Shown here in pieces: positions 1 through 64,000 of a stretch of 64,000 nucleotides of DNA. This stretch comes from a virus, in IMG/VR virus record IMGVR_UViG_3300009159_000056, positions 1-64,000 of that record; one strand, written 5' to 3'. Positions within the stretch are counted from its first letter, which is position 1. Every line of letters starts with the position of its first letter. The notes below the pieces were generated by a model. That model ran no database searches. It was given only the letters and a program-made list of their open reading frames with translations, and was not told where the DNA came from. The position numbers and the translations under genes are program-made.

Positions 1-954
1 AGCTTCTCTTTCAAGCTGGAACATAAGACCCTTGAACTTTTCAACTGACCAACGACCGTTTGAGTCGGTGTCAAGGTCGAATACGCCCTGAGTAGTAGTG
101 TTATCCATAGCACCCTTAACAGCTGTGACGTTGATAGTACGAACAACTTCACGGTTGATTTCAGAAAGAATTTCTGCAGAAAGGATGTTAGCAAGTTCTG
201 TTTCAGCGTCAAGACCGTGAATGGCCTTAAGATCCTGAGCAAGTTCCATAGTGTACTCTGCCTTTAGAGCACGGGACTTAGCAGTAACAGTTACCTTTTC
301 GATTGAGAACGCCATCTGAGCGAAATCGCCAGCGCCGCCATTGTTCGAACCAAGAGTTTCTGCAACAGTAGTAGCCATACCACCAGCAGCGTTATATTGG
401 GAAGCGCTGGACATAGGAGTAGTGTTAGTTGCACCTGGGAAGGTACCTACGTTATTGTTGCCGATCTGATTGCCGCCGCCAACAACAGTAGAGAACGCAG
501 TGTTAACTTCCTGATAGAAAGTTTCCTGAGTTACAGCGTCACCCTGATTAAGGGCATAACCAGTTGAGTTAGTCTGCTGGTTAGAATACATTGAACGCAT
601 TGCGAAGATAAGTCCAGTAGGACCAGTCATTGGCTGAACGCCGCAGATATCATAAGCAATAAGGTTAGGCATTGCACGACGTACGAGAGAGATCAATACT
701 GGATCGAAAGTATCAATACCACCAGTACCACCAGTTGACGAAGAACCGCCCATCTGGTTAACTGCAGAAGGAGCAATACCAGTTTCAGTAAGAGTCTGGT
801 AAGAACCATGAGCAGCAGACTCCTGAAGAGCCTTCTGTGTATTTTCGAGCATTACTGCTGTAACGGAGCGGCGGTGATTGTCCTTGATTGCTCCAAGAGC
901 GTCGTGGTCAAGTACCGGTGCCCACTTGTTTTGAATTTCCTCAGCTAGATACAT
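1..954 (-). CDS. 23: Major capsid protein gp23, 3' end outside window
   Basis: Main hexameric capsid subunit of the T4-type head. The 318 visible N-terminal residues include the family hallmark NLIAYDICGVQPMTGPTG followed by LIFAMRS, so the assignment is firm. The C-terminal part lies beyond position 1. The ATG at 954 is preceded by a strong AAGGAGA ribosome site and by a TATAAATA late promoter. A likely gp21 processing site is the L-T-E/T-G junction at residues 55-57, which would remove an N-terminal delta peptide as in T4, where cleavage follows Glu65; this is inferred from the L/I-x-E consensus. It is the last gene of the 20-core-21-22-23 head block, and its own promoter fits the high copy number needed. 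Confidence 0.96.
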   Translation of the reverse strand, partial: MYLAEEIQNKWAPVLDHDALGAIKDNHRRSVTAVMLENTQKALQESAAHGSYQTLTETGIAPSAVNQMGGSSSTGGTGGIDTFDPVLISLVRRAMPNLIAYDICGVQPMTGPTGLIFAMRSMYSNQQTNSTGYALNQGDAVTQETFYQEVNTAFSTVVGGGNQIGNNNVGTFPGATNTTPMSSASQYNAAGGMATTVAETLGSNNGGAGDFAQMAFSIEKVTVTAKSRALKAEYTMELAQDLKAIHGLDAETELANILSAEILSEINREVVRTINVTAVKGAMDNTTTQGVFDLDTDSNGRWSVEKFKGLMFQLEREA

Positions 955-986
955 TTTAGTCTCCTTTTCTTAAGGTGTTTATTTGT

Positions 987-994
987 TATTTATA
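987..994 (-). promoter_or_regulatory. T4-type late promoter upstream of gp23
   Basis: A perfect TATAAATA on the minus strand, 33 bases before the gp23 ATG, in the short gap between gp22 and gp23. It matches the T4 late-promoter -10 element recognised by gp55 with the gp33 coactivator. Placement directly before the most abundant virion protein supports function. Confidence 0.75.
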
Positions 995-998
995 AAAG

Positions 999-2243
999 TT
1001 ATTTCTTTACGTTCTTAGTAATTGCTTGCACGTAACGATTAACAGCTGGGTCAATAGAAACTGTGTTAGTTGAAGTTTCACCTTCGAAAGTTTCTTCTTC
1101 AATGTTCGTAGAAACGACTGTCTTCTTATTAGCAAAATAGCTTTCCTTAACGAAGGCTAGCTTCTTACCATAAGTTTCTAGGTCGCCGTCAAAGTCAATA
1201 CCTTCTGCAAGAGCCTTGAACTTTTCTACCTGCGAAAGAGCAAGACCATCACATAGGCTTTCAAGGATTTCGTCCTTTTCAACTTCTGCTACAGTTCTCT
1301 TGAGCTCTACGTTTTCATTGATGGATTCGTCAAGAGCTGCTTCGAGAGATTCTACCTTCTCGGCAAGAGCTTCGATTACATTAACTTTTTCCTGTGGAAC
1401 GTCAATATAATGTTCAGCGAATAGACCCTTTAGACCACCAATAAATTCTTCCATTAGTTCGTTACGAAGTGTTGATTCAATAGCAACTTCGTTAGCTTCC
1501 ATCCACTGCTCAGTTACGTATTCAAGATACGAATCGAGCTTAGATGTAAGTTCTTCAGTAATTTCAGTTACAGATTCAACAAAAGCTTCTTCATATTCTT
1601 CTTCAAGACGAGCAATTTCAAACATTGCACGAGCGTTAACAGCTGCTTCGAATAGAGTTGCAGCATTGTCCTTGAATTCTTCAGAAAGATCAGAACCAGC
1701 GAACATTTCTTCAACGTCTTCCTTGACAGAAAGCTTCTTAAGCTTTGGCATTGCATCCTTAGTTTTTGGACCAGCGCCACCCTTCATGTCTACTGAAGAC
1801 TGATTAGCGCCAGACTTATCGCCTACGCCCCAATCCTTGCCAGGACCATAAAGAGACTGTGTATCATGGAACCACTTAGTAAGGTCTTCCTTCTTCATAG
1901 AATGCATAGCACCAATAACAGCAGTGATCATGCCGATCTTTGACTTAGGATCATCGACACCACGAGCGTTTGGCTTAAGAGAAAGAGCAGCAGTAGTGTC
2001 TTCCTTCATGTGAGCGTCCTTTTCCATTTTCTTTACCTTAGCAGTTTCTTTCTTTTCGTCGTCGCTGTCTTCGTCTTCTTCATCATCTTCTTCGTCGTCC
2101 TGATCATCTTCCTGATCGTCTTCTTCAGATGACTTCTTTTCGACTACGAAATCTTCTTCCATTTCTTCTTCAGCTTTCTTCTTAGATTCGGCAATAGCTA
2201 CCTTCTCTAGAAGGTCTTTCATTTGAAAACTTTTAATTGACAT
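999..2243 (-). CDS. 22: Prohead scaffold core protein gp22
   Basis: Internal scaffold that shapes the prohead and is later degraded by the gp21 protease. At 414 residues it is longer than T4 gp22 (269). It has a very acidic Asp/Glu stretch around residues 36-67 and a long charged helical region around residues 205-330. The C-terminal segment around GLALSQVEKFKALAEGIDF and the following E-x-x-Y-x-K-K-L is the part typical of gp22 proteins. It lies between gp21 and gp23, as in T4. The start at 2243 has an AAGGAGA ribosome site, with TATAAATA upstream. The long acidic insertion is the main difference from T4. Confidence 0.88.
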   Translation of the reverse strand: MSIKSFQMKDLLEKVAIAESKKKAEEEMEEDFVVEKKSSEEDDQEDDQDDEEDDEEDEDSDDEKKETAKVKKMEKDAHMKEDTTAALSLKPNARGVDDPKSKIGMITAVIGAMHSMKKEDLTKWFHDTQSLYGPGKDWGVGDKSGANQSSVDMKGGAGPKTKDAMPKLKKLSVKEDVEEMFAGSDLSEEFKDNAATLFEAAVNARAMFEIARLEEEYEEAFVESVTEITEELTSKLDSYLEYVTEQWMEANEVAIESTLRNELMEEFIGGLKGLFAEHYIDVPQEKVNVIEALAEKVESLEAALDESINENVELKRTVAEVEKDEILESLCDGLALSQVEKFKALAEGIDFDGDLETYGKKLAFVKESYFANKKTVVSTNIEEETFEGETSTNTVSIDPAVNRYVQAITKNVKK

Positions 2244-2270
2244 CGTAAGGTCTCCTTGTGGAATTTAGAA

Positions 2271-2954
2271 TTATTTATATTTATTTAAATTTAAAGCTAA
2301 AGAGCTAACATAGTTTTCAAAGATAGCAAGCTTCTGCTCTTCGATTTCTCTTAATGACATATTATGAATTTGCTTCTTCATATTGTCAAGTTTTTCTTCG
2401 TGCCAAGTATCTTTTACTGGATCATAAATCCAGTCTACGTTTTCCATAATACCTTTAACAAAAGCATCTGGAGCTGAGGGATCAGCAACAATGTCAGCTG
2501 CAGTAGCAAGACGAAGATCAGGTTGGACCATCATAGCGCCAGTTTTATGGTCTGGCTGTAATGAACCCAAAGCACGAGAAGAAACGCCAAGATTTGCTCC
2601 AGACTTTAAAAGACCTTTAGCAATGTTACCCATTGGGGTTTCGGTAAGTTTTGCTTTACCAATAAAATTACTACCATCACGTTTTAAATCTATGATGATA
2701 TGAGAAACTCTATCAAGATTAATAGCCGGACCTTCTGGATGTCCAAGCTCGCCATAAGCTCTATTGTTTCTAATAGTTTCTGTTACATAACGATTAACTT
2801 CTGGCTCAAGCACGTGCATTTCATAGATGCGTCCATTACGGTTTTTTCTGTCAGCCTGTAGAAAAATGCCGTGAATAAAATGTTCCTTTTCGCCAGACTC
2901 TTTGGCTTCGGAAATATATTCTACGCTTTCTACTAATTCGGTAATGAGTTTCAT
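2271..2954 (-). CDS. 21: Prohead maturation protease gp21
   Basis: Serine protease that cleaves scaffold, core and capsid proteins during head maturation. The 227 residues carry the conserved GELGHPEGP block, with the catalytic His at about residue 72, and GVSSRALGSL, with the nucleophile Ser at about 125-126, in the spacing of the herpesvirus/T4-type prohead protease fold. Length is close to T4 gp21 (212). It lies directly upstream of gp22, as in T4. Self-cleavage and action at L/I-x-E sites are family knowledge. Confidence 0.93.
   Translation of the reverse strand: MKLITELVESVEYISEAKESGEKEHFIHGIFLQADRKNRNGRIYEMHVLEPEVNRYVTETIRNNRAYGELGHPEGPAINLDRVSHIIIDLKRDGSNFIGKAKLTETPMGNIAKGLLKSGANLGVSSRALGSLQPDHKTGAMMVQPDLRLATAADIVADPSAPDAFVKGIMENVDWIYDPVKDTWHEEKLDNMKKQIHNMSLREIEEQKLAIFENYVSSLALNLNKYK
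2272..2279 (-). promoter_or_regulatory. T4-type late promoter upstream of gp22
   Basis: A perfect minus-strand TATAAATA, 29 bases before the gp22 ATG at 2243. It overlaps the 3' end of gp21 in a very AT-rich stretch. It would give gp22 and gp23 extra late transcription over the upstream head genes. Confidence 0.7.
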
Positions 2955-2955
2955 T

Positions 2956-3504
2956 TTAATTCCTATATGCTATTGCTGTGCCGTACACGGATGCATAAAT
3001 ATCAGACGAATGCATTGTATCTGATGGGTCTTTTTCTAAAATTATATCTTGACCGCCAGTTAAATTTATTTGATATTTATTTAAAGCAATTGTGTGTACT
3101 TCACCAGGATTTGTTATTCTTGCGTCAGTTATATCAAGATTGGCACCACCTGAAGTAGCTGATAGAGCTAACGATGAACTATTGACGAAACTAACAAAAT
3201 AATAAGCGTTAGCAGTTGTTATACCAGCAATTTTTGTATTACTTGTTGGCACTCGATATATAACATAGTCACCAACAGCAAAAAGAGTATCAGCTGATGA
3301 TATTTTGATAGTGTTAGTTGAGTTAGAAAATCCAACACTATTAGCTACGACATTAACTGTAGCTTTATTGCAACTGAGTACATGAAATGAAGCTACACCA
3401 CCATTATGAGTAAATCTAACAAGCTTATTGTTACCAAATGTACTGTGTGTTGTACTATTTGATACTTCAGATTGAGTTAATGGTTTAATTACAACGTTAT
3501 CCAT
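2956..3504 (-). CDS. Small structural-type protein with inserted beta module
   Basis: Not a T4 homologue I recognise. The 182 residues consist of two halves of a small domain, closely related to the adjacent 92-residue gene product, split by an insert of about 85 residues. Both proteins begin with a V-I-K-P-L motif and end with a GGQxxILEKxPxDTxxSSD block followed by a short x-A-x-RN tail. Similar proteins are common in marine T4-like phages, where they are called virion structural or hypothetical. The insert (about residues 53-137) contains YYFVSFVNSSSLALS and SGGANLDITDAR, a module also seen in the gp8-like protein and in the 1019-residue fibre. Position between core and protease genes suggests a head-associated role, possibly decoration; this is inference. 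Confidence 0.7.
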   Translation of the reverse strand: MDNVVIKPLTQSEVSNSTTHSTFGNNKLVRFTHNGGVASFHVLSCNKATVNVVANSVGFSNSTNTIKISSADTLFAVGDYVIYRVPTSNTKIAGITTANAYYFVSFVNSSSLALSATSGGANLDITDARITNPGEVHTIALNKYQINLTGGQDIILEKDPSDTMHSSDIYASVYGTAIAYRN

Positions 3505-3506
3505 TT

Positions 3507-3785
3507 TTAATTCCTAAACGCTATCTTTACACCAGTAACACTCGTACCAGCACCATCACTTGATTGTAAAGTATCCGTTGGAGCTTTTTCTAAAATTAAT
3601 GATTGGCCGCCAACAATAGTAACACTGTAATTGGTATCACCATCAGCATTTTTACATGTAATAGTGTATGCAACTGTTAATGCTGCTGTGCAAGTTAATC
3701 TTACTAACTTAGCATTGCTATATGCACTAATATTACTCGTATTACAAGCTATCGATATGCCTAATGGTTTAATTACGCCGCTCAT
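3507..3785 (-). CDS. Small structural-type protein, paralogue of its neighbour
   Basis: 92-residue beta-rich protein of unknown function. Its C-terminal GGQSLILEKAPTDTLQSSD block and final KIAFRN closely match the next gene downstream, so the two arose by tandem duplication. Its start overlaps the stop of the upstream core gene by 4 nt, which suggests translational coupling inside the head operon. I see no catalytic motif and no signal peptide. It may be a capsid accessory or decoration subunit; there is no direct sequence proof. Confidence 0.7.
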   Translation of the reverse strand: MSGVIKPLGISIACNTSNISAYSNAKLVRLTCTAALTVAYTITCKNADGDTNYSVTIVGGQSLILEKAPTDTLQSSDGAGTSVTGVKIAFRN

Positions 3786-4885
3786 AGGGTTTGTCCTAAT
3801 GCATTATCCTGATTCATACCAGGAAGTGTTATCGGTGTGTCGGATTCGCGGAGTCTAATAGCATGAGCGTGTGCTTTATTTTTCCAATTAGCTCCATGAG
3901 TTTCATGAGAATATTTGGCTACTACATTACCCTTGCGGTCTCTAACATGTGCTACGCTATTACGGATAGAAACCGTTGCATCTTCGCTCTGAAGTAAAGG
4001 CTCTACAGCATTTGCTTCCTTGACAATATTACGGAGATTTCTAGTATAGCTTTCTTCTGAAGTAATGCCCATTTTAGCTCTACTTACAATCGCCTTATCA
4101 GCATCTTTCTGTTGGACCTGTTTTGCTTTAGCCTTAGCAGTTTCAGATGGCTCTACGAAAGTTCCAGGGAGAATATCTTCCTTAACAGCCTTTTCTTGCT
4201 TTTCCTGACTCATTCCCTTATCACGGAACTTATTAGCCTTGGCTGCATACTTCTTGAAGATAGGACCAGAACGACCCATAGCATCACCCATAGCTCTCTT
4301 AGCTGCTACGTTAGCGGCACGATGATATGTGTCAGTTGAAAGCTCTTCGATTTCTTCTACTTCTTCTCTGGTAATTTTATTAACAGCAGTATAGATATTA
4401 CCTAAACGCTGACGAGCTTTGTTTGTGAGTTTATCAGCTTGCTTATCATCGCCAGACATTCTAGCATAAGCAGCATCTGCTTTTTTATGACCGACATCTG
4501 CAGAAGCAGACTTGACGTAATCGCCGTACTTCTGGGGGGTCATTTCTTTAATAGTTTTTACTGAAGAACAATCAGCCATTTCGTGGATAGGACATTTCGT
4601 TCCGGCTTTTGTACGATTACACGAAACATCCTCAGCTTTTTTTGATTCGTAAACGCCACCTGCATCTTTATGACGCTTCTCTTCTGGCTTAAGAAGAACT
4701 GGCTTTATATTAGTTGCCATGTATGCGGAATCGCCATTACCAACACGATCTTCGTGTTTTTCAATTTCGTGCTGCTTGGCAAACTCTGCTTCGTCACCAG
4801 CCTTTGGCTTGTAACCACCAAGATCGTTTACCTTTTTGGTACTAGCGTTTTTACCTTTTAAAACGTCTTTGAGATACTTTGCCAT
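3782..4885 (-). CDS. Prohead core / internal head protein with C-P-x-H Cys motif
   Basis: 367 residues, very Lys/Ala/Glu rich, lying between the portal and the protease, where T4-like phages carry core proteins. The N-terminal KAGDEAEFAKQHEIEKHEDR and VGNGDSAYMATNIK segments resemble those of core proteins in other T4-like genomes. A cluster at about residues 89-106 has the form C-x8-C-P-x-H-x4-C and could bind a metal. The C-terminal part holds an H-x-R-D-x-K-G-N-V-V-A segment and an Ala/His helix. Probable gp21 cleavage sites of L/I-x-E type are present. It is likely packaged or degraded in the prohead; the exact role is inferred. Confidence 0.68.
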   Translation of the reverse strand: MAKYLKDVLKGKNASTKKVNDLGGYKPKAGDEAEFAKQHEIEKHEDRVGNGDSAYMATNIKPVLLKPEEKRHKDAGGVYESKKAEDVSCNRTKAGTKCPIHEMADCSSVKTIKEMTPQKYGDYVKSASADVGHKKADAAYARMSGDDKQADKLTNKARQRLGNIYTAVNKITREEVEEIEELSTDTYHRAANVAAKRAMGDAMGRSGPIFKKYAAKANKFRDKGMSQEKQEKAVKEDILPGTFVEPSETAKAKAKQVQQKDADKAIVSRAKMGITSEESYTRNLRNIVKEANAVEPLLQSEDATVSIRNSVAHVRDRKGNVVAKYSHETHGANWKNKAHAHAIRLRESDTPITLPGMNQDNALGQTL

Positions 4886-4895
4886 CTAATTACCC

Positions 4896-5072
4896 TTATT
4901 CTTCTGGCGCACTGTTGAACATAGATTGCGCAATTTCTGTTTTTCTGTTATCAACAGCAGCCTGAATTTTATCTAAAATCAAAGTATCAAATACCTGTTG
5001 GAATTCTAGAGGCTGTTGTGAGGCGCTTAACTTAACCAAGTCATTCAAAGTATATTTATTATCTTCTTCCAT
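4896..5072 (-). CDS. Small head core protein in gp67/gp68 position
   Basis: About 58 codons from ATG at 5072, reading MEEDNKYTLNDLVKLSASQQ and ending in MFNSAPEE. The end coordinate carries an uncertainty of a base or so. The helix LILDKIQAAVDNRKTEIAQ (D-K-I, then K-x-E-x-A-Q) resembles the small prohead core proteins found between gp20 and gp21 in T4-like phages. It lies 10 bases after the gp20 stop, followed closely by the larger core gene, so it is part of the head operon. It has no Cys or membrane segment. Probably a gp67/gp68 functional counterpart; the assignment rests mainly on position and composition. Confidence 0.6.
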   Translation of the reverse strand: MEEDNKYTLNDLVKLSASQQPLEFQQVFDTLILDKIQAAVDNRKTEIAQSMFNSAPEE

Positions 5073-5082
5073 AGTTCATCTC

Positions 5083-6843
5083 CTATTTATTTTTAGCCAA
5101 AATTAAAGCAGCTGATTTAAATTTGGACTCATCACTAAGTGTTCTGTTTTTCTTTTGTGCTAGCAAATCATATGTTGCTTTTGCTGTTTGCATTTTTCTA
5201 ACGTTTTCATCGTGCTTAGGGTCTACCGCTACCTGAGCATCACCAGCGGCAGCTTTCTGGTCTGTGTCTTGCTGCTGTTGCTGTTGCATCTGAGCCTGAC
5301 CCTGTTCCATTTGCTGTTCGCCCATTTCGTTCTGTAGGATCGCTGGGTTAATCCAACGTGGGTCAGCTGAGTCGGTTTCCTCTTGAATTTCTTTGTCCAT
5401 TTCTTCAATATCATCTTCTGACATTTGAAGAATATTCTTACGTAGCCACTGATGCGAGTAATACTTACCGATCATATCCTGGAAGTTACGAGCAAGATTA
5501 ATACGGTTGTCAAGAATTTCACCGTCCTTGAGCTCAGTAAAATAGTTATCTTTAGCGAAGTCGAACTGAATTTCGCCAGCAATATTTTCCCAATCTTCAA
5601 TAGTCATAATTTGTTTAAGAACAATTTGTTTACAGAGAAGGTTTAGGAATAGATGTGAGAAACGACCACGTAGGCGACCAATAAAACGGCTGAACTTTAA
5701 TTCGTCGCGACTTACTTCAGTAGCTCGCCCGAGCGAGAACAGTGCATCTGAATTAAGACGGTTTACTGGTACGTTAAGTGTCTGGAGCATTTTCTTTTGG
5801 AAGTAAAGAACATCGTCCATTTGTCCAAGAGTTTGACCGCCAGGTAAGGTAGTAACCTCCGTACCTTTACCACCTTCACGACGTGGTAGCCAGTAGTCTT
5901 CTAGCATCGTCATAAATTTGCGGTCGTCGCGAATGGCACCAGAGTCAGCATCGTAAATCAAACGATTCTTATGCTTAACCATGATATCGCGAACGTATTG
6001 TTCTGCTTTCATCTTAGGTAGATTACCTACGTCGATATACCAAATACGACGCTCAGGTGCACGTGCGAGACGATAGATAACAAGAGCGTCTTCGAGTGTA
6101 CGTAGCTGATTGAGAGACTTAATAGCTTTGTGCATGTACGAGAGAACCATAGTTCCCTGTGTATCAGATAATCCTGAAGTAACATGTAGGATAGAGTCCT
6201 TGGCGATACGAAGACCAGTCGTGGAAGGTCCAGTATTTTTGTTGCCGTAGTTAAATCCCTTGTCATTAAAAATATAGTATTCGTTCTGTGTTTTTGGAAT
6301 AACAGCTTCACCATGCTCGCCGCCTTTGGCTCTACGCTTGGCAATTTCGCGAACCTTACGAATCTTACGAGGATCGACGTAACGAATTTCTTTGATACCG
6401 TTTTTAGTATCTTCTTCGTCGATAATAACATGGTAGTACAAACGACCATCAATATACCAACGGCGCATGATTTCATATGCATGTTTACGGAAGTCGAGAA
6501 TAGTTAAACAGTTCTCAAACTCTTCGCGAATTTTCTTTTTAATTGATTCTGGAATAGCTGTTAGGTTATCTAATTTAATTTCGACTAAGTCTTTTTCGTC
6601 AAGACTTACCATTTCATTAACGATTTCATCAACAGCAGCATCGACTTCTGGCTGAAGTGCCATTTCGCGATACTTAGTAACTAATTCAGCTTCTGTTCTT
6701 ACTGTACCATCAAGGTCGACATATGTACCAAAACTACCACCTGCAGCAACGACTACTGCGCCATCATCATGCTCTTTTGGAGCAAACGACGGCGCAACAT
6801 CTAAGTCTACCTTACGTTTAAATTCGAAACCGAATAGATTCAT
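5083..6843 (-). CDS. 20: Portal vertex protein gp20
   Basis: Dodecameric head portal through which DNA is packaged and to which the neck binds. The 586 residues (T4: 524) contain the expected VDEIVNEMVSLDE, GRLYYHVIID, EIRYVDPRKIRKVREI and LEDYWLPRREGGKGTEV blocks, followed by GRATEVSRDELKFSRFI, all typical of gp20. The C-terminal about 90 residues are Gln-rich and low complexity. It is separated from upstream gp19 by a strong terminator, so portal expression would depend on readthrough or a weak promoter, in keeping with only 12 copies per virion. Confidence 0.95.
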   Translation of the reverse strand: MNLFGFEFKRKVDLDVAPSFAPKEHDDGAVVVAAGGSFGTYVDLDGTVRTEAELVTKYREMALQPEVDAAVDEIVNEMVSLDEKDLVEIKLDNLTAIPESIKKKIREEFENCLTILDFRKHAYEIMRRWYIDGRLYYHVIIDEEDTKNGIKEIRYVDPRKIRKVREIAKRRAKGGEHGEAVIPKTQNEYYIFNDKGFNYGNKNTGPSTTGLRIAKDSILHVTSGLSDTQGTMVLSYMHKAIKSLNQLRTLEDALVIYRLARAPERRIWYIDVGNLPKMKAEQYVRDIMVKHKNRLIYDADSGAIRDDRKFMTMLEDYWLPRREGGKGTEVTTLPGGQTLGQMDDVLYFQKKMLQTLNVPVNRLNSDALFSLGRATEVSRDELKFSRFIGRLRGRFSHLFLNLLCKQIVLKQIMTIEDWENIAGEIQFDFAKDNYFTELKDGEILDNRINLARNFQDMIGKYYSHQWLRKNILQMSEDDIEEMDKEIQEETDSADPRWINPAILQNEMGEQQMEQGQAQMQQQQQQDTDQKAAAGDAQVAVDPKHDENVRKMQTAKATYDLLAQKKNRTLSDESKFKSAALILAKNK

Positions 6844-6861
6844 TTCTTTTCCTTCAAATGA

Positions 6862-6891
6862 AAAGAGGGGCTAAGGAACCTGCCCCTCTTT
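6862..6891 (-). terminator. Strong intrinsic terminator between gp19 and gp20
   Basis: A perfect 10-bp stem, minus strand 5'-AAAGAGGGGC / GCCCCTCTTT, with a 10-nt loop, followed on the minus strand by TTTTC. It lies after the gp19 stop and just before the gp20 ATG (6843). It should end or attenuate transcription coming from the tail sheath/tube genes. Confidence 0.85.
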
Positions 6892-6931
6892 AAAATAACA
6901 AACTAATTCAAGAGGCTACTAACTATATAGA

Positions 6932-7528
6932 TTAAGTTGAAGATGGGCTTACAGCGTCGCCGAGATAAGCATTAACTTCTTCAACTGTTGGGAGCCAGTA
7001 GTCGTAGGCAAATCTTACAGTGAATGTTTCAATTTGGTTAGTTGTATCCCAATCTAGAGCAATGTCAGAAACGTCTGTTGGGAATGCGCCAATGATAGTA
7101 TATTGACGAATTAAATCACCAGCCTTACCGTATTGAATAACATCCATATCAGACTTATATGAATTTTCTGATTCAGTAAAATTGGGATCGCGAATGTTTG
7201 ATTCCAATCTGTTAAGAGCGTTTGACCACTTCTCAAACATAGAACGAACAAGGAAATCCTCGTCGTTCATTACTGTTACCTGCCAGTCAGCAAAAGTTCT
7301 ATCGCCCTGTACCTTGATCTTACGACCGAAGTAACCAACGTCAATAGACTGGATAGTTGCAGCTGGTAGAGAAGTCGCACGACAAGTGAAACGAAACTTG
7401 TCAGACGAATCCTGATCTGCCCCAATACCTGCAGGCGGTGTGATATACACTTCGAAAAGTGTAGGACGAGCACCACCATAAACAAGACCTCTTGTTTTGA
7501 AAGTGCTAATATTAAATCCTGATGCCAT
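6932..7528 (-). CDS. 19: Tail tube protein gp19
   Basis: Forms the inner tail tube. The 198 residues (T4: 163) show the tube/Hcp-type layout: LVYGGARPTLFEVYITPP near the N-terminus, CRATSLPAATIQSIDVGYFG with GRKIKVQGDRTFADW, VMNDEDFLVRSMFEKWSNAL, and a final QIETFTVRFAYDYWLP strand. It directly follows gp18 and ends at a strong terminator, so sheath and tube form a high-output unit. A related fold appears in the gp54-like gene at 55169. Confidence 0.95.
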   Translation of the reverse strand: MASGFNISTFKTRGLVYGGARPTLFEVYITPPAGIGADQDSSDKFRFTCRATSLPAATIQSIDVGYFGRKIKVQGDRTFADWQVTVMNDEDFLVRSMFEKWSNALNRLESNIRDPNFTESENSYKSDMDVIQYGKAGDLIRQYTIIGAFPTDVSDIALDWDTTNQIETFTVRFAYDYWLPTVEEVNAYLGDAVSPSST

Positions 7529-7561
7529 CTTTTTTCTCCTTAATGGATTTTAATTTATTTA

Positions 7562-9646
7562 TTAAAACTTGCCGACAATTTCAGAGAATTGAACACCAGT
7601 TCTTACAGCAACGAAATTGAGCTGAATGAAGTTGATAGAACGGGCTGGCTTGATGTAGATATCGCCCCAGAATTCGTTACGATCAATTCTTTCGCCAGTA
7701 TTATTAGTTCCATCGCAAACAACGAGGAAGTCAGTAATACCACGACGACCCTGAATGTCGCGGAGATAAGGTGTCACAAGGCTCTTAAACTGTGCACGAG
7801 TAAATTCGTCATTGAACTCGAACAAGAAGAACTTAGAAGCAGTAGCGATAGCCTTTTCAAGAACAATGAATAGGCGACGAACGTTAATGCGATCGAATGC
7901 TGATGGCTTAGACTGAAGTGTCTTATCACCGTAAAGCACAGTACCCTGACCTGGGAATGAAACAAGTGGGTTGATGCTATTCTTGTAAAGAATATCTCTA
8001 TCAGCCTGTTTTGGATTCCAACGAAGCTTAACAAGATTTTTAAGCTGACCACGATTGAAACCAGCTGGAGACCACCATGGATCACGAACGCTATCGGTAC
8101 GAGCACAAAGACCAGCTACGTCGCCATTTGCTGGGATATAACGGTATACGTCGTTATAACGATCATACTGATACTTATAACCAGAATCGAGAACAGCGTA
8201 TGAAGAATCATGGATATTATTTCTCCATTCAACAAGCTTAAGTGCTTCGTTACCAGCATTAGTTATTACTACAGAATCTTCTGGAGAAACAAGAACGATA
8301 CAGTCCTTACGAGTTTCGCAGATATTGTCGATAATGTAGTTAGCTAGCTGATATGTTCCGCCAGATCCGATTGGCTTACCCTGAAGGATAAGAGAAACGT
8401 CAACATCTTCAGCTGATTTGTATAGATCATAACCAGCGGCTACTGTACCTAATGAAATTGATGATTCAGAAACACCATCTTGACCGCCAATAAAATCATA
8501 AATTGTTGTAGTTGTATTATCTGAATCTGTAAGATTTGCAGCGGTGTTAGAGTTAATACCAGGTAAATCGCTCGCTACCCAGATATATTTTGACGTTTGA
8601 TTAATTACTTGTTTGTAATAATTAATTGCTCCACCGACAGTCTTAGCATCAGTAGCACGCGATACACCGTTATATACTTCAAGAACTGTACCTGGAACTC
8701 CAGTAAACAAACCTCTTTCGTCAGTAACTACAACGTGCATTGTGTCAATAACAGAAGAATTACCAAAGTTATTTTGATAGTCAGAAGTTGTTGGGCTATT
8801 TTCTACGTAAGTGCTATTGTTCCAAATACGGCTAATAGTAGAATTTACTGTATCGCTTGTGCTAAAATCTGTTGAAAGTCTATAAGTAGTATCGAAATTA
8901 ATAGGTAAAAACGCACCTGTTGAGTTAGCAACGTAACTTCCAAGAGAAGAAATACGAAGGTTTTGAGTGCCAATAGATCCGTTACCTACTACTAATGAAT
9001 CGCCAGGAGTGATATACTGTTCTAAGTATATACCATAATCGTCAGCGTCACCTGCAGTACCACCGCCACCTGGAATAACTGATAGAAGGCCACTAGAACT
9101 ACCAACGCTGATAGAAAGGTTCGCAACAACGTCAACAACTTGTGAAACGTCTTCTAAACCATTCATATACAATATTTTCGAAAATCCATCAGCGTTATCA
9201 CAAATGGAAATTTTCAGCGAATTGCCGACAGAGCCTGCATATCTAGCTACGAAATAAACGTTAGCATCAAAGGTTTTAGTTGCATAATCTTCGTTGTTTT
9301 TAACAACTTGCGCTGTCATATCATCAACATCTCCAACTAATGCAGGTCCGGCAACAGCGGACAAAGTTGCGTTCGCTTCAGCAGTAGTATTAGCAACACG
9401 AGTTACGTAAAGACGATTACCGTAGGAAAGGAAATTTGCAGCAGTAAACCAAGTTTCAGCATTGTTTGAAGTTGGCTTGCCGAATGTGCTTACTAGTTTT
9501 GTTTCTGTATCGATCAATTGTCTTGTGCCGATTGGACCCCAGTTGAACACACCAGCAATAGCACCATCGCTGGTAGCAACTGCAGGTACAATACCTGTTA
9601 GGTCGATTTCGGAAACATTTACACCTGGACTTAGTTGAAATGGCAT
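7562..9646 (-). CDS. 18: Contractile tail sheath protein gp18
   Basis: Contractile sheath subunit. The 694 residues (T4: 659) start with FQLSPGVNVSEIDLTGIVPA and GAIAGVFNWGPIGTRQLID, and end with the conserved RNEFWGDIYIKPARSINFI and QLNFVAVRTGV assembly strands. The C-terminal core, with DRINVRRLFIVLEKAI and FEFNDEFTRAQFKSLVTPYL, is the most conserved part. Central residues of about 100-400 form surface domains rich in Asn/Ser/Thr. It is preceded by a TATAAATA late promoter inside the gp17 stop region, matching its high copy number. Confidence 0.97.
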   Translation of the reverse strand: MPFQLSPGVNVSEIDLTGIVPAVATSDGAIAGVFNWGPIGTRQLIDTETKLVSTFGKPTSNNAETWFTAANFLSYGNRLYVTRVANTTAEANATLSAVAGPALVGDVDDMTAQVVKNNEDYATKTFDANVYFVARYAGSVGNSLKISICDNADGFSKILYMNGLEDVSQVVDVVANLSISVGSSSGLLSVIPGGGGTAGDADDYGIYLEQYITPGDSLVVGNGSIGTQNLRISSLGSYVANSTGAFLPINFDTTYRLSTDFSTSDTVNSTISRIWNNSTYVENSPTTSDYQNNFGNSSVIDTMHVVVTDERGLFTGVPGTVLEVYNGVSRATDAKTVGGAINYYKQVINQTSKYIWVASDLPGINSNTAANLTDSDNTTTTIYDFIGGQDGVSESSISLGTVAAGYDLYKSAEDVDVSLILQGKPIGSGGTYQLANYIIDNICETRKDCIVLVSPEDSVVITNAGNEALKLVEWRNNIHDSSYAVLDSGYKYQYDRYNDVYRYIPANGDVAGLCARTDSVRDPWWSPAGFNRGQLKNLVKLRWNPKQADRDILYKNSINPLVSFPGQGTVLYGDKTLQSKPSAFDRINVRRLFIVLEKAIATASKFFLFEFNDEFTRAQFKSLVTPYLRDIQGRRGITDFLVVCDGTNNTGERIDRNEFWGDIYIKPARSINFIQLNFVAVRTGVQFSEIVGKF

Positions 9647-9692
9647 TTTATTTCTCCTTCCATGGAAAAAAGATAAGGTAATTTGTCTGAAT

Positions 9693-9700
9693 TATTTATA
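9693..9700 (-). promoter_or_regulatory. T4-type late promoter upstream of gp18
   Basis: A perfect minus-strand TATAAATA that overlaps the last codons of gp17 and lies 47 bases before the gp18 ATG. It would boost sheath and tube transcripts above terminase. The strong hairpin after gp19 would end this unit. Confidence 0.72.
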
Positions 9701-11342
9701 AATATCCGTCTTTTAAATCTGACAACCAATTTCCACGAGGAGTTAAATCTATAACTTCTTGTATATCATCGCCTCTACCATCATCTACGAACCCAAAAGG
9801 AGACAAATCTTGCATAATCTCTTCGTCAGTTTTATCTCGTAATCTCATAAGCGTATTTATATCAGTATAATCTTTGAAGTATTGCTGCTCTGATAACCAT
9901 CCAAATAACACCAATCCCATCACAAGGTCATCATGAGCGCCTTCTTCGGCTTCATAGCTCTTGCCTTTTTTCGAAAATCTAGCTAATTCTTCAATGGTAT
10001 GAAAATCATTAATGATAAGCTGGTTCTGTTCAATCAATAGTTTCAACAAAGAGCAACCGTTTGCTTTAACAGGAACCGTAGTTCTTACGCCCATGTCAAC
10101 AGCTGTACCGAAACCAGAACTAATTTTCTTGCCGTTTCTACCATTGTTTTCAGTAAATAGAATATTGTCATACTCGAAATCATAATGTAATGAATGACTT
10201 ACTTGAGCACCCATGTTATTGACTTCGACTAGTACTGGCGCTTTGTTGTATGCAATAGCAATACGATGGACAACTTCAGCATAATCTAATGGTGTAATTA
10301 AGTTGTTTCGATAAACACATACTTGCTGATATGGCATTTGTGAAACATCAAGAACATGGAAAGCTGAATAGTCTAAAGCTCTACCTTCAGATACGTCAAC
10401 AACAATACCATATCTGTGACCTGCTATTGGGCTACAATAAACTGATAGACCATCTTTGGTGTTTACTGGCGTTTGATGAACTAACTCTTTTAGTTTCCAA
10501 CCAGCGATAAGCGTACCCGAGCTACCCATAAACTCAACACAGTATTCTTGCTGGAATTTCTCAGTATCGAAGTTCATAGAAGCGAGTGTATCTGTTTTCC
10601 ATTTTTCATCACGACCAGGAACGGCGTCCCACATAACCTGAATAGGTTTGTAACCATTTCGATTTTCTCTAGCGTTAACCCAAATAGAATAGAAGTGGTT
10701 TAATCCGTTTGGTGTAGACACAAGGATAATTTTAGATTCTTCGCCTGACGAAATAGTAGGATAGACAGAGGTGAAGAACGTATCCCAGTTTTCAATAAAC
10801 GCTGCTTCGTCGATAAACAGTAGGTTGATAGAGTAACCACGGATAGCAGAGGCAGATGTTGCAGTAGCGATAACACGGCTGTTGTTTTCAAGTTCGAATG
10901 AACCTTTGTTCCACTCTTTAACACCATGCTGCAGCCAACGAGGCAGATGCTCGTACGCCAGCTGCACACGCCCGAGAATTTCTCTTGCAGTTTCGCCCTT
11001 GTTAGCAAGAAGAGCAACAGTTTTATCAGCATGAAAAATAATATACCAAAGGATAAATCCGCAAGTTACAGTAGACTTACCAGCCTGACGAGCAGTAGCA
11101 ATAACGTTGAAACGGTTTTCTTTCATAGCCAAGACCATCTCTTTTTGATAGTCATAAAGCTTGAAACTCACCAAACCCTTGTTGATGTTAATAATTTTCA
11201 TATGAGATTCGATAAAGTATATCGGATCTTCTGAACACTTAATGTACTCGCTAACTAAGTCAGGAGTCCATTCAATAGATTGATTTGATCGCTTAAGGTT
11301 TTTGTTACCGTTATAACCTTTGAGCTTACTTAGGTCCACCAT
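9696..11342 (-). CDS. 17: Terminase large subunit gp17
   Basis: ATP-driven DNA packaging motor and headful nuclease. The 548 residues (T4: 610) have the Walker A-type TARQAGKST at about 83-91, Walker B LLFIDEA at 174-180 with catalytic Glu179, and the coupling motif STPNG near 209-213. The RNase H-like nuclease has acidic residues in VVDVSEG (Asp316), LVEVNN (Glu373) and AHDDLVMG (Asp471/472). It overlaps gp16 by 17 nt, as expected for a coupled terminase pair. Confidence 0.97.
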   Translation of the reverse strand: MVDLSKLKGYNGNKNLKRSNQSIEWTPDLVSEYIKCSEDPIYFIESHMKIININKGLVSFKLYDYQKEMVLAMKENRFNVIATARQAGKSTVTCGFILWYIIFHADKTVALLANKGETAREILGRVQLAYEHLPRWLQHGVKEWNKGSFELENNSRVIATATSASAIRGYSINLLFIDEAAFIENWDTFFTSVYPTISSGEESKIILVSTPNGLNHFYSIWVNARENRNGYKPIQVMWDAVPGRDEKWKTDTLASMNFDTEKFQQEYCVEFMGSSGTLIAGWKLKELVHQTPVNTKDGLSVYCSPIAGHRYGIVVDVSEGRALDYSAFHVLDVSQMPYQQVCVYRNNLITPLDYAEVVHRIAIAYNKAPVLVEVNNMGAQVSHSLHYDFEYDNILFTENNGRNGKKISSGFGTAVDMGVRTTVPVKANGCSLLKLLIEQNQLIINDFHTIEELARFSKKGKSYEAEEGAHDDLVMGLVLFGWLSEQQYFKDYTDINTLMRLRDKTDEEIMQDLSPFGFVDDGRGDDIQEVIDLTPRGNWLSDLKDGYL

Positions 11343-11742
11343 TCTTCATATCCTCGATAACTTTCTGAAGATCTGCTGTAGAACCAACAAAAAGGTTATT
11401 AGTTACCTGTTGAGCATGTTCATTAGATGGGGCGTCAGCGGCGCTGATCTCACGGATTTGTTTTTGTAGCTCCATAAGATCTTTGTTAGCCTGGAGCATA
11501 GTGTCCATTAGTTTAGCTAATACTTCGAATGCTCTTGGATGTTGACTTGAGTCTGCTATCTGAGCTAACTTTTCAATAGCATAAGAGCCATTTTGGATTA
11601 CTTCATGAATATTACCACGAGCCATTTCGAAGTCGCTCTTAGCAGAATCATCATGCGCTTTGGCTACTATTGCTTTAACAGGATCATTAATAGGTGTTAA
11701 ATTCAAAGCATTATATATCGGATTGTTATTTCCAGTTGTCAT
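11326..11742 (-). CDS. 16: Terminase small subunit gp16
   Basis: DNA-recognition and regulatory partner of gp17. The 138 residues (T4: 164) are mostly helical, with a central coiled-coil segment around residues 52-95, and a C-terminal NNLFVGSTADLQKVIEDM block typical of gp16, likely used for gp17 contact. It is overlapped at both ends by gp15 and gp17, so the three are translated as a unit. The short length and helical middle fit ring-forming small terminases. Confidence 0.88.
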   Translation of the reverse strand: MTTGNNNPIYNALNLTPINDPVKAIVAKAHDDSAKSDFEMARGNIHEVIQNGSYAIEKLAQIADSSQHPRAFEVLAKLMDTMLQANKDLMELQKQIREISAADAPSNEHAQQVTNNLFVGSTADLQKVIEDMKNGGPK

Positions 11743-12581
11743 GGTACCACGTTAGTGTTGTTTGATACATAGCCATAATCAGTAGTAGCAGTAATCAAAT
11801 GAGGGTCAATAGATAAAGCAGCATTAGATGTTGGTTTGCCTTCTGATGTTAATCCAGGTTGTGTTTGAAGATAAGCAACAGGACTTGTATTACCAACGTA
11901 TTTATATAATTCACCATCAGCAGCGCCCTGTGGCGTATAGAATACACTGTTGGCAAATTTAATGATCTTACCTGTTTTAACAGGTCCGTAGATATAACCT
12001 TTGAGTGTGAAATCAAGAGTCCATGTTAGAGATCTACGGTCTTGCCAATTACCCTCGTAAACATCGTCCTGTGTGATAGAATCTAACACGACAGGAATTT
12101 CCATCGTTACTTCCATTTCAGGAATAAGATGAACAGTAGTTGTCCAGTCAGGAGTAAAGTAAGGAAGGATCTGCTCAATAATTTTCGTACCGTCTTCGGC
12201 GTTCTTTACCATAACGTGAAGCCTGAAACCGAAATTATACGGAACAGGTGTAAACTGATATTTCAATACTTCAGGATCTGTAGGTTTTGATACAGCGATT
12301 CGTTTAACTGTTCCTAGCTTTCTAGAAGGATCATATCTAATGTCAGTCATTTCGAAAGCCATAATTGGCAGAGTAGGTGTCGCTGTTTGACGATCTAGAT
12401 CAGGATCAGCGCCTACGCGAGCGAGCATTTTTTCTTTTGGGCTGTATGTGATAGGCACTTTGATGAACTGTGTCATGTGGCCAGTACCGTCTGTTCTGAC
12501 AATACTGATAGTATCGAATAGAGTACCAAACAACGTCACATATTTTCTAATTGTAGAAAAGTAATATACTTGATTGAACAT
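11739..12581 (-). CDS. 15: Tail sheath stabiliser / tail completion protein gp15
   Basis: Caps the tail and joins it to the head. The 280 residues (T4: 272) begin FNQVYYFSTIRKYVTLFGTL and carry VPITYSPKEKMLARV, IMAFEMTDIRYDPSRK and WTLDFTLKGYIYGPVK, the conserved strands of gp15. Its start overlaps the gp14 stop by 1 nt, and its end overlaps gp16. The C-terminal about 60 residues are loop-rich and less conserved. Confidence 0.92.
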   Translation of the reverse strand: MFNQVYYFSTIRKYVTLFGTLFDTISIVRTDGTGHMTQFIKVPITYSPKEKMLARVGADPDLDRQTATPTLPIMAFEMTDIRYDPSRKLGTVKRIAVSKPTDPEVLKYQFTPVPYNFGFRLHVMVKNAEDGTKIIEQILPYFTPDWTTTVHLIPEMEVTMEIPVVLDSITQDDVYEGNWQDRRSLTWTLDFTLKGYIYGPVKTGKIIKFANSVFYTPQGAADGELYKYVGNTSPVAYLQTQPGLTSEGKPTSNAALSIDPHLITATTDYGYVSNNTNVVP

Positions 12582-13324
12582 TATACAACGCCTTCGCTGA
12601 ACGGATCGACGACAGTAAAGTCGATAAAGCTACTAGAACCTGATGGGAAATTAGCCGTGCCATCATTTAGTGTATCGTTTACTGCACCAGCAACATTGCC
12701 TTCAAAATCAAATTTCTCGACAACAACGAAATTTTCATTTTCGTCAAGTAGGTAATTACCTTCTTCGTCCGTGATAGAATAATCAAGTATGTTAGTTGAG
12801 AACTTAGTTTGGATAATATCGATATCAGGTATACCAGTGTTAAACTGTTCATCACTGTAATCAAACAATTCGCAAGTCAATTCCCATGTCTGTAAGCCGC
12901 CTAACTGATAGAACATCTCAAGTTTGCTTACTGATTTAATTTGAAATACTTTTTTGTTTAATGGGAAATAAACGATATCGCCTTCGTTTGGTCTTGACTG
13001 TGTAGTGTACGCAGCCACCTCTGAATTGAACACTCTTTGAGCGACAGAGAACGTAACCTGATCTCTGATCTCAAGACCAAATTTAGACATAAAGTTGCCA
13101 TCGCCAGTAAATCCATTTACCGATTTGATATACATTTCGACTTCATATGCTGTATCATAAACAGACTGATCGTCGGCTGTCAATAACTTATCGTAATTCC
13201 CAATTTTACGTGGGAGATAAATCATATCTTCGCCATATATTTTGATAGCTTCGATAATTAAATTTTCAAGTAAAGTTTGCTCGCCAGTAGATTTAAAATT
13301 ATTGAAGAAAAAATTGGTTGCCAT
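12581..13324 (-). CDS. 14: Neck protein gp14
   Basis: Head-closure neck component acting with gp13. The 247 residues (T4: 256) start NFFFNNFKSTGEQTLLENLI and contain EAIKIYGEDMIYLPR, PNEGDIVYFPLNKKVFQIK and LQTWELTCELFDYSDE, typical of gp14. The C-terminal third (residues about 195-247) is acidic and probably extended. It lies between gp13 and gp15 with almost no gaps, as in T4. Confidence 0.92.
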   Translation of the reverse strand: MATNFFFNNFKSTGEQTLLENLIIEAIKIYGEDMIYLPRKIGNYDKLLTADDQSVYDTAYEVEMYIKSVNGFTGDGNFMSKFGLEIRDQVTFSVAQRVFNSEVAAYTTQSRPNEGDIVYFPLNKKVFQIKSVSKLEMFYQLGGLQTWELTCELFDYSDEQFNTGIPDIDIIQTKFSTNILDYSITDEEGNYLLDENENFVVVEKFDFEGNVAGAVNDTLNDGTANFPSGSSSFIDFTVVDPFSEGVV

Positions 13325-13327
13325 ATG

Positions 13328-14068
13328 TTAACCAATCATGTCTGTAATTGGAAGGCTGTAACTCGAAATCATTTCAGCTTCAAGCTCTTTACGTTCTTCT
13401 GTAGCTTCATTATAAATTTGTTGACCGTTAAATGTTAAACCACCAGGAAGCTGCATACCCTGATATTTTTTAAGATTAGAACCCCACTGCTGTTTAATAA
13501 GAGCAGAAGCATAACGAGCTAACCAACGGTCGCCCCATGTTTTGGTAAACGTATTTGGCTCAACAACTTCATATGCTTCAACAATAACGAAATCACCTGT
13601 ATTGATAATTTTCCAATCAGTATCAATATAGAATCTATTAACGTGACGATTATAACGAATAGGCTGCTGACCAACAAGCATTTGCTCTAGGAACTGCACG
13701 TGCGAGAGTGCCATGTAGTATGGTACCATCGATACTGAAGTAAGAGTGTAAAGATCGTTCAAAGCAATTTGATATCGGATATTGAATAGATTGTTAGTAT
13801 TGAGACCCTGACCGATAGGGAATATGTTAACAGCACCAATGATATTGTCTGGTAGTGTGAAATATTTGTTGGTCTTATCTGTATCAGTTATCTGGTATTT
13901 GAAATATACTTTTTCGGTGCCGTCGAAATGATAGTCGGCAAAATATAGCAATGCTTCGTCGACACGATCATCTACCTGATCGTCGTCTACGTTAATTTCA
14001 ATAACTGGCTTACCTAATTTGCGAAGGCAGTATTCTTTGAAATCTGCTCTTGTTGCTGGAATTGCCAT
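13328..14068 (-). CDS. 13: Neck protein gp13
   Basis: Connector between portal and gp14 that seals the filled head. The 246 residues (T4: 309) start with ATRADFKEYCLRKLGKPVIE and IN-V-D-D-x-Q, and have the typical DRVDEALLYFADYHFDGTEK, VNRFYIDTDW and TWGDRWLARYASALIKQQWG segments. It is the first gene of the 13-14-15-16-17 run, downstream of the fibre cassette. The shortened C-terminus relative to T4 is usual in this wider group. Confidence 0.93.
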   Translation of the reverse strand: MAIPATRADFKEYCLRKLGKPVIEINVDDDQVDDRVDEALLYFADYHFDGTEKVYFKYQITDTDKTNKYFTLPDNIIGAVNIFPIGQGLNTNNLFNIRYQIALNDLYTLTSVSMVPYYMALSHVQFLEQMLVGQQPIRYNRHVNRFYIDTDWKIINTGDFVIVEAYEVVEPNTFTKTWGDRWLARYASALIKQQWGSNLKKYQGMQLPGGLTFNGQQIYNEATEERKELEAEMISSYSLPITDMIG

Positions 14069-14119
14069 GGTTTATCCTATTTGTTATAAAGAATATTTAG
14101 TTTATAGATTTCTGACAGT

Positions 14120-15307
14120 TTATGGAATAGTATATGTTGCTGCTGCTGTCCAAGTTCCACTTAAATAATTGGTTGAACGTATAAGAGTACCATTAGTTCC
14201 TACTGCTACATAACCATAAGTGCTATTACCATCAATCTCATAAAGAGTTTGTGTAAACCCAGAAATACTGTAATTGTTAATAGTAAAATATTGCGGTACG
14301 GTAACCGTTGAATCTACAGTATATAAAGCTCCGTTAGTTCCAACACCAACAAAATTTGTTGCATCTAATTCTTTTACGCCATAAAGAGTAGGTGAACTGT
14401 ATGTTACACCATTGTACACTCCTGATTGACTGTAAGTTATAGTCACCAAGCGTATTTGTGTACCAACTGCTATACCACTTAAACGAGTTAAAGAAAATGC
14501 CATTCTAGTACAATTTGCTACAGTACCAACGTTACCAACACCAGAGGTGTTGCAAAGAGACCAATATCCACCAGCACCTTGTTGTGCATTTTGACAATGT
14601 TGCCCTGTACTTGTTATTAGTATATGTCTACCATAAGTGGCGTTATAAGCATAATCATTTATAATGCCACCTATTGCTAAGTTTGCTCCTACATATGCAG
14701 TCAAACCAGCAGAAGATGCATTAAATAATGTCGCCCAAGTTCCCTCTACAGTAGTACAAAATATAACTGTACTAACTCCTCCTGTGCCTGTACTGGTGCT
14801 GTATCCAGCAACAATATATCGACCCGCAACTGAATCGTAAGATACTGCATTTATAATACCTGCAGTAACGCTAGTGTTCTTAGTCCATGTTACACCATTA
14901 TCGGTAGAATAAATCATCGTTGCAGGTCCAACAGCAATAAAATATCCATTAAAATATTTTACACGAACTAAATTTGCTGTAACTCCCGAAGGAGGGGATG
15001 TGACAATCCAAGTCGAACCGCCATCTGAAGATCTTACGATAGCTGCACCATCACCAACTGCTACTAGTATATTAGTGCCATTACTTGCGACACTCTTAAA
15101 ATTGCTGGTAATTACAACAGGAGTTCCATTCGTTTTACCATAAGCATTACTTAAAGATATAGCACCAGATGATGCACCTAATAAAAATCTTACAGTTGCG
15201 TCATTTAAACTTATTTGTGTAGTAGCAGCAACTCTCAATTCTAAATTAATAGATTGACCTGTAGTAGCGCCGCCAAGACTTATAGGACCAGTACTATTAA
15301 GTGCCAT
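14120..15307 (-). CDS. Fibre-associated Asp-box beta-propeller-type protein
   Basis: 395 residues. The first about 60 (MALNSTGPISLGGATTGQSI, then ISLNDATVRFLLGASSGAIS) are a small N-terminal module seen on many phage fibre and tail proteins, probably for virion attachment. The rest repeats a W/G-rich beta pattern with Asp-box motifs SSDGGSTW and STDNGVTW (S-x-D-x-G-x-T-W) and weaker later copies such as STNYLSGTW, as in sialidase/BNR-like propellers. It probably displays a sugar-binding surface. I see no full sialidase catalytic set, so no enzyme activity is claimed. Its start overlaps the stop of the S74 fibre by 1 nt. Confidence 0.72.
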   Translation of the reverse strand: MALNSTGPISLGGATTGQSINLELRVAATTQISLNDATVRFLLGASSGAISLSNAYGKTNGTPVVITSNFKSVASNGTNILVAVGDGAAIVRSSDGGSTWIVTSPPSGVTANLVRVKYFNGYFIAVGPATMIYSTDNGVTWTKNTSVTAGIINAVSYDSVAGRYIVAGYSTSTGTGGVSTVIFCTTVEGTWATLFNASSAGLTAYVGANLAIGGIINDYAYNATYGRHILITSTGQHCQNAQQGAGGYWSLCNTSGVGNVGTVANCTRMAFSLTRLSGIAVGTQIRLVTITYSQSGVYNGVTYSSPTLYGVKELDATNFVGVGTNGALYTVDSTVTVPQYFTINNYSISGFTQTLYEIDGNSTYGYVAVGTNGTLIRSTNYLSGTWTAAATYTIP

Positions 15308-18228
15308 TATTTGTTACTCTTCAGTTCATCAATTTCTTTTTTAAGCTCTTTGATAGCTTCTATTAACAGAGGTACTAATCTTTCATATCTTACTGTTAAG
15401 TATTTTTCATCGATAGGAGCAGGAGCTACAACTTCTGGCATTATAGCATGAACTTCCTGAGCTGAAACACCTACTTCTGGTATAACTTTATAACCGAGAG
15501 ATTGTGCTAATTCGTTTGCCTCATAATGGAAACCTGAAAGAGATTGTACCTTCGCCAGAGCATTTTCGATATTATTAAATCGTGTTTTAAGTCTATCATC
15601 TGAATAGTAAGCGGTGATATTATTTGTTGCTCTAATTTCACCAGCTGTAGCTGAGGCAGCAGTACCTATACCAATCGAATTAAATTGAGAATTTTGAGTA
15701 GTACTAGTGAATGTTGCTGCACTGCCAGTAGCACTACCTGCACTACCATCGATAGAAACGCCAGTTAAAGATTGCGCTAAACTCGCTCTGTTTAATGCTA
15801 CCGATGTTGTACCAATATAATGTACATCTGCCTTTAAAGCGTAACTAGATAATGAAGCAGTAGTAGCGTAAGTTGATGACGCAGTAGCAGTAGTCAAATA
15901 ACCAGGAACTGTTGGTGTACCAGTAAATGTTGGAGAAGCTAATGGTGCGTAAGTTGATGACGCAGTAGCAGTAGTAACGTAGCCAGGAACTGTTGGTGTA
16001 CCAGTAAATGTTGGAGAAGCTAATGGTGCGTAAGTTGATGACGCAGTAGCAGTAGTAACGTAGCCAGGAACTGTTGGTGTACCAGTAAATGTTGGTGAAG
16101 CTAACGGAGCATAAGACGCTAGTGTAGCACTGCTTACTTTACCGTTAAATGTAGTCCAGTCCGCTGCAGTAAGATAACCAGGTACGGAACCAGTAGCAGC
16201 TGCCATAGTAAGAACAGCAGCGCCAGTGCCTCCTGTAACTGTTATTGGAGTACCAACTGCATTCGTAACAGAAGTAACAGTACCAGAGCCTTTACCGTTA
16301 AAAGTAGTCCAGTCAGTAGCTGTAAGATACCCAGGTACGGAACCAGTAGCAGCTGCCATAGTAAGAACAGCAGCACCTGTACCTCCAGTTACAGTTATTG
16401 GAGTGCCCACAGCATTTGAAACAGAAGTAACAGTACCAGAGCCTTTACCGTTAAAAGTAGTCCAATCAGTACTTGTTAAATATCCATTTACTGAACTAGT
16501 AGCTGCAGCCATAGTAAGAACAGCAGCAGTTGTACCTGTTGTGACAGTTATTGGAGTACCAGTAGCATTCGTAACAGAAGTAACAGTGCCAGAGCCTTTA
16601 GAGTTAAAAGTAGTCCAGTCAGTACTTGTTAAAAATCCATTTGATGTACTATTAGTAGCCGTCATAGTAAGAACAGCAGCAGAAGTTCCACCTGTCACAG
16701 TTATTGGAGTGCTCACAGCATTTGTAACAGAAGTAACAGTGCCAGGAGTAAATCCAAGAGCAGTAGTAATTTGTCCAGATGTTAATGTTGTTACAGTAGC
16801 CGCTTTACCAGTATATGATGTGGAGTTAATTGTTGCAGATACACTACTGTTACCTAAAGTTAAAGTATTAGACACAGTTAGCGTGTTAGAGCTTGCAGAA
16901 AAAGACAAACCAATATTAGAACCAAACGTAGTACCATTATAGTATTGGAGAGCACCAGTACCACCAGAAGTATTAGCATCTTTTTGTGAACCCCAGTAAG
17001 CATTCGCGCCAGCGCCGCCAGAAATAAGCACCTGTGTAGCATCACCAATTCTACCATTAGCTGAAACGCTATTAGCTATAACAACAGGACCATTCAATGT
17101 GGTGGTACCAGTAGCTGCAACTGTTATAGAGTTAGTGAAAGTATATGTTGCATCAACGTTTACTGAAGCGCCCCATGCTACGTTTACACCAGGACCTTGA
17201 GAAAGTAATACTTGTCCAGCTGTGCCAACAGAACCGTTGTTGAGAGTTAAGGTATTGGCAATAGTAACAGCGCCGTTCATAATAACAGGATTAGTATGGG
17301 TATGCGTACCAGAAATAGTAAACGTGCCAGTATTAGTTAAATAGTTTGCAGCAATAGTACCACCAAGATTTAATGAATTGTTTGCTGTATAAGCAATTCC
17401 AGTAAACGAAGTGGAATTTATTGTAGAATTGACTGAACTATTACCAATCGATAGAATAAATCCTGACCCAGCAGCTGTTCCAAGAGTTAATGAGTTAGCT
17501 ACTGATAGTGTATTACTAGCAACAGCGAAAGTAAATCCAGAGTTAGAACCAAGACCAGTGCCATTATAATACTGTATAGCGCCAGTACCACCTGCAGTAT
17601 TAGCGCCAGAGGGAACAGTTCCCCAGAAAACAGCCGAACCGTTTGATGTTAAGATATTAGTTGGATTGCCATAAGTACCATTAGCAGCAACACCAACAAA
17701 CGTAGTAGTATTACCCAATACTATATTAGCGATATACGTATGTATACCAGAAATAGTATAATCGCCAGAATTAGCTACATAGGCAGCGGCGATAGTACCA
17801 CCAAGATATAATGCATTATTGGCAGTGCGATTAAATGATGTTGTATTAATAGTTGCATTAACGCTAGTATTACCGATAAAAATTGTAGTAGAATTTACAC
17901 TAGCATTACTCGTAGTATTACCAATACTTAACTGAGTATTCGTCAATAGAACGTTGGCGTTTACGGCGATGTTGGTTAGGAAGTAAGCGTTACCTGTTAC
18001 GTTTGCAGTACCAGTAATAGTAGTATTACCGCTGATATTAGCAGTACCGGTAAATACGGAATTGCCGATTATCGCAACGTTACCTACTACGTTTGCAGTA
18101 CCAGTAACGGCGAGAGTAGCATCGGGGGATAAATTGTTGATGCCAACTCGGAGGGTAGCTGAATCAGCAATCAAAAGACTTGAGTTAACTACTAAGCCAT
18201 TCTTGACTACGAAATCTTTATCTGCCAT
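15307..18228 (-). CDS. Long tail-fibre protein with C-terminal S74 self-cleaving chaperone
   Basis: 973-residue trimeric-fibre candidate. N-terminal part: MADKDFVVKNGLVVNSSLLI, then many N-x-T/S-rich beta repeats such as GTANVTGN and SVNSTINSTSFTG. Middle part: four 51-residue repeats containing GTPITVTGG and YLTxTDWTTFNGKG, then three 27-residue repeats with APLASPTFTGTPTVPGY. C-terminus: an S74 intramolecular chaperone of about 98 residues starting at SDDRLK. The Ser (about 876) and Lys (about 881) match the Ser-Lys dyad spacing of phage endosialidase-type chaperones, so cleavage before that Ser is expected after trimerisation. A terminal coiled coil (LVPLLIEAIKELKKEIDEL) follows. Near-identical repeats could change in number. 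It has its own TATAAATA promoter. Confidence 0.88.
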   Translation of the reverse strand: MADKDFVVKNGLVVNSSLLIADSATLRVGINNLSPDATLAVTGTANVVGNVAIIGNSVFTGTANISGNTTITGTANVTGNAYFLTNIAVNANVLLTNTQLSIGNTTSNASVNSTTIFIGNTSVNATINTTSFNRTANNALYLGGTIAAAYVANSGDYTISGIHTYIANIVLGNTTTFVGVAANGTYGNPTNILTSNGSAVFWGTVPSGANTAGGTGAIQYYNGTGLGSNSGFTFAVASNTLSVANSLTLGTAAGSGFILSIGNSSVNSTINSTSFTGIAYTANNSLNLGGTIAANYLTNTGTFTISGTHTHTNPVIMNGAVTIANTLTLNNGSVGTAGQVLLSQGPGVNVAWGASVNVDATYTFTNSITVAATGTTTLNGPVVIANSVSANGRIGDATQVLISGGAGANAYWGSQKDANTSGGTGALQYYNGTTFGSNIGLSFSASSNTLTVSNTLTLGNSSVSATINSTSYTGKAATVTTLTSGQITTALGFTPGTVTSVTNAVSTPITVTGGTSAAVLTMTATNSTSNGFLTSTDWTTFNSKGSGTVTSVTNATGTPITVTTGTTAAVLTMAAATSSVNGYLTSTDWTTFNGKGSGTVTSVSNAVGTPITVTGGTGAAVLTMAAATGSVPGYLTATDWTTFNGKGSGTVTSVTNAVGTPITVTGGTGAAVLTMAAATGSVPGYLTAADWTTFNGKVSSATLASYAPLASPTFTGTPTVPGYVTTATASSTYAPLASPTFTGTPTVPGYVTTATASSTYAPLASPTFTGTPTVPGYLTTATASSTYATTASLSSYALKADVHYIGTTSVALNRASLAQSLTGVSIDGSAGSATGSAATFTSTTQNSQFNSIGIGTAASATAGEIRATNNITAYYSDDRLKTRFNNIENALAKVQSLSGFHYEANELAQSLGYKVIPEVGVSAQEVHAIMPEVVAPAPIDEKYLTVRYERLVPLLIEAIKELKKEIDELKSNK
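15868..16110 (-). repeat. Three tandem 81-bp repeats inside the S74 fibre gene
   Basis: Three in-frame 81-bp units starting at 15868, 15949 and 16030, each encoding 27 residues around APLASPTFTGTPTVPGY. The DNA is nearly identical between copies. The period keeps the frame, so copy-number change would lengthen or shorten the fibre shaft without breaking the protein. Confidence 0.88.
16138..16749 (-). repeat. Four tandem 153-bp repeats inside the S74 fibre gene
   Basis: In-frame 51-residue units with period 153 bp; the equivalent site is at 16138, 16291, 16444 and 16597. Each has TVTSVTNAxGTPITVTGG and a YLTxTDWTTFN segment. The copies have diverged slightly, most in the last (upstream) unit. 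Confidence 0.85.
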
Positions 18229-18258
18229 GGTTCACTATCCCCTTGTTGGTTTTTCTTT

Positions 18259-18266
18259 TATTTATA
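18259..18266 (-). promoter_or_regulatory. T4-type late promoter upstream of the S74 fibre gene
   Basis: A perfect minus-strand TATAAATA in the gap between the glycine-rich adhesin gene and the S74 fibre start at 18228, 31 bases upstream of the ATG. It would make the S74 fibre and downstream neck genes independent of the adhesin array. Confidence 0.7.
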
Positions 18267-18282
18267 CAAATTACCTGGTTAA

Positions 18283-19026
18283 TTAATATTCAATAATAAG
18301 AAGACCTACAGTCCCAGCACCTCCTGTTGTTGCTGGAAATGTTGGACCACCACCACCCATAGCGCCACCGCCTCCGCCACCAAACCCTGTTGCTGGAGCG
18401 CCTGGTACGTTTCCATAGGATATACCAGCAGATCCTCCACTTAACCCAAGTGGCGCTCGACCGCCTACAGAAGTAGTAGCTTGGTTGCCAGCCAGGGATA
18501 TACCAACCATACCTCTACCACCAGAAATACTAAGTGTCATAGTTCCAGTCCCAGCAGTACCACCCATAGCTCCTCCAGCGACCGTTTGCCCACCTGATAC
18601 AGGATCTCGCGGACCACCAGATCCTCCAACAGCGATATACGTTAAACTGTTATATGTAACTACAGTATTACCACCAGCGTTACCATTGCTACCTGATACG
18701 CCTGTTCCACCAGCTCCAACTGTGTATGATAAAGAATTTTGACCAGAAACATAACTTATGTATGCTATACCTAACCCACCAGAACCTCCGCCACCTCCCG
18801 CTCGAGGATATCCCGACCCAGCAGTTCCACCACCAGCGCCACCACCACCGAGAACTGTTATTTTAAATCTAGCGCCTACTGTTTGCAAAGCTGCAGGTAA
18901 ATTGAATGTACCCGAAGAAGCTGTTGAAACTGTAAGATAATTACTAAAGCCTGTTCCTACAGCAGCTGTTACAGTTCCATCTATTCTTAAATTACCGTGC
19001 ACTCTAGCGTCTTTTAATGTTGCCAT
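18283..19026 (-). CDS. Glycine-rich adhesin-like tail protein (array copy 3)
   Basis: 247 residues. The N-terminal about 55 (start MATLKDARVHGNLRIDG) form a short attachment segment, then a TFNLPAALQTVGARFKITVL strand leads into a long poly-glycine region with GGGGAGGG, GGGGGSGGLG and GGGGGGAMGGGG patches, ending in GLLIIEY. This matches the pattern of polyglycine receptor-binding proteins at fibre tips, such as the gp38-type adhesins of T2/S16-like phages; that comparison is by architecture, not alignment. It is one of three tandem paralogues in the same orientation. Likely host-recognition tip; receptor unknown. Confidence 0.75.
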   Translation of the reverse strand: MATLKDARVHGNLRIDGTVTAAVGTGFSNYLTVSTASSGTFNLPAALQTVGARFKITVLGGGGAGGGTAGSGYPRAGGGGGSGGLGIAYISYVSGQNSLSYTVGAGGTGVSGSNGNAGGNTVVTYNSLTYIAVGGSGGPRDPVSGGQTVAGGAMGGTAGTGTMTLSISGGRGMVGISLAGNQATTSVGGRAPLGLSGGSAGISYGNVPGAPATGFGGGGGGAMGGGGPTFPATTGGAGTVGLLIIEY

Positions 19027-19041
19027 TTTACCATCTCCCTC

Positions 19042-19815
19042 TCAATATTCAATAATTATAAGACCATCACCACCAGCCCCACCAGCTCCATTGGTAGCGC
19101 CTCCACCACCAGCGCCATAACCAGTTGCTGCAGAACCTGCTGCACTAGCAGTGGTATTTGGACCGCCTTGCCCTAATCCAAGGGGCGCATGAGCACCACA
19201 AGCGTCATTGCTATAATTAGTAGCTTGAACTCCTCCTCCACCACCATTACCGCCAGGAATTGCAAGATATCTCGCTTGATAACGAAAAACAGTACCTGAA
19301 GGAACGTTGGTGCCACCACCTGCTCCACCAACGATGCTTGTTGAAACATTAGTTGAAAGCCCTCCGCCAGTTCCACCATTACCAATGTAATCAGCCGTAC
19401 TTCCGTAAGAACCGTTCCAATACCACAAAGATGTATTGGAACCATTTTGACCAGCAGTGGTTAATGTGCCCGTGGTACCTCCGACGCCAACAATATACTG
19501 TAATTGGTAGCATCCTTGTAAAACATGAAACCAAACCATTAAAAGACCACCAGCGCCACCACCTGCTCCTGTTGCAACTCGTCCGGCGACGTTGCAACCA
19601 CCACCTTGACCACCAGCGCCTAATATGGTTACTTTAAATTTAGCATCAGGGACTCGAAGTGCTAACGGGAATTCCCATACTCTCGTTGCCGATATACCAC
19701 CATTAGTGAGTACCACCATATTACTAAAACCACTATTTGCTTTTGCAGTTATAGCAGAATTAGCATTTCCAATGGCATTCCCGAAAATTCTTGTTTGTAA
19801 TAATTCAGTTGGCAT
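19042..19815 (-). CDS. Glycine-rich adhesin-like tail protein (array copy 2)
   Basis: 257 residues, a paralogue of both neighbours. An N-terminal segment (LLQTRIFGNAIGNANSAITA) is followed by a strand VWEFPLALRVPDAKFKVTIL and then glycine-rich segments, with loops such as YYNS-free GGGGGVQATNYSNDACGAHA. It ends GDGLIIIEY like the other copies. The glycine framework and C-terminal strand are conserved while loops between glycine blocks differ, as expected for a receptor-binding surface under diversification. Spacing to the next gene is 15 bases, which fits one transcript. Confidence 0.75.
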   Translation of the reverse strand: MPTELLQTRIFGNAIGNANSAITAKANSGFSNMVVLTNGGISATRVWEFPLALRVPDAKFKVTILGAGGQGGGCNVAGRVATGAGGGAGGLLMVWFHVLQGCYQLQYIVGVGGTTGTLTTAGQNGSNTSLWYWNGSYGSTADYIGNGGTGGGLSTNVSTSIVGGAGGGTNVPSGTVFRYQARYLAIPGGNGGGGGVQATNYSNDACGAHAPLGLGQGGPNTTASAAGSAATGYGAGGGGATNGAGGAGGDGLIIIEY

Positions 19816-19824
19816 TAGATACTC

Positions 19825-20544
19825 CTACCATTCAATTAATATTAGACCGCCAGCCCCATTCCCACCCACATTGGCGACGGCGGAGGAGGCATTAGAACCT
19901 CCAGATCCTCCCGAACCAAATCCTCTACCAGCAACCCCAACATGAGAAGCTGCTCCAGACCCATCTCTACCAGCTGTTCCCCAACCCATAGGAGTATCGC
20001 CTCCAAAACATGATGGTAGATTTGGCCCTGCTGTAGCAAAACTACCACCAGAAGCACCTTGATTGCCAGCAAATCCTAAAAAATATAAAGTTTGTGCTCC
20101 TCCTGGACTAGTAGGTAAGGTGCCGGGATTGGCGCCTGTTGGGCCACCTGCAACTGTGTATGTTAATGCATTATATACGATAGATGATGCAGTGCCGGCA
20201 CTGCCCAAACCGCCGGCACCAACTCCACCAGATCCAACAGTATATGTTAAACTATAAACATTTTCAATTACTGATATAATAGCTATAGCAACTGAACCAG
20301 ACGTGCCGCCATTACCTTTATATCCAGCAAGAGCTGGGCTTGACGCCCCGGATGACCCACCACCTACCATTGTTGCTTTAAATTTAGCGCCAGGAACTTG
20401 CAATTCCGCTGGAAAATACCAAGTACCTGTCGCGGCAGCAACTTGCAGCGGCCATGCAGTAGTAGCAAACCCACCACCAAGAATAGGTAACAAAGTACCA
20501 TAAACTGTCATACTGTCAAAAGTTGAAGCAACTAATTTTGCCAT
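19825..20544 (-). CDS. Glycine-rich adhesin-like tail protein (array copy 1)
   Basis: 239 residues, the first transcribed of the three adhesin-like paralogues. It begins MAKLVASTFDSMTVYGTLLP, then WYFPAELQVPGAKFKATMVG and glycine-rich blocks (VGSGGVGAGGLGSAG, FGSGGSGG), ending GAGGLILIEW. The pre-glycine strand (F-P-A-x-L-Q-V-P-x-A-K-F-K) is nearly the same in all copies, and the loop sequences differ. It lies just downstream of the LamG/polyglycine giant, whose C-terminus has the same type of domain. Confidence 0.75.
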   Translation of the reverse strand: MAKLVASTFDSMTVYGTLLPILGGGFATTAWPLQVAAATGTWYFPAELQVPGAKFKATMVGGGSSGASSPALAGYKGNGGTSGSVAIAIISVIENVYSLTYTVGSGGVGAGGLGSAGTASSIVYNALTYTVAGGPTGANPGTLPTSPGGAQTLYFLGFAGNQGASGGSFATAGPNLPSCFGGDTPMGWGTAGRDGSGAASHVGVAGRGFGSGGSGGSNASSAVANVGGNGAGGLILIEW

Positions 20545-20560
20545 AATTTACTCCTTATAA

Positions 20561-23500
20561 TTAAAATGGTACTACAGTACTAGAAATAGCAGATGGCGGG
20601 AAAGGATCTAAAATATCTAATAAGTTTGTAGAAGGATACGATCGAGCGCCTGCACCTGTTGCTGGCCAAACTAATCTCACCACTCCAAAACCACCATTTC
20701 CTGCACTCGAGGGGGTATTAACATAACCTGGATATCCTACTTGTACATTATATACCGTTGATGGTGTTACGTTATAAGTAATTTTATATCCTAATCCACC
20801 ACCACCACCACCACCATTGGTAACGCCCCCACCGCCTCCACCGCCATATCCACCACCTCGAGTAGAAGTATTAGATCCAAGAAGAATAGGAGCGTCTAAA
20901 CCACCACCAGCTCCCATATATGGATAACCAACGTTAGAGTATGAACCACCACCTCCTGGCGAGATAAGTGATCCGCTCGAACCAACAGTTACTCGAGCGC
21001 CTGCAGTACCGTTAGATCCGGTTCCATAAATACCAACGCCTCCACCACCAGCAGAATTATAAGCTGGCGCGACGCTAGAGCCACCACCGCCTCCAGCTCC
21101 ACCAGCTCCTGCAGTTGCTGCAGTTCCAAGATAACTTTGACCAGTACCACCATTAGCTGAATAACCACCAGCTCCTCCTCCACCAGGAGATTGTGAAGCA
21201 GCTGCTACACCTCCACGACCTCCACCATCACCTACAAAAGTACCACCGCCTCCTGCAGCCAAATTTTGATCAGAATTACCACCACCGCCATTAACGACTG
21301 TGTTATTATCAAACCAACTATCACCACCAGCTGGTCTACTTTGACCACCACAACCACCGCCGCCAATACAAAGGATGCTTACGTTACTAACATCGGCTGG
21401 ACACGTCCAAGTGAACGTAGTATAACTATTGCCATATGGATAAACATTTGAACCAAGGTTAACAGTACCAGTGCCTGAAGCACCACGACCATAAGATCTA
21501 CCATCAGAAAAAAATATTGCAGCATTTTGACCACTAGGTGTAGTACTGAGCATTTGATATTCGTTTGGCGAACTATCGCAAATAGTAGCGGCATGACAAG
21601 TTAATAACACTGTAGTTGGCGAACTTGAAAGCGTTGATGTTGGAGGAGTAAATCCAGTAGTACTGTATATTAACCCTCCCGAAATACGAAGATTTGAAAT
21701 ATATCCATCAAAATGATTAGTAGTTCCAAGACCATCACCAAGATCTGCTGCAGCGCCAATAAACACAGCTCCTGGATTTCTTACGCCATAGTAAGTACTG
21801 TCTGTAGCAGTAGCACCAGAAGCTAATACACCATTAATGAATAGATAAGAATTAGTATCAGCTGATGACGTAATATACCTTCTCATATAACACAAATGAT
21901 ACCATGTGTTAATTGATAATGCATTAGTAGAAGTAAGTGATAGAATATTCGAAGAATTCCATACAACTTTATTATCAGAACCGATATACAATGATGGTGG
22001 AGAAAGTCTATCTAAAATACCTGACCAAGATAGACCATTCGCTGCTGGAGCCATTGGATTTTTAAAATCTAAAATATATTGAGTAATACCTGTTGTGTTT
22101 AATCTTACCCAACACTCAACAGTAAAATTATACAATATATCATTATTATCAGAAAACAATACCTGTTCAATTGTTGACTGGCCTGGATATTGGCCATAAC
22201 CTTGGTCTAAACTAGTAGGAGCAGTATTACAAATACCATTAGCGGCGCGAAGACTTTTTGGATTATAGAATAAAAATCTACCTGTGCTTTTGGTAAACAA
22301 TAAGCTATGCGCAGGGCCACCATAAGTTTTATCATTAAAACTTCCAGTAACACTTAAATTACCATTACTTGTTACTTTAACATAATTACCTGTATTGAAA
22401 GGTGGATGCGTAGTATTTGCTGTTGCTCTTGAGGTTAGAGCAGTTGCTGATTGATCTGGACCAGTAAAAGAAAGTTTAGAATTAATGGCAGAATCTTCAA
22501 AAGCCACCAATGTATTAGCGGCATTATAGTTAGTATTTAATAACATTATAGTACCATACACATTCTCAGGTGGAGCATTTGGAGTTGTATATGATGCAGC
22601 TGAATAAAGCGTGCGACCCCTAACATATCTAAGATTTGAAATATTGCCAGTAAATGAATTCGTAATAGCGCTCGTAGCAGTTCTACCACCAATCATAAAA
22701 TATCGAGCATTGGAAGCTTCCAACGTGCCAGAACCAGTCAAAGTACCAGTAGTAATTTTAGCTCCATTAATGAAAAGATCAATGGTAGTTCCGTTTCTAG
22801 AAACTACCATATGATACCACGTATTGATACTAAATGCAAAGTTAGCAGCAAAAGTTTGTTCAACTGTACTAATAACTGCAGTAAATGCTATTTGAAGAGT
22901 ACCTGCCACATTTTGGATATACCAATAAAATGGTCCTCTAGTGGCACTTACTAACGTTTCAGCCGTATCATAAAACGCTGAAACGATACCAGCCGTAACG
23001 CCACCCGTTGGCAAAACTGTTGGATATATCCAACATTCTAATGAAAAATTATCATTTTTTGGTCGTAGTATAGGTATGTTGTTTAAACAAACACGAAAAA
23101 TAGTTGTACCACTAAAATATAAACTACCTTGATATGATGAATTAAGATCAACTTCATTTAATGATTCAACACGTAATTTACCATTAGCATATCGTTTTTT
23201 AGCAGCGTATGGTGTAGGTTGTGGAGAAAATGGAACAACGGTATTGCTACTGACTACAGCGCCAACAGCTGTTAGTGTACCACCAACCTTATCAAAACTA
23301 ACGTTAGCAGAAGCTGCTACTAAATATTGTGTATTCGAACTAATTACACCTAATTCTCTTCTTGGAACAACAAAACATCTTTTAGAATTAGAATGGGTTA
23401 CTGCTGTTGGTTGAGCGTTAGAAACATGCCTAGATGTATATAATGCCATACCATGAAGGTGTCTTAAATTAGAAAGATATCCAACAAATCCAGCACTGAA

Positions 23501-24019
23501 CGCTGCAACTTGACCAACTATTGGTCTACTAGCTGTAGCTGTGTAAGTAAGGGCGTCCGCATTCGAATTTTCTAAATACCCATTTAAATATAATTTTAAA
23601 TTGTGTTGAGTTTCAGTCACATTGTTTGCCAGCTGATCTCTCACGAGAGCAAAATGATACCAATTATTTTGTTGAATGATAGAGGGACCTATCATTACCT
23701 GTGTACCATTAAGAACAACTCTAAGTTGTGTATTACCTGCTACACCAACCGTATTTAACTGTATAGTTGGTGCTGCGCCAGTATAATCTAGTATAGTTTG
23801 ACCAGCAATAGTGGTAGTATTTGTAGTATAAAACCAACCTTCAATAGTGTATGGTAAAGTGCCAATCGCAGTTAGTGAGCCGACGATTGTCGAATACACA
23901 CCTGCTGCTCCTGTATACTGCAAACTATATGTGTTCGATATTCCAGTGTATTCGTCAAGCGAACCGAATTTGTTATCAACATAATAAGTACCAGTATTAC
24001 TAATCTTATATAAAGCCAT
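20561..24019 (-). CDS. Giant tail adhesin: three LamG-like lectin domains plus polyglycine tip
   Basis: 1152 residues. Three concanavalin/LamG-like domains lie at about residues 30-200, 290-480 and 570-800, each with a W-Y-H-x-x-x-x-R strand (NNWYHFALVR, NTWYHMVVSR, NTWYHLCYMR) and a G-x-I/L-S-N-L-R strand. After these, YTTFTWTCPADVSNVSILCI opens a glycine-rich region from about 885 to 1080, then GGFGVVRLVWP and a GAGARSYPSTNLLD tail typical of marine T4-like adhesins. It is probably a carbohydrate-binding receptor recognition protein. The DE-Y-T-G motif near residue 22 echoes the linker in the 291-residue LamG protein. Its 3' neighbour is the free-standing adhesin array. Confidence 0.82.
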   Translation of the reverse strand: MALYKISNTGTYYVDNKFGSLDEYTGISNTYSLQYTGAAGVYSTIVGSLTAIGTLPYTIEGWFYTTNTTTIAGQTILDYTGAAPTIQLNTVGVAGNTQLRVVLNGTQVMIGPSIIQQNNWYHFALVRDQLANNVTETQHNLKLYLNGYLENSNADALTYTATASRPIVGQVAAFSAGFVGYLSNLRHLHGMALYTSRHVSNAQPTAVTHSNSKRCFVVPRRELGVISSNTQYLVAASANVSFDKVGGTLTAVGAVVSSNTVVPFSPQPTPYAAKKRYANGKLRVESLNEVDLNSSYQGSLYFSGTTIFRVCLNNIPILRPKNDNFSLECWIYPTVLPTGGVTAGIVSAFYDTAETLVSATRGPFYWYIQNVAGTLQIAFTAVISTVEQTFAANFAFSINTWYHMVVSRNGTTIDLFINGAKITTGTLTGSGTLEASNARYFMIGGRTATSAITNSFTGNISNLRYVRGRTLYSAASYTTPNAPPENVYGTIMLLNTNYNAANTLVAFEDSAINSKLSFTGPDQSATALTSRATANTTHPPFNTGNYVKVTSNGNLSVTGSFNDKTYGGPAHSLLFTKSTGRFLFYNPKSLRAANGICNTAPTSLDQGYGQYPGQSTIEQVLFSDNNDILYNFTVECWVRLNTTGITQYILDFKNPMAPAANGLSWSGILDRLSPPSLYIGSDNKVVWNSSNILSLTSTNALSINTWYHLCYMRRYITSSADTNSYLFINGVLASGATATDSTYYGVRNPGAVFIGAAADLGDGLGTTNHFDGYISNLRISGGLIYSTTGFTPPTSTLSSSPTTVLLTCHAATICDSSPNEYQMLSTTPSGQNAAIFFSDGRSYGRGASGTGTVNLGSNVYPYGNSYTTFTWTCPADVSNVSILCIGGGGCGGQSRPAGGDSWFDNNTVVNGGGGNSDQNLAAGGGGTFVGDGGGRGGVAAASQSPGGGGAGGYSANGGTGQSYLGTAATAGAGGAGGGGGSSVAPAYNSAGGGGVGIYGTGSNGTAGARVTVGSSGSLISPGGGGSYSNVGYPYMGAGGGLDAPILLGSNTSTRGGGYGGGGGGGVTNGGGGGGGLGYKITYNVTPSTVYNVQVGYPGYVNTPSSAGNGGFGVVRLVWPATGAGARSYPSTNLLDILDPFPPSAISSTVVPF

Positions 24020-25104
24020 TATATGAACACCAAATCTACACTGCTGGTTGAAGTATTATAATATGTATATGATGTGTTAGCACCGCTCGAATTAGTAGTT
24101 ACCAAATTACTATAAACTACAGCGTTAGCAACTACGTTACCTGTAAACGTGATAGTATTAGAAAACGATTGAGTATTAGTCCAAGCAATTTGATCAGTGG
24201 CAGCAATACCACCACCACCACCACCAGAAGCAGCTGCCCAGTAAACGTTAGCGCCAGCGCCGCCAGAAGTAAGAACATGAGTAGCAGTGCCAACAGAACC
24301 ATTAGCAGAAATTGTATTCGTGCTGAGAATTGCACCGTTAAACGTGATAGTATTAGAAAACGATTGAGTATTAGTCCAAGCAATTTGGTTAGTTGCTGCA
24401 AGACCACCACCACCTGAAACTGTTGACCAATAAACGTTACCATTACCATCAGAAGTTAAATTTTGTCCTGCAGTTCCCCAAACACCGTTTGCTTGAATAC
24501 CAGAGCCGTTGGTGAAAATTAAATCTCCAAGAGCATCAATAACTATCTGAGCTTTAGCATACATATTTGTCGTAAAATATGTGTTAGTTGCATTAAAATT
24601 TAAATTACCGCCGATGGTAAAATTGCCACTAGTATTGACAGCGTAAGAAGGTAACGTAGACCAATAAGGAGCGCCAGTTACACCATTAGAAGTCAATATA
24701 TATCCAGAAGTTCCTACGCTACCATTAGCTGATAGTGGTATGTTTGGTATTGTTATTTGTGTAGAATTTGCGATAAACGACGACCCAATAGTATAAGAAG
24801 CAGCGTTTATTGTACCTGTGTGATAAGCACCAGTCGTGTTAGCTATAAATGATGCACCGACTGTGTAAGAAGCAGCATTAACAGTGCCTGTGTATACACC
24901 CGTAGTATTTGCAGTAGTAACAGCATTAATGCTTAACGAAGATGAGTTCATATAAGCATTAATTGTGTTATTACCAATAAACAAAGTAGTTACGTTCGCG
25001 AGAATACCACCAGTACCAGTAGTATTATTACTCGTACCTACATAAACAGAGGTATCGACATTCGCTGTACCATAAATTCTAGTTCCACTTTGAAGTTTTG
25101 CCAT
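24019..25104 (-). CDS. Tail-fibre-like repeat protein
   Basis: 361 residues with no enzyme motif, beginning MAKLQSGTRIYGTANVDTSV. It contains duplicated segments around residues 70-110 (AASYTxGxSFIANTT, twice) and 235-330 (QIAWTNTQSFSNTITF, twice), and G-T-A-x-x-L-T-S-x-G-x-G-x-x-YW linkers shared with other fibres here. It ends in SYTYYNTSTSSVDLVFI, similar to the end of the 353-residue fibre (YMYYNETLGTLDTVFG). That suggests a common attachment or trimer-capping tail. Its stop overlaps the start of the 1152-residue adhesin by 1 nt, so the two are probably co-expressed. Confidence 0.7.
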   Translation of the reverse strand: MAKLQSGTRIYGTANVDTSVYVGTSNNTTGTGGILANVTTLFIGNNTINAYMNSSSLSINAVTTANTTGVYTGTVNAASYTVGASFIANTTGAYHTGTINAASYTIGSSFIANSTQITIPNIPLSANGSVGTSGYILTSNGVTGAPYWSTLPSYAVNTSGNFTIGGNLNFNATNTYFTTNMYAKAQIVIDALGDLIFTNGSGIQANGVWGTAGQNLTSDGNGNVYWSTVSGGGGLAATNQIAWTNTQSFSNTITFNGAILSTNTISANGSVGTATHVLTSGGAGANVYWAAASGGGGGGIAATDQIAWTNTQSFSNTITFTGNVVANAVVYSNLVTTNSSGANTSYTYYNTSTSSVDLVFI

Positions 25105-25135
25105 TTGTCTACCTATTTTTTAACTATTTATTAGT

Positions 25136-26011
25136 TTAAACTATACCTGTCTGTTCATCAAATACGCCAGCAATAAGATAACTACCAGTTGAGTACTGTT
25201 GTCTTTTTATAGAAAATGAAGGTATAACAGAGTTAGTAGTCGTTGAAGAGCCATTATTTGTTATTGAAAAGCCAACGCCTCCGGCTGTTCCGTTATCTAT
25301 AATTGTTGAATTTTGACAAGTAAGAAGAACAGTATTTGTAATATTCGATAACGGTCCTAATGGACTAAATGCTGAAGTATATACTGCTGTGCCCTTTACA
25401 ATTCTAAAATTACTAAAATATCCAGCTTGGGCGTAGTTAAATCCAGTTTGTGGATTGTTTATAGCAAACGTTTGATTAAGAAAAGTAGCGCTGTTTGTTA
25501 CAGTACCTACGCTAGCTCCATTCAAATACATAGTTATAGTAGTTCCGCTTCTAACTACTGCTAAATGATGCCATGAATTTAATGTAAGACCACTGCTACC
25601 ATTTATTGCTATAGATCCAGCGGTTATTGAAAATTGAGGAACTCCTGATGTTGATAAAAATAAACAGGGTGTATTAGAAACAACACCACCATTAGTTCTG
25701 TAATCCCATATACAACTCGTAAGAGCATTCCATGCTGTTGGATATACCCAAGTTTCAATTGTAAAATTACCAGCACCAAGAGCTAAAGTGGTAGAAGTAC
25801 CAGCAGACAAATATTTACCAAGACTACTACTAAACAAAACAGAATATGAATTATTTGGTATCGTAACCTCATCATATATACCAGCTATGGTATGAGTACC
25901 GTCGCTATCTTGTTGAGTTGTTTTTCCTGTTAATCCTGTAACCTCATCAAATACACCAGTATTTTGTATTGAAAAATTACCAGACGAATTTAATCTAGAA
26001 ACTAGAGCCAT
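25136..26011 (-). CDS. Single LamG-domain tail protein
   Basis: 291 residues with one concanavalin/LamG-like domain at about residues 52-235 (FTIETWVYPTAW, LNSWHHLAVVRSGTTITMYL, YFSNFRIVKGTAVYTSAF, TVLLTCQNSTIIDNG). It is flanked by short repeats of the form SG-x4-x-x-G-V/I-F/Y-DE-x-T; three copies, near residues 18-23, 44-49 and 284-289. Likely a carbohydrate-binding fibre component. It is closely related to the LamG units of the 1152-residue adhesin, so it could be a source or product of domain shuffling. It overlaps the preceding gene by 1 nt. Confidence 0.78.
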   Translation of the reverse strand: MALVSRLNSSGNFSIQNTGVFDEVTGLTGKTTQQDSDGTHTIAGIYDEVTIPNNSYSVLFSSSLGKYLSAGTSTTLALGAGNFTIETWVYPTAWNALTSCIWDYRTNGGVVSNTPCLFLSTSGVPQFSITAGSIAINGSSGLTLNSWHHLAVVRSGTTITMYLNGASVGTVTNSATFLNQTFAINNPQTGFNYAQAGYFSNFRIVKGTAVYTSAFSPLGPLSNITNTVLLTCQNSTIIDNGTAGGVGFSITNNGSSTTTNSVIPSFSIKRQQYSTGSYLIAGVFDEQTGIV

Positions 26012-27072
26012 TATCCAAATACCGTATCAAGAGTCCCAAGAGTTTCATTATAATACATATACACTACGCTTATATTCGTTGAGTTAGCAAAGCCGACACG
26101 TCCATCGGTATATATGTTGTCGCTTACGCCCAAACCGCCAGTAATTTTAACTGCACCAGAAGTATTATTACCTGATGTTGTTGTGTTCGAAAATGTATGA
26201 ACGTTAGTCCAAGTAAATGTGTTAGAAACAGAAACTGTTGCAGTAGCGGTGCCAGTGTATGATGTAGAATTAATTGTTGCAAATACTGTACTATTACCAA
26301 TAAGAATAGTTGTGACATTGGCGCTTACAGAATTACCAGCAGCTCCAGGAACAGAGCCTACCGTATACATAGTACCGAATACGTTGTTGGTACCAGTAAA
26401 GTTTAAGTTGCCTGATAAAATTCTTGATTCTGTGTTTTGAACGTAGCTAGCAGCTGCAACAGCTCCTAATCTACTCGAATCATATGCTACGTTACCAGAG
26501 CCAGAAATAGAAGTTAGACCACCACCGCCAGTTACAGTAGACCAGTAAATATTAGAACTACCATTAGATGTTAATACTTGACCTGCAGTACCTTGGGAAC
26601 CAGTCGAATCAAGGATAGTAACACCAGTAGGAATATTTAACCCACCGCCGTGACTAGTTCTAACAGCAAAATTGAGATTACTTGTTATACTGTTAGCGTA
26701 TATTGAAAATACAGGTCTGGGACCATAAGCTGTATTTGTTGTATAAAATACAAAGTTATCATCGTTTTGATTAATAAAAAAAGAATAAGCAGTTGTATTA
26801 ATCGTTTGAAAACGTAAAGCTTTATCATTATTGTGTGTGACTGTATTTGCAAATGTTTGTGTATTCGTCCACGTATACTGAGCATCCTGGTTTACGCCAC
26901 CAGTACTAGTAAGTGTAATTAAAGCTGAGCCATTTGATGAATAAAGAATACCGTCGGCCATATTCAGCGCTAGTTCGCCAGCTGCTATATATGTGCTATT
27001 ACTTGTACTGGTTACGTTTGGAGTGCGAGCACTTACAGAAGTTCTCTTTACTTGAAATACATTATTAGCCAT
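26011..27072 (-). CDS. Tail-fibre-like protein with virion-attachment N-terminus
   Basis: 353 residues. The N-terminus MANNVFQVKRTSVSARTPNV and AAGELALNMADGILYSSNGS is the common phage fibre start in which K-R-x-S and G-E-L-A-x-N-x-x-D precede a beta segment. The middle has GTAGQVLTSNGSSNIYWST and SVFATINSTSYTG-type repeats shared with other fibres here. The C-terminal YMYYNETLGTLDTVFG resembles the end of the 361-residue fibre. Likely a structural fibre subunit rather than an enzyme. It is the first of a run of four genes joined by tiny gaps or overlaps. Confidence 0.72.
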   Translation of the reverse strand: MANNVFQVKRTSVSARTPNVTSTSNSTYIAAGELALNMADGILYSSNGSALITLTSTGGVNQDAQYTWTNTQTFANTVTHNNDKALRFQTINTTAYSFFINQNDDNFVFYTTNTAYGPRPVFSIYANSITSNLNFAVRTSHGGGLNIPTGVTILDSTGSQGTAGQVLTSNGSSNIYWSTVTGGGGLTSISGSGNVAYDSSRLGAVAAASYVQNTESRILSGNLNFTGTNNVFGTMYTVGSVPGAAGNSVSANVTTILIGNSTVFATINSTSYTGTATATVSVSNTFTWTNVHTFSNTTTSGNNTSGAVKITGGLGVSDNIYTDGRVGFANSTNISVVYMYYNETLGTLDTVFG

Positions 27073-27100
27073 ATGGCTCCCTCATAAACGGTATATACCG
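27067..27100. other. Two adjacent 12-bp palindromes at a fibre gene start
   Basis: AGCCATATGGCT (27067-27078, containing the start codon of the 353-residue fibre) and CGGTATATACCG (27089-27100) are both perfect palindromes, separated by 10 bases. They could be a protein-binding site or small RNA hairpins affecting initiation; chance cannot be excluded. Confidence 0.4.
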
Positions 27101-27103
27101 AGG

Positions 27104-27298
27104 TTAGAATACTTCTACTTCTTTTTTTGGAGCTTTCTTATCTAAGGAAGCTTTCATTTTTTGATTTTCTATTTGAAGACTAGCGATTAACTTTTCAGCA
27201 ATCGCTAGCCTTGTTTGCATCATTATTTCAGAACGAGTCAGTTCTTCAATTTTTTTACTCATCATTTCAATATAAACATTGACAAATTCTTCATTCAT
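27104..27298 (-). CDS. Small coiled-coil protein in fibre cluster
   Basis: 64 residues, mostly one amphipathic helix (residues about 4-50: IEMMSKKIEELTRSEIMMQT, then RLAIAEKLIASLQIENQKMK), with a basic C-terminus KKAPKKEVEVF. Unknown family. It sits between two fibre genes on the same strand, which suggests a fibre assembly or linker role. The gene contains a 9-bp inverted repeat CTAGCGATT/AATCGCTAG at 27180-27208 with an 11-nt loop. I see no ribosome-site oddity. Confidence 0.6.
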   Translation of the reverse strand: MNEEFVNVYIEMMSKKIEELTRSEIMMQTRLAIAEKLIASLQIENQKMKASLDKKAPKKEVEVF

Positions 27299-27325
27299 AG
27301 GTATAATAATCCTGTAACGAATATA

Positions 27326-29134
27326 TTAGAACGTACCACCATCAAGTGTACCATATGCAGGTAGGTTATTAGTAATCTGCAGTACTTGACCATTTGCTAC
27401 AGATGCAGGGACAGCCAGCTTACTTAGAGCGGTAGTAGTTGAAGCATAAAGTATATCACCAACCGTATACCCAGTTTGGCCAGTGCCACCATAAGTAGCA
27501 GCAAGAGCAGTAGATAAGCTTAAAGTATTAGCAACAAGAGCAACTGATACAGTAGAGTTTGCAGTAATATTTGTTACAGTAGAATTTGCAATTAATGCAC
27601 TACTGTTTAAGTATGAATTAAGCGTACCTTTATTATAACCACCTGCAGTATCATCAACCACACCTGTTGGTTCTGTAGTTGATGAAAACAGAGTAAATAT
27701 AGGATTAGTTAAGCTGGCACCCACGGCATCATGTTTTCTGACCATACCAGAATAGTATACAGTGCTACTATTACCAGAAACGCCATAAAAACCAATATCA
27801 GTAGTATCTGCAGTGCTATTACCGTTAGCTAATCTAATGTTAGCATCTTTAACAATTAAAGTAGTAGTATCGATACTTGTTAGAGTACCGCTGACAGTCA
27901 AGTTACCAGCAACTACAACGTCTCTAACATTTAATTGACCAGAGTTAATTTGAACATTTGCCGCTGATATGGTTACATTCGAATTCATAGTAATAGTAGC
28001 GCCATCAGCAGCTGTAATAGTATTAGCTTTAACTGTATTAGCAATTATACTATTAGAGCCACCAAAAGTAAGGGTATTTGAACTGTCTACGCTTATTGAA
28101 GAGTTACCGATAAAGATAGTATTACCAGAAACGTAAAGAGAAGCCCATTTTAAGCTGGAATTACCTAGAGTATAGGTAGCATCAGCAGCTGGTATAAAGT
28201 TAGATATAATTTTTCCAGCAAATACAGCGTTACTGTTAAATACAGTATTCGTGCCACCGAATGTAGAATTACCTGTATAAGAACCATTTCTGGAAAGCGT
28301 ATCAGCCATTGCATTAGAATAAGCATTTGCAGCTTTATCGCTAGCATATGTATTGAGATCTCCAGCAGTATTACCGCCGACAGCTGAAGCATTAGATGCA
28401 AGCCCGCTGAAAGATGTAGAATTGATGGTAGAATTAACTGTACTATTACCGATACTTAAAGTGCCGAAATTTTGATCTGAGATAAAAGTAAGTCTACTAT
28501 TAGATCCCATAGTTCCAGAATTATTAAACTGGATATATGTGTTAGACCCACTAACAGAAGAGCTAGCAGGAGCCGCCGCCCAATAAGCTACAGAACCATT
28601 AGAATACAGTACATCACCTGCAGTACCAACAGTAGTATTAGCTTTCAAAGCGCCAGTAATAGTTAGCGAACCAGCGCTAACGTTATTTTGTACTGATAAA
28701 GTATTTGACGATTTATCGAAAGTAAAGGCTGAATTGCCTTGTAGTGCTCCGGAATCGTTGAACTGAACTTGTGTATTAGAGCCACCAATTGTAAGACCTG
28801 CAGTTATATCTGTCCAGTAAACGTTATTAACACCACCGCCAGAAACAAGCGCCTGACCTACCGAACCAAAACCGCCATTAGCATATACTTTTTCCAGCGT
28901 TGCATTCGATACTTTAATAGCATCTAACCAGCTAGTATTATTGGCGACAAGAGCTTGATTAGCTGTTAATGTTCCAGGGGATTGCTGACCAGCAATTCTT
29001 ATATTACTAGAACCATCAGGAGCGCCGATCCAAAGTGTATTGCTGTTACCACTGAATGCGAATTCGCCGTTTGATAATGCAGGTATTACTGCATTCGTAG
29101 CAGAGCGTTTAATTTGAATTTTGTTGTCAGCCAT
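27326..29134 (-). CDS. Tail-fibre protein with N-terminal attachment module
   Basis: 602 residues. N-terminus MADNKIQIKRSATNAVIPAL, with NGEFAFSGNSNTLWIGAPDG, is the K-R-S plus G-E-x-A type phage-fibre start. The body is rich in beta repeats (LSIGNSTVNSTINSTSFSG, NAVFAGKIISNFIPA, TLGNSSLKWASLYVSGNTIF) shared with the 1019- and 973-residue fibres. Residues about 410-500 carry GNLTVSGTLTSIDTTTLIVK and a KDANIRLANGNSTADTTDIG segment common in marine phage fibres. It ends YGTLDGGTF, nearly the same as the end of the next gene product (SIDGGSF). No enzyme motif. Confidence 0.78.
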   Translation of the reverse strand: MADNKIQIKRSATNAVIPALSNGEFAFSGNSNTLWIGAPDGSSNIRIAGQQSPGTLTANQALVANNTSWLDAIKVSNATLEKVYANGGFGSVGQALVSGGGVNNVYWTDITAGLTIGGSNTQVQFNDSGALQGNSAFTFDKSSNTLSVQNNVSAGSLTITGALKANTTVGTAGDVLYSNGSVAYWAAAPASSSVSGSNTYIQFNNSGTMGSNSRLTFISDQNFGTLSIGNSTVNSTINSTSFSGLASNASAVGGNTAGDLNTYASDKAANAYSNAMADTLSRNGSYTGNSTFGGTNTVFNSNAVFAGKIISNFIPAADATYTLGNSSLKWASLYVSGNTIFIGNSSISVDSSNTLTFGGSNSIIANTVKANTITAADGATITMNSNVTISAANVQINSGQLNVRDVVVAGNLTVSGTLTSIDTTTLIVKDANIRLANGNSTADTTDIGFYGVSGNSSTVYYSGMVRKHDAVGASLTNPIFTLFSSTTEPTGVVDDTAGGYNKGTLNSYLNSSALIANSTVTNITANSTVSVALVANTLSLSTALAATYGGTGQTGYTVGDILYASTTTALSKLAVPASVANGQVLQITNNLPAYGTLDGGTF

Positions 29135-29164
29135 TATCTTTCTCCTTTATTAATTAATCATAAT

Positions 29165-29434
29165 TTAGAAAGATCCGCCATCTATCGATGAAACGATCAC
29201 AGTAATTTGTTTTACTTCATATTTATCTGTTGTGGCGTTGTACACTAATGTATCTCCATCAGCAGGATTACCTTCAACAACGTCTAACAAATTGTGGATA
29301 TAATTTTGATTTACAGAAGCTAAATTATTTTTAAGTGTAACTGGAGAACCAGATACGCCTGAAAATGGAGTTTTAATATCGGCAGTTATAGAATTGATAG
29401 CTGGATTTTTGACAACAGCTTTAATAGTCGTCAT
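29165..29434 (-). CDS. Small tail-associated protein
   Basis: 89 residues of unknown function (start MTTIKAVVKNPAINSITADI, a beta-rich middle, then LLDVVEGNPADGDTLVYNAT). Proteins of this size and look are common next to fibre genes in T4-like phages. It ends VSSIDGGSF, matching the last residues of the adjacent 602-residue fibre. Its start overlaps the upstream stop by 1 nt (TAATG), so it is co-translated with the 107-residue gene. Confidence 0.62.
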   Translation of the reverse strand: MTTIKAVVKNPAINSITADIKTPFSGVSGSPVTLKNNLASVNQNYIHNLLDVVEGNPADGDTLVYNATTDKYEVKQITVIVSSIDGGSF

Positions 29435-29757
29435 TATACAGAAACCCTCGGTGTAACAGTAACGATACCTTCAATAATTCGATTTACATTATTTAGTGAA
29501 TCTGTTAAAAGGACATCATAAACATATCTGCCAGCAGTTAATGAAGAAGAATTGCTAGAATTCATAGATAACAAAACTATACCTTCACTTAAAGTAACTA
29601 CGAAACTTTTATATGTTGATGATGTGTAACTCTTACGCATTTGAGCTAAACCAGTATAACCACTAAGGTCTAATGGATTATTTTCTTCATCCGTCAATAC
29701 GATTTCAGTATTAAACGTAGTTCCCTGATCTATAGTTATGTTAGCTTTTGTTGCCAT
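29434..29757 (-). CDS. Small Ig-like tail/baseplate-type protein
   Basis: 107 residues forming a beta-sandwich pattern: ITIDQGTTFNTEIVLTDEEN, PLDLSGYTGLAQMRKSY, a central strand, then GRYVYDVLLTD and IIEGIVTVTPRVSV. This Q-G-x-T-F plus D-L-S-G-Y pattern is the one used by N-terminal domains of phage receptor-binding/baseplate upper proteins (BppU-like), here standing alone. It may be an adapter in fibre attachment. It follows the 1019-residue fibre with a 1-base gap. Confidence 0.65.
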   Translation of the reverse strand: MATKANITIDQGTTFNTEIVLTDEENNPLDLSGYTGLAQMRKSYTSSTYKSFVVTLSEGIVLLSMNSSNSSSLTAGRYVYDVLLTDSLNNVNRIIEGIVTVTPRVSV

Positions 29758-29758
29758 G

Positions 29759-32700
29759 TTACACTACCAAGCTCGTTCCAGTTAATGCGACCGTAACGTC
29801 GCCTCTTAGATAATGGGTTTCGCCAGCGCCAGTTCTCGCTTCTGTTAAGTCGATATTCGCACCACCAGAAGTTAATGATAACGCTAAAGCAGTTGAATTA
29901 ACGAAGCTAATGAAGTACGCTGAATTTCCAGTAAGACCACCTACAGCCGAATTACCTGTTGGAACAGTATAGTATATTCTATCATTAAGAGCAAAATATG
30001 TACTTGCTAAACCAAGAGAAATACTGTTTGCAGCACTACTAACACCAGTAGAGTTAGCAGTTATACTATATGGACTAGCGGGCGTCATACGTAGTCTTAC
30101 GTTACCAGCATTAATATCAGTGCTGAATGTACCTAACGAATTCGCAGTAGCTAGTTGAGCATATTCAGTAACTAAAGCATTAATTCCGTCATGAAGAACT
30201 AATAATTTACTTGATTGATAATATTGCCCGCTGGTCATCTGCAAGATATATTCAGCTGATCTGTATGTACCAGCAGCGAAAGCATCTGCTGTGTGCACTA
30301 AAGTAGTATTGGCTTGAACAAGATATTTCGTAGAATATAGTTGAGAAACACTATTAATAGTAACGTTTGACACAGCTATATTAGCAGAAAAAGTAGCATT
30401 ACTGTTAAAAGTAGCGTTACCGGAGAAAGTAGAGTTAGCAGTAAATATATTATTGGCTGCTGTAGTATTAGAAGTAAACGAAGCTAGACCAGTAATATAA
30501 ACATTACCAGAGAAAGTAGAGTTAGCTGCTACACCAAGAGTATTACTTACAGTAATGTTATTAGCTAAAATACTATTTGATGACAATTCCCAACGTAGTG
30601 TACTATTACCAAGTAGAACAGCGTTAGTTGATGGCATAGTATTACCAAACGAAACAGAATTTGTTACTGTAACAGGATTAGCGAAATTAGCGCCCATTGC
30701 CCACAAAGTAAATCTTTTAGTTGTACTACCAAGATTAATAGAATTAGCGGATGGTATAATGTCGCCAGTAGCACTACTACCTGATGAAGTAGTTCCAACA
30801 ACGTTGAAGTTACCTTGAACTGTCAAATCGCCAGCGATGACAGAATTGGTAAAAGCTCCGGAAACTACCAAGTTGCCAGTAATTGAAGTATTTCCAGTTA
30901 CTGTTAAGTTGCCTGCTACTGATGAGTTACCCCCAACACTAACGTTACCAGTTGTAGTAATGTTATTTGTTGATATAGTAGCTACAGAAGTACTGTTACC
31001 TACAGTAAGTGTGCTTAGAGTACCAACAGTAGTAATACCGGTATAAGAGCCAGACATTCTAGCTGATGGTAAAGTTCCAGTAGTAAGACCAGCTGCATCT
31101 CTACCTGCATTTGTTATGGCGTTCGAGTATGCGGCGTCAGCGTATGCTTTCAAATCGGCAGCAGTATTACCACCAAGATATACAGCGCTGTTTGCAGCAA
31201 CTAATGGTTGAGATGCAGTAGTTATAAGACCTGCAATATTAGTTACACTTAGAGTAGATGTGTTAACAAAAGCAAAGGTAGAAGTAGAATTGCTAAGACT
31301 TATGTAAGAAGAGTTAACGAAAGCAAAATTAGTGCTGTTGCCAGTTCTGAAAGAAGAAGTATTCGCAGTAGTATTAATCGTAGAATTGCCAACGTTAAAC
31401 CCGATAGCACTATTAGTTGTAATACTGATATTACTGTTTACTACGCTAACGTCGCCGCTGATCGTTACGAGGTTACTAAAGGTAGCGTTACCTGTTACTG
31501 CAATAGTATTTGATATTACGACGTTGCCTGTTACAGTCATTTGGTTGCTGAAAGCAGCATTGCCAGTTACTGCAATAGTATTGCTAAAAGTAGCATTGCC
31601 TGTAACGGCTATTAAGTTACTGAAGGTAGCATTACCTGTTACTGCAATAGAGTTGCTAAAAGTTGCATTACCTGTGGCTGCTATCGAATTACTAAAGGTA
31701 GCATTGCCGGTAACGGATATAGTATTTGATAGGGTAGCATTTCCAGTAACAGCGATTGAGTTACTGAATACGGCGTTACCTGTAGTAGCAATAGAGTTAC
31801 TGAATACGGCGTTACCGGTAACAGCTATCGTATTACTGAAAGTAGCATTGCCAGTAATAGCTATACTATTTGAACCTGTGATAGAACTATTAACGGTAAG
31901 CGTACCATCAACGATACCGCCAGGCATTCTTAGATTGCCACCACTATCAGTAAGTGTTACTGTACCAAGATAAATTGTAGAACCTGAAACGTATAATGAA
32001 GCCCAGCGATTGGAAGAGTTACCGAGGTTGTAAAGGTTATTTGTTTTTGGAATAAGGTTAGAGTCAACCGTTACTACACTGATACTGTTTGCAATAGTAG
32101 TAACGCCACCGATTCTAACGTTAGCAGAAACGTTAGCTGTACCAGTAACAGTAAGTCTAGCATCAGGCGCTGTATTGTTAATACCAACATTACCGCCAGA
32201 AGTAATTTTTACTCTTTGATTTTCAATAAATGTACCATTAGTGAAGAAACTGATATAGTTTTCTTCGGCGGTTCCGATAGAAAGGTCGCCACCAGAAGCA
32301 TATAGATATGAGTCACTAGGACCGTTGATAGTCCAATCATCATTCGCCCAATTGGTACTGTTAATACCCATGTCTAAAAACACGCCTTGATCGTGCATAT
32401 CGTTATACACTACAAAGTCAGCAGAAGCATTAGGACCAGTATTATCGTTAGTAGTAGTTGCTTCAATAAATGAATTTACAGAAGCATTAAATGTGCCAAT
32501 CGCCTGTGTTTCTGATACGTAACCAAAAGCAGCATTAACTGAAGTATTACCGATTGTGAGATAATTGTTAACATATGTGTTTGAAACGATAACGAGGGCG
32601 CTGTTAGTAGAAATATTACCACCAGAAATTTGCGAAGCATATATTAAATTTGAACCTAGAATACCACTGATAAATGCATTACCGTAAGTAACAGCACCAC

Positions 32701-32818
32701 CAGACAATGCGCCAGTAGTTACAACATTACTTGATAATGTTTCAGCTACGTCGTTTACTCTTTGAACGAGAACGCCAAATGATTGCGAATTTGATACTTG
32801 GGAAATTTCTACAGACAT
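29759..32818 (-). CDS. Long tail-fibre protein with 12-residue repeat shaft
   Basis: 1019 residues. It starts MSVEISQVSNSQSFGVLVQR. Residues about 115-215 (FVVYNDMHDQGVFLDMGINS, GGDLSIGTAEENYISFFTNG) are a module found in cyanophage-type fibres. Residues about 314-450 are 11-12 copies of a 12-residue unit of the type SNSIAVTGNATF, probably a trimeric beta-helix shaft. After this come mixed repeats like other fibres here. The C-terminal about 90 residues hold the YFISFVNSTALALS / GGANIDLTEAR module also found in the 182-residue head-region protein and the gp8-like protein. Likely a main long-fibre or whisker-type subunit. Confidence 0.8.
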   Translation of the reverse strand: MSVEISQVSNSQSFGVLVQRVNDVAETLSSNVVTTGALSGGAVTYGNAFISGILGSNLIYASQISGGNISTNSALVIVSNTYVNNYLTIGNTSVNAAFGYVSETQAIGTFNASVNSFIEATTTNDNTGPNASADFVVYNDMHDQGVFLDMGINSTNWANDDWTINGPSDSYLYASGGDLSIGTAEENYISFFTNGTFIENQRVKITSGGNVGINNTAPDARLTVTGTANVSANVRIGGVTTIANSISVVTVDSNLIPKTNNLYNLGNSSNRWASLYVSGSTIYLGTVTLTDSGGNLRMPGGIVDGTLTVNSSITGSNSIAITGNATFSNTIAVTGNAVFSNSIATTGNAVFSNSIAVTGNATLSNTISVTGNATFSNSIAATGNATFSNSIAVTGNATFSNLIAVTGNATFSNTIAVTGNAAFSNQMTVTGNVVISNTIAVTGNATFSNLVTISGDVSVVNSNISITTNSAIGFNVGNSTINTTANTSSFRTGNSTNFAFVNSSYISLSNSTSTFAFVNTSTLSVTNIAGLITTASQPLVAANSAVYLGGNTAADLKAYADAAYSNAITNAGRDAAGLTTGTLPSARMSGSYTGITTVGTLSTLTVGNSTSVATISTNNITTTGNVSVGGNSSVAGNLTVTGNTSITGNLVVSGAFTNSVIAGDLTVQGNFNVVGTTSSGSSATGDIIPSANSINLGSTTKRFTLWAMGANFANPVTVTNSVSFGNTMPSTNAVLLGNSTLRWELSSNSILANNITVSNTLGVAANSTFSGNVYITGLASFTSNTTAANNIFTANSTFSGNATFNSNATFSANIAVSNVTINSVSQLYSTKYLVQANTTLVHTADAFAAGTYRSAEYILQMTSGQYYQSSKLLVLHDGINALVTEYAQLATANSLGTFSTDINAGNVRLRMTPASPYSITANSTGVSSAANSISLGLASTYFALNDRIYYTVPTGNSAVGGLTGNSAYFISFVNSTALALSLTSGGANIDLTEARTGAGETHYLRGDVTVALTGTSLVV
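31464..31875 (-). repeat. 36-bp tandem repeats encoding a fibre shaft
   Basis: Eleven to twelve in-frame 36-bp units, each encoding the 12 residues SN-x-IAVTGNATF with small changes. Synonymous drift between units shows the array is not brand new, but it is long enough to recombine. Confidence 0.88.
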
Positions 32819-32821
32819 TTA

Positions 32822-33037
32822 TTACATTTTTCCTAATAGAGTTCTTAGCATATCTTTAATTTCATTAATATCATTTTTCATGGTATCATGTTCCTTAACG
32901 ACTGTAGCCATTTTTAACTTATACTCACGTTCTAACTTATATTTATTGAGTTCGTTATTATCGCAATTTACAATACCCTTGCTACCTTTTTGACGAAGTA
33001 GATTTTTGTGATCTTGTACTCTTAAATACTCAACCAT
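32822..33037 (-). CDS. Small coiled-coil protein next to fibre gene
   Basis: 71 residues. A basic N-terminal third (MVEYLRVQDHKNLLRQKGSK) precedes a long charged helix (LNKYKLEREYKLKMATVVKE) and a terminal DINEIKDMLRTLLGKM helix. Similar small helical proteins with an N-D-I-N-E-I/L-K ending occur near fibre and baseplate genes in T4-like marine phages. Function unknown; a fibre-assembly or adapter role is possible. It is tightly placed between two large structural genes with 1-3 base gaps. Confidence 0.6.
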   Translation of the reverse strand: MVEYLRVQDHKNLLRQKGSKGIVNCDNNELNKYKLEREYKLKMATVVKEHDTMKNDINEIKDMLRTLLGKM

Positions 33038-33038
33038 A

Positions 33039-35555
33039 TTACACCTGCAATGCTATTGCTCTCATATCTTTCGCTCTTGGAAAGACCGCTGTTCCTTCAG
33101 AAACAGGAACAATCTTAATAGCGAAAGATTTATATGAATCGAATATAGCGTATTTATTATTCATGTATCTAACGATATTACTGTTATCGCTGAACACAAA
33201 AGCTTGGCGCTTGTCGATAAGATCTGGAATCACGCCAAACGCTGCATTAGCAATATCAAATGGAGGGGTTTCTTCCAAACGAACCTTAGTAGTATCAGCA
33301 GCATTAATTCTGATTATTTTACCAGTAAAAAATTTAGTCGATTCGATATCTTTTAAATATATAATATCATTTTGATTAATTTGTTCTGAAGAACTGATAG
33401 TAATCCAATTACTTGTAGAATTACATGTGCAAGAATTAGCAAATAGTTCTACGCTTCTTGGTAAACCATATTCTAGTTCGAGGAAATCATCAACGTTCGC
33501 AGTACTACTTAACATTGAAGGTGATGATATTTCTACAAGTTTAGTCCAGTATTTGCTATCAAATTTTTGTACATCTTCTCTGTTTTGAAATCTTGCATAT
33601 ACTAAGAAATCTGTAGTTGCAGGACGGTAAGCAGTTAGGAAAACACGAATGTCTTCGGCGTCTTGACCTTCAGCAAGAACAACGTTCTTCGAAATATAAC
33701 GAGAAGTTCCTGTATAGTTTGCATTGTAATTTTCGCTAAAATAACTATATTCTTGTGCAATAGTATTGACAGAATAATCATCTGTTTTTAACAAATCATA
33801 ACTTGAATTGGCTGTAAAAAATCCTGTAACGTCAGTAATAACGATTAAATTCGGTGTTACGTTATCAACATATCCTCTTCCAGATACGTGGCCAGTACTA
33901 TCATTTTTCTGCATGATATAATCACCAATAGTAAATGGATTATCTTCCACTACCATTTTAAATCCATAAAGCTTTTCTTTTGGCACGATTTGATTAGAAG
34001 TAAACGTTGCCATTCTAGAAGCGCCGACGTCGATATATGGCGAAATTTTATTGTTTGACGTAGTCATTGCAGAATAAACTTGAATAGTAGTATCACCTTT
34101 TCTGCCAGGAGGTAATGCATTATACTCATTACTTCTTGACATTAGTGATCTTGGATAATCATACAATTCTTTTTCAACATTATTAGTAAGTGGGATAGGT
34201 TCAGAATCCATTGTTTTATTTGGACCACTAGCACCAACAAACGACCAAGAAGTATTAGTTTGTGGAGGCGCTATGTCAGCAAATTGAGGAACAATAGCGG
34301 TGTAAGAGCTATTATATACGCTAGTAACTTTAATAGATGCGCCGGAAACAAGACCAATAATATACTTTCCTCTAGAATTACTGAAATTTACAGTAGTATT
34401 AGAAGTAACGTTGTCTACGATAAATTTAACGACGTTTGGATTTATCGGATCATCTTCAATTTTTATCCCACCATATAGTAATTCTGCTCCACCCAGGCCA
34501 CCAGCTCCGCCTCTGATAGCTCCAAATAAACAGTTGCCGTCAGAAAATCTAGCATTCGCACGAATTCTTAAAGTAGTGCCATCAATTATTTCAGTTACTG
34601 TACCAACCTGTATAGTTGAACGATCATTTGCTCCAACAAAAATTAATTGGTTTGTTGCAGAAGAAAATGTATTAGTAAAAGGAACAGTAATAGTGTTCGA
34701 ACCTGCTGTAGTAATTACGCTGTCATAAACCGAGGTGATGACAGCGTTCGCATTAGAAACAAACCCCTTTACTTGATATGAAGTAACAAAGGTACCAACA
34801 CAATTTGTTAGTTTAAGATTAGTTTGATTAGCAGTCGCTATAACAGCTGTTGCAACATTACTACCAGTACTGTTAGCTTGAAATATTTTCTCACCAACAG
34901 TAAATGCTCCTGTATTAGAAGACATAATCAATCTAGCGAAACTGTAGTTGTTATTAGATACCACTACTCGTTCTCTAGGATAAAAACTACCGATTTTTTC
35001 TTTGCCCATTATATAATCTGATCTTTTTGATGTAAATGCTGCTACACCAGAAGTAGCTGTAAAATCAGCTCTGTATAATTTAAATTTTATATCTTCTGTT
35101 TGAACTGCAGTAAATTGAAGATCATTAGATGATAAGAATAAAGTACCAGTATCATTATTAGTTTTGATTGGGCTACCAGTCGTTACGTCGATAGCAGGTG
35201 CGTCTTTCGTGCCAATTATATCAGCTGTCCAAATAGTATAATCTGGGTTACCGCCGTCTGGTATAATTACAATTGCATATGAAGTACCAGAATGTAAAAA
35301 TAATGGAGCATTAAAAGGTACATATGTTGAAACAGAAGCGTCATCGCTAATTTTAACGTCGGCAGCAGCTAATTTAGTTCTACCAAGAGGAAGAACGTAT
35401 TTTGTTGGATTGCCATTATCTGTATCGCGAATTTCTACTGTAATACCTAAACTATCGCTTTTAGATGCAAAAAATAATTCAAGGCTGGTTAAATAAATGC
35501 CAGCAACACCGTTATCAGGTTCGTTAACATAAAATGTTTGTGCAATTGGTTTCAT
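33039..35555 (-). CDS. Large virion structural protein with C-terminal beta domains
   Basis: 838 residues. It starts MKPIAQTFYVNEPDNGVAGI and continues LTSLELFFASKSDSLGITVE, a domain that in many T4-like marine phages is the C-terminal half of one very large structural protein. Here it is a separate gene after the DUF4815-type gene, so a gene split or fusion difference is likely. It contains two or more copies of a module of about 60 residues (FTVGEKIFQANSTGS with KLTNCVGTF; FTIGDYIMQKNDSTG with VITDVTGFF) also present in the gp8-, gp7- and gp53-like proteins. Probably baseplate or fibre-network component. Confidence 0.75.
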   Translation of the reverse strand: MKPIAQTFYVNEPDNGVAGIYLTSLELFFASKSDSLGITVEIRDTDNGNPTKYVLPLGRTKLAAADVKISDDASVSTYVPFNAPLFLHSGTSYAIVIIPDGGNPDYTIWTADIIGTKDAPAIDVTTGSPIKTNNDTGTLFLSSNDLQFTAVQTEDIKFKLYRADFTATSGVAAFTSKRSDYIMGKEKIGSFYPRERVVVSNNNYSFARLIMSSNTGAFTVGEKIFQANSTGSNVATAVIATANQTNLKLTNCVGTFVTSYQVKGFVSNANAVITSVYDSVITTAGSNTITVPFTNTFSSATNQLIFVGANDRSTIQVGTVTEIIDGTTLRIRANARFSDGNCLFGAIRGGAGGLGGAELLYGGIKIEDDPINPNVVKFIVDNVTSNTTVNFSNSRGKYIIGLVSGASIKVTSVYNSSYTAIVPQFADIAPPQTNTSWSFVGASGPNKTMDSEPIPLTNNVEKELYDYPRSLMSRSNEYNALPPGRKGDTTIQVYSAMTTSNNKISPYIDVGASRMATFTSNQIVPKEKLYGFKMVVEDNPFTIGDYIMQKNDSTGHVSGRGYVDNVTPNLIVITDVTGFFTANSSYDLLKTDDYSVNTIAQEYSYFSENYNANYTGTSRYISKNVVLAEGQDAEDIRVFLTAYRPATTDFLVYARFQNREDVQKFDSKYWTKLVEISSPSMLSSTANVDDFLELEYGLPRSVELFANSCTCNSTSNWITISSSEQINQNDIIYLKDIESTKFFTGKIIRINAADTTKVRLEETPPFDIANAAFGVIPDLIDKRQAFVFSDNSNIVRYMNNKYAIFDSYKSFAIKIVPVSEGTAVFPRAKDMRAIALQV

Positions 35556-35580
35556 TTTTTTACCTTCTATGAATACTTTA

Positions 35581-35588
35581 TATTTATC
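35581..35588 (-). promoter_or_regulatory. Possible late promoter (GATAAATA)
   Basis: A minus-strand GATAAATA just before the 838-residue gene (ATG at 35555), overlapping the gap after the 1496-residue gene. It has one mismatch to TATAAATA at the first position. Confidence 0.45.
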
Positions 35589-38500
35589 TTATTCATCGCC
35601 ATCATCGTCATCATCATCATCATCATCATCATCTTCGCCCTCGCATGAGCAATCATCATCGTCACCATCATCATCTTCATCCCCATATGCACTTTCTATG
35701 CCGCCACCACTAGATTCCCATGCGCTTGCAGTATAGTCTGAAACATCTTTAGTTTCTGTTACTGTTGTAGGGGTTACTACTGTATTATTATTAACGACAC
35801 TAGTATTATTAACAACGTTAGTAACTGTAGTATGATTTTCTGTTATGTGATTAGTTATGTTATTAGTTATGTTATTGGTAACTCTGTTATCATTGAATAT
35901 GTTAATTACAGGTTCAATTTTTGGACCCTGCTCAACTTCTAATGTAACATTGTTATCTGTTGTAGTAGTTTTAATTTCTTTTTCATCATATACTTCATGG
36001 GAAGATAAAACAACATCTCTTGTACGTAGGGTTGCTTGTCCTTTACCAACAGAAAGTTTGCTAGCATAATATGTACCAATCGCTTGTGTAGTGATGTTAT
36101 TAAATTTAGTAGTTAAATTATCAACATCACAAAGCATAAAGGTCAATTCTTCTGCTTGGAACTGGCTAGGAGGAATCAGAAAATAACCATAGATAGTACC
36201 ATCATTACCAACCTTTAGAGGAGCGCCGCCACCAGCTATGTACTCTCTTGAACCGACAGTAAAATACAAATCTGTTAACATACACCAACCAGTAACGTCG
36301 ATGTTATTGAAATATGCATAAAGTCTAGCTCCAGGCTTCAATCCAGTAGCGCTAAATTTTATTCTTGCACTTTGGATGTAAGGCATTATACTTACATCTG
36401 TAACAAATTCTCCAAGTTTAATGTCAGTAGTTTTAGGAGCAGTAAGATCTAATATAGTGCCAGTTGTAGTTTGTTTAGTTGTAGTAGTGGTGGTAGTTTT
36501 TTGGTTAAACGTTTTATAAACATTACCTTGAGCGTCAGTTTGTCTACTAGTTTCTGTTTTATCGCCAACAGAAGGTGTAGATTTAGAAGAATTAGGAACA
36601 GTTTCCCAATTACCCCATTGAGTACCCCAAGCCTTCTTTAGATTAATCCAGTTCGAAGCTAAATCTAACGTATCACTAACAGTTGGAGTATCTTTTAATG
36701 ATGGCGATGTTTGATAATTTGGTGTTAAAGTTACACTAGATTTATAAACGAATATATTTCCTTCAACACAATTACGGACCTTGCTAGCATAATTTTGCGC
36801 AATCCATCCTACCTGTTTATAATTTAACATTACGTATGGTCCAACCTGGACAGTATTAACGCTTAATTCTGGATCGTAATCAAAAACTTCTTGTCTTTGT
36901 GCAAATCTTGGACGAAGCTCTCCTTTGGAAATACTAATATTATAATTTGGATCTAAAGTATCTCCAACATCATGTCCGTTAAATGGGTCAACAAGCATAC
37001 CGTTTTTAAAACGATTTAGACCTGTAGTATCATTTTTAACCAACATATTTGAAGTTGATTGTTCAAGAAGATTAAGCGATGTATAATATTCTAAGTTATC
37101 AATTCTCTGCGCCAACGTGCCAATTTCTTGCATCGTGTAGCGTTTATTTTGAGTAATCTTAGTAGTGATAGAATAATCATATCTATCAAGCAGTTTAGCT
37201 TGTCTTGGTGTCAAAGAAGGATATGGCGGTATAGTTATTATACCGAGAGCCATAGTTCCAGTAGGTTTAACTGGTGGAGAAGGTCTTGCATTTGATACGC
37301 CTTCAACTATTTTAAACTGACCTTTAATATCAATTACTGCAAGATCTTTTCTTGGTAGATAATGCACAACGTCTGCTGACCAATTTGAATCAGGAGAAGG
37401 CAGATAAGAGCCAGCTGGAAGAATATCTAATCCAACGTTGACAGGGTTTACAGATGCGCTAGCTTCATTTTGAGTAACAGTAGAAACATTTTGAACGAAA
37501 GGACGGAAGTCTACGCAGTCTCTAAGATCATAAGTTATGTTTTTTCTAGATACTACTTTTGGAATTTCTGCAGTAGTAATAGCTGTAGTGTTTGCAAGAT
37601 TAACATCATCAATAGGATATGAATTGGCAGTGAAGAATCCAACGCCTTGTGATCTATCATGAGTAAATAAGTTTAAATCAATTAACATAGTTGATTTAGC
37701 TGACAATACTCCTGTTGAGCCTGTCTTCAATCTTATGTAACTATAACCATATACATTTTCTGATTGATTGTCTTCAAAAATAAATCCGCTTGATGAATCA
37801 GGAGCATTAGTAGAATTAGCGTATGTGTCTTCGACATTAGAAATATAAATGCCATTAATTTTTTGTACGTCGCCAAGACCTAATGACCATGTTGGGAAAA
37901 TAGCGCCATTACCATTAGGATGCGTTTTGCAATTAATCTTAACGAATGCATTTTTGACAATATTTTTCTTAATCGAAATAGCATTAGTTCTTTTAATATC
38001 GTGGTAAATTGCAGTTGATAAAGTAGTTAATAATGTGTCACCTAGAGTATAGGTAGCAGTGCTACCAGAAATACTAATTGATCTGTTAGGCTGAGTAAAA
38101 TCAATTGGAATGCCAGATATAAATGCTTTGTAGTGAGCGTTCGCACTAACACTGGTTTCAAGACCAGTTTTTAATGTTATTTGGCTGGCGCTATCAACAC
38201 TAGCAATTTCATAATATTCGCCATTAATACGGATCATATCACCAGATCTGTATTCAGTATCGAAATGAGGTGAGCTAGTTGCAGTTATTGTTGTAGCGCC
38301 ACTACTAGCAGTAATATTACCTGATTTTACTGTAGAAACAGCATTTGCTGTTGGTATTACGACGAATGATTCTGCTTCTGCTCTAGAAATTGGATCGCCT
38401 GAAACATTAAATTGTTCTGCACCAGAGCCATCTACTGGACTTGGCAAATTAGAAGTCATAATGCCAGTAGTTTGAATAGAAGATGTTGCTTTATTTCTAT

Positions 38501-40079
38501 AAACATAAGATGCAGCGGTAATACCGTCTGGTTTAACAGCCGACTGACCCATTGGGAAAATCAAAGTATTCAACATTGGTTCTTGGACACTAGAAATATC
38601 TGCATCAAGAGTAGCATTTTTAGTTGGGATAATGTCTGCAACAGCTCTTACTGCGCCATTATAACGTATGATGCTTTTAACATTAGCAAAATTTTGACCA
38701 TTATCCATAATGATACCAGTCAAGTATAATCTATATACAGCGTCTGCTGTACCAATTATACCAGATTCATATGCTACGCCTTTTACGATAGCTTCACCAA
38801 TTTTAGCTGTACCGTGAGCTACACCGAGATATTCGCGCCCGCTAACAGCTGTCTTATAAGCATTACCATGAAGTTCAACTGTAGCGATATTTTCTGAATC
38901 GAAATCGCCACAAAATTCTTTAACGTAAACATAATTACCATAGTTTGCGCTAAGTGTTTGTTGTGAAATAAGCTCTGTATCAGTGCCTTTTCTTAGATTA
39001 ATTCTATTATTGTTAACATACTCAACTCTATAACCTTCTACGTAACCAATACCTCTTGATGATAGAAGGTTTACGTAATCATGATAGTTAACATCGTCTG
39101 CATTTTTTGCACTGGTAGAAAGCAAAAATGGTGAAACAATATAATTACCATTAGTTTCATATGTTCTTTTAGCTAACTGTTTACCAAGAGCGGCATATTC
39201 GGCTGTATCCTTGATACTTACAGGAACGCCATCTTTAAAATCTACAAGAGAGAAAAATGAAGTATTACTAGTAGCTTCAGTAGTAACAGCTGTATAAAGA
39301 GTTGGAATTAATTGCAAGCGGTGAGCGCCTGGTGCAGCATAGTTAGGTGCGCCAGCGGCATTATCTAACAATGAAGTATCAGCTTCTGGAGTAACAATAT
39401 TTTCAATACTATTAAAACCAATTGAAATATTGTTTGGAGAATTGCTATATTTTGATACAATTAATGTTTGTGGTCTTACATTAACGAAGAAACCTTTTTG
39501 GAAAATTACACCCTGTGTAGTTGTGAAGGCGTACCCCTTACCGGTAGACGCTATAACAGTTGCAACAGTAATGTTACCTACAATTGAAGTGGTATTTGCA
39601 GGATCTGTATTGCCCGATAGTACAAGTACTTCATTATTAGAAAATATATTTTGGATACTTCCGTTAGGGAAAGTACCAACGTTATTGTATTTGATGTAAA
39701 TGGTATTAAGGTCTGGGTCTCTAGCAGAAAATCCTGATGCAGTATTAACGATGATAGCTGTTAGGCCATTAGTATTATAAACATATCTACTTTGAAAGTC
39801 AGATATGTTAGCGATAGCTGTACCATTAGAATATGCATCATTAATTTTTACATAATCATAGTTTTTATCGAAAGTAAAAGAACAACCTTCAATTACCGAA
39901 CCTTCTGTGAAAATATGACGACCAAATTTATCAATTTGGTCTTGCAAAATAGTTTGCATCTGATTAAGTTCACGAGTTTGTACGGCTGTTCCTGGTCTGT
40001 AAAGAACTCTATAAAAGTTCTTATCGACAGCAAAATCATCATAATAAGGACTACGTGATAAGTCTGTTTGTAATGCCAT
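35589..40079 (-). CDS. DUF4815-type giant virion structural protein
   Basis: 1496 residues. The N-terminus SPYYDDFAVDKNFYRVLYRP and GTAVQTRELNQMQTILQDQI, then FGRHIFTEGSVIEGC, is the start seen in DUF4815 proteins of T4-like marine phages, thought to be baseplate or peripheral structural proteins. Near the C-terminus (residues about 1385-1430) an Asn/Ile/Thr-rich segment (VTNNITNNITNHITENHTTV) looks like a trimeric Asn-lined stalk. The last about 40 residues are almost all Asp/Glu with a C-S-C. The acidic run is encoded by a CAT/GAT microsatellite. It is followed closely by the 838-residue gene that probably completes the complex. Confidence 0.82.
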   Translation of the reverse strand: MALQTDLSRSPYYDDFAVDKNFYRVLYRPGTAVQTRELNQMQTILQDQIDKFGRHIFTEGSVIEGCSFTFDKNYDYVKINDAYSNGTAIANISDFQSRYVYNTNGLTAIIVNTASGFSARDPDLNTIYIKYNNVGTFPNGSIQNIFSNNEVLVLSGNTDPANTTSIVGNITVATVIASTGKGYAFTTTQGVIFQKGFFVNVRPQTLIVSKYSNSPNNISIGFNSIENIVTPEADTSLLDNAAGAPNYAAPGAHRLQLIPTLYTAVTTEATSNTSFFSLVDFKDGVPVSIKDTAEYAALGKQLAKRTYETNGNYIVSPFLLSTSAKNADDVNYHDYVNLLSSRGIGYVEGYRVEYVNNNRINLRKGTDTELISQQTLSANYGNYVYVKEFCGDFDSENIATVELHGNAYKTAVSGREYLGVAHGTAKIGEAIVKGVAYESGIIGTADAVYRLYLTGIIMDNGQNFANVKSIIRYNGAVRAVADIIPTKNATLDADISSVQEPMLNTLIFPMGQSAVKPDGITAASYVYRNKATSSIQTTGIMTSNLPSPVDGSGAEQFNVSGDPISRAEAESFVVIPTANAVSTVKSGNITASSGATTITATSSPHFDTEYRSGDMIRINGEYYEIASVDSASQITLKTGLETSVSANAHYKAFISGIPIDFTQPNRSISISGSTATYTLGDTLLTTLSTAIYHDIKRTNAISIKKNIVKNAFVKINCKTHPNGNGAIFPTWSLGLGDVQKINGIYISNVEDTYANSTNAPDSSSGFIFEDNQSENVYGYSYIRLKTGSTGVLSAKSTMLIDLNLFTHDRSQGVGFFTANSYPIDDVNLANTTAITTAEIPKVVSRKNITYDLRDCVDFRPFVQNVSTVTQNEASASVNPVNVGLDILPAGSYLPSPDSNWSADVVHYLPRKDLAVIDIKGQFKIVEGVSNARPSPPVKPTGTMALGIITIPPYPSLTPRQAKLLDRYDYSITTKITQNKRYTMQEIGTLAQRIDNLEYYTSLNLLEQSTSNMLVKNDTTGLNRFKNGMLVDPFNGHDVGDTLDPNYNISISKGELRPRFAQRQEVFDYDPELSVNTVQVGPYVMLNYKQVGWIAQNYASKVRNCVEGNIFVYKSSVTLTPNYQTSPSLKDTPTVSDTLDLASNWINLKKAWGTQWGNWETVPNSSKSTPSVGDKTETSRQTDAQGNVYKTFNQKTTTTTTTKQTTTGTILDLTAPKTTDIKLGEFVTDVSIMPYIQSARIKFSATGLKPGARLYAYFNNIDVTGWCMLTDLYFTVGSREYIAGGGAPLKVGNDGTIYGYFLIPPSQFQAEELTFMLCDVDNLTTKFNNITTQAIGTYYASKLSVGKGQATLRTRDVVLSSHEVYDEKEIKTTTTDNNVTLEVEQGPKIEPVINIFNDNRVTNNITNNITNHITENHTTVTNVVNNTSVVNNNTVVTPTTVTETKDVSDYTASAWESSGGGIESAYGDEDDDGDDDDCSCEGEDDDDDDDDDDDGDE
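35609..35632 (-). repeat. GAT trinucleotide microsatellite coding poly-Asp
   Basis: Eight consecutive CAT triplets on the plus strand (GAT codons on the minus strand) at the extreme 3' end of the 1496-residue gene. In-frame slippage would change poly-Asp length only. Confidence 0.85.
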
Positions 40080-40087
40080 ATTTTCCT

Positions 40088-43000
40088 CTAAAACTTAATA
40101 ATCAAATTAATTTTTTCTTTAGACGTGCTAGATTTAGTTATAGGAGCTATATTTTCGAAATAAACTATCGATCCACTATCTCTTACTAACTCAGGATAAA
40201 TGATGGTAGAAGCTACTTGATTTCTACCAACTGCGCCACTTTGATCGCCAACAATTATATAAGTTCCTTGCTGGAATCTATTACCTTTAACATCGTTTAA
40301 AATTAGAACAGGATATACATTAGTAATAGTAGCAGCGATATCTACATTATTTAGTATTGTGTGACCAGCCACGAAACTACCATTTTTCGCTGTTACTCTT
40401 AAATATGTAGTATTAGCATATGTTACAAGACCTGTAGCGCCAGTAGTTTCATCAGTTATTTCATTACCGATATTAAATGAGCCGCCTTCATCAATATTTT
40501 CATATACAATATCGATATCTTGGTCGGTATTAAATACGTAACCAGAAGCTTGAACGATATCCTGCGTAACTCTTTCGCCTACTACATAAGAACCAGTATT
40601 AGATGTTAAAGTTAAACGTGCAACCTGAGAAAATTTTCTGCCGAAACTAGAACTAGATTCGATAGTGTTATTTACTGTGTAGATGGCTGTAACATCTGCA
40701 TAAGCATTGATAGCGGCGTCATACACCACATCATTGATGTCAAATCGACCAGAAACATCAGTAAGTTTCAGTACAGTGTTATTAGCTTCTATTACATGAC
40801 CATAAGCATTGGAAGTAATTTCAGAAACAATTTCTACGTCAGATGCAATAAAATTAGCTACATTGGCAACTATAACGTTAGCTGTAGTACCAGTAGATAA
40901 ACCTATAATGTCATCAGCGCCAATATCTTCAACGAAATTACCTACAGTGTTTTTAAGATGAAGGAAAGTGCTGTTAGCAAATTCGATAATGCCAGCGGCG
41001 GAAGAATTTGATTGTACACAATATTCTCCAACTTCAAATCCAGGTCCATCAATATTTTCATATGTCAAATCAATGCGAGTGTAATTTTCGATATGTACTG
41101 ACACATCTTCAAACAATGGATTTTCGATAATACCGACTTTACGGTAGCTACCGAATACTGGGAATTTATAGCCTTCGTTTTCGCCCGTGTCAATAGTCAT
41201 TGAAATACCAGCGTAACGAGCGCCTAATTCTTTATATGGATTATAACCATGACCAGATAACGGAGAAATAACAGGCTCAGCTAAAGCTCCATAACCAAAA
41301 ATATTATTAGAAGTTATGCTGATGTTAGCGTAAGTATAATTGTTACCAGGATTTAAAACAACAACGGATGTAACATCATTAGCCGAACCAAAGGTAGAGT
41401 TAACTACAGAATACGCAAGAGCACCTTCGCCATCACCAGTAATAGTAACAGCTGGTGAAATTATATATTCCGTTAGTTCGTTAGGGATACGATAAGAAGC
41501 AATCAAATCTGCATTGGCAACTTCAACTAATTCTGGTAATGTTTTTACTGATATTCTTTGACCAGAAATAAATCTACCTTCAGGCGATTCTAATGTTATA
41601 TTCGGGAAAGAAATTTGAGTATCGATATGAGCTTTTTGCAAGCTAGAAACGCCACGGATAAAATTATTTGGACCTGTTTCAAACGTACCAATAACTGCTG
41701 ATAAAATAATAGTGCTGGTATTACAGAAAGAAATAATACCATTTGCAGTTTGTTTAACATCGTTTTCGCCGACCATGTCAACTCTTTCACCTATAGTGAA
41801 TAGCAAACTGTTTATCGAAGAATTGCTGTAAGTTAAAGTAACGCTAGTTAAGTTGGTATTAGAAATTATGCCATTAGCTAATGTATATGCTGCAGAAGTT
41901 GGCATGGCAGCATATGGCACAGAGTAAATACTGTTAGATGTAGCGTTTGTAGCTAATGGATAATTAACAGTAATTACACTGCTGTTAACTGCCAACACAC
42001 GACGAATATTTTTAGTAGTGTCAACACCGACTCTTAGATAATCACCAACAGCAAATTCAGAAACGAATGATGGTGGAGTAGTACTGTTAGCTGTTATTAC
42101 GTAAGTTAAAATAGATACATTTGCAGTAGCTGTTTCGCCAGTAAATGAATGTCCAGATTCTGTTAAACCTTTAGTAAGAGATATTGGAGTACCACCACCG
42201 GAAGTAGATATTTTAAATCCTGAGCTATTGGCAGATACAACAAAATAATAGTTCCCGCTCGCGAGTCCCGCCAGAGCAGTATTACCAGAAGCTACAAGGT
42301 ATTTTACTGTATCGTCGTTAGCGAAAAGAGAACTATTAGACCCAAGGCTAATGAAATTACTTACTGAGTTAACAGAACTGTTAGAGTTAAAATATATTGG
42401 AGCTGGTGGATTGATAGCAATTACTGGATCTAATACATAACCACTACCGCTATTAGCGATGTTAATCGCACTGATTCTGCCTGTTGAATTAGATTGCGCA
42501 TTTGCTACAGCGCCAGCGCCAACACCAGCAATTTCATCCGGATTGATAGTTATAGTTGCAATAGAATTAGCATTGTAACCAGATCCAGGATTAATTACTA
42601 CACCTGATCTTACAACATTAGTTTTAATATCTACTCTACCCGTTTTTAATACTGCACTTTGAACAGTATTGTAAAACGGTAGATTAGCTACGAAATCAGA
42701 AGTACTTGATTTTACAGTTTTAAGTTGAGTAACATTGGCGCTAATAATTTTCCCAGTCGCAACAGTATCTGACTGTATTATGGTTTCGCCGATATTGAAA
42801 AACCCTTTTTGATAAAGGTACGATAGTGTATCAATTCTTTGAGTTACTAGTAACCCAGTATTAAAACCAGCTTCTGTTCCGTCGAAATTAGTTAAATTTA
42901 ATACTACTGAAGTTTCAAATGGTTCTGGTACAGTAACAAGTCTGTTTGGACCGTTATAGTTAATGATATTTCTTATTTGCCCGCTACCGAATCCTGATTT

Positions 43001-43708
43001 TAAATAGATAGCAGAGTTTACATATCTACCGGTAATTGGCGATGCAGTATTAGCAATTTGAATGATATAATTACTTTGGAAATTTTGCAGATAACCTGTA
43101 TGCCATGCCTGATAGTTGTTGCCAGTATTTGAAACTTTAATAAAGTCAATTGAACCAGGAACAGCATTATCGATAACAGAACTATTTGGTGATACAGGTA
43201 TATAATATGTTGAAGTAAATTTAACATTATCGTCTGAATCTAAAGTATACATATACTTCCAAACATAACCATCAGAAGTAGAAAATACTCCACTAGTAAT
43301 ATTCAGTGATGGTTTTACAGTAGATTCAGCGCCATTATTGTTGTCGATACATTTATATACTTCATTCGAATTGTTCATTACATAAAATTGTTTATCGTAT
43401 AAAGCTTCGTCTGTTTGACTATACGAAGAATAAACTGTTCCAGATTCCCAATCATATCTTGGAATCATGTAAGTGATATCATTCGGAGTAATTAGCTTAC
43501 CGAATACTAAATCTTTATAGATACTTTGTTCATATGAAAAAATCGAAGGCGCAGCGGTAGGGACAGCTGTGTCATCAGGTGCACCATCAGCATTTACCCA
43601 AGAATTAACCTTACCGAAAAAAAGATAATATGAATTACGCGAATTCTCTACGTTGTTAACGAAAGAATCGATAGTATCGATATACTGATTTATTGTTAAA
43701 ACTGCCAT
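40088..43708 (-). CDS. 8: Baseplate wedge gp8-like protein with very large insertion
   Basis: 1206 residues, against 334 in T4. The N-terminal about 200 (NSYYLFFGKVNSWVNADGAP, NDITYMIPRYDWESGTVYSS, YKCIDNNNGAES, SDGYVWKYMYTLD) align in order with T4 gp8 landmarks such as FGRSEPW, IPRRDW, YRCLD and GDGYVWEYLF. The extreme C-terminus (LVRDSGSIVYFENIAPITKS, then E-K-I-N-L-I-I-K-F) matches the gp8 end, RHSGEMIYMENRPPI with E-I-N-I-L-F-T-F. Between these lie about 900 residues of beta repeats, mainly a unit of about 60 residues (F-x-V/I-G-E with N-x-T-x-L-x-L-x-x-V-x-G-x-F). At about 445-525 is the GGxxISLT module shared with a head-region protein and a fibre. It lies between gp7-like and DUF4815-type genes. 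Confidence 0.83.
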   Translation of the reverse strand: MAVLTINQYIDTIDSFVNNVENSRNSYYLFFGKVNSWVNADGAPDDTAVPTAAPSIFSYEQSIYKDLVFGKLITPNDITYMIPRYDWESGTVYSSYSQTDEALYDKQFYVMNNSNEVYKCIDNNNGAESTVKPSLNITSGVFSTSDGYVWKYMYTLDSDDNVKFTSTYYIPVSPNSSVIDNAVPGSIDFIKVSNTGNNYQAWHTGYLQNFQSNYIIQIANTASPITGRYVNSAIYLKSGFGSGQIRNIINYNGPNRLVTVPEPFETSVVLNLTNFDGTEAGFNTGLLVTQRIDTLSYLYQKGFFNIGETIIQSDTVATGKIISANVTQLKTVKSSTSDFVANLPFYNTVQSAVLKTGRVDIKTNVVRSGVVINPGSGYNANSIATITINPDEIAGVGAGAVANAQSNSTGRISAINIANSGSGYVLDPVIAINPPAPIYFNSNSSVNSVSNFISLGSNSSLFANDDTVKYLVASGNTALAGLASGNYYFVVSANSSGFKISTSGGGTPISLTKGLTESGHSFTGETATANVSILTYVITANSTTPPSFVSEFAVGDYLRVGVDTTKNIRRVLAVNSSVITVNYPLATNATSNSIYSVPYAAMPTSAAYTLANGIISNTNLTSVTLTYSNSSINSLLFTIGERVDMVGENDVKQTANGIISFCNTSTIILSAVIGTFETGPNNFIRGVSSLQKAHIDTQISFPNITLESPEGRFISGQRISVKTLPELVEVANADLIASYRIPNELTEYIISPAVTITGDGEGALAYSVVNSTFGSANDVTSVVVLNPGNNYTYANISITSNNIFGYGALAEPVISPLSGHGYNPYKELGARYAGISMTIDTGENEGYKFPVFGSYRKVGIIENPLFEDVSVHIENYTRIDLTYENIDGPGFEVGEYCVQSNSSAAGIIEFANSTFLHLKNTVGNFVEDIGADDIIGLSTGTTANVIVANVANFIASDVEIVSEITSNAYGHVIEANNTVLKLTDVSGRFDINDVVYDAAINAYADVTAIYTVNNTIESSSSFGRKFSQVARLTLTSNTGSYVVGERVTQDIVQASGYVFNTDQDIDIVYENIDEGGSFNIGNEITDETTGATGLVTYANTTYLRVTAKNGSFVAGHTILNNVDIAATITNVYPVLILNDVKGNRFQQGTYIIVGDQSGAVGRNQVASTIIYPELVRDSGSIVYFENIAPITKSSTSKEKINLIIKF

Positions 43709-43731
43709 TCTTTAATCCAATGTATTTTATC

Positions 43732-43739
43732 TATTTATG
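43732..43739 (-). promoter_or_regulatory. Probable late promoter (CATAAATA) upstream of gp8-like gene
   Basis: A minus-strand CATAAATA, 24 bases before the gp8-like ATG at 43708 and overlapping the last codons of the preceding gene. It has one mismatch from the T4 late -10 element, the same variant as at 54080 and 62425. Confidence 0.55.
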
Positions 43740-45771
43740 ATTGCGTAATTGAAAATGGACCAGGTATAGTATAATCGTCTGTCAAATAACTATTTAATGC
43801 ATATTTACCAAACATTTTCATTCCGCTTGGATGAATTAAATCTCTAACATACTTTTCATAAGTTTCCATCATGCGAGGCGCTACGATTTCGTATGAAAAA
43901 TTCTGATAGTAATTGCTATCTTGGATATTTATAATGTCAGACAAGAAGCTCTTGTTGTTTCTCCAGTAACCATAACCTTTACCGTTCGTATCAACAACAG
44001 TTGTGCCGCTAACGACTGTAGCATTTGTTGGGCTGCTCAAGTAAATCGTCTGATCTAAATTGTAGCCATAACCAGAGTCAACAACTTCTACTGCAGTAAC
44101 AATGCCATTAGCAGAACCAGCCTTAGTAGTGATGATAGAATTAAATCCTTGATAACCACCACGTCCATCAGCCAATTTCAAATCGTAAATGTCCGGTTCA
44201 ATAACCGATACTACTGGAGGTACAGAATAACCATCTCCTGGGTTAACGTTCTTCAAGTATGCAATAGTGCCAGTTTCGAATATTCGAATAGTCAATAGTT
44301 TGTTAATTGGAGTATCTAAATTTGATAGATAGCTAATATTTACAGCATAAGGAAATTCCCAATCTGTTGTTCTTTCAGAAGTAGATATTGTTGCTGTGTA
44401 TGAAGCGCATGCGCCAGTTATTTTCGAAACAGGAACAAAATAACCACTAGTTTGATTTACGATAACTTCAGATGTATTAGCTGTTACAACACTACCGGTA
44501 GCAGTAATAGTTTTTTTAGGATAAAGATTTTTAATTTTAACTATAGCTGAACTACTGTTACTTATGAGTACAGTTCCAACTTTCAAATTCGCATTGGTCA
44601 AACTAGCATCTGATGTACTATTAGTAGTCAAGTAAATACAGTTACCGTCAACTTTATATGCAATTAAATTACTAACACCTAAATCAGTATTAGAAAAAGA
44701 TTCTCCATTAGCTGCCAATCCATCAATATTTTGAACGTCGAGCGTCACGCTGTTGGCTGATGATGATACTACTTCGCCATTTATAAATGTACCTGTTGGT
44801 GAAGTGATACCAATTTTAAATCCTTGAGCAGGATCTTCTAATGTAGTTTCTTTGAATTGATCTATTTTATCTCTTACGATCAGGTATATTTTTTTATTGG
44901 TTATATCACCAACTTCGAAATTAGCGCCAGCTCCAAACCCACCAATTACAGTAACAATAGCGTCTAATGAAAACCCTTCGCCACCATTAACGAGGGTAAA
45001 TTCTACCTTACCGTTTTCTTCGCGCACAGATGCTACACGAGCGAGACCGCCAACGCCACCAGCATCAACGTTTAAAAATTGTCCTACTTCGAAATTCGTG
45101 CCACCATTGGTGATGCTGATAGAAGAAAGCGAACCGAAAACTATAGGTGCATTATCAGATGTTATTTCAGGAAAATCTTCACAAAATATTTGTTCATTAA
45201 ATTTGAAGTTGCCTTCCAAACCAGAAAGCATCAACACATTGATAGTTTGATTATTGACGATTTTAACGAAGTAAGATTCTACTGTCGCAAATCCATCATC
45301 CTTAGAATAAATTCTTCGGCCAATCAATTCTCCAAGCAATGGATGATTTGATATTTCGATATATCTTGGGACATGCCAATCTGCTTCAGATGGTTTGAAG
45401 ATAAAATCACCTGGTATAAAAAATGTTATTTCTTCATTAAACAAAATGCGAAAGAGTAGTTCATAAGATCTCTTCGTACCTTTTGTTCTATATAGCTCAA
45501 GAATGTGCTTTACTAATAGCTTCTTATCGGATATAATAGATTCTGGAAGCGATGAGATATACTTATTCTTAAAGTACTTAACGAACTTTTCTGGTGTTGA
45601 ATCGATGTCTTTGATGTCATAAAATGAACGAGTCATGTTTATGAAATTGTCTTGCTGCTCAGCCCATTCATAGTACGCCTTAACGAAGGCAATGAAATTC
45701 GGTCCTTCTTCTTGATAGAAGCTAGGAAATTGCGATTCGATAAGTGGTGAGATATTTTTTTCTATACTCAT
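43735..45771 (-). CDS. Baseplate wedge protein in gp7 position
   Basis: 678 residues (T4 gp7: 1032). The N-terminus NISPLIESQFPSFYQEEGPN and FIAFVKAYYEWAEQQDNFIN, with YISSLPESIISDKKLLVKHI and YRTKGTKRSYELLFRILFNE, is a well-conserved block in T4-like marine phages. The rest is beta-rich, with GGTNFEVGQFLNVDAGGVGG, GGEGFSLDAIV and F-x-x-G-E-V-V repeats related to those in the gp8-like protein. It overlaps the gp6 stop by 4 nt and precedes the gp8-like gene, so it takes the gp7 place in the 25-6-7-8 order. The assignment to gp7 is mainly positional. Confidence 0.66.
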   Translation of the reverse strand: MSIEKNISPLIESQFPSFYQEEGPNFIAFVKAYYEWAEQQDNFINMTRSFYDIKDIDSTPEKFVKYFKNKYISSLPESIISDKKLLVKHILELYRTKGTKRSYELLFRILFNEEITFFIPGDFIFKPSEADWHVPRYIEISNHPLLGELIGRRIYSKDDGFATVESYFVKIVNNQTINVLMLSGLEGNFKFNEQIFCEDFPEITSDNAPIVFGSLSSISITNGGTNFEVGQFLNVDAGGVGGLARVASVREENGKVEFTLVNGGEGFSLDAIVTVIGGFGAGANFEVGDITNKKIYLIVRDKIDQFKETTLEDPAQGFKIGITSPTGTFINGEVVSSSANSVTLDVQNIDGLAANGESFSNTDLGVSNLIAYKVDGNCIYLTTNSTSDASLTNANLKVGTVLISNSSSAIVKIKNLYPKKTITATGSVVTANTSEVIVNQTSGYFVPVSKITGACASYTATISTSERTTDWEFPYAVNISYLSNLDTPINKLLTIRIFETGTIAYLKNVNPGDGYSVPPVVSVIEPDIYDLKLADGRGGYQGFNSIITTKAGSANGIVTAVEVVDSGYGYNLDQTIYLSSPTNATVVSGTTVVDTNGKGYGYWRNNKSFLSDIINIQDSNYYQNFSYEIVAPRMMETYEKYVRDLIHPSGMKMFGKYALNSYLTDDYTIPGPFSITQS

Positions 45772-47594
45772 ACAGATACTACTGTGATGTTAACATTGTT
45801 TATATCTATTTCGATACTATCGTTTTTAATACCGTATACATCTTCAGATTTTGTACTCGAACGGAATTCGATTCCTGGATTACCTAAGAAACTAAAGATA
45901 GTTAATGCATTAATACTTATTTTACCAGTATCATAATTTATCGTACCAATATCTAAGTAATTTTGCACATTCGTTGCTGTAATTTGTCTTAAGTAGACAG
46001 TGTTTTTAGTATTGGTAACATTATATGAAGTTTGTGAACCTGTTCTAACAAAGGTATCGTTTTCTGGATTATAATCAGTAAGCCTGTAGGTATTGCCATC
46101 ACTCAGCAAAAACTGACTGCTTAACAAAGTACCTGGCATTAATGCATTATTGAATGATAATGTGAAAGGCTGGCTTACATTAGTTGCAGGAGTAATTATT
46201 TTCTTGATAACGTTGTGTAACTGGATACTCTCGATGCTTTCATCAGTATTGTTTAATAGTGTAGCAAATTTCGAATATCGAAACGCTGTATTGAAATTTA
46301 GAAGAGTAGTGTTATTGTATGATTTAATTGTCGTTAACAATAATCCTTTAATGTCAGCAGGATTTAAATTTGTACTGGCGAAATTAACAGTAGCAGTTAT
46401 AGTTGGGATAATGTAAAGGAATTCTGGATCAACAATTACTGGTGTAATCGCGATTGAATTTTTATCTGATAGATATTTGACGATGTCAGCCTTAATCGAT
46501 TCTGTTATAATGGTTCCAGAACGGCTTACTGGTGAAATAAACACTTTACCGTATTCGACAGAACCAACTATAGATTCGCCACCATATACACTAACAGATT
46601 TTACTTCAGGGAAATTTTCATAAATCATATTAATATAATCGTTAATTGTAATCGCTCTGTCTTGTGTTTGATAATGTTTAGTTGCTCTAAATCTAATTGA
46701 TTCTAAAGATTCAATATCATCGCCGTCTGTAGATGGCGTAACTGTCGTGACTGTAGTTGTAGCAGCAACACTATTATACGCTCCTAGATCTTTATCGATA
46801 TTGAAAGATTTAATTCCATTACCAAATGCGCCATTTGATACGCGATAAGTTACCAATATTGTTGATTGGTTTTGTGGAGCTTTGCCAAACACACCATCAC
46901 CGAATACTACTTCATAAGATCCTTCCAAAGTCGCCTGTATAAAAAACACCTTTGATGCACTAGTCAAACCATACAAATTTGTTTTTTGGGTATACGGATA
47001 AACATCTAAACCGTCATTCTCAGACACTGTTACGTTAATGCTTGTTGTGTCAACAGTGTCATTTGATAAGATAAAACGTTGATTTTCTATTGAACTGTCA
47101 ACAACAAATGCCTCGTTGATGTAAGAGCCTTCGTAGATAGCTACATTAGAAGCTCTGAATACGTTTGATACAGATGTGAGAATTTTGTTTTCATCTGTTA
47201 CATATGTGAAACCGCCATTTGCATTAGTACCACTAAACTGTGTTCCCTTTGGTATTTCTAATGTATCAGCAGTTCCTTCTGTAACAGTAATGGTAATATT
47301 TACCAGAGCTTTTGGAGATCTAGCAGATCTTGGAATGTAGTTTAGTTCTTTCGCATGCGAAACTACTGAGCTACGTAGTTGCGCAGAATCTAAGAAGGCT
47401 TCTGATATAGCCATGTTAAGATAAAATGAATTCATATACGTATTATATGAAAGAACATCTAATAGAACGTTGATGTTTGATCCTTCAAAATCGTAATCTT
47501 TGAATACGCTTTGAGTTTTTAAGTATGTCTTTAAATTCGATTTTACTGTATCGAAATCTAATGATACGAGACTTAACGAGCTATTATTTGCCAT
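45768..47594 (-). CDS. 6: Baseplate wedge protein gp6
   Basis: Central wedge subunit (T4: 660 residues; here 608) that forms the inner baseplate ring. The N-terminus LDFDTVKSNLKTYLKTQSVF and DYDFEGSNINVLLDVLSYNT, with SFYLNMAISEAFLDSAQLRS and VVSHAKELNYIPRSA, is diagnostic. The middle has the baseplate-J-like block GDDIESLESIRFRATKHYQT, then DRAITINDYINMIYENFPEV. Its start overlaps the gp25 stop by 1 nt. Its ATGA overlap with the next gene indicates coupled translation. Confidence 0.95.
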   Translation of the reverse strand: MANNSSLSLVSLDFDTVKSNLKTYLKTQSVFKDYDFEGSNINVLLDVLSYNTYMNSFYLNMAISEAFLDSAQLRSSVVSHAKELNYIPRSARSPKALVNITITVTEGTADTLEIPKGTQFSGTNANGGFTYVTDENKILTSVSNVFRASNVAIYEGSYINEAFVVDSSIENQRFILSNDTVDTTSINVTVSENDGLDVYPYTQKTNLYGLTSASKVFFIQATLEGSYEVVFGDGVFGKAPQNQSTILVTYRVSNGAFGNGIKSFNIDKDLGAYNSVAATTTVTTVTPSTDGDDIESLESIRFRATKHYQTQDRAITINDYINMIYENFPEVKSVSVYGGESIVGSVEYGKVFISPVSRSGTIITESIKADIVKYLSDKNSIAITPVIVDPEFLYIIPTITATVNFASTNLNPADIKGLLLTTIKSYNNTTLLNFNTAFRYSKFATLLNNTDESIESIQLHNVIKKIITPATNVSQPFTLSFNNALMPGTLLSSQFLLSDGNTYRLTDYNPENDTFVRTGSQTSYNVTNTKNTVYLRQITATNVQNYLDIGTINYDTGKISINALTIFSFLGNPGIEFRSSTKSEDVYGIKNDSIEIDINNVNITVVSV

Positions 47595-48013
47595 TATCTT
47601 ACTCTTCTGAGAATTACGTTTAGCTGTATAGGAGCATTACTATTTATTAAAGAGAAAACGATGTTTACTTCAAATGCATTATTGTCGGGGCTTGGCCAAA
47701 CGTTAACCTCAAGGAGTATTGCTCTTGGTTCATTTTGTGATATTGTGCTTTTGACGAAGAAATTAATGTTTTCTGCTGTGACAACATCATTAGGCTCGAA
47801 CAAAGAATAACGGATATTTGAACCGATGGTTGGTTGGAATAATCTTTCGCCGAGATTAGTAAGTATCAAATTTCTGATAGACTGTTTAACAGCGTTTTCA
47901 TTTGTCACTTTAGACAAGCTATGATTGAATGGATGCTGATCGAAATCGTTCAAGAAGTCTGAAAAGTAATCTTGCTTTTGGGTGGGGCTATATTTGTCTG
48001 CTCTTGTTGTCAT
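47594..48013 (-). CDS. 25: Baseplate wedge/sheath initiator gp25
   Basis: 139 residues (T4: 132). Contains SLSKVTNENAVKQSIRNLIL, LGERLFQPTIGSNIRYSLFE and LEVNVWPSPDNNAFEVNIVF, the gp25/GPW lysozyme-like fold of sheath-initiation wedge proteins; no lysozyme activity is expected. I chose ATG at 48013 (MTTRADKYSPTQKQDYF). An earlier in-frame ATG at 48175 would overlap the PAAR gene and add a non-homologous stretch. It sits directly after the PAAR gene. Confidence 0.92.
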   Translation of the reverse strand: MTTRADKYSPTQKQDYFSDFLNDFDQHPFNHSLSKVTNENAVKQSIRNLILTNLGERLFQPTIGSNIRYSLFEPNDVVTAENINFFVKSTISQNEPRAILLEVNVWPSPDNNAFEVNIVFSLINSNAPIQLNVILRRVR

Positions 48014-48014
48014 T

Positions 48015-48305
48015 TTATCCGCCTGCAAATACGTTAGATGAGCCAGCCGATACTGAAGTGCATCCTGTGATACCATCACCAACTCTACCAGCGCCCTTTC
48101 CATTAATGAATACTGTCGTTGAACCTGTGGTAATAGGAGCAGCGTGAGATGGACATGGATCTCCTGGAAGATCATGCGAAGTGTTATTATCGCCTTGTCT
48201 TGACCATTTTATTTTATTAACATATACATTAGGCGATCCAGCAGCTCTAGTCATTCCTGAGCAGTGAGATACGTCTGCATCACCTATTCTTGTTGCTGCC
48301 GCCAT
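48015..48305 (-). CDS. PAAR-repeat spike tip protein
   Basis: 96 residues with the PAAR pattern: ATRIGDADVSHCSG at the start, DPCPSHAAPITTGSTTVFIN, GAGRVGDGITGCTSVSAGSS, ending NVFAGG. His/Cys positions (H14, C15, C51, H54, C82 approximately) fit a metal-held cone. PAAR proteins cap the gp5/VgrG needle and are equivalent to T4 gp5.4. It is next to the needle gene and gp25. The length is typical. Confidence 0.9.
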   Translation of the reverse strand: MAAATRIGDADVSHCSGMTRAAGSPNVYVNKIKWSRQGDNNTSHDLPGDPCPSHAAPITTGSTTVFINGKGAGRVGDGITGCTSVSAGSSNVFAGG

Positions 48306-48502
48306 TAACGTGTTTCCCTTTTCATAAGTTCTTTCAACTTATCGTTCCATTTTTCGATCTCTTCATGCTGCTCGTGCGTATGCGGACCTTCAGGAATCTT
48401 GGGTAAAAACTGTATCACATTATCAAAAGATTCAGGTATATCCTCATATTTATCATAATCGATAAGAACACCATTTTTTAATATAGTAAACTTGTGCGTC
48501 AT
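48305..48502 (-). CDS. Small conserved protein in puncturing-device cluster
   Basis: 65 residues, acidic/basic mix: MTHKFTILKNGVLIDYDKYE, then IPESFDNVIQFLPKIPEGPH, a His-rich THEQHEEIEKW stretch and a charged helix ending MKRETR. Not recognised. Homologues of this look are found by gp5 and PAAR genes in T4-like phages. It overlaps the needle gene stop by 4 nt and the PAAR start by 1 nt, so it is made along with the spike components; an assembly-helper role is possible. Confidence 0.62.
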   Translation of the reverse strand: MTHKFTILKNGVLIDYDKYEDIPESFDNVIQFLPKIPEGPHTHEQHEEIEKWNDKLKELMKRETR

Positions 48503-49212
48503 TTGTTGATATCGATTCGACCAGAACCACCCTTAGCCATAATTTCAATAGTAGATGCTGTTATAACAATTGTTGAAGTGCCAACCTTAAGAGTAATTTT
48601 CGTGCCGCTTTCAATTAATATATCGCTAGAAGCAAAAATTCGAGCCTTACCATCATCTATCTGTATGTCTAAATTGCCTTCTGATATATTGATACCATAC
48701 TCACCTTTGATCATATTCATTTTGTTGCCATTAACTTGGTCAACAAAATCACCAGTATAATTATGGTTTACGGATCCTGTGTGATCAGTAATTATGTTTC
48801 CCTCGCTCGTGTGGAACATATCACCGTCAGAGTGAGTTATTTGTGAACCTTTTGTACCTGATACACTGACGCCACCACCACCTTCATATTTGTTACCAGC
48901 TATTTCAGTATGGTCGCCGCCTTGAACAGCGCTACGATTAGATCCACTTATTTTACTGTCTTGGTGACCATCAGTAGTAGATGAATGACCATCAGCATTA
49001 TATTTGTGCTGTTTACCTACAGTAACATTTACTTCAGCACCGTCAGGTCCATGACCTGTATAATTACCAGTAGGTAGCACATGAAATAATGATTCTTTAC
49101 CTGGCTCTAAACTTTTTAGTATTTGTAAAGCATGGTCCTGTACAACGTGTAAGTTAGGATACTTACCAAGAAATTGAATTTTAGGATGAGCGTTATTTGG
49201 ATCATATGACAT
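48499..49212 (-). CDS. Membrane-puncturing needle protein (gp5 C-terminal-like)
   Basis: 237 residues. The C-terminal half is the beta-helical needle of gp5/VgrG: repeated short strands, GDFVDQVNGNKMNMIKGEYG, ISEGNLDIQIDDG, then ILIESGTKITLKVGTSTIVI and IMAKGGSGRIDINK, the same ending type as VgrG/gp5 proteins. The N-terminal half is Gly/His/Ser-rich. In T4 this needle is the C-terminal fragment produced by self-cleavage of gp5. Here it is an independent gene just after the OB-fold hub gene (10-base gap), so the two-part gp5 is built by gene splitting instead of proteolysis. Confidence 0.8.
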   Translation of the reverse strand: MSYDPNNAHPKIQFLGKYPNLHVVQDHALQILKSLEPGKESLFHVLPTGNYTGHGPDGAEVNVTVGKQHKYNADGHSSTTDGHQDSKISGSNRSAVQGGDHTEIAGNKYEGGGGVSVSGTKGSQITHSDGDMFHTSEGNIITDHTGSVNHNYTGDFVDQVNGNKMNMIKGEYGINISEGNLDIQIDDGKARIFASSDILIESGTKITLKVGTSTIVITASTIEIMAKGGSGRIDINK

Positions 49213-49222
49213 ATCTTATTCC

Positions 49223-50959
49223 TTATCCAAACGGAGAACCGACGTCTGTTGCAGCATTACCTGTTCCTCCAGGATTATCTTGTATTAGTGTTTGAGCAAG
49301 ATCTGGTGTTGCTGCTGTAACAGCATCTGCAGAAGGTAAACCACTAAAATCACCATCTAAACCACTAGCACTAGTAGCTAAGTCTTTAGCAGCATTCCCA
49401 GCATCTGAAACTTTAGAAAGATCAGCTTTGTCTGCTAGATACGCTTTAATTTGAGCATCTTGCTGGGCTGGCGGTTCTGGGTCAACTGACTTCTTCATTT
49501 CTTTTTTCTTTAATGCAAGCAATGATTGGTTTTTAGTATAGTCGTTCATAGCAGCGCCAACTTTACCAACATCTAATACTGATTTAGGTAAATGGCTTCC
49601 TATAACGTTACCGATACCACCAGCAAGTCCTGGTATAAGTTTGCTAGCTAACTTGGTAATAGATTTTAAATCTACTCCACCACCCAACACTTTCTTAAGA
49701 CCATCAGCTGCTACACCTTCTAATCCTTTTGATAATGTACCTGCTATTTTATTAATGTCTCCAGGAGATAAAGTACCGCCTTGGGCTAACTTCGACATTA
49801 CAGGAGCTAATCCTGATACTAGTTGTGCAGCCGACGTTGCATGAATATGATCTTGAGCAGATGCGTAATGAGGTTCGCTACCACGAAGAGTATATGTTAT
49901 TGTATTAGTTATAGGATCTTTCCACTGGATATAACCAGGATATGGTTCTCTGCCGAGAGCATGATATTGCTGAACATGAGTCGAAGGAGCTGCTATAGAA
50001 ATTAATGTTTTTAAAGGTATACCGATCGCAGGATCGATCCTTGGAACAACTTGACTTATAACGTTGTTAAGTAAAGAACCATTTAATCCTTTTGGAGCCA
50101 TCGCTACACCTGCGAGGGCAGAACGTAATGGACCTTGAAGGTTTGCTGGTAGAAGACCACTATTTAAAACGCCAGCTAAAGGTCCCATGATATTTTTCAA
50201 CCCAAGATTTTTAGCAAGCTCGCCAATAGCTCCTTGAATACCACCACTTAATAGTTTAGCAATACCACCAGGACTAGTCATACTCATTATTTTTTGAACT
50301 TGGGAAAATCCATCAACAGCGTCTGGGAGTACGCGACTTAACTTGTCCGGATCTACCTGTTTAACGATATCTAACACATCGCTCTTGTCTTCTTTCTTAG
50401 CAGATGCGGTAGTAGGTTTCTTAGGCTCTTTTAATTTATCATCGACTGCTATCTTATTATCAACGCCAGTCGCTGGCGTGTATGTAGCAATTGTTTTATA
50501 TCCATCCTCATTGTTAATTTTATTAATATCGATTTTACTACCATACAAATTACTGAAAGGATAATTAGGTGTAGGATCGCTGAAGTTTTGAGCAGCTCCA
50601 GGTATGCTACCTTTTTTGATATCGATTTCTGGTATACCGTCAGTAGTTGTTCCTTCTTTTGGATCACCAGCTTTACCAAGGCTTCCAGTAATGATTGGTA
50701 GCTGACAATCTCTGTCAAACCACTCTCCGTATACCTTTGATCCTTTAACTAACCCAAGAGGCGTCGTACCGATTTTACCGTAAGCAGCAGAAGTAATTGG
50801 TTGCATTGGGATAGCCCAATGAAGATCGGTATCTTTGATATTTTCTTTATCATCTTGTCTACCGATAATACGGATTTGCACACGTCCTGATTGATCAGGA
50901 TCATTTATGTTAACTACTTCAGCTATCCATTTATCCCAGCCAAAATCTCTTTCTGTCAT
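49223..50959 (-). CDS. 5: Baseplate hub gp5-like OB-fold protein, no lysozyme domain
   Basis: 578 residues. Residues 1-105 form the gp5 OB domain: WDKWIAEVVNINDPDQSGRV and QIRIIGRQD, LHWAIPMQPITSAAYGKIGT, VKGSKVYGEWFDRDCQLPII, GSLGKAGDP. After it there is no T4-lysozyme-like sequence. Instead come long helical/Gly-Ala-Leu-rich segments (about 195-330), a short conserved-looking HALGREPYPGYIQWKD segment with SEPHYASAQDHIHATS, and another Gly-rich helical part (380-470) with a disordered end. It probably links gp27 to the needle. It overlaps the gp27 stop by 4 nt. Loss of the lysozyme is seen directly; replacement of its function by the 939-residue protein is inferred. Confidence 0.83.
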   Translation of the reverse strand: MTERDFGWDKWIAEVVNINDPDQSGRVQIRIIGRQDDKENIKDTDLHWAIPMQPITSAAYGKIGTTPLGLVKGSKVYGEWFDRDCQLPIITGSLGKAGDPKEGTTTDGIPEIDIKKGSIPGAAQNFSDPTPNYPFSNLYGSKIDINKINNEDGYKTIATYTPATGVDNKIAVDDKLKEPKKPTTASAKKEDKSDVLDIVKQVDPDKLSRVLPDAVDGFSQVQKIMSMTSPGGIAKLLSGGIQGAIGELAKNLGLKNIMGPLAGVLNSGLLPANLQGPLRSALAGVAMAPKGLNGSLLNNVISQVVPRIDPAIGIPLKTLISIAAPSTHVQQYHALGREPYPGYIQWKDPITNTITYTLRGSEPHYASAQDHIHATSAAQLVSGLAPVMSKLAQGGTLSPGDINKIAGTLSKGLEGVAADGLKKVLGGGVDLKSITKLASKLIPGLAGGIGNVIGSHLPKSVLDVGKVGAAMNDYTKNQSLLALKKKEMKKSVDPEPPAQQDAQIKAYLADKADLSKVSDAGNAAKDLATSASGLDGDFSGLPSADAVTAATPDLAQTLIQDNPGGTGNAATDVGSPFG

Positions 50960-52191
50960 GATACACCCTTTTCAAGATTACCCTTCAACAGCTCCATTAC
51001 GCATGTATATCTTGGTCGTTCTCCAGCACCACCAATTTGATGGTGTATTCTAGAAACGAGGAACTTACCTGACAGTAAAGGATCCGTATCTTTATTACTC
51101 GTTGTGCTTACTTTGTTAGGGATGGCGGCGTCAACCATATCACCAGCTTTTAGATTAGCGTCACCATATACTTTAATCTTCATAGCGTTCTGCATTAATG
51201 CTGCAAGGAAAGCTTGCTGATCAGCTGTTTGTTCTGGGATAGTTGTCACTGGTCTTTGTGAAGTATCAACAGGTATTACTGCTTGTGGTGGGATCTTAGG
51301 ATTAAAATATTTCGATTTAAATTCAGAAGAATCATAAGATCCAGTTCCACCAGTTTTATATTTGGTTGCATCCGTATCGATGTCTTTAGTTTTATAAGTA
51401 TGTGTTCTCACATCAAATGAAGATACTCTTCTCTTACCGCCAGTTGCGATACGATCAGTTGCGGAAAACTGCTTGGGTACTTCATATGCTAGAATGTTAT
51501 TATCTGTCTTGTTCATCATGCTACTGTTAACAGCGTCTGACTGTTGGAATTTTTTTACGACTTCACCATTGAATAATTTCTCGATAGTAGTGAACTTAAA
51601 CTTCTGATTACCACCTGATCTGGTTTCGAAAAATACGAAGCTAGAAGATTTATTCTCATTAGAAATACCACGGCGTCTCACTACATCAGTAGCCTTATAT
51701 GGGTTTTGATGACTGATGATTATCTTCTGTTTACCCTTAGTTTCCTCTACTTCGATTTCTTTCTCACTCTTCATAAAGTTTTTATGGATATCTTTTACCA
51801 TATCAGAAATGGTAGAGTTAAAGCTTTTCTGGATGTAATTAGTTTTAGAATGAAGAGCTTCCTCTGACACTACCTTAAGAGTGTACATCTTAGATTTCTG
51901 TGAGCCAGAAGATTTAAGATCGTCGAGCGCATGTAGGGCGAACTTGTATTTCGCTGACTCTCCACCAGGAGCTTTAAATGATAACTCAACAGTTTCGTCG
52001 CCAGTCATTTTTAATTGGCCAAGCTGATCGTCCGTATCAAGAACAACAATATCGCCTATGATACCAGGAGTGAAGATACTCTCGAATATAGAAGCTGAAA
52101 CAAATGATGATGCAAGATTCAGTTTACCTCGTGATGAGGTGACTGAGAATGAGTCAATGATAATATCACCTGGATTATAACCTTCAGCCAT
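50956..52191 (-). CDS. 27: Baseplate hub gp27-like protein
   Basis: 411 residues (T4: 391). Contains hub segments SFVSASIFESIFTPGIIGDI, TGDETVELSFKAPGGESAKY, KMYTLKVVSEEALHSKTNYI and the C-terminal KVYGDANLKAGDMVDAAIPN, then LSGKFLVSRIHHQI, which are typical of gp27/gpD-like trimeric hub proteins. It forms the torus joining tube and gp5 spike. It precedes gp5 with ATGA overlap and follows gp53 with a 3-base gap. Confidence 0.88.
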   Translation of the reverse strand: MAEGYNPGDIIIDSFSVTSSRGKLNLASSFVSASIFESIFTPGIIGDIVVLDTDDQLGQLKMTGDETVELSFKAPGGESAKYKFALHALDDLKSSGSQKSKMYTLKVVSEEALHSKTNYIQKSFNSTISDMVKDIHKNFMKSEKEIEVEETKGKQKIIISHQNPYKATDVVRRRGISNENKSSSFVFFETRSGGNQKFKFTTIEKLFNGEVVKKFQQSDAVNSSMMNKTDNNILAYEVPKQFSATDRIATGGKRRVSSFDVRTHTYKTKDIDTDATKYKTGGTGSYDSSEFKSKYFNPKIPPQAVIPVDTSQRPVTTIPEQTADQQAFLAALMQNAMKIKVYGDANLKAGDMVDAAIPNKVSTTSNKDTDPLLSGKFLVSRIHHQIGGAGERPRYTCVMELLKGNLEKGVS

Positions 52192-52194
52192 TTA

Positions 52195-53103
52195 TTACTT
52201 CAACAACCTTGTTAATTCGTTGGAAACTCTCATAGAATATGAACTGTCAAGAACGTTTATAGATCTCTTTTGTTCGTTCTTTTCTTTCTCATAATCATAA
52301 ATCGATACTGCACTCCAGTAGATATTCTCATCAAGAGATATGTTATTCGCCACTACTTCAGTGGTAGCAAATCCTAATTGAGCGCCGCTTTCTCTACCCT
52401 TCATAATACTGTACACTTCAGAAATTTCTATTGTGCTATTAGCTAATGATATGCCAGAAATATGCTGTAGTGTCAAATATGTAGAGTTAGCTAAAAGGAC
52501 CTGACCTTTGCCAGTATATTCTTCATTCTCATCAAAAATTATATCTACAATTTCGTTTGGTTTAAAATCTACGAACCCAGTACCGAACTCCGTAGCGACT
52601 GCATGATATTTTCTAACAGTATTAGTATTAATAACCCAATCCTGCTGTACTCTCTGATAACCTGCAGGGCTGCTGCTCATATGATAATATGGTTGCCAAT
52701 ATCTATGAACGTTGTTGGCTAGAACACCATATTCAGAAACCGATATTTTCTCTTCGTTCTCGTACCAGTTATTTCTGTAAAACATAGTTTTAGATTGAAG
52801 ATCATAGATATTTGTGTTGTACTTTTTGATTATGACGTTATGGAAATCTCTTTCGCTAAGATACCAATCAGTATATGGATCTGTTACCTTGTTGCCAAGA
52901 TATAAAACCCAATCCATATACTGGTCGTTGTAATATCTATCAGCTAGCTGATCTGGGCGCTCGTCCTCTGACAAATCATACTTATAAAACAGGTATGGGT
53001 TTTTAAATGCATCCTGTGTTACAATTGCTCTTTCTGTTATGTTAAGAACCAGAGCATCATTGTAAGTAATGAGGGGGAATTTAGCGAAATATTTCTCAGC
53101 CAA
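52195..53103 (-). CDS. 53: Baseplate wedge gp53 with internal beta insertion
   Basis: 302 residues (T4: 196). N-terminal gp53 blocks: RPDQLADRYYNDQYMDWVLY, VTDPYTDWYLSERDFHNVII and NNWYENEEKISVSEYG. The C-terminal helix ending RVSNELTRLLK also fits gp53. Between about residues 178 and 248 there is an extra beta unit (FKPNEIVDIIF with LLANSTYLTLQHISGISL) of the type repeated in gp8-, gp7- and 838-residue proteins, which explains the added length. It lies between gp48 (8-nt overlap) and gp27. Confidence 0.87.
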   Translation of the reverse strand: MAEKYFAKFPLITYNDALVLNITERAIVTQDAFKNPYLFYKYDLSEDERPDQLADRYYNDQYMDWVLYLGNKVTDPYTDWYLSERDFHNVIIKKYNTNIYDLQSKTMFYRNNWYENEEKISVSEYGVLANNVHRYWQPYYHMSSSPAGYQRVQQDWVINTNTVRKYHAVATEFGTGFVDFKPNEIVDIIFDENEEYTGKGQVLLANSTYLTLQHISGISLANSTIEISEVYSIMKGRESGAQLGFATTEVVANNISLDENIYWSAVSIYDYEKEKNEQKRSINVLDSSYSMRVSNELTRLLK

Positions 53104-54052
53104 ACAAAGCTCCTTTCGAACGTAAAGAATTATTTTCCATATCTTCTTTTAACCAGTATTCAATTTCAAGGAAGTTAATGTTAATTTGAACTAGCGTAGG
53201 AGCATTAGTATTTTTAAAGAAAGATGGTTGTCCACCAACAGCAAAATTCACATCAAGTGATTCTATAACGCATGGTTTAAATCGATATAGAAACGTCTCA
53301 TCTGGATATAAATTAATGATTGCCATGTTTGGATATGTTAATAGAGTACCGCCAGCGTTTCCAGACATAGCAGGTAACATATTAGATCTCAGTGTGTCTA
53401 TAATTTCTTTTACAGTATTAGATTCTTCTTCATTATTTGGTGCCAGTTTCCAAGAAAAACTGTGTTTCTTAAATGCAGGAGCTTGAAATAATACTGTAAG
53501 GAATGGATTTTGAGCAAGACCACCAAGCTGGAGCGCCTGTGCAGGATCTATACCTGCAGCTGCCGTTAATCCTCTAGTAGCTTGAGCTACAATTCCTGCA
53601 GCGGCTCCACCAGCTGCTCCCATCGCTGCAGCGCCTATAGAACCACTACTACCCACACCGTTTCTACCTGCTAATCCGCCTTCAATAGCAGCGCCTACTG
53701 CTGCGTCAGAACCTACAGGTGCGTATTGCACCTGTGTATTGTCACGTAATTCTGTTGGTACAGGCAAACGAATACCACCAACTGCTGAAAGAAATGGCTG
53801 ATTGAAAATAGAACGACGTTGATATTCGACAAACTGAATCGCTATATATGCATTACGATTAGCAGATGGGTCAACAAGATCCGCCGGAAACATCAAGTTA
53901 CCTAGATACTTAGATTTTGATGTAGCTTCTGGTGTTTTTAAGAAGGCTAGTTTTGCAGCTCCTACGGCTGCTAAACCACCAACAATAACAGCTTGACCGA
54001 GGTCAGATTTTACAAATCTTCCACCTTTAACTAATGCAGAGGCGATTGTCAT
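53096..54052 (-). CDS. 48: Baseplate tail-tube cap gp48-like protein
   Basis: 318 residues (T4 gp48: 364). N-terminal hydrophobic helix (VIVGGLAAVGAAKLAFL), an Ala/Gly-rich middle around residues 115-170, then the conserved FKKHSFSWKLAPNNEEESNT, VKEIIDTLRSNMLPA and C-terminal FKPCVIESLDVNFAVGGQPS with LVQININFLEIEYWLKED. The last block matches the gp48 end (P-C-Q-I-Q-S-I-R-F-D ... F-T-L-E-I-T-M-R-E-I). It forms the platform on which gp54 and gp19 assemble. It is the first minus-strand gene left of the divergent promoter pair. Confidence 0.8.
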   Translation of the reverse strand: MTIASALVKGGRFVKSDLGQAVIVGGLAAVGAAKLAFLKTPEATSKSKYLGNLMFPADLVDPSANRNAYIAIQFVEYQRRSIFNQPFLSAVGGIRLPVPTELRDNTQVQYAPVGSDAAVGAAIEGGLAGRNGVGSSGSIGAAAMGAAGGAAAGIVAQATRGLTAAAGIDPAQALQLGGLAQNPFLTVLFQAPAFKKHSFSWKLAPNNEEESNTVKEIIDTLRSNMLPAMSGNAGGTLLTYPNMAIINLYPDETFLYRFKPCVIESLDVNFAVGGQPSFFKNTNAPTLVQININFLEIEYWLKEDMENNSLRSKGALFG

Positions 54053-54062
54053 ATGTTTATCC

Positions 54063-54070
54063 TATAAATA
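54063..54070 (+). promoter_or_regulatory. T4-type late promoter for the rightward operon
   Basis: A perfect plus-strand TATAAATA, 28 bases before the gp4 ATG at 54099. It should start the rightward unit gp4 to the 939-residue tail protein, which has no other clear promoter. It is interleaved with a leftward CATAAATA. Confidence 0.75.
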
Positions 54071-54079
54071 TCTTTTTAC

Positions 54080-54087
54080 TATTTATG
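54080..54087 (-). promoter_or_regulatory. Probable late promoter (CATAAATA) for the leftward baseplate operon
   Basis: A minus-strand CATAAATA, 27 bases before the gp48 ATG at 54052. It sits 10 bases from the rightward TATAAATA, with the two promoters pointing across each other. It would drive gp48-53-27-5. Confidence 0.65.
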
Positions 54088-54098
54088 ATTGGTGTAGG

Positions 54099-54557
54099 AT
54101 GGCATACAAAACATATCATGGTTATTTCAAACCAAAACATCCAGAAAAATACAAAGGCGACGCCAACAATATTATTTATCGTTCACGTTGGGAAAGTTTA
54201 GTTATGAGTAAGCTAGATGAGCATCCGGATGTTATTTGGTGGCAAAGCGAAGAAACTATTATCCCGTATAGATCTCCCGTAGATGGTAGGGTACATAGAT
54301 ATTTCCCTGATTTTCTTGTCAGGATGAAAGATGCTAATGGTAAATTTAAAACGATATTAATTGAAGTTAAACCATACGCTCAAACACAGCCGCCAATCAT
54401 CAAAGAAGGTGCATCTAAACGAACCAAAAAATACATAACGGAAGTGTGTACGTATGGTATAAATAGTGCTAAGTGGAATGCAGCTCGAGAATACTGCAAA
54501 GATAGGCAGTATGAGTTTATGATCATGACCGAAAGAGAATTAGGAATCAAATTTTAA
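54099..54557 (+). CDS. 4: Head completion protein gp4
   Basis: 152 residues (T4: 150). Contains the gp4 signature YKTYHGYFKPKHPEKYKGDA, VIWWQSEETIIPYRSPVDGR, VHRYFPDFLVRMKD and LIEVKPYAQT, with the E/D-x-K nuclease-like motif (FPDF...IEVK). T4 gp4 is needed to finish the head before tail joining. First gene of the rightward operon; its stop overlaps the next ATG (TAATGG). Confidence 0.93.
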   Translation: MAYKTYHGYFKPKHPEKYKGDANNIIYRSRWESLVMSKLDEHPDVIWWQSEETIIPYRSPVDGRVHRYFPDFLVRMKDANGKFKTILIEVKPYAQTQPPIIKEGASKRTKKYITEVCTYGINSAKWNAAREYCKDRQYEFMIMTERELGIKF

Positions 54558-55165
54558 TGGCAGCTTACATATTTCAATCGTTAGCTAAGAAGGGTAAAGC
54601 CGAAGGCGTTACTCCTAACACGACAGCTGCAGCCAGAGCTTGGTACAGAAACGAAGCTTCCAAATTAGTTTCCAGAAACGTAAACAAGAACCGTATGATG
54701 AACGATAAACAGAACATCGTTAATCAAATTACAGGTAATGATGTCGGTAAGATGTTTATGTTCTTCTATGATCCTAAGCATAAGGCGACGCTACCATACT
54801 ACGATATCTTCCCAATGATATTTCCTATTGGGTTTCAAGAAGGCGGCTTCCTTGGTATCAATCTCCATTATCTTCCTCACTATCTAAGAGCTAGATTAAT
54901 GGATGCTCTATACACTACAGCTAACAACAATAAATATGATGAAACGACAAAATTAAAACTATCATATGATATGCTTAATGGTGCTGCTCAGTTTGGACCA
55001 TTTTCCGCTTGCCTCAAGAAGTATCTTTGGGATCATGTGCAGGGTAAATTCCTATACGTAGAGCCAACAAACTGGGACACAGCGTTGATGATGCCACTTG
55101 AAAGATTCCAGAAAGCGCCAAACTACAAAGTGTTCGGCGATTCAATAGCAAAAATTAGAGGTTAG
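54557..55165 (+). CDS. Conserved T4-like virion assembly protein, possibly gp2 (DNA end protector)
   Basis: 202 residues. The block MFMFFYDPKHKATLPYYDIF, then PMIFPIGFQEGGFLGINLHY and LPHYLRARLMDALY, is highly conserved across marine T4-like phages, where it follows gp4. In T4 the neighbour of gp4 is gp2, which protects DNA ends in the filled head, so this may be its counterpart; I cannot confirm homology by eye. The C-terminal SACLKKYLWDHVQGKFLYVE segment is also conserved. No nuclease motif is evident. It overlaps gp4 by 1 nt and precedes gp54 by 3 nt. Confidence 0.62.
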   Translation: MAAYIFQSLAKKGKAEGVTPNTTAAARAWYRNEASKLVSRNVNKNRMMNDKQNIVNQITGNDVGKMFMFFYDPKHKATLPYYDIFPMIFPIGFQEGGFLGINLHYLPHYLRARLMDALYTTANNNKYDETTKLKLSYDMLNGAAQFGPFSACLKKYLWDHVQGKFLYVEPTNWDTALMMPLERFQKAPNYKVFGDSIAKIRG

Positions 55166-55168
55166 TAA

Positions 55169-55885
55169 ATGCCTGGATTTAACATCAACGCTTTCCAAAC
55201 AGATATATCGAATCATGGTTATCTGCAAACTAATAAATTTATAGCTGCATTTAGTTCTCCCACATGCATGCAAGGTGAGACTATTGATGGTAGAAGCGCT
55301 ATTGATACAGAAAGATTAATTCAAGTTAGAGCTGAATCAGTTAAGATTCCAGGAATCGCATTGTTACAAGCTGATATTAATAGATATGGTCAGGGTCCTA
55401 CCCAAAAAATGCCATTCAATGCTCGTTTCACAGAAAATGCTATTACGTTTATTTCTGATCGAAACGGTCAGCTCTACAAATATTTCTATGTATGGCTGAA
55501 TAAGATATTCGATACTTCTGGTACTACAGGACAATCAAACCAAGGTGCATCATACGCAACAGAGTATAAAGACAACTACGCAACAGATTTGCATGTGTAC
55601 ATTTATGATAACGCTGGTAATCAGGTTAAAGAAATCGTTATGTACAAAGCTTACCCTGAATCTATGAACGATATTAACCTTAGCTGGAACGATAACAGTC
55701 AGCTGTTGAAGGTAACAGTAAGTTTTACCTTTAGAGATTGGGCGATGATTGGTGTTTCGAATGCTAGAATCGGTACAGACACACAACCAGCTAGAACTAA
55801 CAAAGTTACTACATTTGCTGGTCGTCAGGGCGGAGCAGTTACTCCTTCTTTAACATCATTAAACTCAAGAGTGAGACAACCTTAA
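55169..55885 (+). CDS. 54: Tail-tube initiator gp54-like protein
   Basis: 238 residues (T4 gp54: 320) with the tail-tube fold signature: NINAFQTDISNHGYLQTNKF, VRAESVKIPGIALLQADINR, NAITFISDRNGQLYKYFYVW, and final strands YPESMNDINLSWNDNSQLLK and VTVSFTFRDWA. This arrangement parallels gp19, with a gp54-type N-terminus, so it probably forms the ring that nucleates the tube on gp48. It is located in the plus operon rather than next to gp48, unlike T4. A second tube-like protein is the alternative. Confidence 0.78.
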   Translation: MPGFNINAFQTDISNHGYLQTNKFIAAFSSPTCMQGETIDGRSAIDTERLIQVRAESVKIPGIALLQADINRYGQGPTQKMPFNARFTENAITFISDRNGQLYKYFYVWLNKIFDTSGTTGQSNQGASYATEYKDNYATDLHVYIYDNAGNQVKEIVMYKAYPESMNDINLSWNDNSQLLKVTVSFTFRDWAMIGVSNARIGTDTQPARTNKVTTFAGRQGGAVTPSLTSLNSRVRQP

Positions 55886-55903
55886 TTATAACTGGAGAAT
55901 ATT

Positions 55904-56611
55904 ATGTCTTTACCTAAAATTGAACATCCTATTTTTAAAATCAAAGTTCCATCTACTAAGAAAGAAATTAGATTTCGACCATTCCTCGTTAAGGAAGAGA
56001 AGATCCTTCTTATTGCTAAGACGAGCGAACAAGAAAACGATATTCTTTTAGCGATTAAGCAGGTCGTCAATAATTGCGCAATAGATGATATTGACGTTGA
56101 TAAGCTAGCCCTGTTTGATGTTGAATATTTGTTCTTGAAGATCAGAGCACAATCAATCAACAATATAATTAATGTTACATACAGAGATAACGAAGACGGA
56201 ACCGATTATGATTTTGATATTGATCTAAATGATGTTATTGTTAAATTTCCATTAGAACAAGAGAAAACTATAAAGTTGTCAGGAAAAGCTGGCTTGATAA
56301 TGAAGTATCCTGAAGCTAGTTTGTATGAAGACAAAGAGTTTTTAAATTCTGGTGAAGAAGTGTTCTACCAATTGGTATTACGCTGCATCGAAAAGTTCTA
56401 TGATGAAGAAACAGTTTACGATGTGAAAAACTATACGTTGCAAGAAGTATCAGAATTCGTTGATAATTTAGATGTGAAGAGTTTTGATAAGGTACGAGAC
56501 TTCATTGTCAATCAACCAAAACTAAACTACATTATCGAATACACCAACAAGATGAAAAACAAGAGAAAGATCGAGCTTACTACGTTAACAGATTTTTTTA
56601 CATTGCGCTGA
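55904..56611 (+). CDS. 26: Baseplate hub gp26-like protein (frameshift upstream frame)
   Basis: 235 residues (T4: 208). N-terminus PIFKIKVPSTKKEIRFRPFL and VKEEKILLIAK, with AIKQVVNNCAIDDIDVDKLA and FDVEYLFLKIRAQSINN, is the T4 baseplate hub gp26 family pattern. It stops at TGA 56609-56611, 10 bases after a run of seven T that sits in frame as T-TTT-TTT. A -1 slip would extend it by 61 residues into a gp51-like tail (total 293). Two products in a fixed ratio, as in other phage tail assembly chaperone pairs, are expected. It has a GGAG ribosome site. Confidence 0.88.
   Translation: MSLPKIEHPIFKIKVPSTKKEIRFRPFLVKEEKILLIAKTSEQENDILLAIKQVVNNCAIDDIDVDKLALFDVEYLFLKIRAQSINNIINVTYRDNEDGTDYDFDIDLNDVIVKFPLEQEKTIKLSGKAGLIMKYPEASLYEDKEFLNSGEEVFYQLVLRCIEKFYDEETVYDVKNYTLQEVSEFVDNLDVKSFDKVRDFIVNQPKLNYIIEYTNKMKNKRKIELTTLTDFFTLR
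56593..56599 (+). promoter_or_regulatory. Slippery heptamer for -1 ribosomal frameshift
   Basis: TTTTTTT at 56593-56599, in the gp26 frame as GA(T TTT TTT) ACA, a perfect X-XXY-YYZ site. The zero frame ends at TGA 56609. The -1 frame is open from 56491 to the TAA at 56782-56784. The 8-bp palindrome CTCTAGAG at 56621 is the only nearby stem candidate; a strong pseudoknot is not obvious. Confidence 0.75.
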
Positions 56612-56784
56612 GTCACAATACTCTAGAGAATTATTATACAACTAATTTTTCTTTGATTCAGCACCATAAATATTCTATAAGTGATATTGAAAATCTTTTG
56701 CCATTCGAGCGTGACATTTATGTTGAAATGTTAATGAATCATCTCAAAGAACTAGAAGAACAAAAGAGAAATCAAAATGGCTAA
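56599..56784 (+). CDS. gp51-like hub-assembly extension made by -1 frameshift
   Basis: The 61 codons in the -1 frame after the T7 run read YIALSHNTLENYYTTNFSLI, then QHHKYSISDIENLLPFERDI and YVEMLMNHLKELEEQKRNQN-G. The S-I-x-D-I-E-N-L-L-P-F-E-R-D-I-Y-x-x-M-L segment is of the kind found in tail or hub assembly chaperones next to gp26, in the position of T4 gp51. No ATG exists in this frame before two late Met codons, so independent initiation would leave almost nothing. It overlaps the next gene's ATG (56777) by 8 nt. Confidence 0.72.
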   Translation, partial: YIALSHNTLENYYTTNFSLIQHHKYSISDIENLLPFERDIYVEMLMNHLKELEEQKRNQNG

Positions 56785-57247
56785 ATTCGGCAAATCGATA
56801 ATGAGCGATGATATGGTGGAGATTTCGGTTTCTCCACCATTTAACTCACAACCTCAACCAACACCAGTAGCAGCTGCCCCTACAACAGCTGTTCCTCCGC
56901 CACCGCCTCCTCCTCCACCACAACAAACAGCAAGTTATAGTAGTTCTTCCTCTGTAGAATTTACTCCTATGAGTCCGGAGAAGGCAGAAGAAAGCTGGGT
57001 TAAATCTATGTGGAGACCAGCAATGGGTTGGCTCTACATGCTTATCTGTTTGATGGATTTCGTTATCTTTCCTGCAATCGCGATGTTCTTACCAGTTATG
57101 CTTAAAGGTATTGGTATCACGATGCAATATGCAGCTTGGCAAAGCTTAACATTATCTAATGGTGGATTAATTCACATGGCGTTTGGTGCCATCCTTGGTG
57201 TTGCTGCTTACGGTAGAACCCAAGAGAAAGTAGCGAGCAAACAATAA
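56777..57247 (+). CDS. Holin-like membrane protein with polyproline linker
   Basis: 156 residues. The N-terminal about 60 are hydrophilic and disordered, with a nine-Pro run at 40-48. Then W-R-P-A-M-G-W-L-Y-M-L-I leads into a long membrane segment (about 82-108), a second hydrophobic stretch (110-125) and a third (128-146). The W-R-P-A-x-G-W-x-Y pattern resembles holins of the 3-TM gene-transfer-agent type. Its position directly before a protein with a peptidase domain would suit lysis or inner-membrane contact. A virion-associated membrane protein is the alternative. The start lies inside the gp51-like frame. Confidence 0.62.
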   Translation: MAKFGKSIMSDDMVEISVSPPFNSQPQPTPVAAAPTTAVPPPPPPPPPQQTASYSSSSSVEFTPMSPEKAEESWVKSMWRPAMGWLYMLICLMDFVIFPAIAMFLPVMLKGIGITMQYAAWQSLTLSNGGLIHMAFGAILGVAAYGRTQEKVASKQ

Positions 57248-60066
57248 TGGCTAAAAAAGGCGAACGTGTTGGTGCTATGGGGGATACTGTATATTACAGA
57301 ACCCCCGACGGTCAAATAATTGACGATGCAGGTAATGTCCTTAAAGGACCAATGGCCAAGATGCTTGCCGATGAATACGAATCAAAACAACAAGAGAAAG
57401 CTAAAGCACAAGCGGAAGCTAAAGCTGCAGCTGAAGAAGATAAAAGAAAGAAAGCTGCTGAGAAATCAGCTGAGATAGCACGTAAGTCCGCAGAAAGACA
57501 AGCGGCTTCTGATGCGAAACGACAGCAAGCTGATGAAGAAAGAGCACAGAAGGCTGCTGAGAGAGAAGCTACACAAAAAACACAACAGCCAAAACAACCT
57601 GCTGCAGCACCAAGACAACCTTCTGCTCCTAGACAAGCAGCGCCAAAACAACCTGCAGCTGCTGCTCCGGAGCCTACTGATGGTCAAACAATTAAAAATG
57701 CATTTAAAAATGCAGCTATTTCTGTAGGTAAATCTGCATTTAAATCTGCATTTCCAACATTATCAGGCGCTATTAATCGACCAGATCCAGTTCAAGGCAA
57801 CAGTAGTGCAGAAGACATTAATGCAGGTGGCGCTAGACAAGCAATCAACAGAGTTGCTGATAGTGTAAACACAACTAATATGATGATGCAAACTTCTATC
57901 GCACGTCAGGAAATGACTAATCAAATTCTTCAAGAGATATTGAAAGAAGTTCAGGTAATACGTCAATCTACCGCTAGTAGTGGTATTCTAGATGCTCTTA
58001 GCAATTTAATACCAGGAGTTGGTGGAGGTGGTGTTAAAGGTAAACCTGCTCCTGGTAAAGTAACACCGAAAACTAGCATGCTTGGTAAAGCTGGTAATGT
58101 TATGCGTGGCGTTGCTGGTCGTGCAGGAGGAGCATTACTTGGTGGTGCATTCCAAGCATATGATGAGTATCAAGAATCTGGCGATGCTACACGAGCAGCT
58201 TCCGCTGGCGCTGGTGGAGCCGTAGGTGGTGGATTGGGAGCATGGGGAGGAGCTGCAGCGGGTGGTGCTATCGGCGCTCTTGGTGGTCCTCTAGCGCCTG
58301 TTACTGTACCTCTTGGTATGTTAATTGGTGGTATTGCTGGTGGTATAGGTGGCAGTATGCTTGGTGGTAAAGCTGGTAAGGCTACATATGATGCTGTAAC
58401 TAAACCATCAGTACCTCCACCTCCAGCTGTAGGAGAACCAAAGGCTAGTATTTCTATTAAAGAAGCTCAAAATGCAGCAAAGCAAGAACCAGAACCAGAA
58501 GAAGAAAATCCATTAGATGCTATTGTTAATGTAAAAACATTAACATTTAATGCGGATAGTATTATTTTTAATGCTAAAAATCAACAAGCTGCTTCGCCTA
58601 CAGCTGCACCAACATCGACGGCTACACCAGAAGTTAAAGCAGCTGGGGCAATTATAGCAGCTGGTTCTGGTAGCAGACCATCGCCTAGTTCGCAAGGAAT
58701 TTCTGGTCCTACTCAGTCAGGATCTATTAGAGAAGCGTTAGCATCAGCACAAACACCAAGCCTATCTGGCTTCGGTACAAGTCAAATTAATGCTGCTCGA
58801 GCCAATGCTGCAACATCGCCGTTTAGTGTTACTCCAGGAGCTATGAGTGCTGGCCCTCAATCTGCATCGTTAGGTGGCGCTGGAGGCGCTGGTGTTGGTG
58901 GTGCATCTGATGCATCAGCTGTTCAATTAGCTTCTACGATGGTTGGTAAAAATAGAGTACAATCATTAGATTATTTAAAAGCTGGTGGATTCAATAACAC
59001 AGGAGAAGCATGGTGTGCTGAGTTTGTTAATTCTACATTGAAACAAACTGGTGGTACCGGTACTGGTGATAAAATTGCAAATAGTTTTCAAAAGTGGGGA
59101 ACTTCTATAGATCCTACAAAGGTTCAAGCTGGTGATGTTGTCCTTCAAACAAAAGGTAATGGACCTGGTCAAGTTGGTGGACATGTCGGTATAGCAACTG
59201 GTGTGTATCAGCATGGACAAATTGAAATGATTGCTGGTAACAGTGGTAAAGCTGGATCTGTTCGAAAATATTTCGTGCCTATTAATGGACAATTGCAGGT
59301 GCGAAGAGGTTCTGGTGGTTCTGGTAATAATCCAAAGGTAGCAGATGCAACAAAAAATCCTTCTGCAGGAAATGCTGCTGGCGCTGCTACAGCAGGAGCT
59401 TCTGATCCTAAGAAAGCAGAAGCTGCAGCAACTCCTGGTGCAAAACAAACAGCAGCTGCTGGTGGATGGAGCGACGCTGCTAAAACATCTGCAGAAAAAA
59501 CACCATCTGCTGCTGGTGATCCTACTTCAAGAAGATTTGACGCAGAAGGTAATAAACTCGATCCCGCTCCTGGTGGAGGAATAAAAAGATTCGATCCAAC
59601 AACAGGTAAATTTGAAGAGCCTTCTAAACCAGATAACAGCGATCCTTATCTTAGAAAAATAAAGCCGAAGGGTATGGCGGAAGGTTTAACAGACGCTGCA
59701 ATTAAAAGAGCTAAAGAATCAGCAGCACAAGCAGCTGAAATTGTTGGCCCTAAAACATTTAATGTAGGAACTGGTAGATGGGAAGCTTATGAATTAGCTA
59801 AACAGCCAAGCTATGAACCTGCAAAAATATCTGAACCAAAACCAATCACAAAAGGTGCAGAGTTAAATAGGGCTTCTACTCAAGATATAGTCGACGATAG
59901 ATCAGCTAAGACAGGCATCACTGTCAATCAACAAAGTAGCGCTACGCCTCCAATTAATAACAGTAGTAAAGGAAATAGCGACAGTACTAGCGTTGGAATG
60001 GTAGAACCTGTTGATGCTAGAACAAGATTAAAAGATTTGTTTGGTATCAGCACTATGGCTGCATAA
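57247..60066 (+). CDS. Large tail protein with CHAP-like peptidase domain (tape-measure/hub candidate)
   Basis: 939 residues. Residues about 40-110 are an Ala/Lys/Glu/Gln coiled coil, 110-140 are Pro/Ala/Gln-rich, and 280-390 contain a Gly-Ala zipper (GGALLGGAF, GGGLGAWGGAAAGG, GGIAGGIGGSMLGG) that could enter a membrane. Residues about 558-685 are a CHAP/NlpC-type amidase-peptidase: GEAWCAEFVNSTL (Cys590), QVGGHVGIATG (His646) and IAGNSG (Asn665) give the Cys-His-Asn set. The rest is disordered. Following gp26/51, it occupies the place where a tail length/hub protein (T4 gp29) is expected, so it may combine tape measure and cell-wall hydrolysis; this is inference. Last gene before the terminator. 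Confidence 0.77.
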   Translation: MAKKGERVGAMGDTVYYRTPDGQIIDDAGNVLKGPMAKMLADEYESKQQEKAKAQAEAKAAAEEDKRKKAAEKSAEIARKSAERQAASDAKRQQADEERAQKAAEREATQKTQQPKQPAAAPRQPSAPRQAAPKQPAAAAPEPTDGQTIKNAFKNAAISVGKSAFKSAFPTLSGAINRPDPVQGNSSAEDINAGGARQAINRVADSVNTTNMMMQTSIARQEMTNQILQEILKEVQVIRQSTASSGILDALSNLIPGVGGGGVKGKPAPGKVTPKTSMLGKAGNVMRGVAGRAGGALLGGAFQAYDEYQESGDATRAASAGAGGAVGGGLGAWGGAAAGGAIGALGGPLAPVTVPLGMLIGGIAGGIGGSMLGGKAGKATYDAVTKPSVPPPPAVGEPKASISIKEAQNAAKQEPEPEEENPLDAIVNVKTLTFNADSIIFNAKNQQAASPTAAPTSTATPEVKAAGAIIAAGSGSRPSPSSQGISGPTQSGSIREALASAQTPSLSGFGTSQINAARANAATSPFSVTPGAMSAGPQSASLGGAGGAGVGGASDASAVQLASTMVGKNRVQSLDYLKAGGFNNTGEAWCAEFVNSTLKQTGGTGTGDKIANSFQKWGTSIDPTKVQAGDVVLQTKGNGPGQVGGHVGIATGVYQHGQIEMIAGNSGKAGSVRKYFVPINGQLQVRRGSGGSGNNPKVADATKNPSAGNAAGAATAGASDPKKAEAAATPGAKQTAAAGGWSDAAKTSAEKTPSAAGDPTSRRFDAEGNKLDPAPGGGIKRFDPTTGKFEEPSKPDNSDPYLRKIKPKGMAEGLTDAAIKRAKESAAQAAEIVGPKTFNVGTGRWEAYELAKQPSYEPAKISEPKPITKGAELNRASTQDIVDDRSAKTGITVNQQSSATPPINNSSKGNSDSTSVGMVEPVDARTRLKDLFGISTMAA

Positions 60067-60072
60067 TGAAAA

Positions 60073-60090
60073 GGGGAGCCGAAGCTCCCC
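60073..60090. terminator. Bidirectional terminator with UUCG loop between convergent operons
   Basis: A perfect 7-bp stem GGGGAGC/GCTCCCC. On the minus strand the loop is C(TTCG)G, an exceptionally stable tetraloop, and it is followed by TTTT. It lies 6 bases after the plus-strand 939-residue gene and just beyond the gp32 stop, so it ends both transcripts, strongest for gp32. Confidence 0.9.
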
Positions 60091-60095
60091 TAATC

Positions 60096-60998
60096 TTATT
60101 CAGCAAGCTTCTTGAAGAATTCCAACGACTCATCGTCATCGTCTTCAGCAATATGCTTAGGTGCTTCCATCGCCTTCTGCTTGAAAACAGGCGTTTCCTC
60201 CCAAGGAATGTTTTCTGCAGTAGAGGCGCTCGAGCGAGCAGCTGCTGCTGACCCAGTAGCAAGAACCTTAACCAACTTACCCTTCAAGTCATCGTAAGAC
60301 TTATAGTTAGAAGGAGCAATAAACTCCTGAAGAGAATGAGCCTTCTTCCAAATTGCTTCCATCTCAGAGTCATCATCAAGCATAGGACCAGGCTTCGCGA
60401 ACTCTGACTTATCATAATTGCGATAGCCTTCGACATTACGAATCTTAAGCTTGAAGTTAGCACCAGCCCAAAGATCGAATGGGTTCATAGCGTCTTCATC
60501 AACAAACTGAGGATTCATAGCCTCGTTGAGCTTATCGAAGATCTTCTTGCCATACTTGAACAAGAACACCTTGCCTTCGTTCTCAGGATTCTGCTGGTCG
60601 GTGACCACAAGAACATTAGAGATGAATGAAAGCTTACGCTTACGCTCAGAAGCGATCTTCTTATCTGACTCGATACCACTGTTCCAAAGTTCAGTGTTCT
60701 GCTCGCAAACAGGGCACTTATGACCAATGGTTGTGGGGCAGTTCTCAATCAACCAAGAGCCAGTCGGACCCTTGAAACCGTGATTGAATGAACGGATGAA
60801 CGGAACATCTTCATCACCAGGAGCAGGAAGGAAACGGATAACAGCGTAACCATTACCAGCCTTGTCGACATTAGGATACCAAAGACGGTCGTCCTTAGAA
60901 TTGTCGAACTGATTGCCTGTGAGTTTCGAAAGTTCAGCGGTAAGCGATTCGAGGGACTTCTTACCTGAGTTAGCCTTAAGCTTTGCAAAATCTACCAT
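60096..60998 (-). CDS. 32: Single-stranded DNA-binding protein gp32
   Basis: 300 residues (T4: 301). An N-terminal basic LAST-like segment (MVDFAKLKANSGKKSLESLT) is followed by a core with DRLWYPNVDKAGNGYAVIRF and a zinc site made of His in SFNHGF, Cys in IENCPTT, and C-P-V-C in HKCPVCEQ. VFLFKYGKKIFDKL and MNPFDLWAGANFKLKIRNVE are also gp32 features. The C-terminal acidic tail (AEDDDDESLEFF) serves for partner binding. I chose ATG at 60998, which has a GGAGA ribosome site and typical length. The in-frame ATG at 61070 lies at the transcription start of a strong promoter and would add a non-homologous leader. Confidence 0.96.
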   Translation of the reverse strand: MVDFAKLKANSGKKSLESLTAELSKLTGNQFDNSKDDRLWYPNVDKAGNGYAVIRFLPAPGDEDVPFIRSFNHGFKGPTGSWLIENCPTTIGHKCPVCEQNTELWNSGIESDKKIASERKRKLSFISNVLVVTDQQNPENEGKVFLFKYGKKIFDKLNEAMNPQFVDEDAMNPFDLWAGANFKLKIRNVEGYRNYDKSEFAKPGPMLDDDSEMEAIWKKAHSLQEFIAPSNYKSYDDLKGKLVKVLATGSAAAARSSASTAENIPWEETPVFKQKAMEAPKHIAEDDDDESLEFFKKLAE

Positions 60999-61044
60999 TT
61001 GTATTCTCCATATTTGATGTATTGTTAATATTGATCGTATGTTT

Positions 61045-61069
61045 TGTTGGACTGTATAAGCGCCCAACA
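61045..61069 (-). promoter_or_regulatory. Possible gp32 leader hairpin
   Basis: A 6-bp stem TGTTGG/CCAACA (61045-61050 with 61064-61069) with a 13-nt loop, placed at the expected 5' end of the gp32 mRNA. After it the leader is AU-rich and unstructured up to the ribosome site. In T4, a 5' pseudoknot nucleates gp32 binding for autogenous repression. This hairpin may play that part, although I could not find the second pseudoknot helix. Confidence 0.4.
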
Positions 61070-61075
61070 TTATTT

Positions 61076-61104
61076 ATTATAGCCCTATTGACCGAATTTG
61101 TCAA
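61076..61104 (-). promoter_or_regulatory. Consensus sigma70 promoter for gp32 (overlaps a late-type element)
   Basis: Minus strand TTGACA (61099-61104), 17-bp spacer, TATAAT (61076-61081): a full-consensus housekeeping promoter inside the last codons of gp59. An overlapping minus-strand AATAAATA (61071-61078) could give late transcription. The start would fall near 61069, giving a gp32 leader of about 70 nt. Confidence 0.8.
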
Positions 61105-61666
61105 GAACAATCTTCTTCGCCTTCTCTTTATCGTACTCAAGAAATGGACGATACTTCATAATTTTGTTCAGGATTTCTTCGACAGTAGGGTCGTACACGA
61201 ACTTCTTCGACCAGTAAGATGCACACCTAACTAGATCGACGAGGATCACCAATGTTTCGAGGCTGATTTCTTTTCGAATGAACAGCTTCAATACATATGG
61301 ATGGGTTTGGTTTTCAGCTTTGAAGTTAGAATCGAAATTCTCATTCAGCTTAGACAATTCTTCTTTGAACATATACATCAGCGACTGTTGACGCTTGTTC
61401 CAATCCTTATATACCTCCTCTGCAGAAAGAGAAAAGGCAATTTCTTTTATCCAAATTTTCGGGTTTTCGACGAGATTAGATAAAATATAGTTTCGTGGGT
61501 CGGGGTGTTTTGCGACCTTCATAAAGTATAGCTTATCTTTTCTGACATCGAATGAGTCGAACGATAGGCGACTTTTGCCATTGTATTTGTGATAATTGTA
61601 TGATGGTTTGGTGAAGTGGTTCTTAAGAGCCACATACTCTTTGTAGCATTCGAAGGCTGACATCAT
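61085..61666 (-). CDS. 59: Replicative helicase loader gp59
   Basis: 193 residues (T4: 217). The pattern ECYKEYVALKNHFTKPSYNY with HKYNGKSRLSFDSF, then DPRNYILSNLVENPKIWIKE, HPYVLKLFIRKEISLETLVI and KIMKYRPFLEYDKEKAKKIV follows T4 gp59 block by block (YKLYLMIKQHMNG, ISNLVANQDAWIGD, SYIFKLLQSNIISFETFILL, YRKILNIDSQKAKNVF). It loads gp41 helicase onto gp32-coated DNA. Two adjacent Met codons (61666 and 61663) could start it. It overlaps the upstream gene by 4 nt. The gp32 promoter lies in its 3' end. Confidence 0.88.
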   Translation of the reverse strand: MMSAFECYKEYVALKNHFTKPSYNYHKYNGKSRLSFDSFDVRKDKLYFMKVAKHPDPRNYILSNLVENPKIWIKEIAFSLSAEEVYKDWNKRQQSLMYMFKEELSKLNENFDSNFKAENQTHPYVLKLFIRKEISLETLVILVDLVRCASYWSKKFVYDPTVEEILNKIMKYRPFLEYDKEKAKKIVLDKFGQ

Positions 61667-61944
61667 ACACTTACTTTGTTGTAGTACTCTGCGAAGAAAT
61701 TACCAAGCTCTTTATCCATCAAATGACCAGCACCGTTTTCAGAAACGTAAGTTAGATACAGCTGCCAAATTTTCTTATCAAGAGCTTCGAAGGTTTCGAA
61801 CTTTGATTCGTTCTTACCTTCCATAACAGTATACCCCTTTTCTTCGAGATAATCTACTAAATCTTGTTCGTCAAAATCATCGAGGTCAAAATCTACATCC
61901 ACCTCTACGCACGCTGTTCTTCTTGTGCTACGATAGCCCATCAC
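61663..61944 (-). CDS. Small acidic protein between SprT-like and gp59 genes
   Basis: 93 residues, unrecognised. The N-terminus MMGYRSTRRTACVEVDVDFD with LDDFDEQDLVDYLEEKGYTV is a compact acidic domain found in small phage proteins of unknown role. The C-terminal helix (LDKKIWQLYLTYVSENGAGH) is hydrophobic on one side. ATGA overlaps on both sides show translational coupling with the metalloprotein and gp59. Its small size and place before gp59 recall T4 gp33, but a better gp33 candidate lies upstream at 63696-63920. Confidence 0.65.
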   Translation of the reverse strand: MMGYRSTRRTACVEVDVDFDLDDFDEQDLVDYLEEKGYTVMEGKNESKFETFEALDKKIWQLYLTYVSENGAGHLMDKELGNFFAEYYNKVSV

Positions 61945-62393
61945 TTCTTCCTTTCATGATTTAGATAGCGAATGTATAACCCTTTCTCGCGCCCATGAGC
62001 CTCTATCTCCCATGGGAAATCCCAGTAGTCAACTACTTCAGGATCGATTATTTCAGACTTCCATTTGCTCTTATTGCTTCGCACATAGTCTCTTAACTCG
62101 CCCTTAGCATATTGCTTCACATGAACCATCTCATGCGCGAGGGCGAGAAGCATATTACGTTTACCCAAAGATGCATCTACTGTTATCGTAAATTCTTTAC
62201 CTCTGTGATTGCTGTCTTCCCATTCACAAAAAGCATATTCATTTTTCTTGGTTAACTCTTTATCAAAGAGAAGAGTTACATCAACTCTATGATAAAGAAT
62301 TTCTCCCAGAAGATGTCTACCGTAAAATTTCAACGCTTCTTTGCAGGTCTTCAGTTGGACTTTATTTGGTTTACCGATGGTCTTGAGGTACAT
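61941..62393 (-). CDS. SprT-like zinc metalloprotein
   Basis: 150 residues with the zinc-protease motif HEMVH at about residues 87-91 in LALAHEMVHVKQYAKGEL, and a downstream Glu in PWEIEAHGREKGLY (about residue 131) as likely third ligand. The pattern resembles SprT/Spartan-type proteins, which in cells act on DNA-protein crosslinks. Here it is beside gp59 and gp32, so a replication or repair role is possible but unproven. It is coupled by ATGA to the next gene. A CATAAATA late-type element lies 31 bases upstream. No signal peptide. Confidence 0.75.
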   Translation of the reverse strand: MYLKTIGKPNKVQLKTCKEALKFYGRHLLGEILYHRVDVTLLFDKELTKKNEYAFCEWEDSNHRGKEFTITVDASLGKRNMLLALAHEMVHVKQYAKGELRDYVRSNKSKWKSEIIDPEVVDYWDFPWEIEAHGREKGLYIRYLNHERKK

Positions 62394-62424
62394 GCTAGTC
62401 TCCTCATTTTGGTGATTCCCATAA

Positions 62425-62432
62425 TATTTATG
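62425..62432 (-). promoter_or_regulatory. Possible late promoter (CATAAATA) upstream of the metalloprotein
   Basis: A minus-strand CATAAATA in the short gap at the end of the glycosyltransferase-methyltransferase gene, 31 bases before the ATG at 62393. It has one mismatch to the late consensus. Confidence 0.5.
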
Positions 62433-63699
62433 GAGCCAAATTTTTCATGTATGACCGTTGATAATCAGTCAGGATAGGCTTGATTGGTAGAAGCTTATCG
62501 ATAATGTTGAGTGCATTCTTAACAGGCTTTTGACCTGTGTGGTCGAACCATTCATAATCATCGAAAATTATAACACCATTATCCTTTAGCAAATGGAAAG
62601 CTGCCAACGCATCTGAAATAACAACATCAGTCGAATGATTACCATCGATGTAGATAAAATCGAACTTCTTCTCTAACTTTAAAAAAGAAGGGAGAGCAAC
62701 ACGACTATCGCTTTGATATGTGCCGATCTTTTCACCATTTTTAGACAGAGCAATATTTTTAGAATAACACTGAAGCAACCTATCTTTTGGAGATCCTGGA
62801 TGCTCTATCCAGTCTTCGAATGTATCGATAACAGTGATTCTCGAATCAAGATCGAGGAGTATATTGTCAGACATCCAACAGGTAGACCTACCTTCGTACG
62901 CCCCAACTTCCAAAATTTGGATTGGTCCATCAGTATCGATATTAGCCAGCTTGAATGTTTCAAGCCAATGAGGAATATGTTGTGTAAACATATCTAACGT
63001 AAATTCATATTCAGTAGTAGGCGTCAAGAGATCTTGATCAGCAACACCTTCTAGGAACTTAGGATAGTAGCGATAATTGGTAGTGTCGGGAGTATTAAAA
63101 TTAAACGATCTACGATGATTACCAATTTCTGAAATAACGAAAGCAGGATCAACAACCTTTAGCTTCATATGGAACTTGTTCTTAAGACCAAGCAATCCAT
63201 CGATAGGCATTTCGATAAGCTTGATCTTATCAAGGTAATCAAGCATCATTCGTGCAGTCGCTGGCGTAATGGCATACGCATGAGCGCCCTTGAAGAACTC
63301 AGTATCGATGTAATCGATATCATTCGCATATTGAGTTGGAAATACGTATGATGACCGATCGAGAAGACGTGGGCCAAGGCAAAGGATTTCGCCATCACCA
63401 ACAGTCAGGTTACTATAATCAGCTACCGCTACACAGTCATGCTCGAGGACAACACCAACCTCATCAGAGGCAGCAATCTTCTCCCAGATCTTGAAGTGAC
63501 CAACAGTGCCACAATACTCTGATGCATAGTCAGTTGTTCGAATATGCAATCCTGTTTGGCGGCTTAGTTCGCGATTCTGTTTACCAGAAATACCCTCGAA
63601 CAACTCAGCATCACAATTAAATTGTTTGCAGCTATCCAAACAATCAGCAGCGTAGGTAGGCGATTCGCCTCGTTCAATGTATAGAATATAAGTTTTCAT
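62428..63699 (-). CDS. Two-domain glycosyltransferase (GT25-like) - SAM methyltransferase
   Basis: 423 residues. Residues 1-195 look like a GT25/LPS-type glycosyltransferase: MKTYILYIERGES, the E-Y-C-G-T-V-G-H-F-K-I-W-E block near 61-73, VVLEHDCVA (acidic metal/sugar site, 83-91), GAHAYAITPATARMMLDYL and PIDGLLG. Residues about 245-423 are a class I SAM-dependent methyltransferase: ILEVGAYEGRST (262-273), TVIDTFEDW, FDFIYIDGNHSTDVVISDAL and NGVIIFDDYEW. It may modify surface sugars, phage DNA or the virion; substrate unknown. ATGA overlap with the upstream coactivator gene. It is an unusual guest in the T4 33-59-32 region. Confidence 0.8.
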   Translation of the reverse strand: MKTYILYIERGESPTYAADCLDSCKQFNCDAELFEGISGKQNRELSRQTGLHIRTTDYASEYCGTVGHFKIWEKIAASDEVGVVLEHDCVAVADYSNLTVGDGEILCLGPRLLDRSSYVFPTQYANDIDYIDTEFFKGAHAYAITPATARMMLDYLDKIKLIEMPIDGLLGLKNKFHMKLKVVDPAFVISEIGNHRRSFNFNTPDTTNYRYYPKFLEGVADQDLLTPTTEYEFTLDMFTQHIPHWLETFKLANIDTDGPIQILEVGAYEGRSTCWMSDNILLDLDSRITVIDTFEDWIEHPGSPKDRLLQCYSKNIALSKNGEKIGTYQSDSRVALPSFLKLEKKFDFIYIDGNHSTDVVISDALAAFHLLKDNGVIIFDDYEWFDHTGQKPVKNALNIIDKLLPIKPILTDYQRSYMKNLAP

Positions 63700-63920
63700 A
63701 TCGGCAATCTAGCTCCACGTTTCAAAATATTAAGGTTTTCTGCTTCAACTTGAATTTTTTCTCTGATGGCTGGATCTTTCTTTATCAAAGAAGCAGCATA
63801 CTCAACCTCGAGCTTATTTGTTTCGCACCAGTGGACTACTGCATCGATGTAGTCCATATTCTTGGTTCGGCAGAGCTTTTCAACATCATCAATAAAATTA
63901 GTGTTCACCTGAATCATCAT
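63696..63920 (-). CDS. 33: Late-transcription coactivator, gp33-type
   Basis: 74 residues (T4 gp33: 112). The sequence KNMDYIDAVVHWCETNKLEV, then EYAASLIKKDPAIREKIQVE and AENLNILKRGARLPI, has the compact helical pattern of the phage late-transcription coactivator family (Y-x-D-A-V-x-x-x-C-E-x-N-x-x-E-x-x-A-x-L-I ... A-E-x-L-N-x-L-x-x-x-x-x-L-P). It would bridge RNA polymerase, the late sigma factor and the sliding clamp at TATAAATA promoters. Two Met codons at 63920/63917 may start it. It overlaps the downstream gene by 4 nt and the upstream partial gene by 23 nt. Confidence 0.75.
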   Translation of the reverse strand: MMIQVNTNFIDDVEKLCRTKNMDYIDAVVHWCETNKLEVEYAASLIKKDPAIREKIQVEAENLNILKRGARLPI

Positions 63921-64000
63921 TATACCCTTTGATCAATTTTATTCCAAATGTAATCATATCACTGGTCATCAGTGTACAAAAAACGATTCCTGCTAGCTCA
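63898..64000 (-). CDS. C-terminal end of an unidentified gene, 5' end outside window
   Basis: An uninterrupted minus-strand frame runs from the window edge to TAA at 63898-63900. Visible residues are ELAGIVFCTLMTSDMITFGI, then KLIKGYNDDSGEH. The overlap with the coactivator start is typical for this operon. Too short to identify. Confidence 0.45.
   Translation of the reverse strand, partial: ELAGIVFCTLMTSDMITFGIKLIKGYNDDSGEH

Follow-up and report, generated by a model that had tools for sequence, protein, structure and literature searches.

A conserved in-register slippery site at the end of a gp26-like gene predicts a -1 frameshift into a gp51-like frame in a T4-like phage

Results

Two overlapping frames joined at a T7 run

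In the window, a stretch of 64,000 nucleotides from an uncultivated T4-like virus (IMG/VR virus record IMGVR_UViG_3300009159_000056), a gp26-like gene and a gp51-like reading frame meet at a slippery heptamer that is conserved in register throughout their relatives. Judged from comparison of the sequences, the best explanation of this arrangement is, with high probability, a programmed -1 frameshift yielding a short and a long tail assembly chaperone. The gp26-like 0-frame ORF (55904..56611, + strand), corresponding to the short form or TAC-N, encodes 235 aa and ends at the TGA stop at 56609-56611, its 3' end reading ACA GAT TTT TTT ACA TTG CGC TGA. Close to this stop, the seven T at 56593-56599 (+) are read in the 0 frame as T_TTT_TTT in the X_XXY_YYZ register, with the first T forming the third codon position of GAT in GAT TTT TTT, as a preliminary description of this DNA had proposed. 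Open from 56491 onwards, 34 codons before the slip, the -1 frame ends at the TAA at 56782-56784, and the part that a slip would join to gp26 (56593..56784, +; 63 codons and TAA) encodes a gp51-like C-terminal domain with the sequence FFYIALSHNTLENYYTTNFSLIQHHKYSISDIENLLPFERDIYVEMLMNHLKELEEQKRNQNG. This product comprises 63 residues from the two Phe codons on and 61 beyond them, which gives a predicted fusion of 230+2+61 = 293 aa. Recomputation returned the same limits of the -1 frame, the same 61 post-slip residues and the same lengths of 235 and 293 residues that had been given for the short form and the fusion in the preliminary description. It had also called the -1 frame start-less, and the sole ATG, GTG or TTG within the first 27 codons is indeed a TTG at codon 20. 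The -1 frame of this phage thus encodes a conserved protein without a start of its own, start codons being present in some relatives, and a T4-type separate gene 51, independent, full-length and with its own start, was not found in this phage.

In the 19,684 codons of those ORFs in the window that have 100 aa or more and do not overlap on their strand, in-register T6 heptamers occurred six times; of these, the T7 run at 56593-56599 alone lies close to where a gene ends and is followed by a long open -1 frame. Elsewhere in the window, an in-register AAATTTG (45199-45205, +) lies shortly before the stop of ORF 44897-45250, beyond which the -1 frame continues for more than 30 codons; this may reflect chance or a simple gene overlap.

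Conservation of the slippery site and the frame relation

Related loci were collected in five scans of viral contigs and phage records, which returned 350 loci. Four of these scans used a query starting after the slip, so that the slippery residues could not have biased recovery, and the remaining one, the first, used seed patterns located elsewhere. Profiles for both parts were used to place gp26 and the C-frame, and 347 pairs were found among the 350 loci. The C-frame stood in the -1 relation to gp26 in all 347, of which 346 were scanned automatically and one (L133) was read manually; the contig of the latter carries a frame break upstream, and its slip site is intact and in the -1 relation. 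The T6-T7 run that the preliminary description had suggested looking for at the gp26 end of T4-like relatives was present as T_TTT_TTN in register in 345 of the 346 automatically scanned loci, including some that are only ~30% identical in gp26, and because of this conservation we take the observation to be real. The sole exception, L152, lacks the 3' end of gp26. Around positions 1470-1500 of this locus the gp26 3' end and the slippery site are absent and the C-frame is intact, as in an assembly chimera or a deletion. A broken gene or sequencing artefact in the phage studied here, to which nothing but the frame break itself points, is refuted by the conservation of the frame relation and retains practically no probability: the relation is shared by hundreds of independent contigs as well as cultured phages, and the independent contig L007 carries a C-frame identical to that of this phage.

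Removal of near-duplicates left 258 non-redundant loci with the heptamers TTTTTTC (129), TTTTTTT (102), TTTTTTA (23) and TTTTTTG (4). Synonymous constraint at the slip site was observed in all 258; among the other Phe-TTN pairs of these gp26 genes, 45 of 470 were slippery, a comparison that holds without treating the loci as independent. In the rest of these genes T occupied the wobble position in a fraction of 0.77 of NNY codons and TTT accounted for 0.70 of the Phe codons; the resulting joint probability is ~1e-77 if the loci are counted as independent, which they are not. A tblastn search with the -1 frame matched 606 phage records, mostly of Synechococcus and Prochlorococcus phages but also of Vibrio, Aeromonas, Rhizobium and Sinorhizobium phages. 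The -1 frame was more conserved than gp26 (up to 65% vs about 41% identity).

Start codons in the -1 frame

The -1 frame might instead be a separate gene 51 whose translation restarts at or close to the gp26 stop (termination-reinitiation), in keeping with most cyanophage annotations and with the distinct gp51 annotated in many records. An ATG overlaps or adjoins the gp26 stop in several relatives, including phiM12 (L005), Cr30 (L006) and phiM9 (L088), where the sequence is TGATG. Among the 258 non-redundant loci, however, 245 have no ATG, GTG or TTG at or upstream of the slip, and in 56 the -1 frame is closed just before the heptamer. No such codon occurs up to and including codon 10 in 120 of the 258, or up to and including codon 21, by which most of the conserved first helix has been read, in 20; given the 120, separate initiation cannot generally be how the -1 product arises. 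In the phage analyzed here a start at the TTG of codon 20 would drop the conserved first 20 residues. Of the observations that the preliminary description had named as speaking against frameshifting, two concern homologues: a missing slippery run was confined to L152, while independent starts do exist in some relatives, yet the heptamer is retained even where an ATG is available. We therefore regard reinitiation as the route to the -1 product as very unlikely, although it may add some free C-domain in those relatives with an ATG near the gp26 stop.

RNA signals around the slip

A predicted 9-bp stem, GCUGAGUCA/UGAUUCAGC, begins 7 nt after the T7 run. The spacer occupies 56600..56606 (+, 7 nt), the 5' arm GCUGAGUCA occupies 56607..56615 (+) and includes the 0-frame TGA stop, and the 3' arm UGAUUCAGC at 56654..56662 (+) pairs with 56607-56615. 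Compared with dinucleotide shuffles the stem had a z of -4.0. Because the region is coding, we additionally used synonymous recoding as a control, in which synonymous codons were resampled downstream of the gp26 stop; the z was -4.1 and none of 60 recodings was as stable. Over the 258 loci, the downstream RNA had a mean z of -1.79 in this test, compared with -0.24 and -0.36 for two control regions. RNAalifold returned no consensus structure for an alignment of 39 sequences, which is why we counted the pairs of the stem explicitly, in addition to the synonymous recoding. Of the stem cells in 39 relatives that share the spacing of this phage, 93.2% were paired, vs at most 37% when one arm was slid by 1-3 columns. 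Three pairs were altered on both sides among these relatives, and the covariation score was matched by 2 of 500 shuffles; shuffles of the pair count alone gave a modest result, the observed count of doubly changed pairs being reached by 78 of 500. Where a first helix with 6 or more bp was located, its start was most often 5-7 nt past the heptamer (106 of 258 loci), and the stem sequence differed in other lineages. A predicted downstream structure at the 5-9 nt considered typical of frameshift sites is hence found in this phage, with an empty RNAalifold consensus. Inspection by eye revealed no convincing pseudoknot partner for the 38-nt loop of the stem.

A Shine-Dalgarno-like element upstream of the heptamer was present in about half of the relatives. 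At the 134 loci with Glu-Gly at the matching place of gp26, the Glu codon was GAG in 103 (77%), vs 25% elsewhere in the same genes, which places GAGGG ~10 nt before the heptamer. Pairing with the anti-Shine-Dalgarno was predicted at -6.0 kcal/mol on average, vs -1.5 kcal/mol in controls. The element was absent in the phage studied here (duplex -2.2 kcal/mol) and its close group.

Slippage of RNA polymerase on the T run, resulting in a mixed mRNA, would be another way of joining the two frames, since homopolymer runs are able to cause polymerase slippage and this phage has a T7. The heptamer is, however, TTTTTTC, TTTTTTA or TTTTTTG in 156 of the 258 loci, and such runs are short for polymerase slippage. 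The register, the 5-7 nt spacing, the downstream stem and the upstream Shine-Dalgarno-like element are signals of ribosomal frameshifting, and we hold transcriptional slippage to be extremely unlikely.

Protein families and predicted structure

The 0-frame protein belongs to PF12322 (E 3.1e-50; 171.3 bits vs a curated cut-off of 24.5) and to phrog_150 (baseplate hub, E 4.2e-57). The -1 peptide matched phrog_634 (baseplate hub assembly catalyst, gp51; E 1.5e-27), aligned from residue 2, as well as the C-terminal end of phrog_150, and had no Pfam match. A short and a long form sharing their N-terminal domain are predicted by the frame architecture and have a counterpart in gp26 and gp51 of T4. 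The AlphaFold2 model of the 0-frame protein had a pLDDT of 92.9, and the C-terminal part was predicted to be helical (pLDDT 79.9). A sequence search of the PDB returned nothing relevant. With Foldseek, significant matches of the gp26 model were limited to gp26-like viral models; the HK97 tail chaperone 2ob9 was among the top PDB matches but not significant (E 1.4, probability 0.23). Since no chaperone fold was matched significantly, it is the gene context and the literature, not the fold, that suggest a chaperone function of the pair.

Genes surrounding the pair

Upstream of the pair, ORF 55169..55885 (+) encodes a tail tube-like protein of the gp19 family (PF23849, E 4.9e-12; phrog_45, E 3.5e-31). 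Downstream, a 156-aa membrane or holin-like ORF (56777..57247, +; PF11351, E 7.4e-7) is followed by a 939-aa tape-measure-like ORF with a CHAP domain (57247..60066, +; phrog_794, E 4.3e-7; CHAP, E 3.8e-7), the presumed client. The pair is accordingly located where tail assembly chaperones are expected, between tail tube and predicted tape measure genes, with one intervening ORF. The order is that of phiM12, in which gp4, gp2, the gp19-like tube protein, 26/51, a small ORF and the tape measure follow one another, and not that of the T4 baseplate hub locus, to which the preliminary description had assigned the region. It had further placed a large tail protein after the pair; such a protein is encoded downstream, but the immediate neighbour is the holin-like ORF. 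The assignment of ORF 57247-60066 as the tape measure is tentative, and outside the CHAP domain no relative was found in the phage collection.

Further features of these neighbours were observed. The 156-aa ORF has a proline-rich N-terminus, PF11351 being a phage holin family with three transmembrane segments, and its ATG overlaps the final codons of the -1 frame. The CHAP (amidase-type) domain of the 939-aa ORF comprises residues 584-665. In cyanophage S-PM2 (L002 1682-3186), the N-terminus of the ORF directly after the pair resembles ADP-ribosyltransferase families (PF01129, E 4.2e-6).

Separate genes in T4 and other Straboviridae

In T4, gene 26 (208 aa) and gene 51 (249 aa) are located on opposite strands. 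Both proteins matched PF12322 over its full length, with a C-terminal match to phrog_634 in gp51 only. The same pattern of separate genes was found in Aeromonas phages AS-gz and 44RR2.8t.2, Proteus phage phiP4-3 and Escherichia phage G37-3. Schizotequatrovirus R11Z and Ceceduovirus AS-yj, on the other hand, have kept the -1 overlap with T_TTT_TTC, and both strategies therefore exist within the Straboviridae. It is plausible that the separate genes 26 and 51 of the T4 type are derived.

T4 gp26 also weakly matched the gp28 family phrog_1140 (E 9.4e-4; L095 6803-7429 and 9349-9882), which may hint at a third relative among the T4 hub assembly proteins.

Discussion

The interpretation of the locus as a lambda G/GT-like -1 frameshift, put forward in the preliminary description, is supported by several features: the slippery site is conserved, the -1 relation is constant, starts are missing, selection acts at the RNA level and the -1 peptide is homologous to gp51. 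The sequences themselves establish these features, along with the two frames and the gp26 homology of the first; that ribosomes do slip, and how often, we infer from them. According to the mechanism we propose, the majority of ribosomes would read the gp26-like frame to the TGA at 56609 and produce the 235-aa TAC-N. A minority would pause at T_TTT_TTT, with the 9-bp RNA stem 7 nt downstream, and two Phe-tRNAs would re-pair one base upstream, after which the -1 frame would be read to the TAA at 56782. The slip is predicted to yield a 293-aa TAC-NC whose C-terminal domain is helical. Lambda gpG/gpGT suggest, by analogy, what the two forms would do: each would form a coat on the tape measure protein, which is presumably ORF 57247-60066, the tail tube protein would be brought in by the C-terminal domain, and neither form would be retained in the virion.

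It seems fairly likely that frameshifting is ancestral in a large part of the T4 superfamily, where a cassette made up of exchangeable parts would drive it, with the separate T4 genes derived by duplication and the gene 51 annotated in hundreds of cyanophage records not being an independent gene. The parts of this putative cassette would be an invariant T_TTT_TTN, a lineage-variable stem 5-7 nt downstream and a Shine-Dalgarno-like element that has been gained or lost depending on the lineage.

T4 gene 51 was long known for an essential protein of hub assembly whose function was not understood. The locus described here indicates how most T4-like relatives would obtain both proteins of the pair from a single gene; it supports T4 26/51 as a chaperone pair for the tape measure and makes that reading testable. 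The gp51 of many cyanophage annotations would accordingly be a fragment of a fusion protein, and the RNA signals offer a natural, well-defined cassette on which -1 frameshifting can be measured. In a published listing (PMC3004832), both gp26 and gp51 of T4 appear among the hub assembly chaperones, the latter being given as required but absent from the particle.

Our literature search on gp26/gp51 frameshifting returned no direct description, and the closest precedent was reached through the work citing it. Vladimirov, Gautam and Davidson (Virology 2022, 566:9-15) reportedly found frameshifting to be conserved in several T4-like groups, T4 having separate genes 26 and 51. PRFect (PMC10885494) cites this study for T4-like phages with one short and one fused gene, and in PMC12846349 it is the source given for the poly-T signals of frameshifting in the TAC-N genes of T4-like phages; a 2016 review had listed T4 as an exception to the conserved tail frameshift (PMC5009743). 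As represented in these citing papers, the study already identified these chaperone genes in T4-like phages; the frameshift is thus not new in principle, and the idea expressed in the preliminary description is an independent rediscovery. The stem and the upstream element, as quantified here, may add to the published description.

Compared with the T4-like gp26/gp51 of that study, as far as the citing work conveys it, the present locus involves the same families and the same combination of a short frame-0 form with a longer form carrying the gp51 C-terminal domain, and no difference in principle is apparent. The likeness to T4 itself lies in the proteins, gp26 corresponding to PF12322 and gp51 to PF12322 plus the C-terminal family of the -1 frame, whereas T4 encodes them in two separate opposite-strand genes and needs no frameshift. 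In lambda gpG/gpGT and other tail chaperones, a short protein is accompanied by a low-abundance -1 extension, with the genes located between tail tube and tape measure (PMC5009743). The short protein, the -1 extension and the position between tube and tape measure are shared by the locus analyzed here, where they are predicted from the genes, but the signal is T_TTT_TTN with a downstream stem, the sequence is unrelated and a holin-like ORF separates the pair from the tape measure ORF. The -1 cassette of E. coli dnaX consists of an upstream Shine-Dalgarno-like element, the slippery heptamer A_AAA_AAG and a downstream stem. Many relatives of this phage combine the same three kinds of element, but with a T-run heptamer in place of A_AAA_AAG and, in the phage studied here, without the upstream element.
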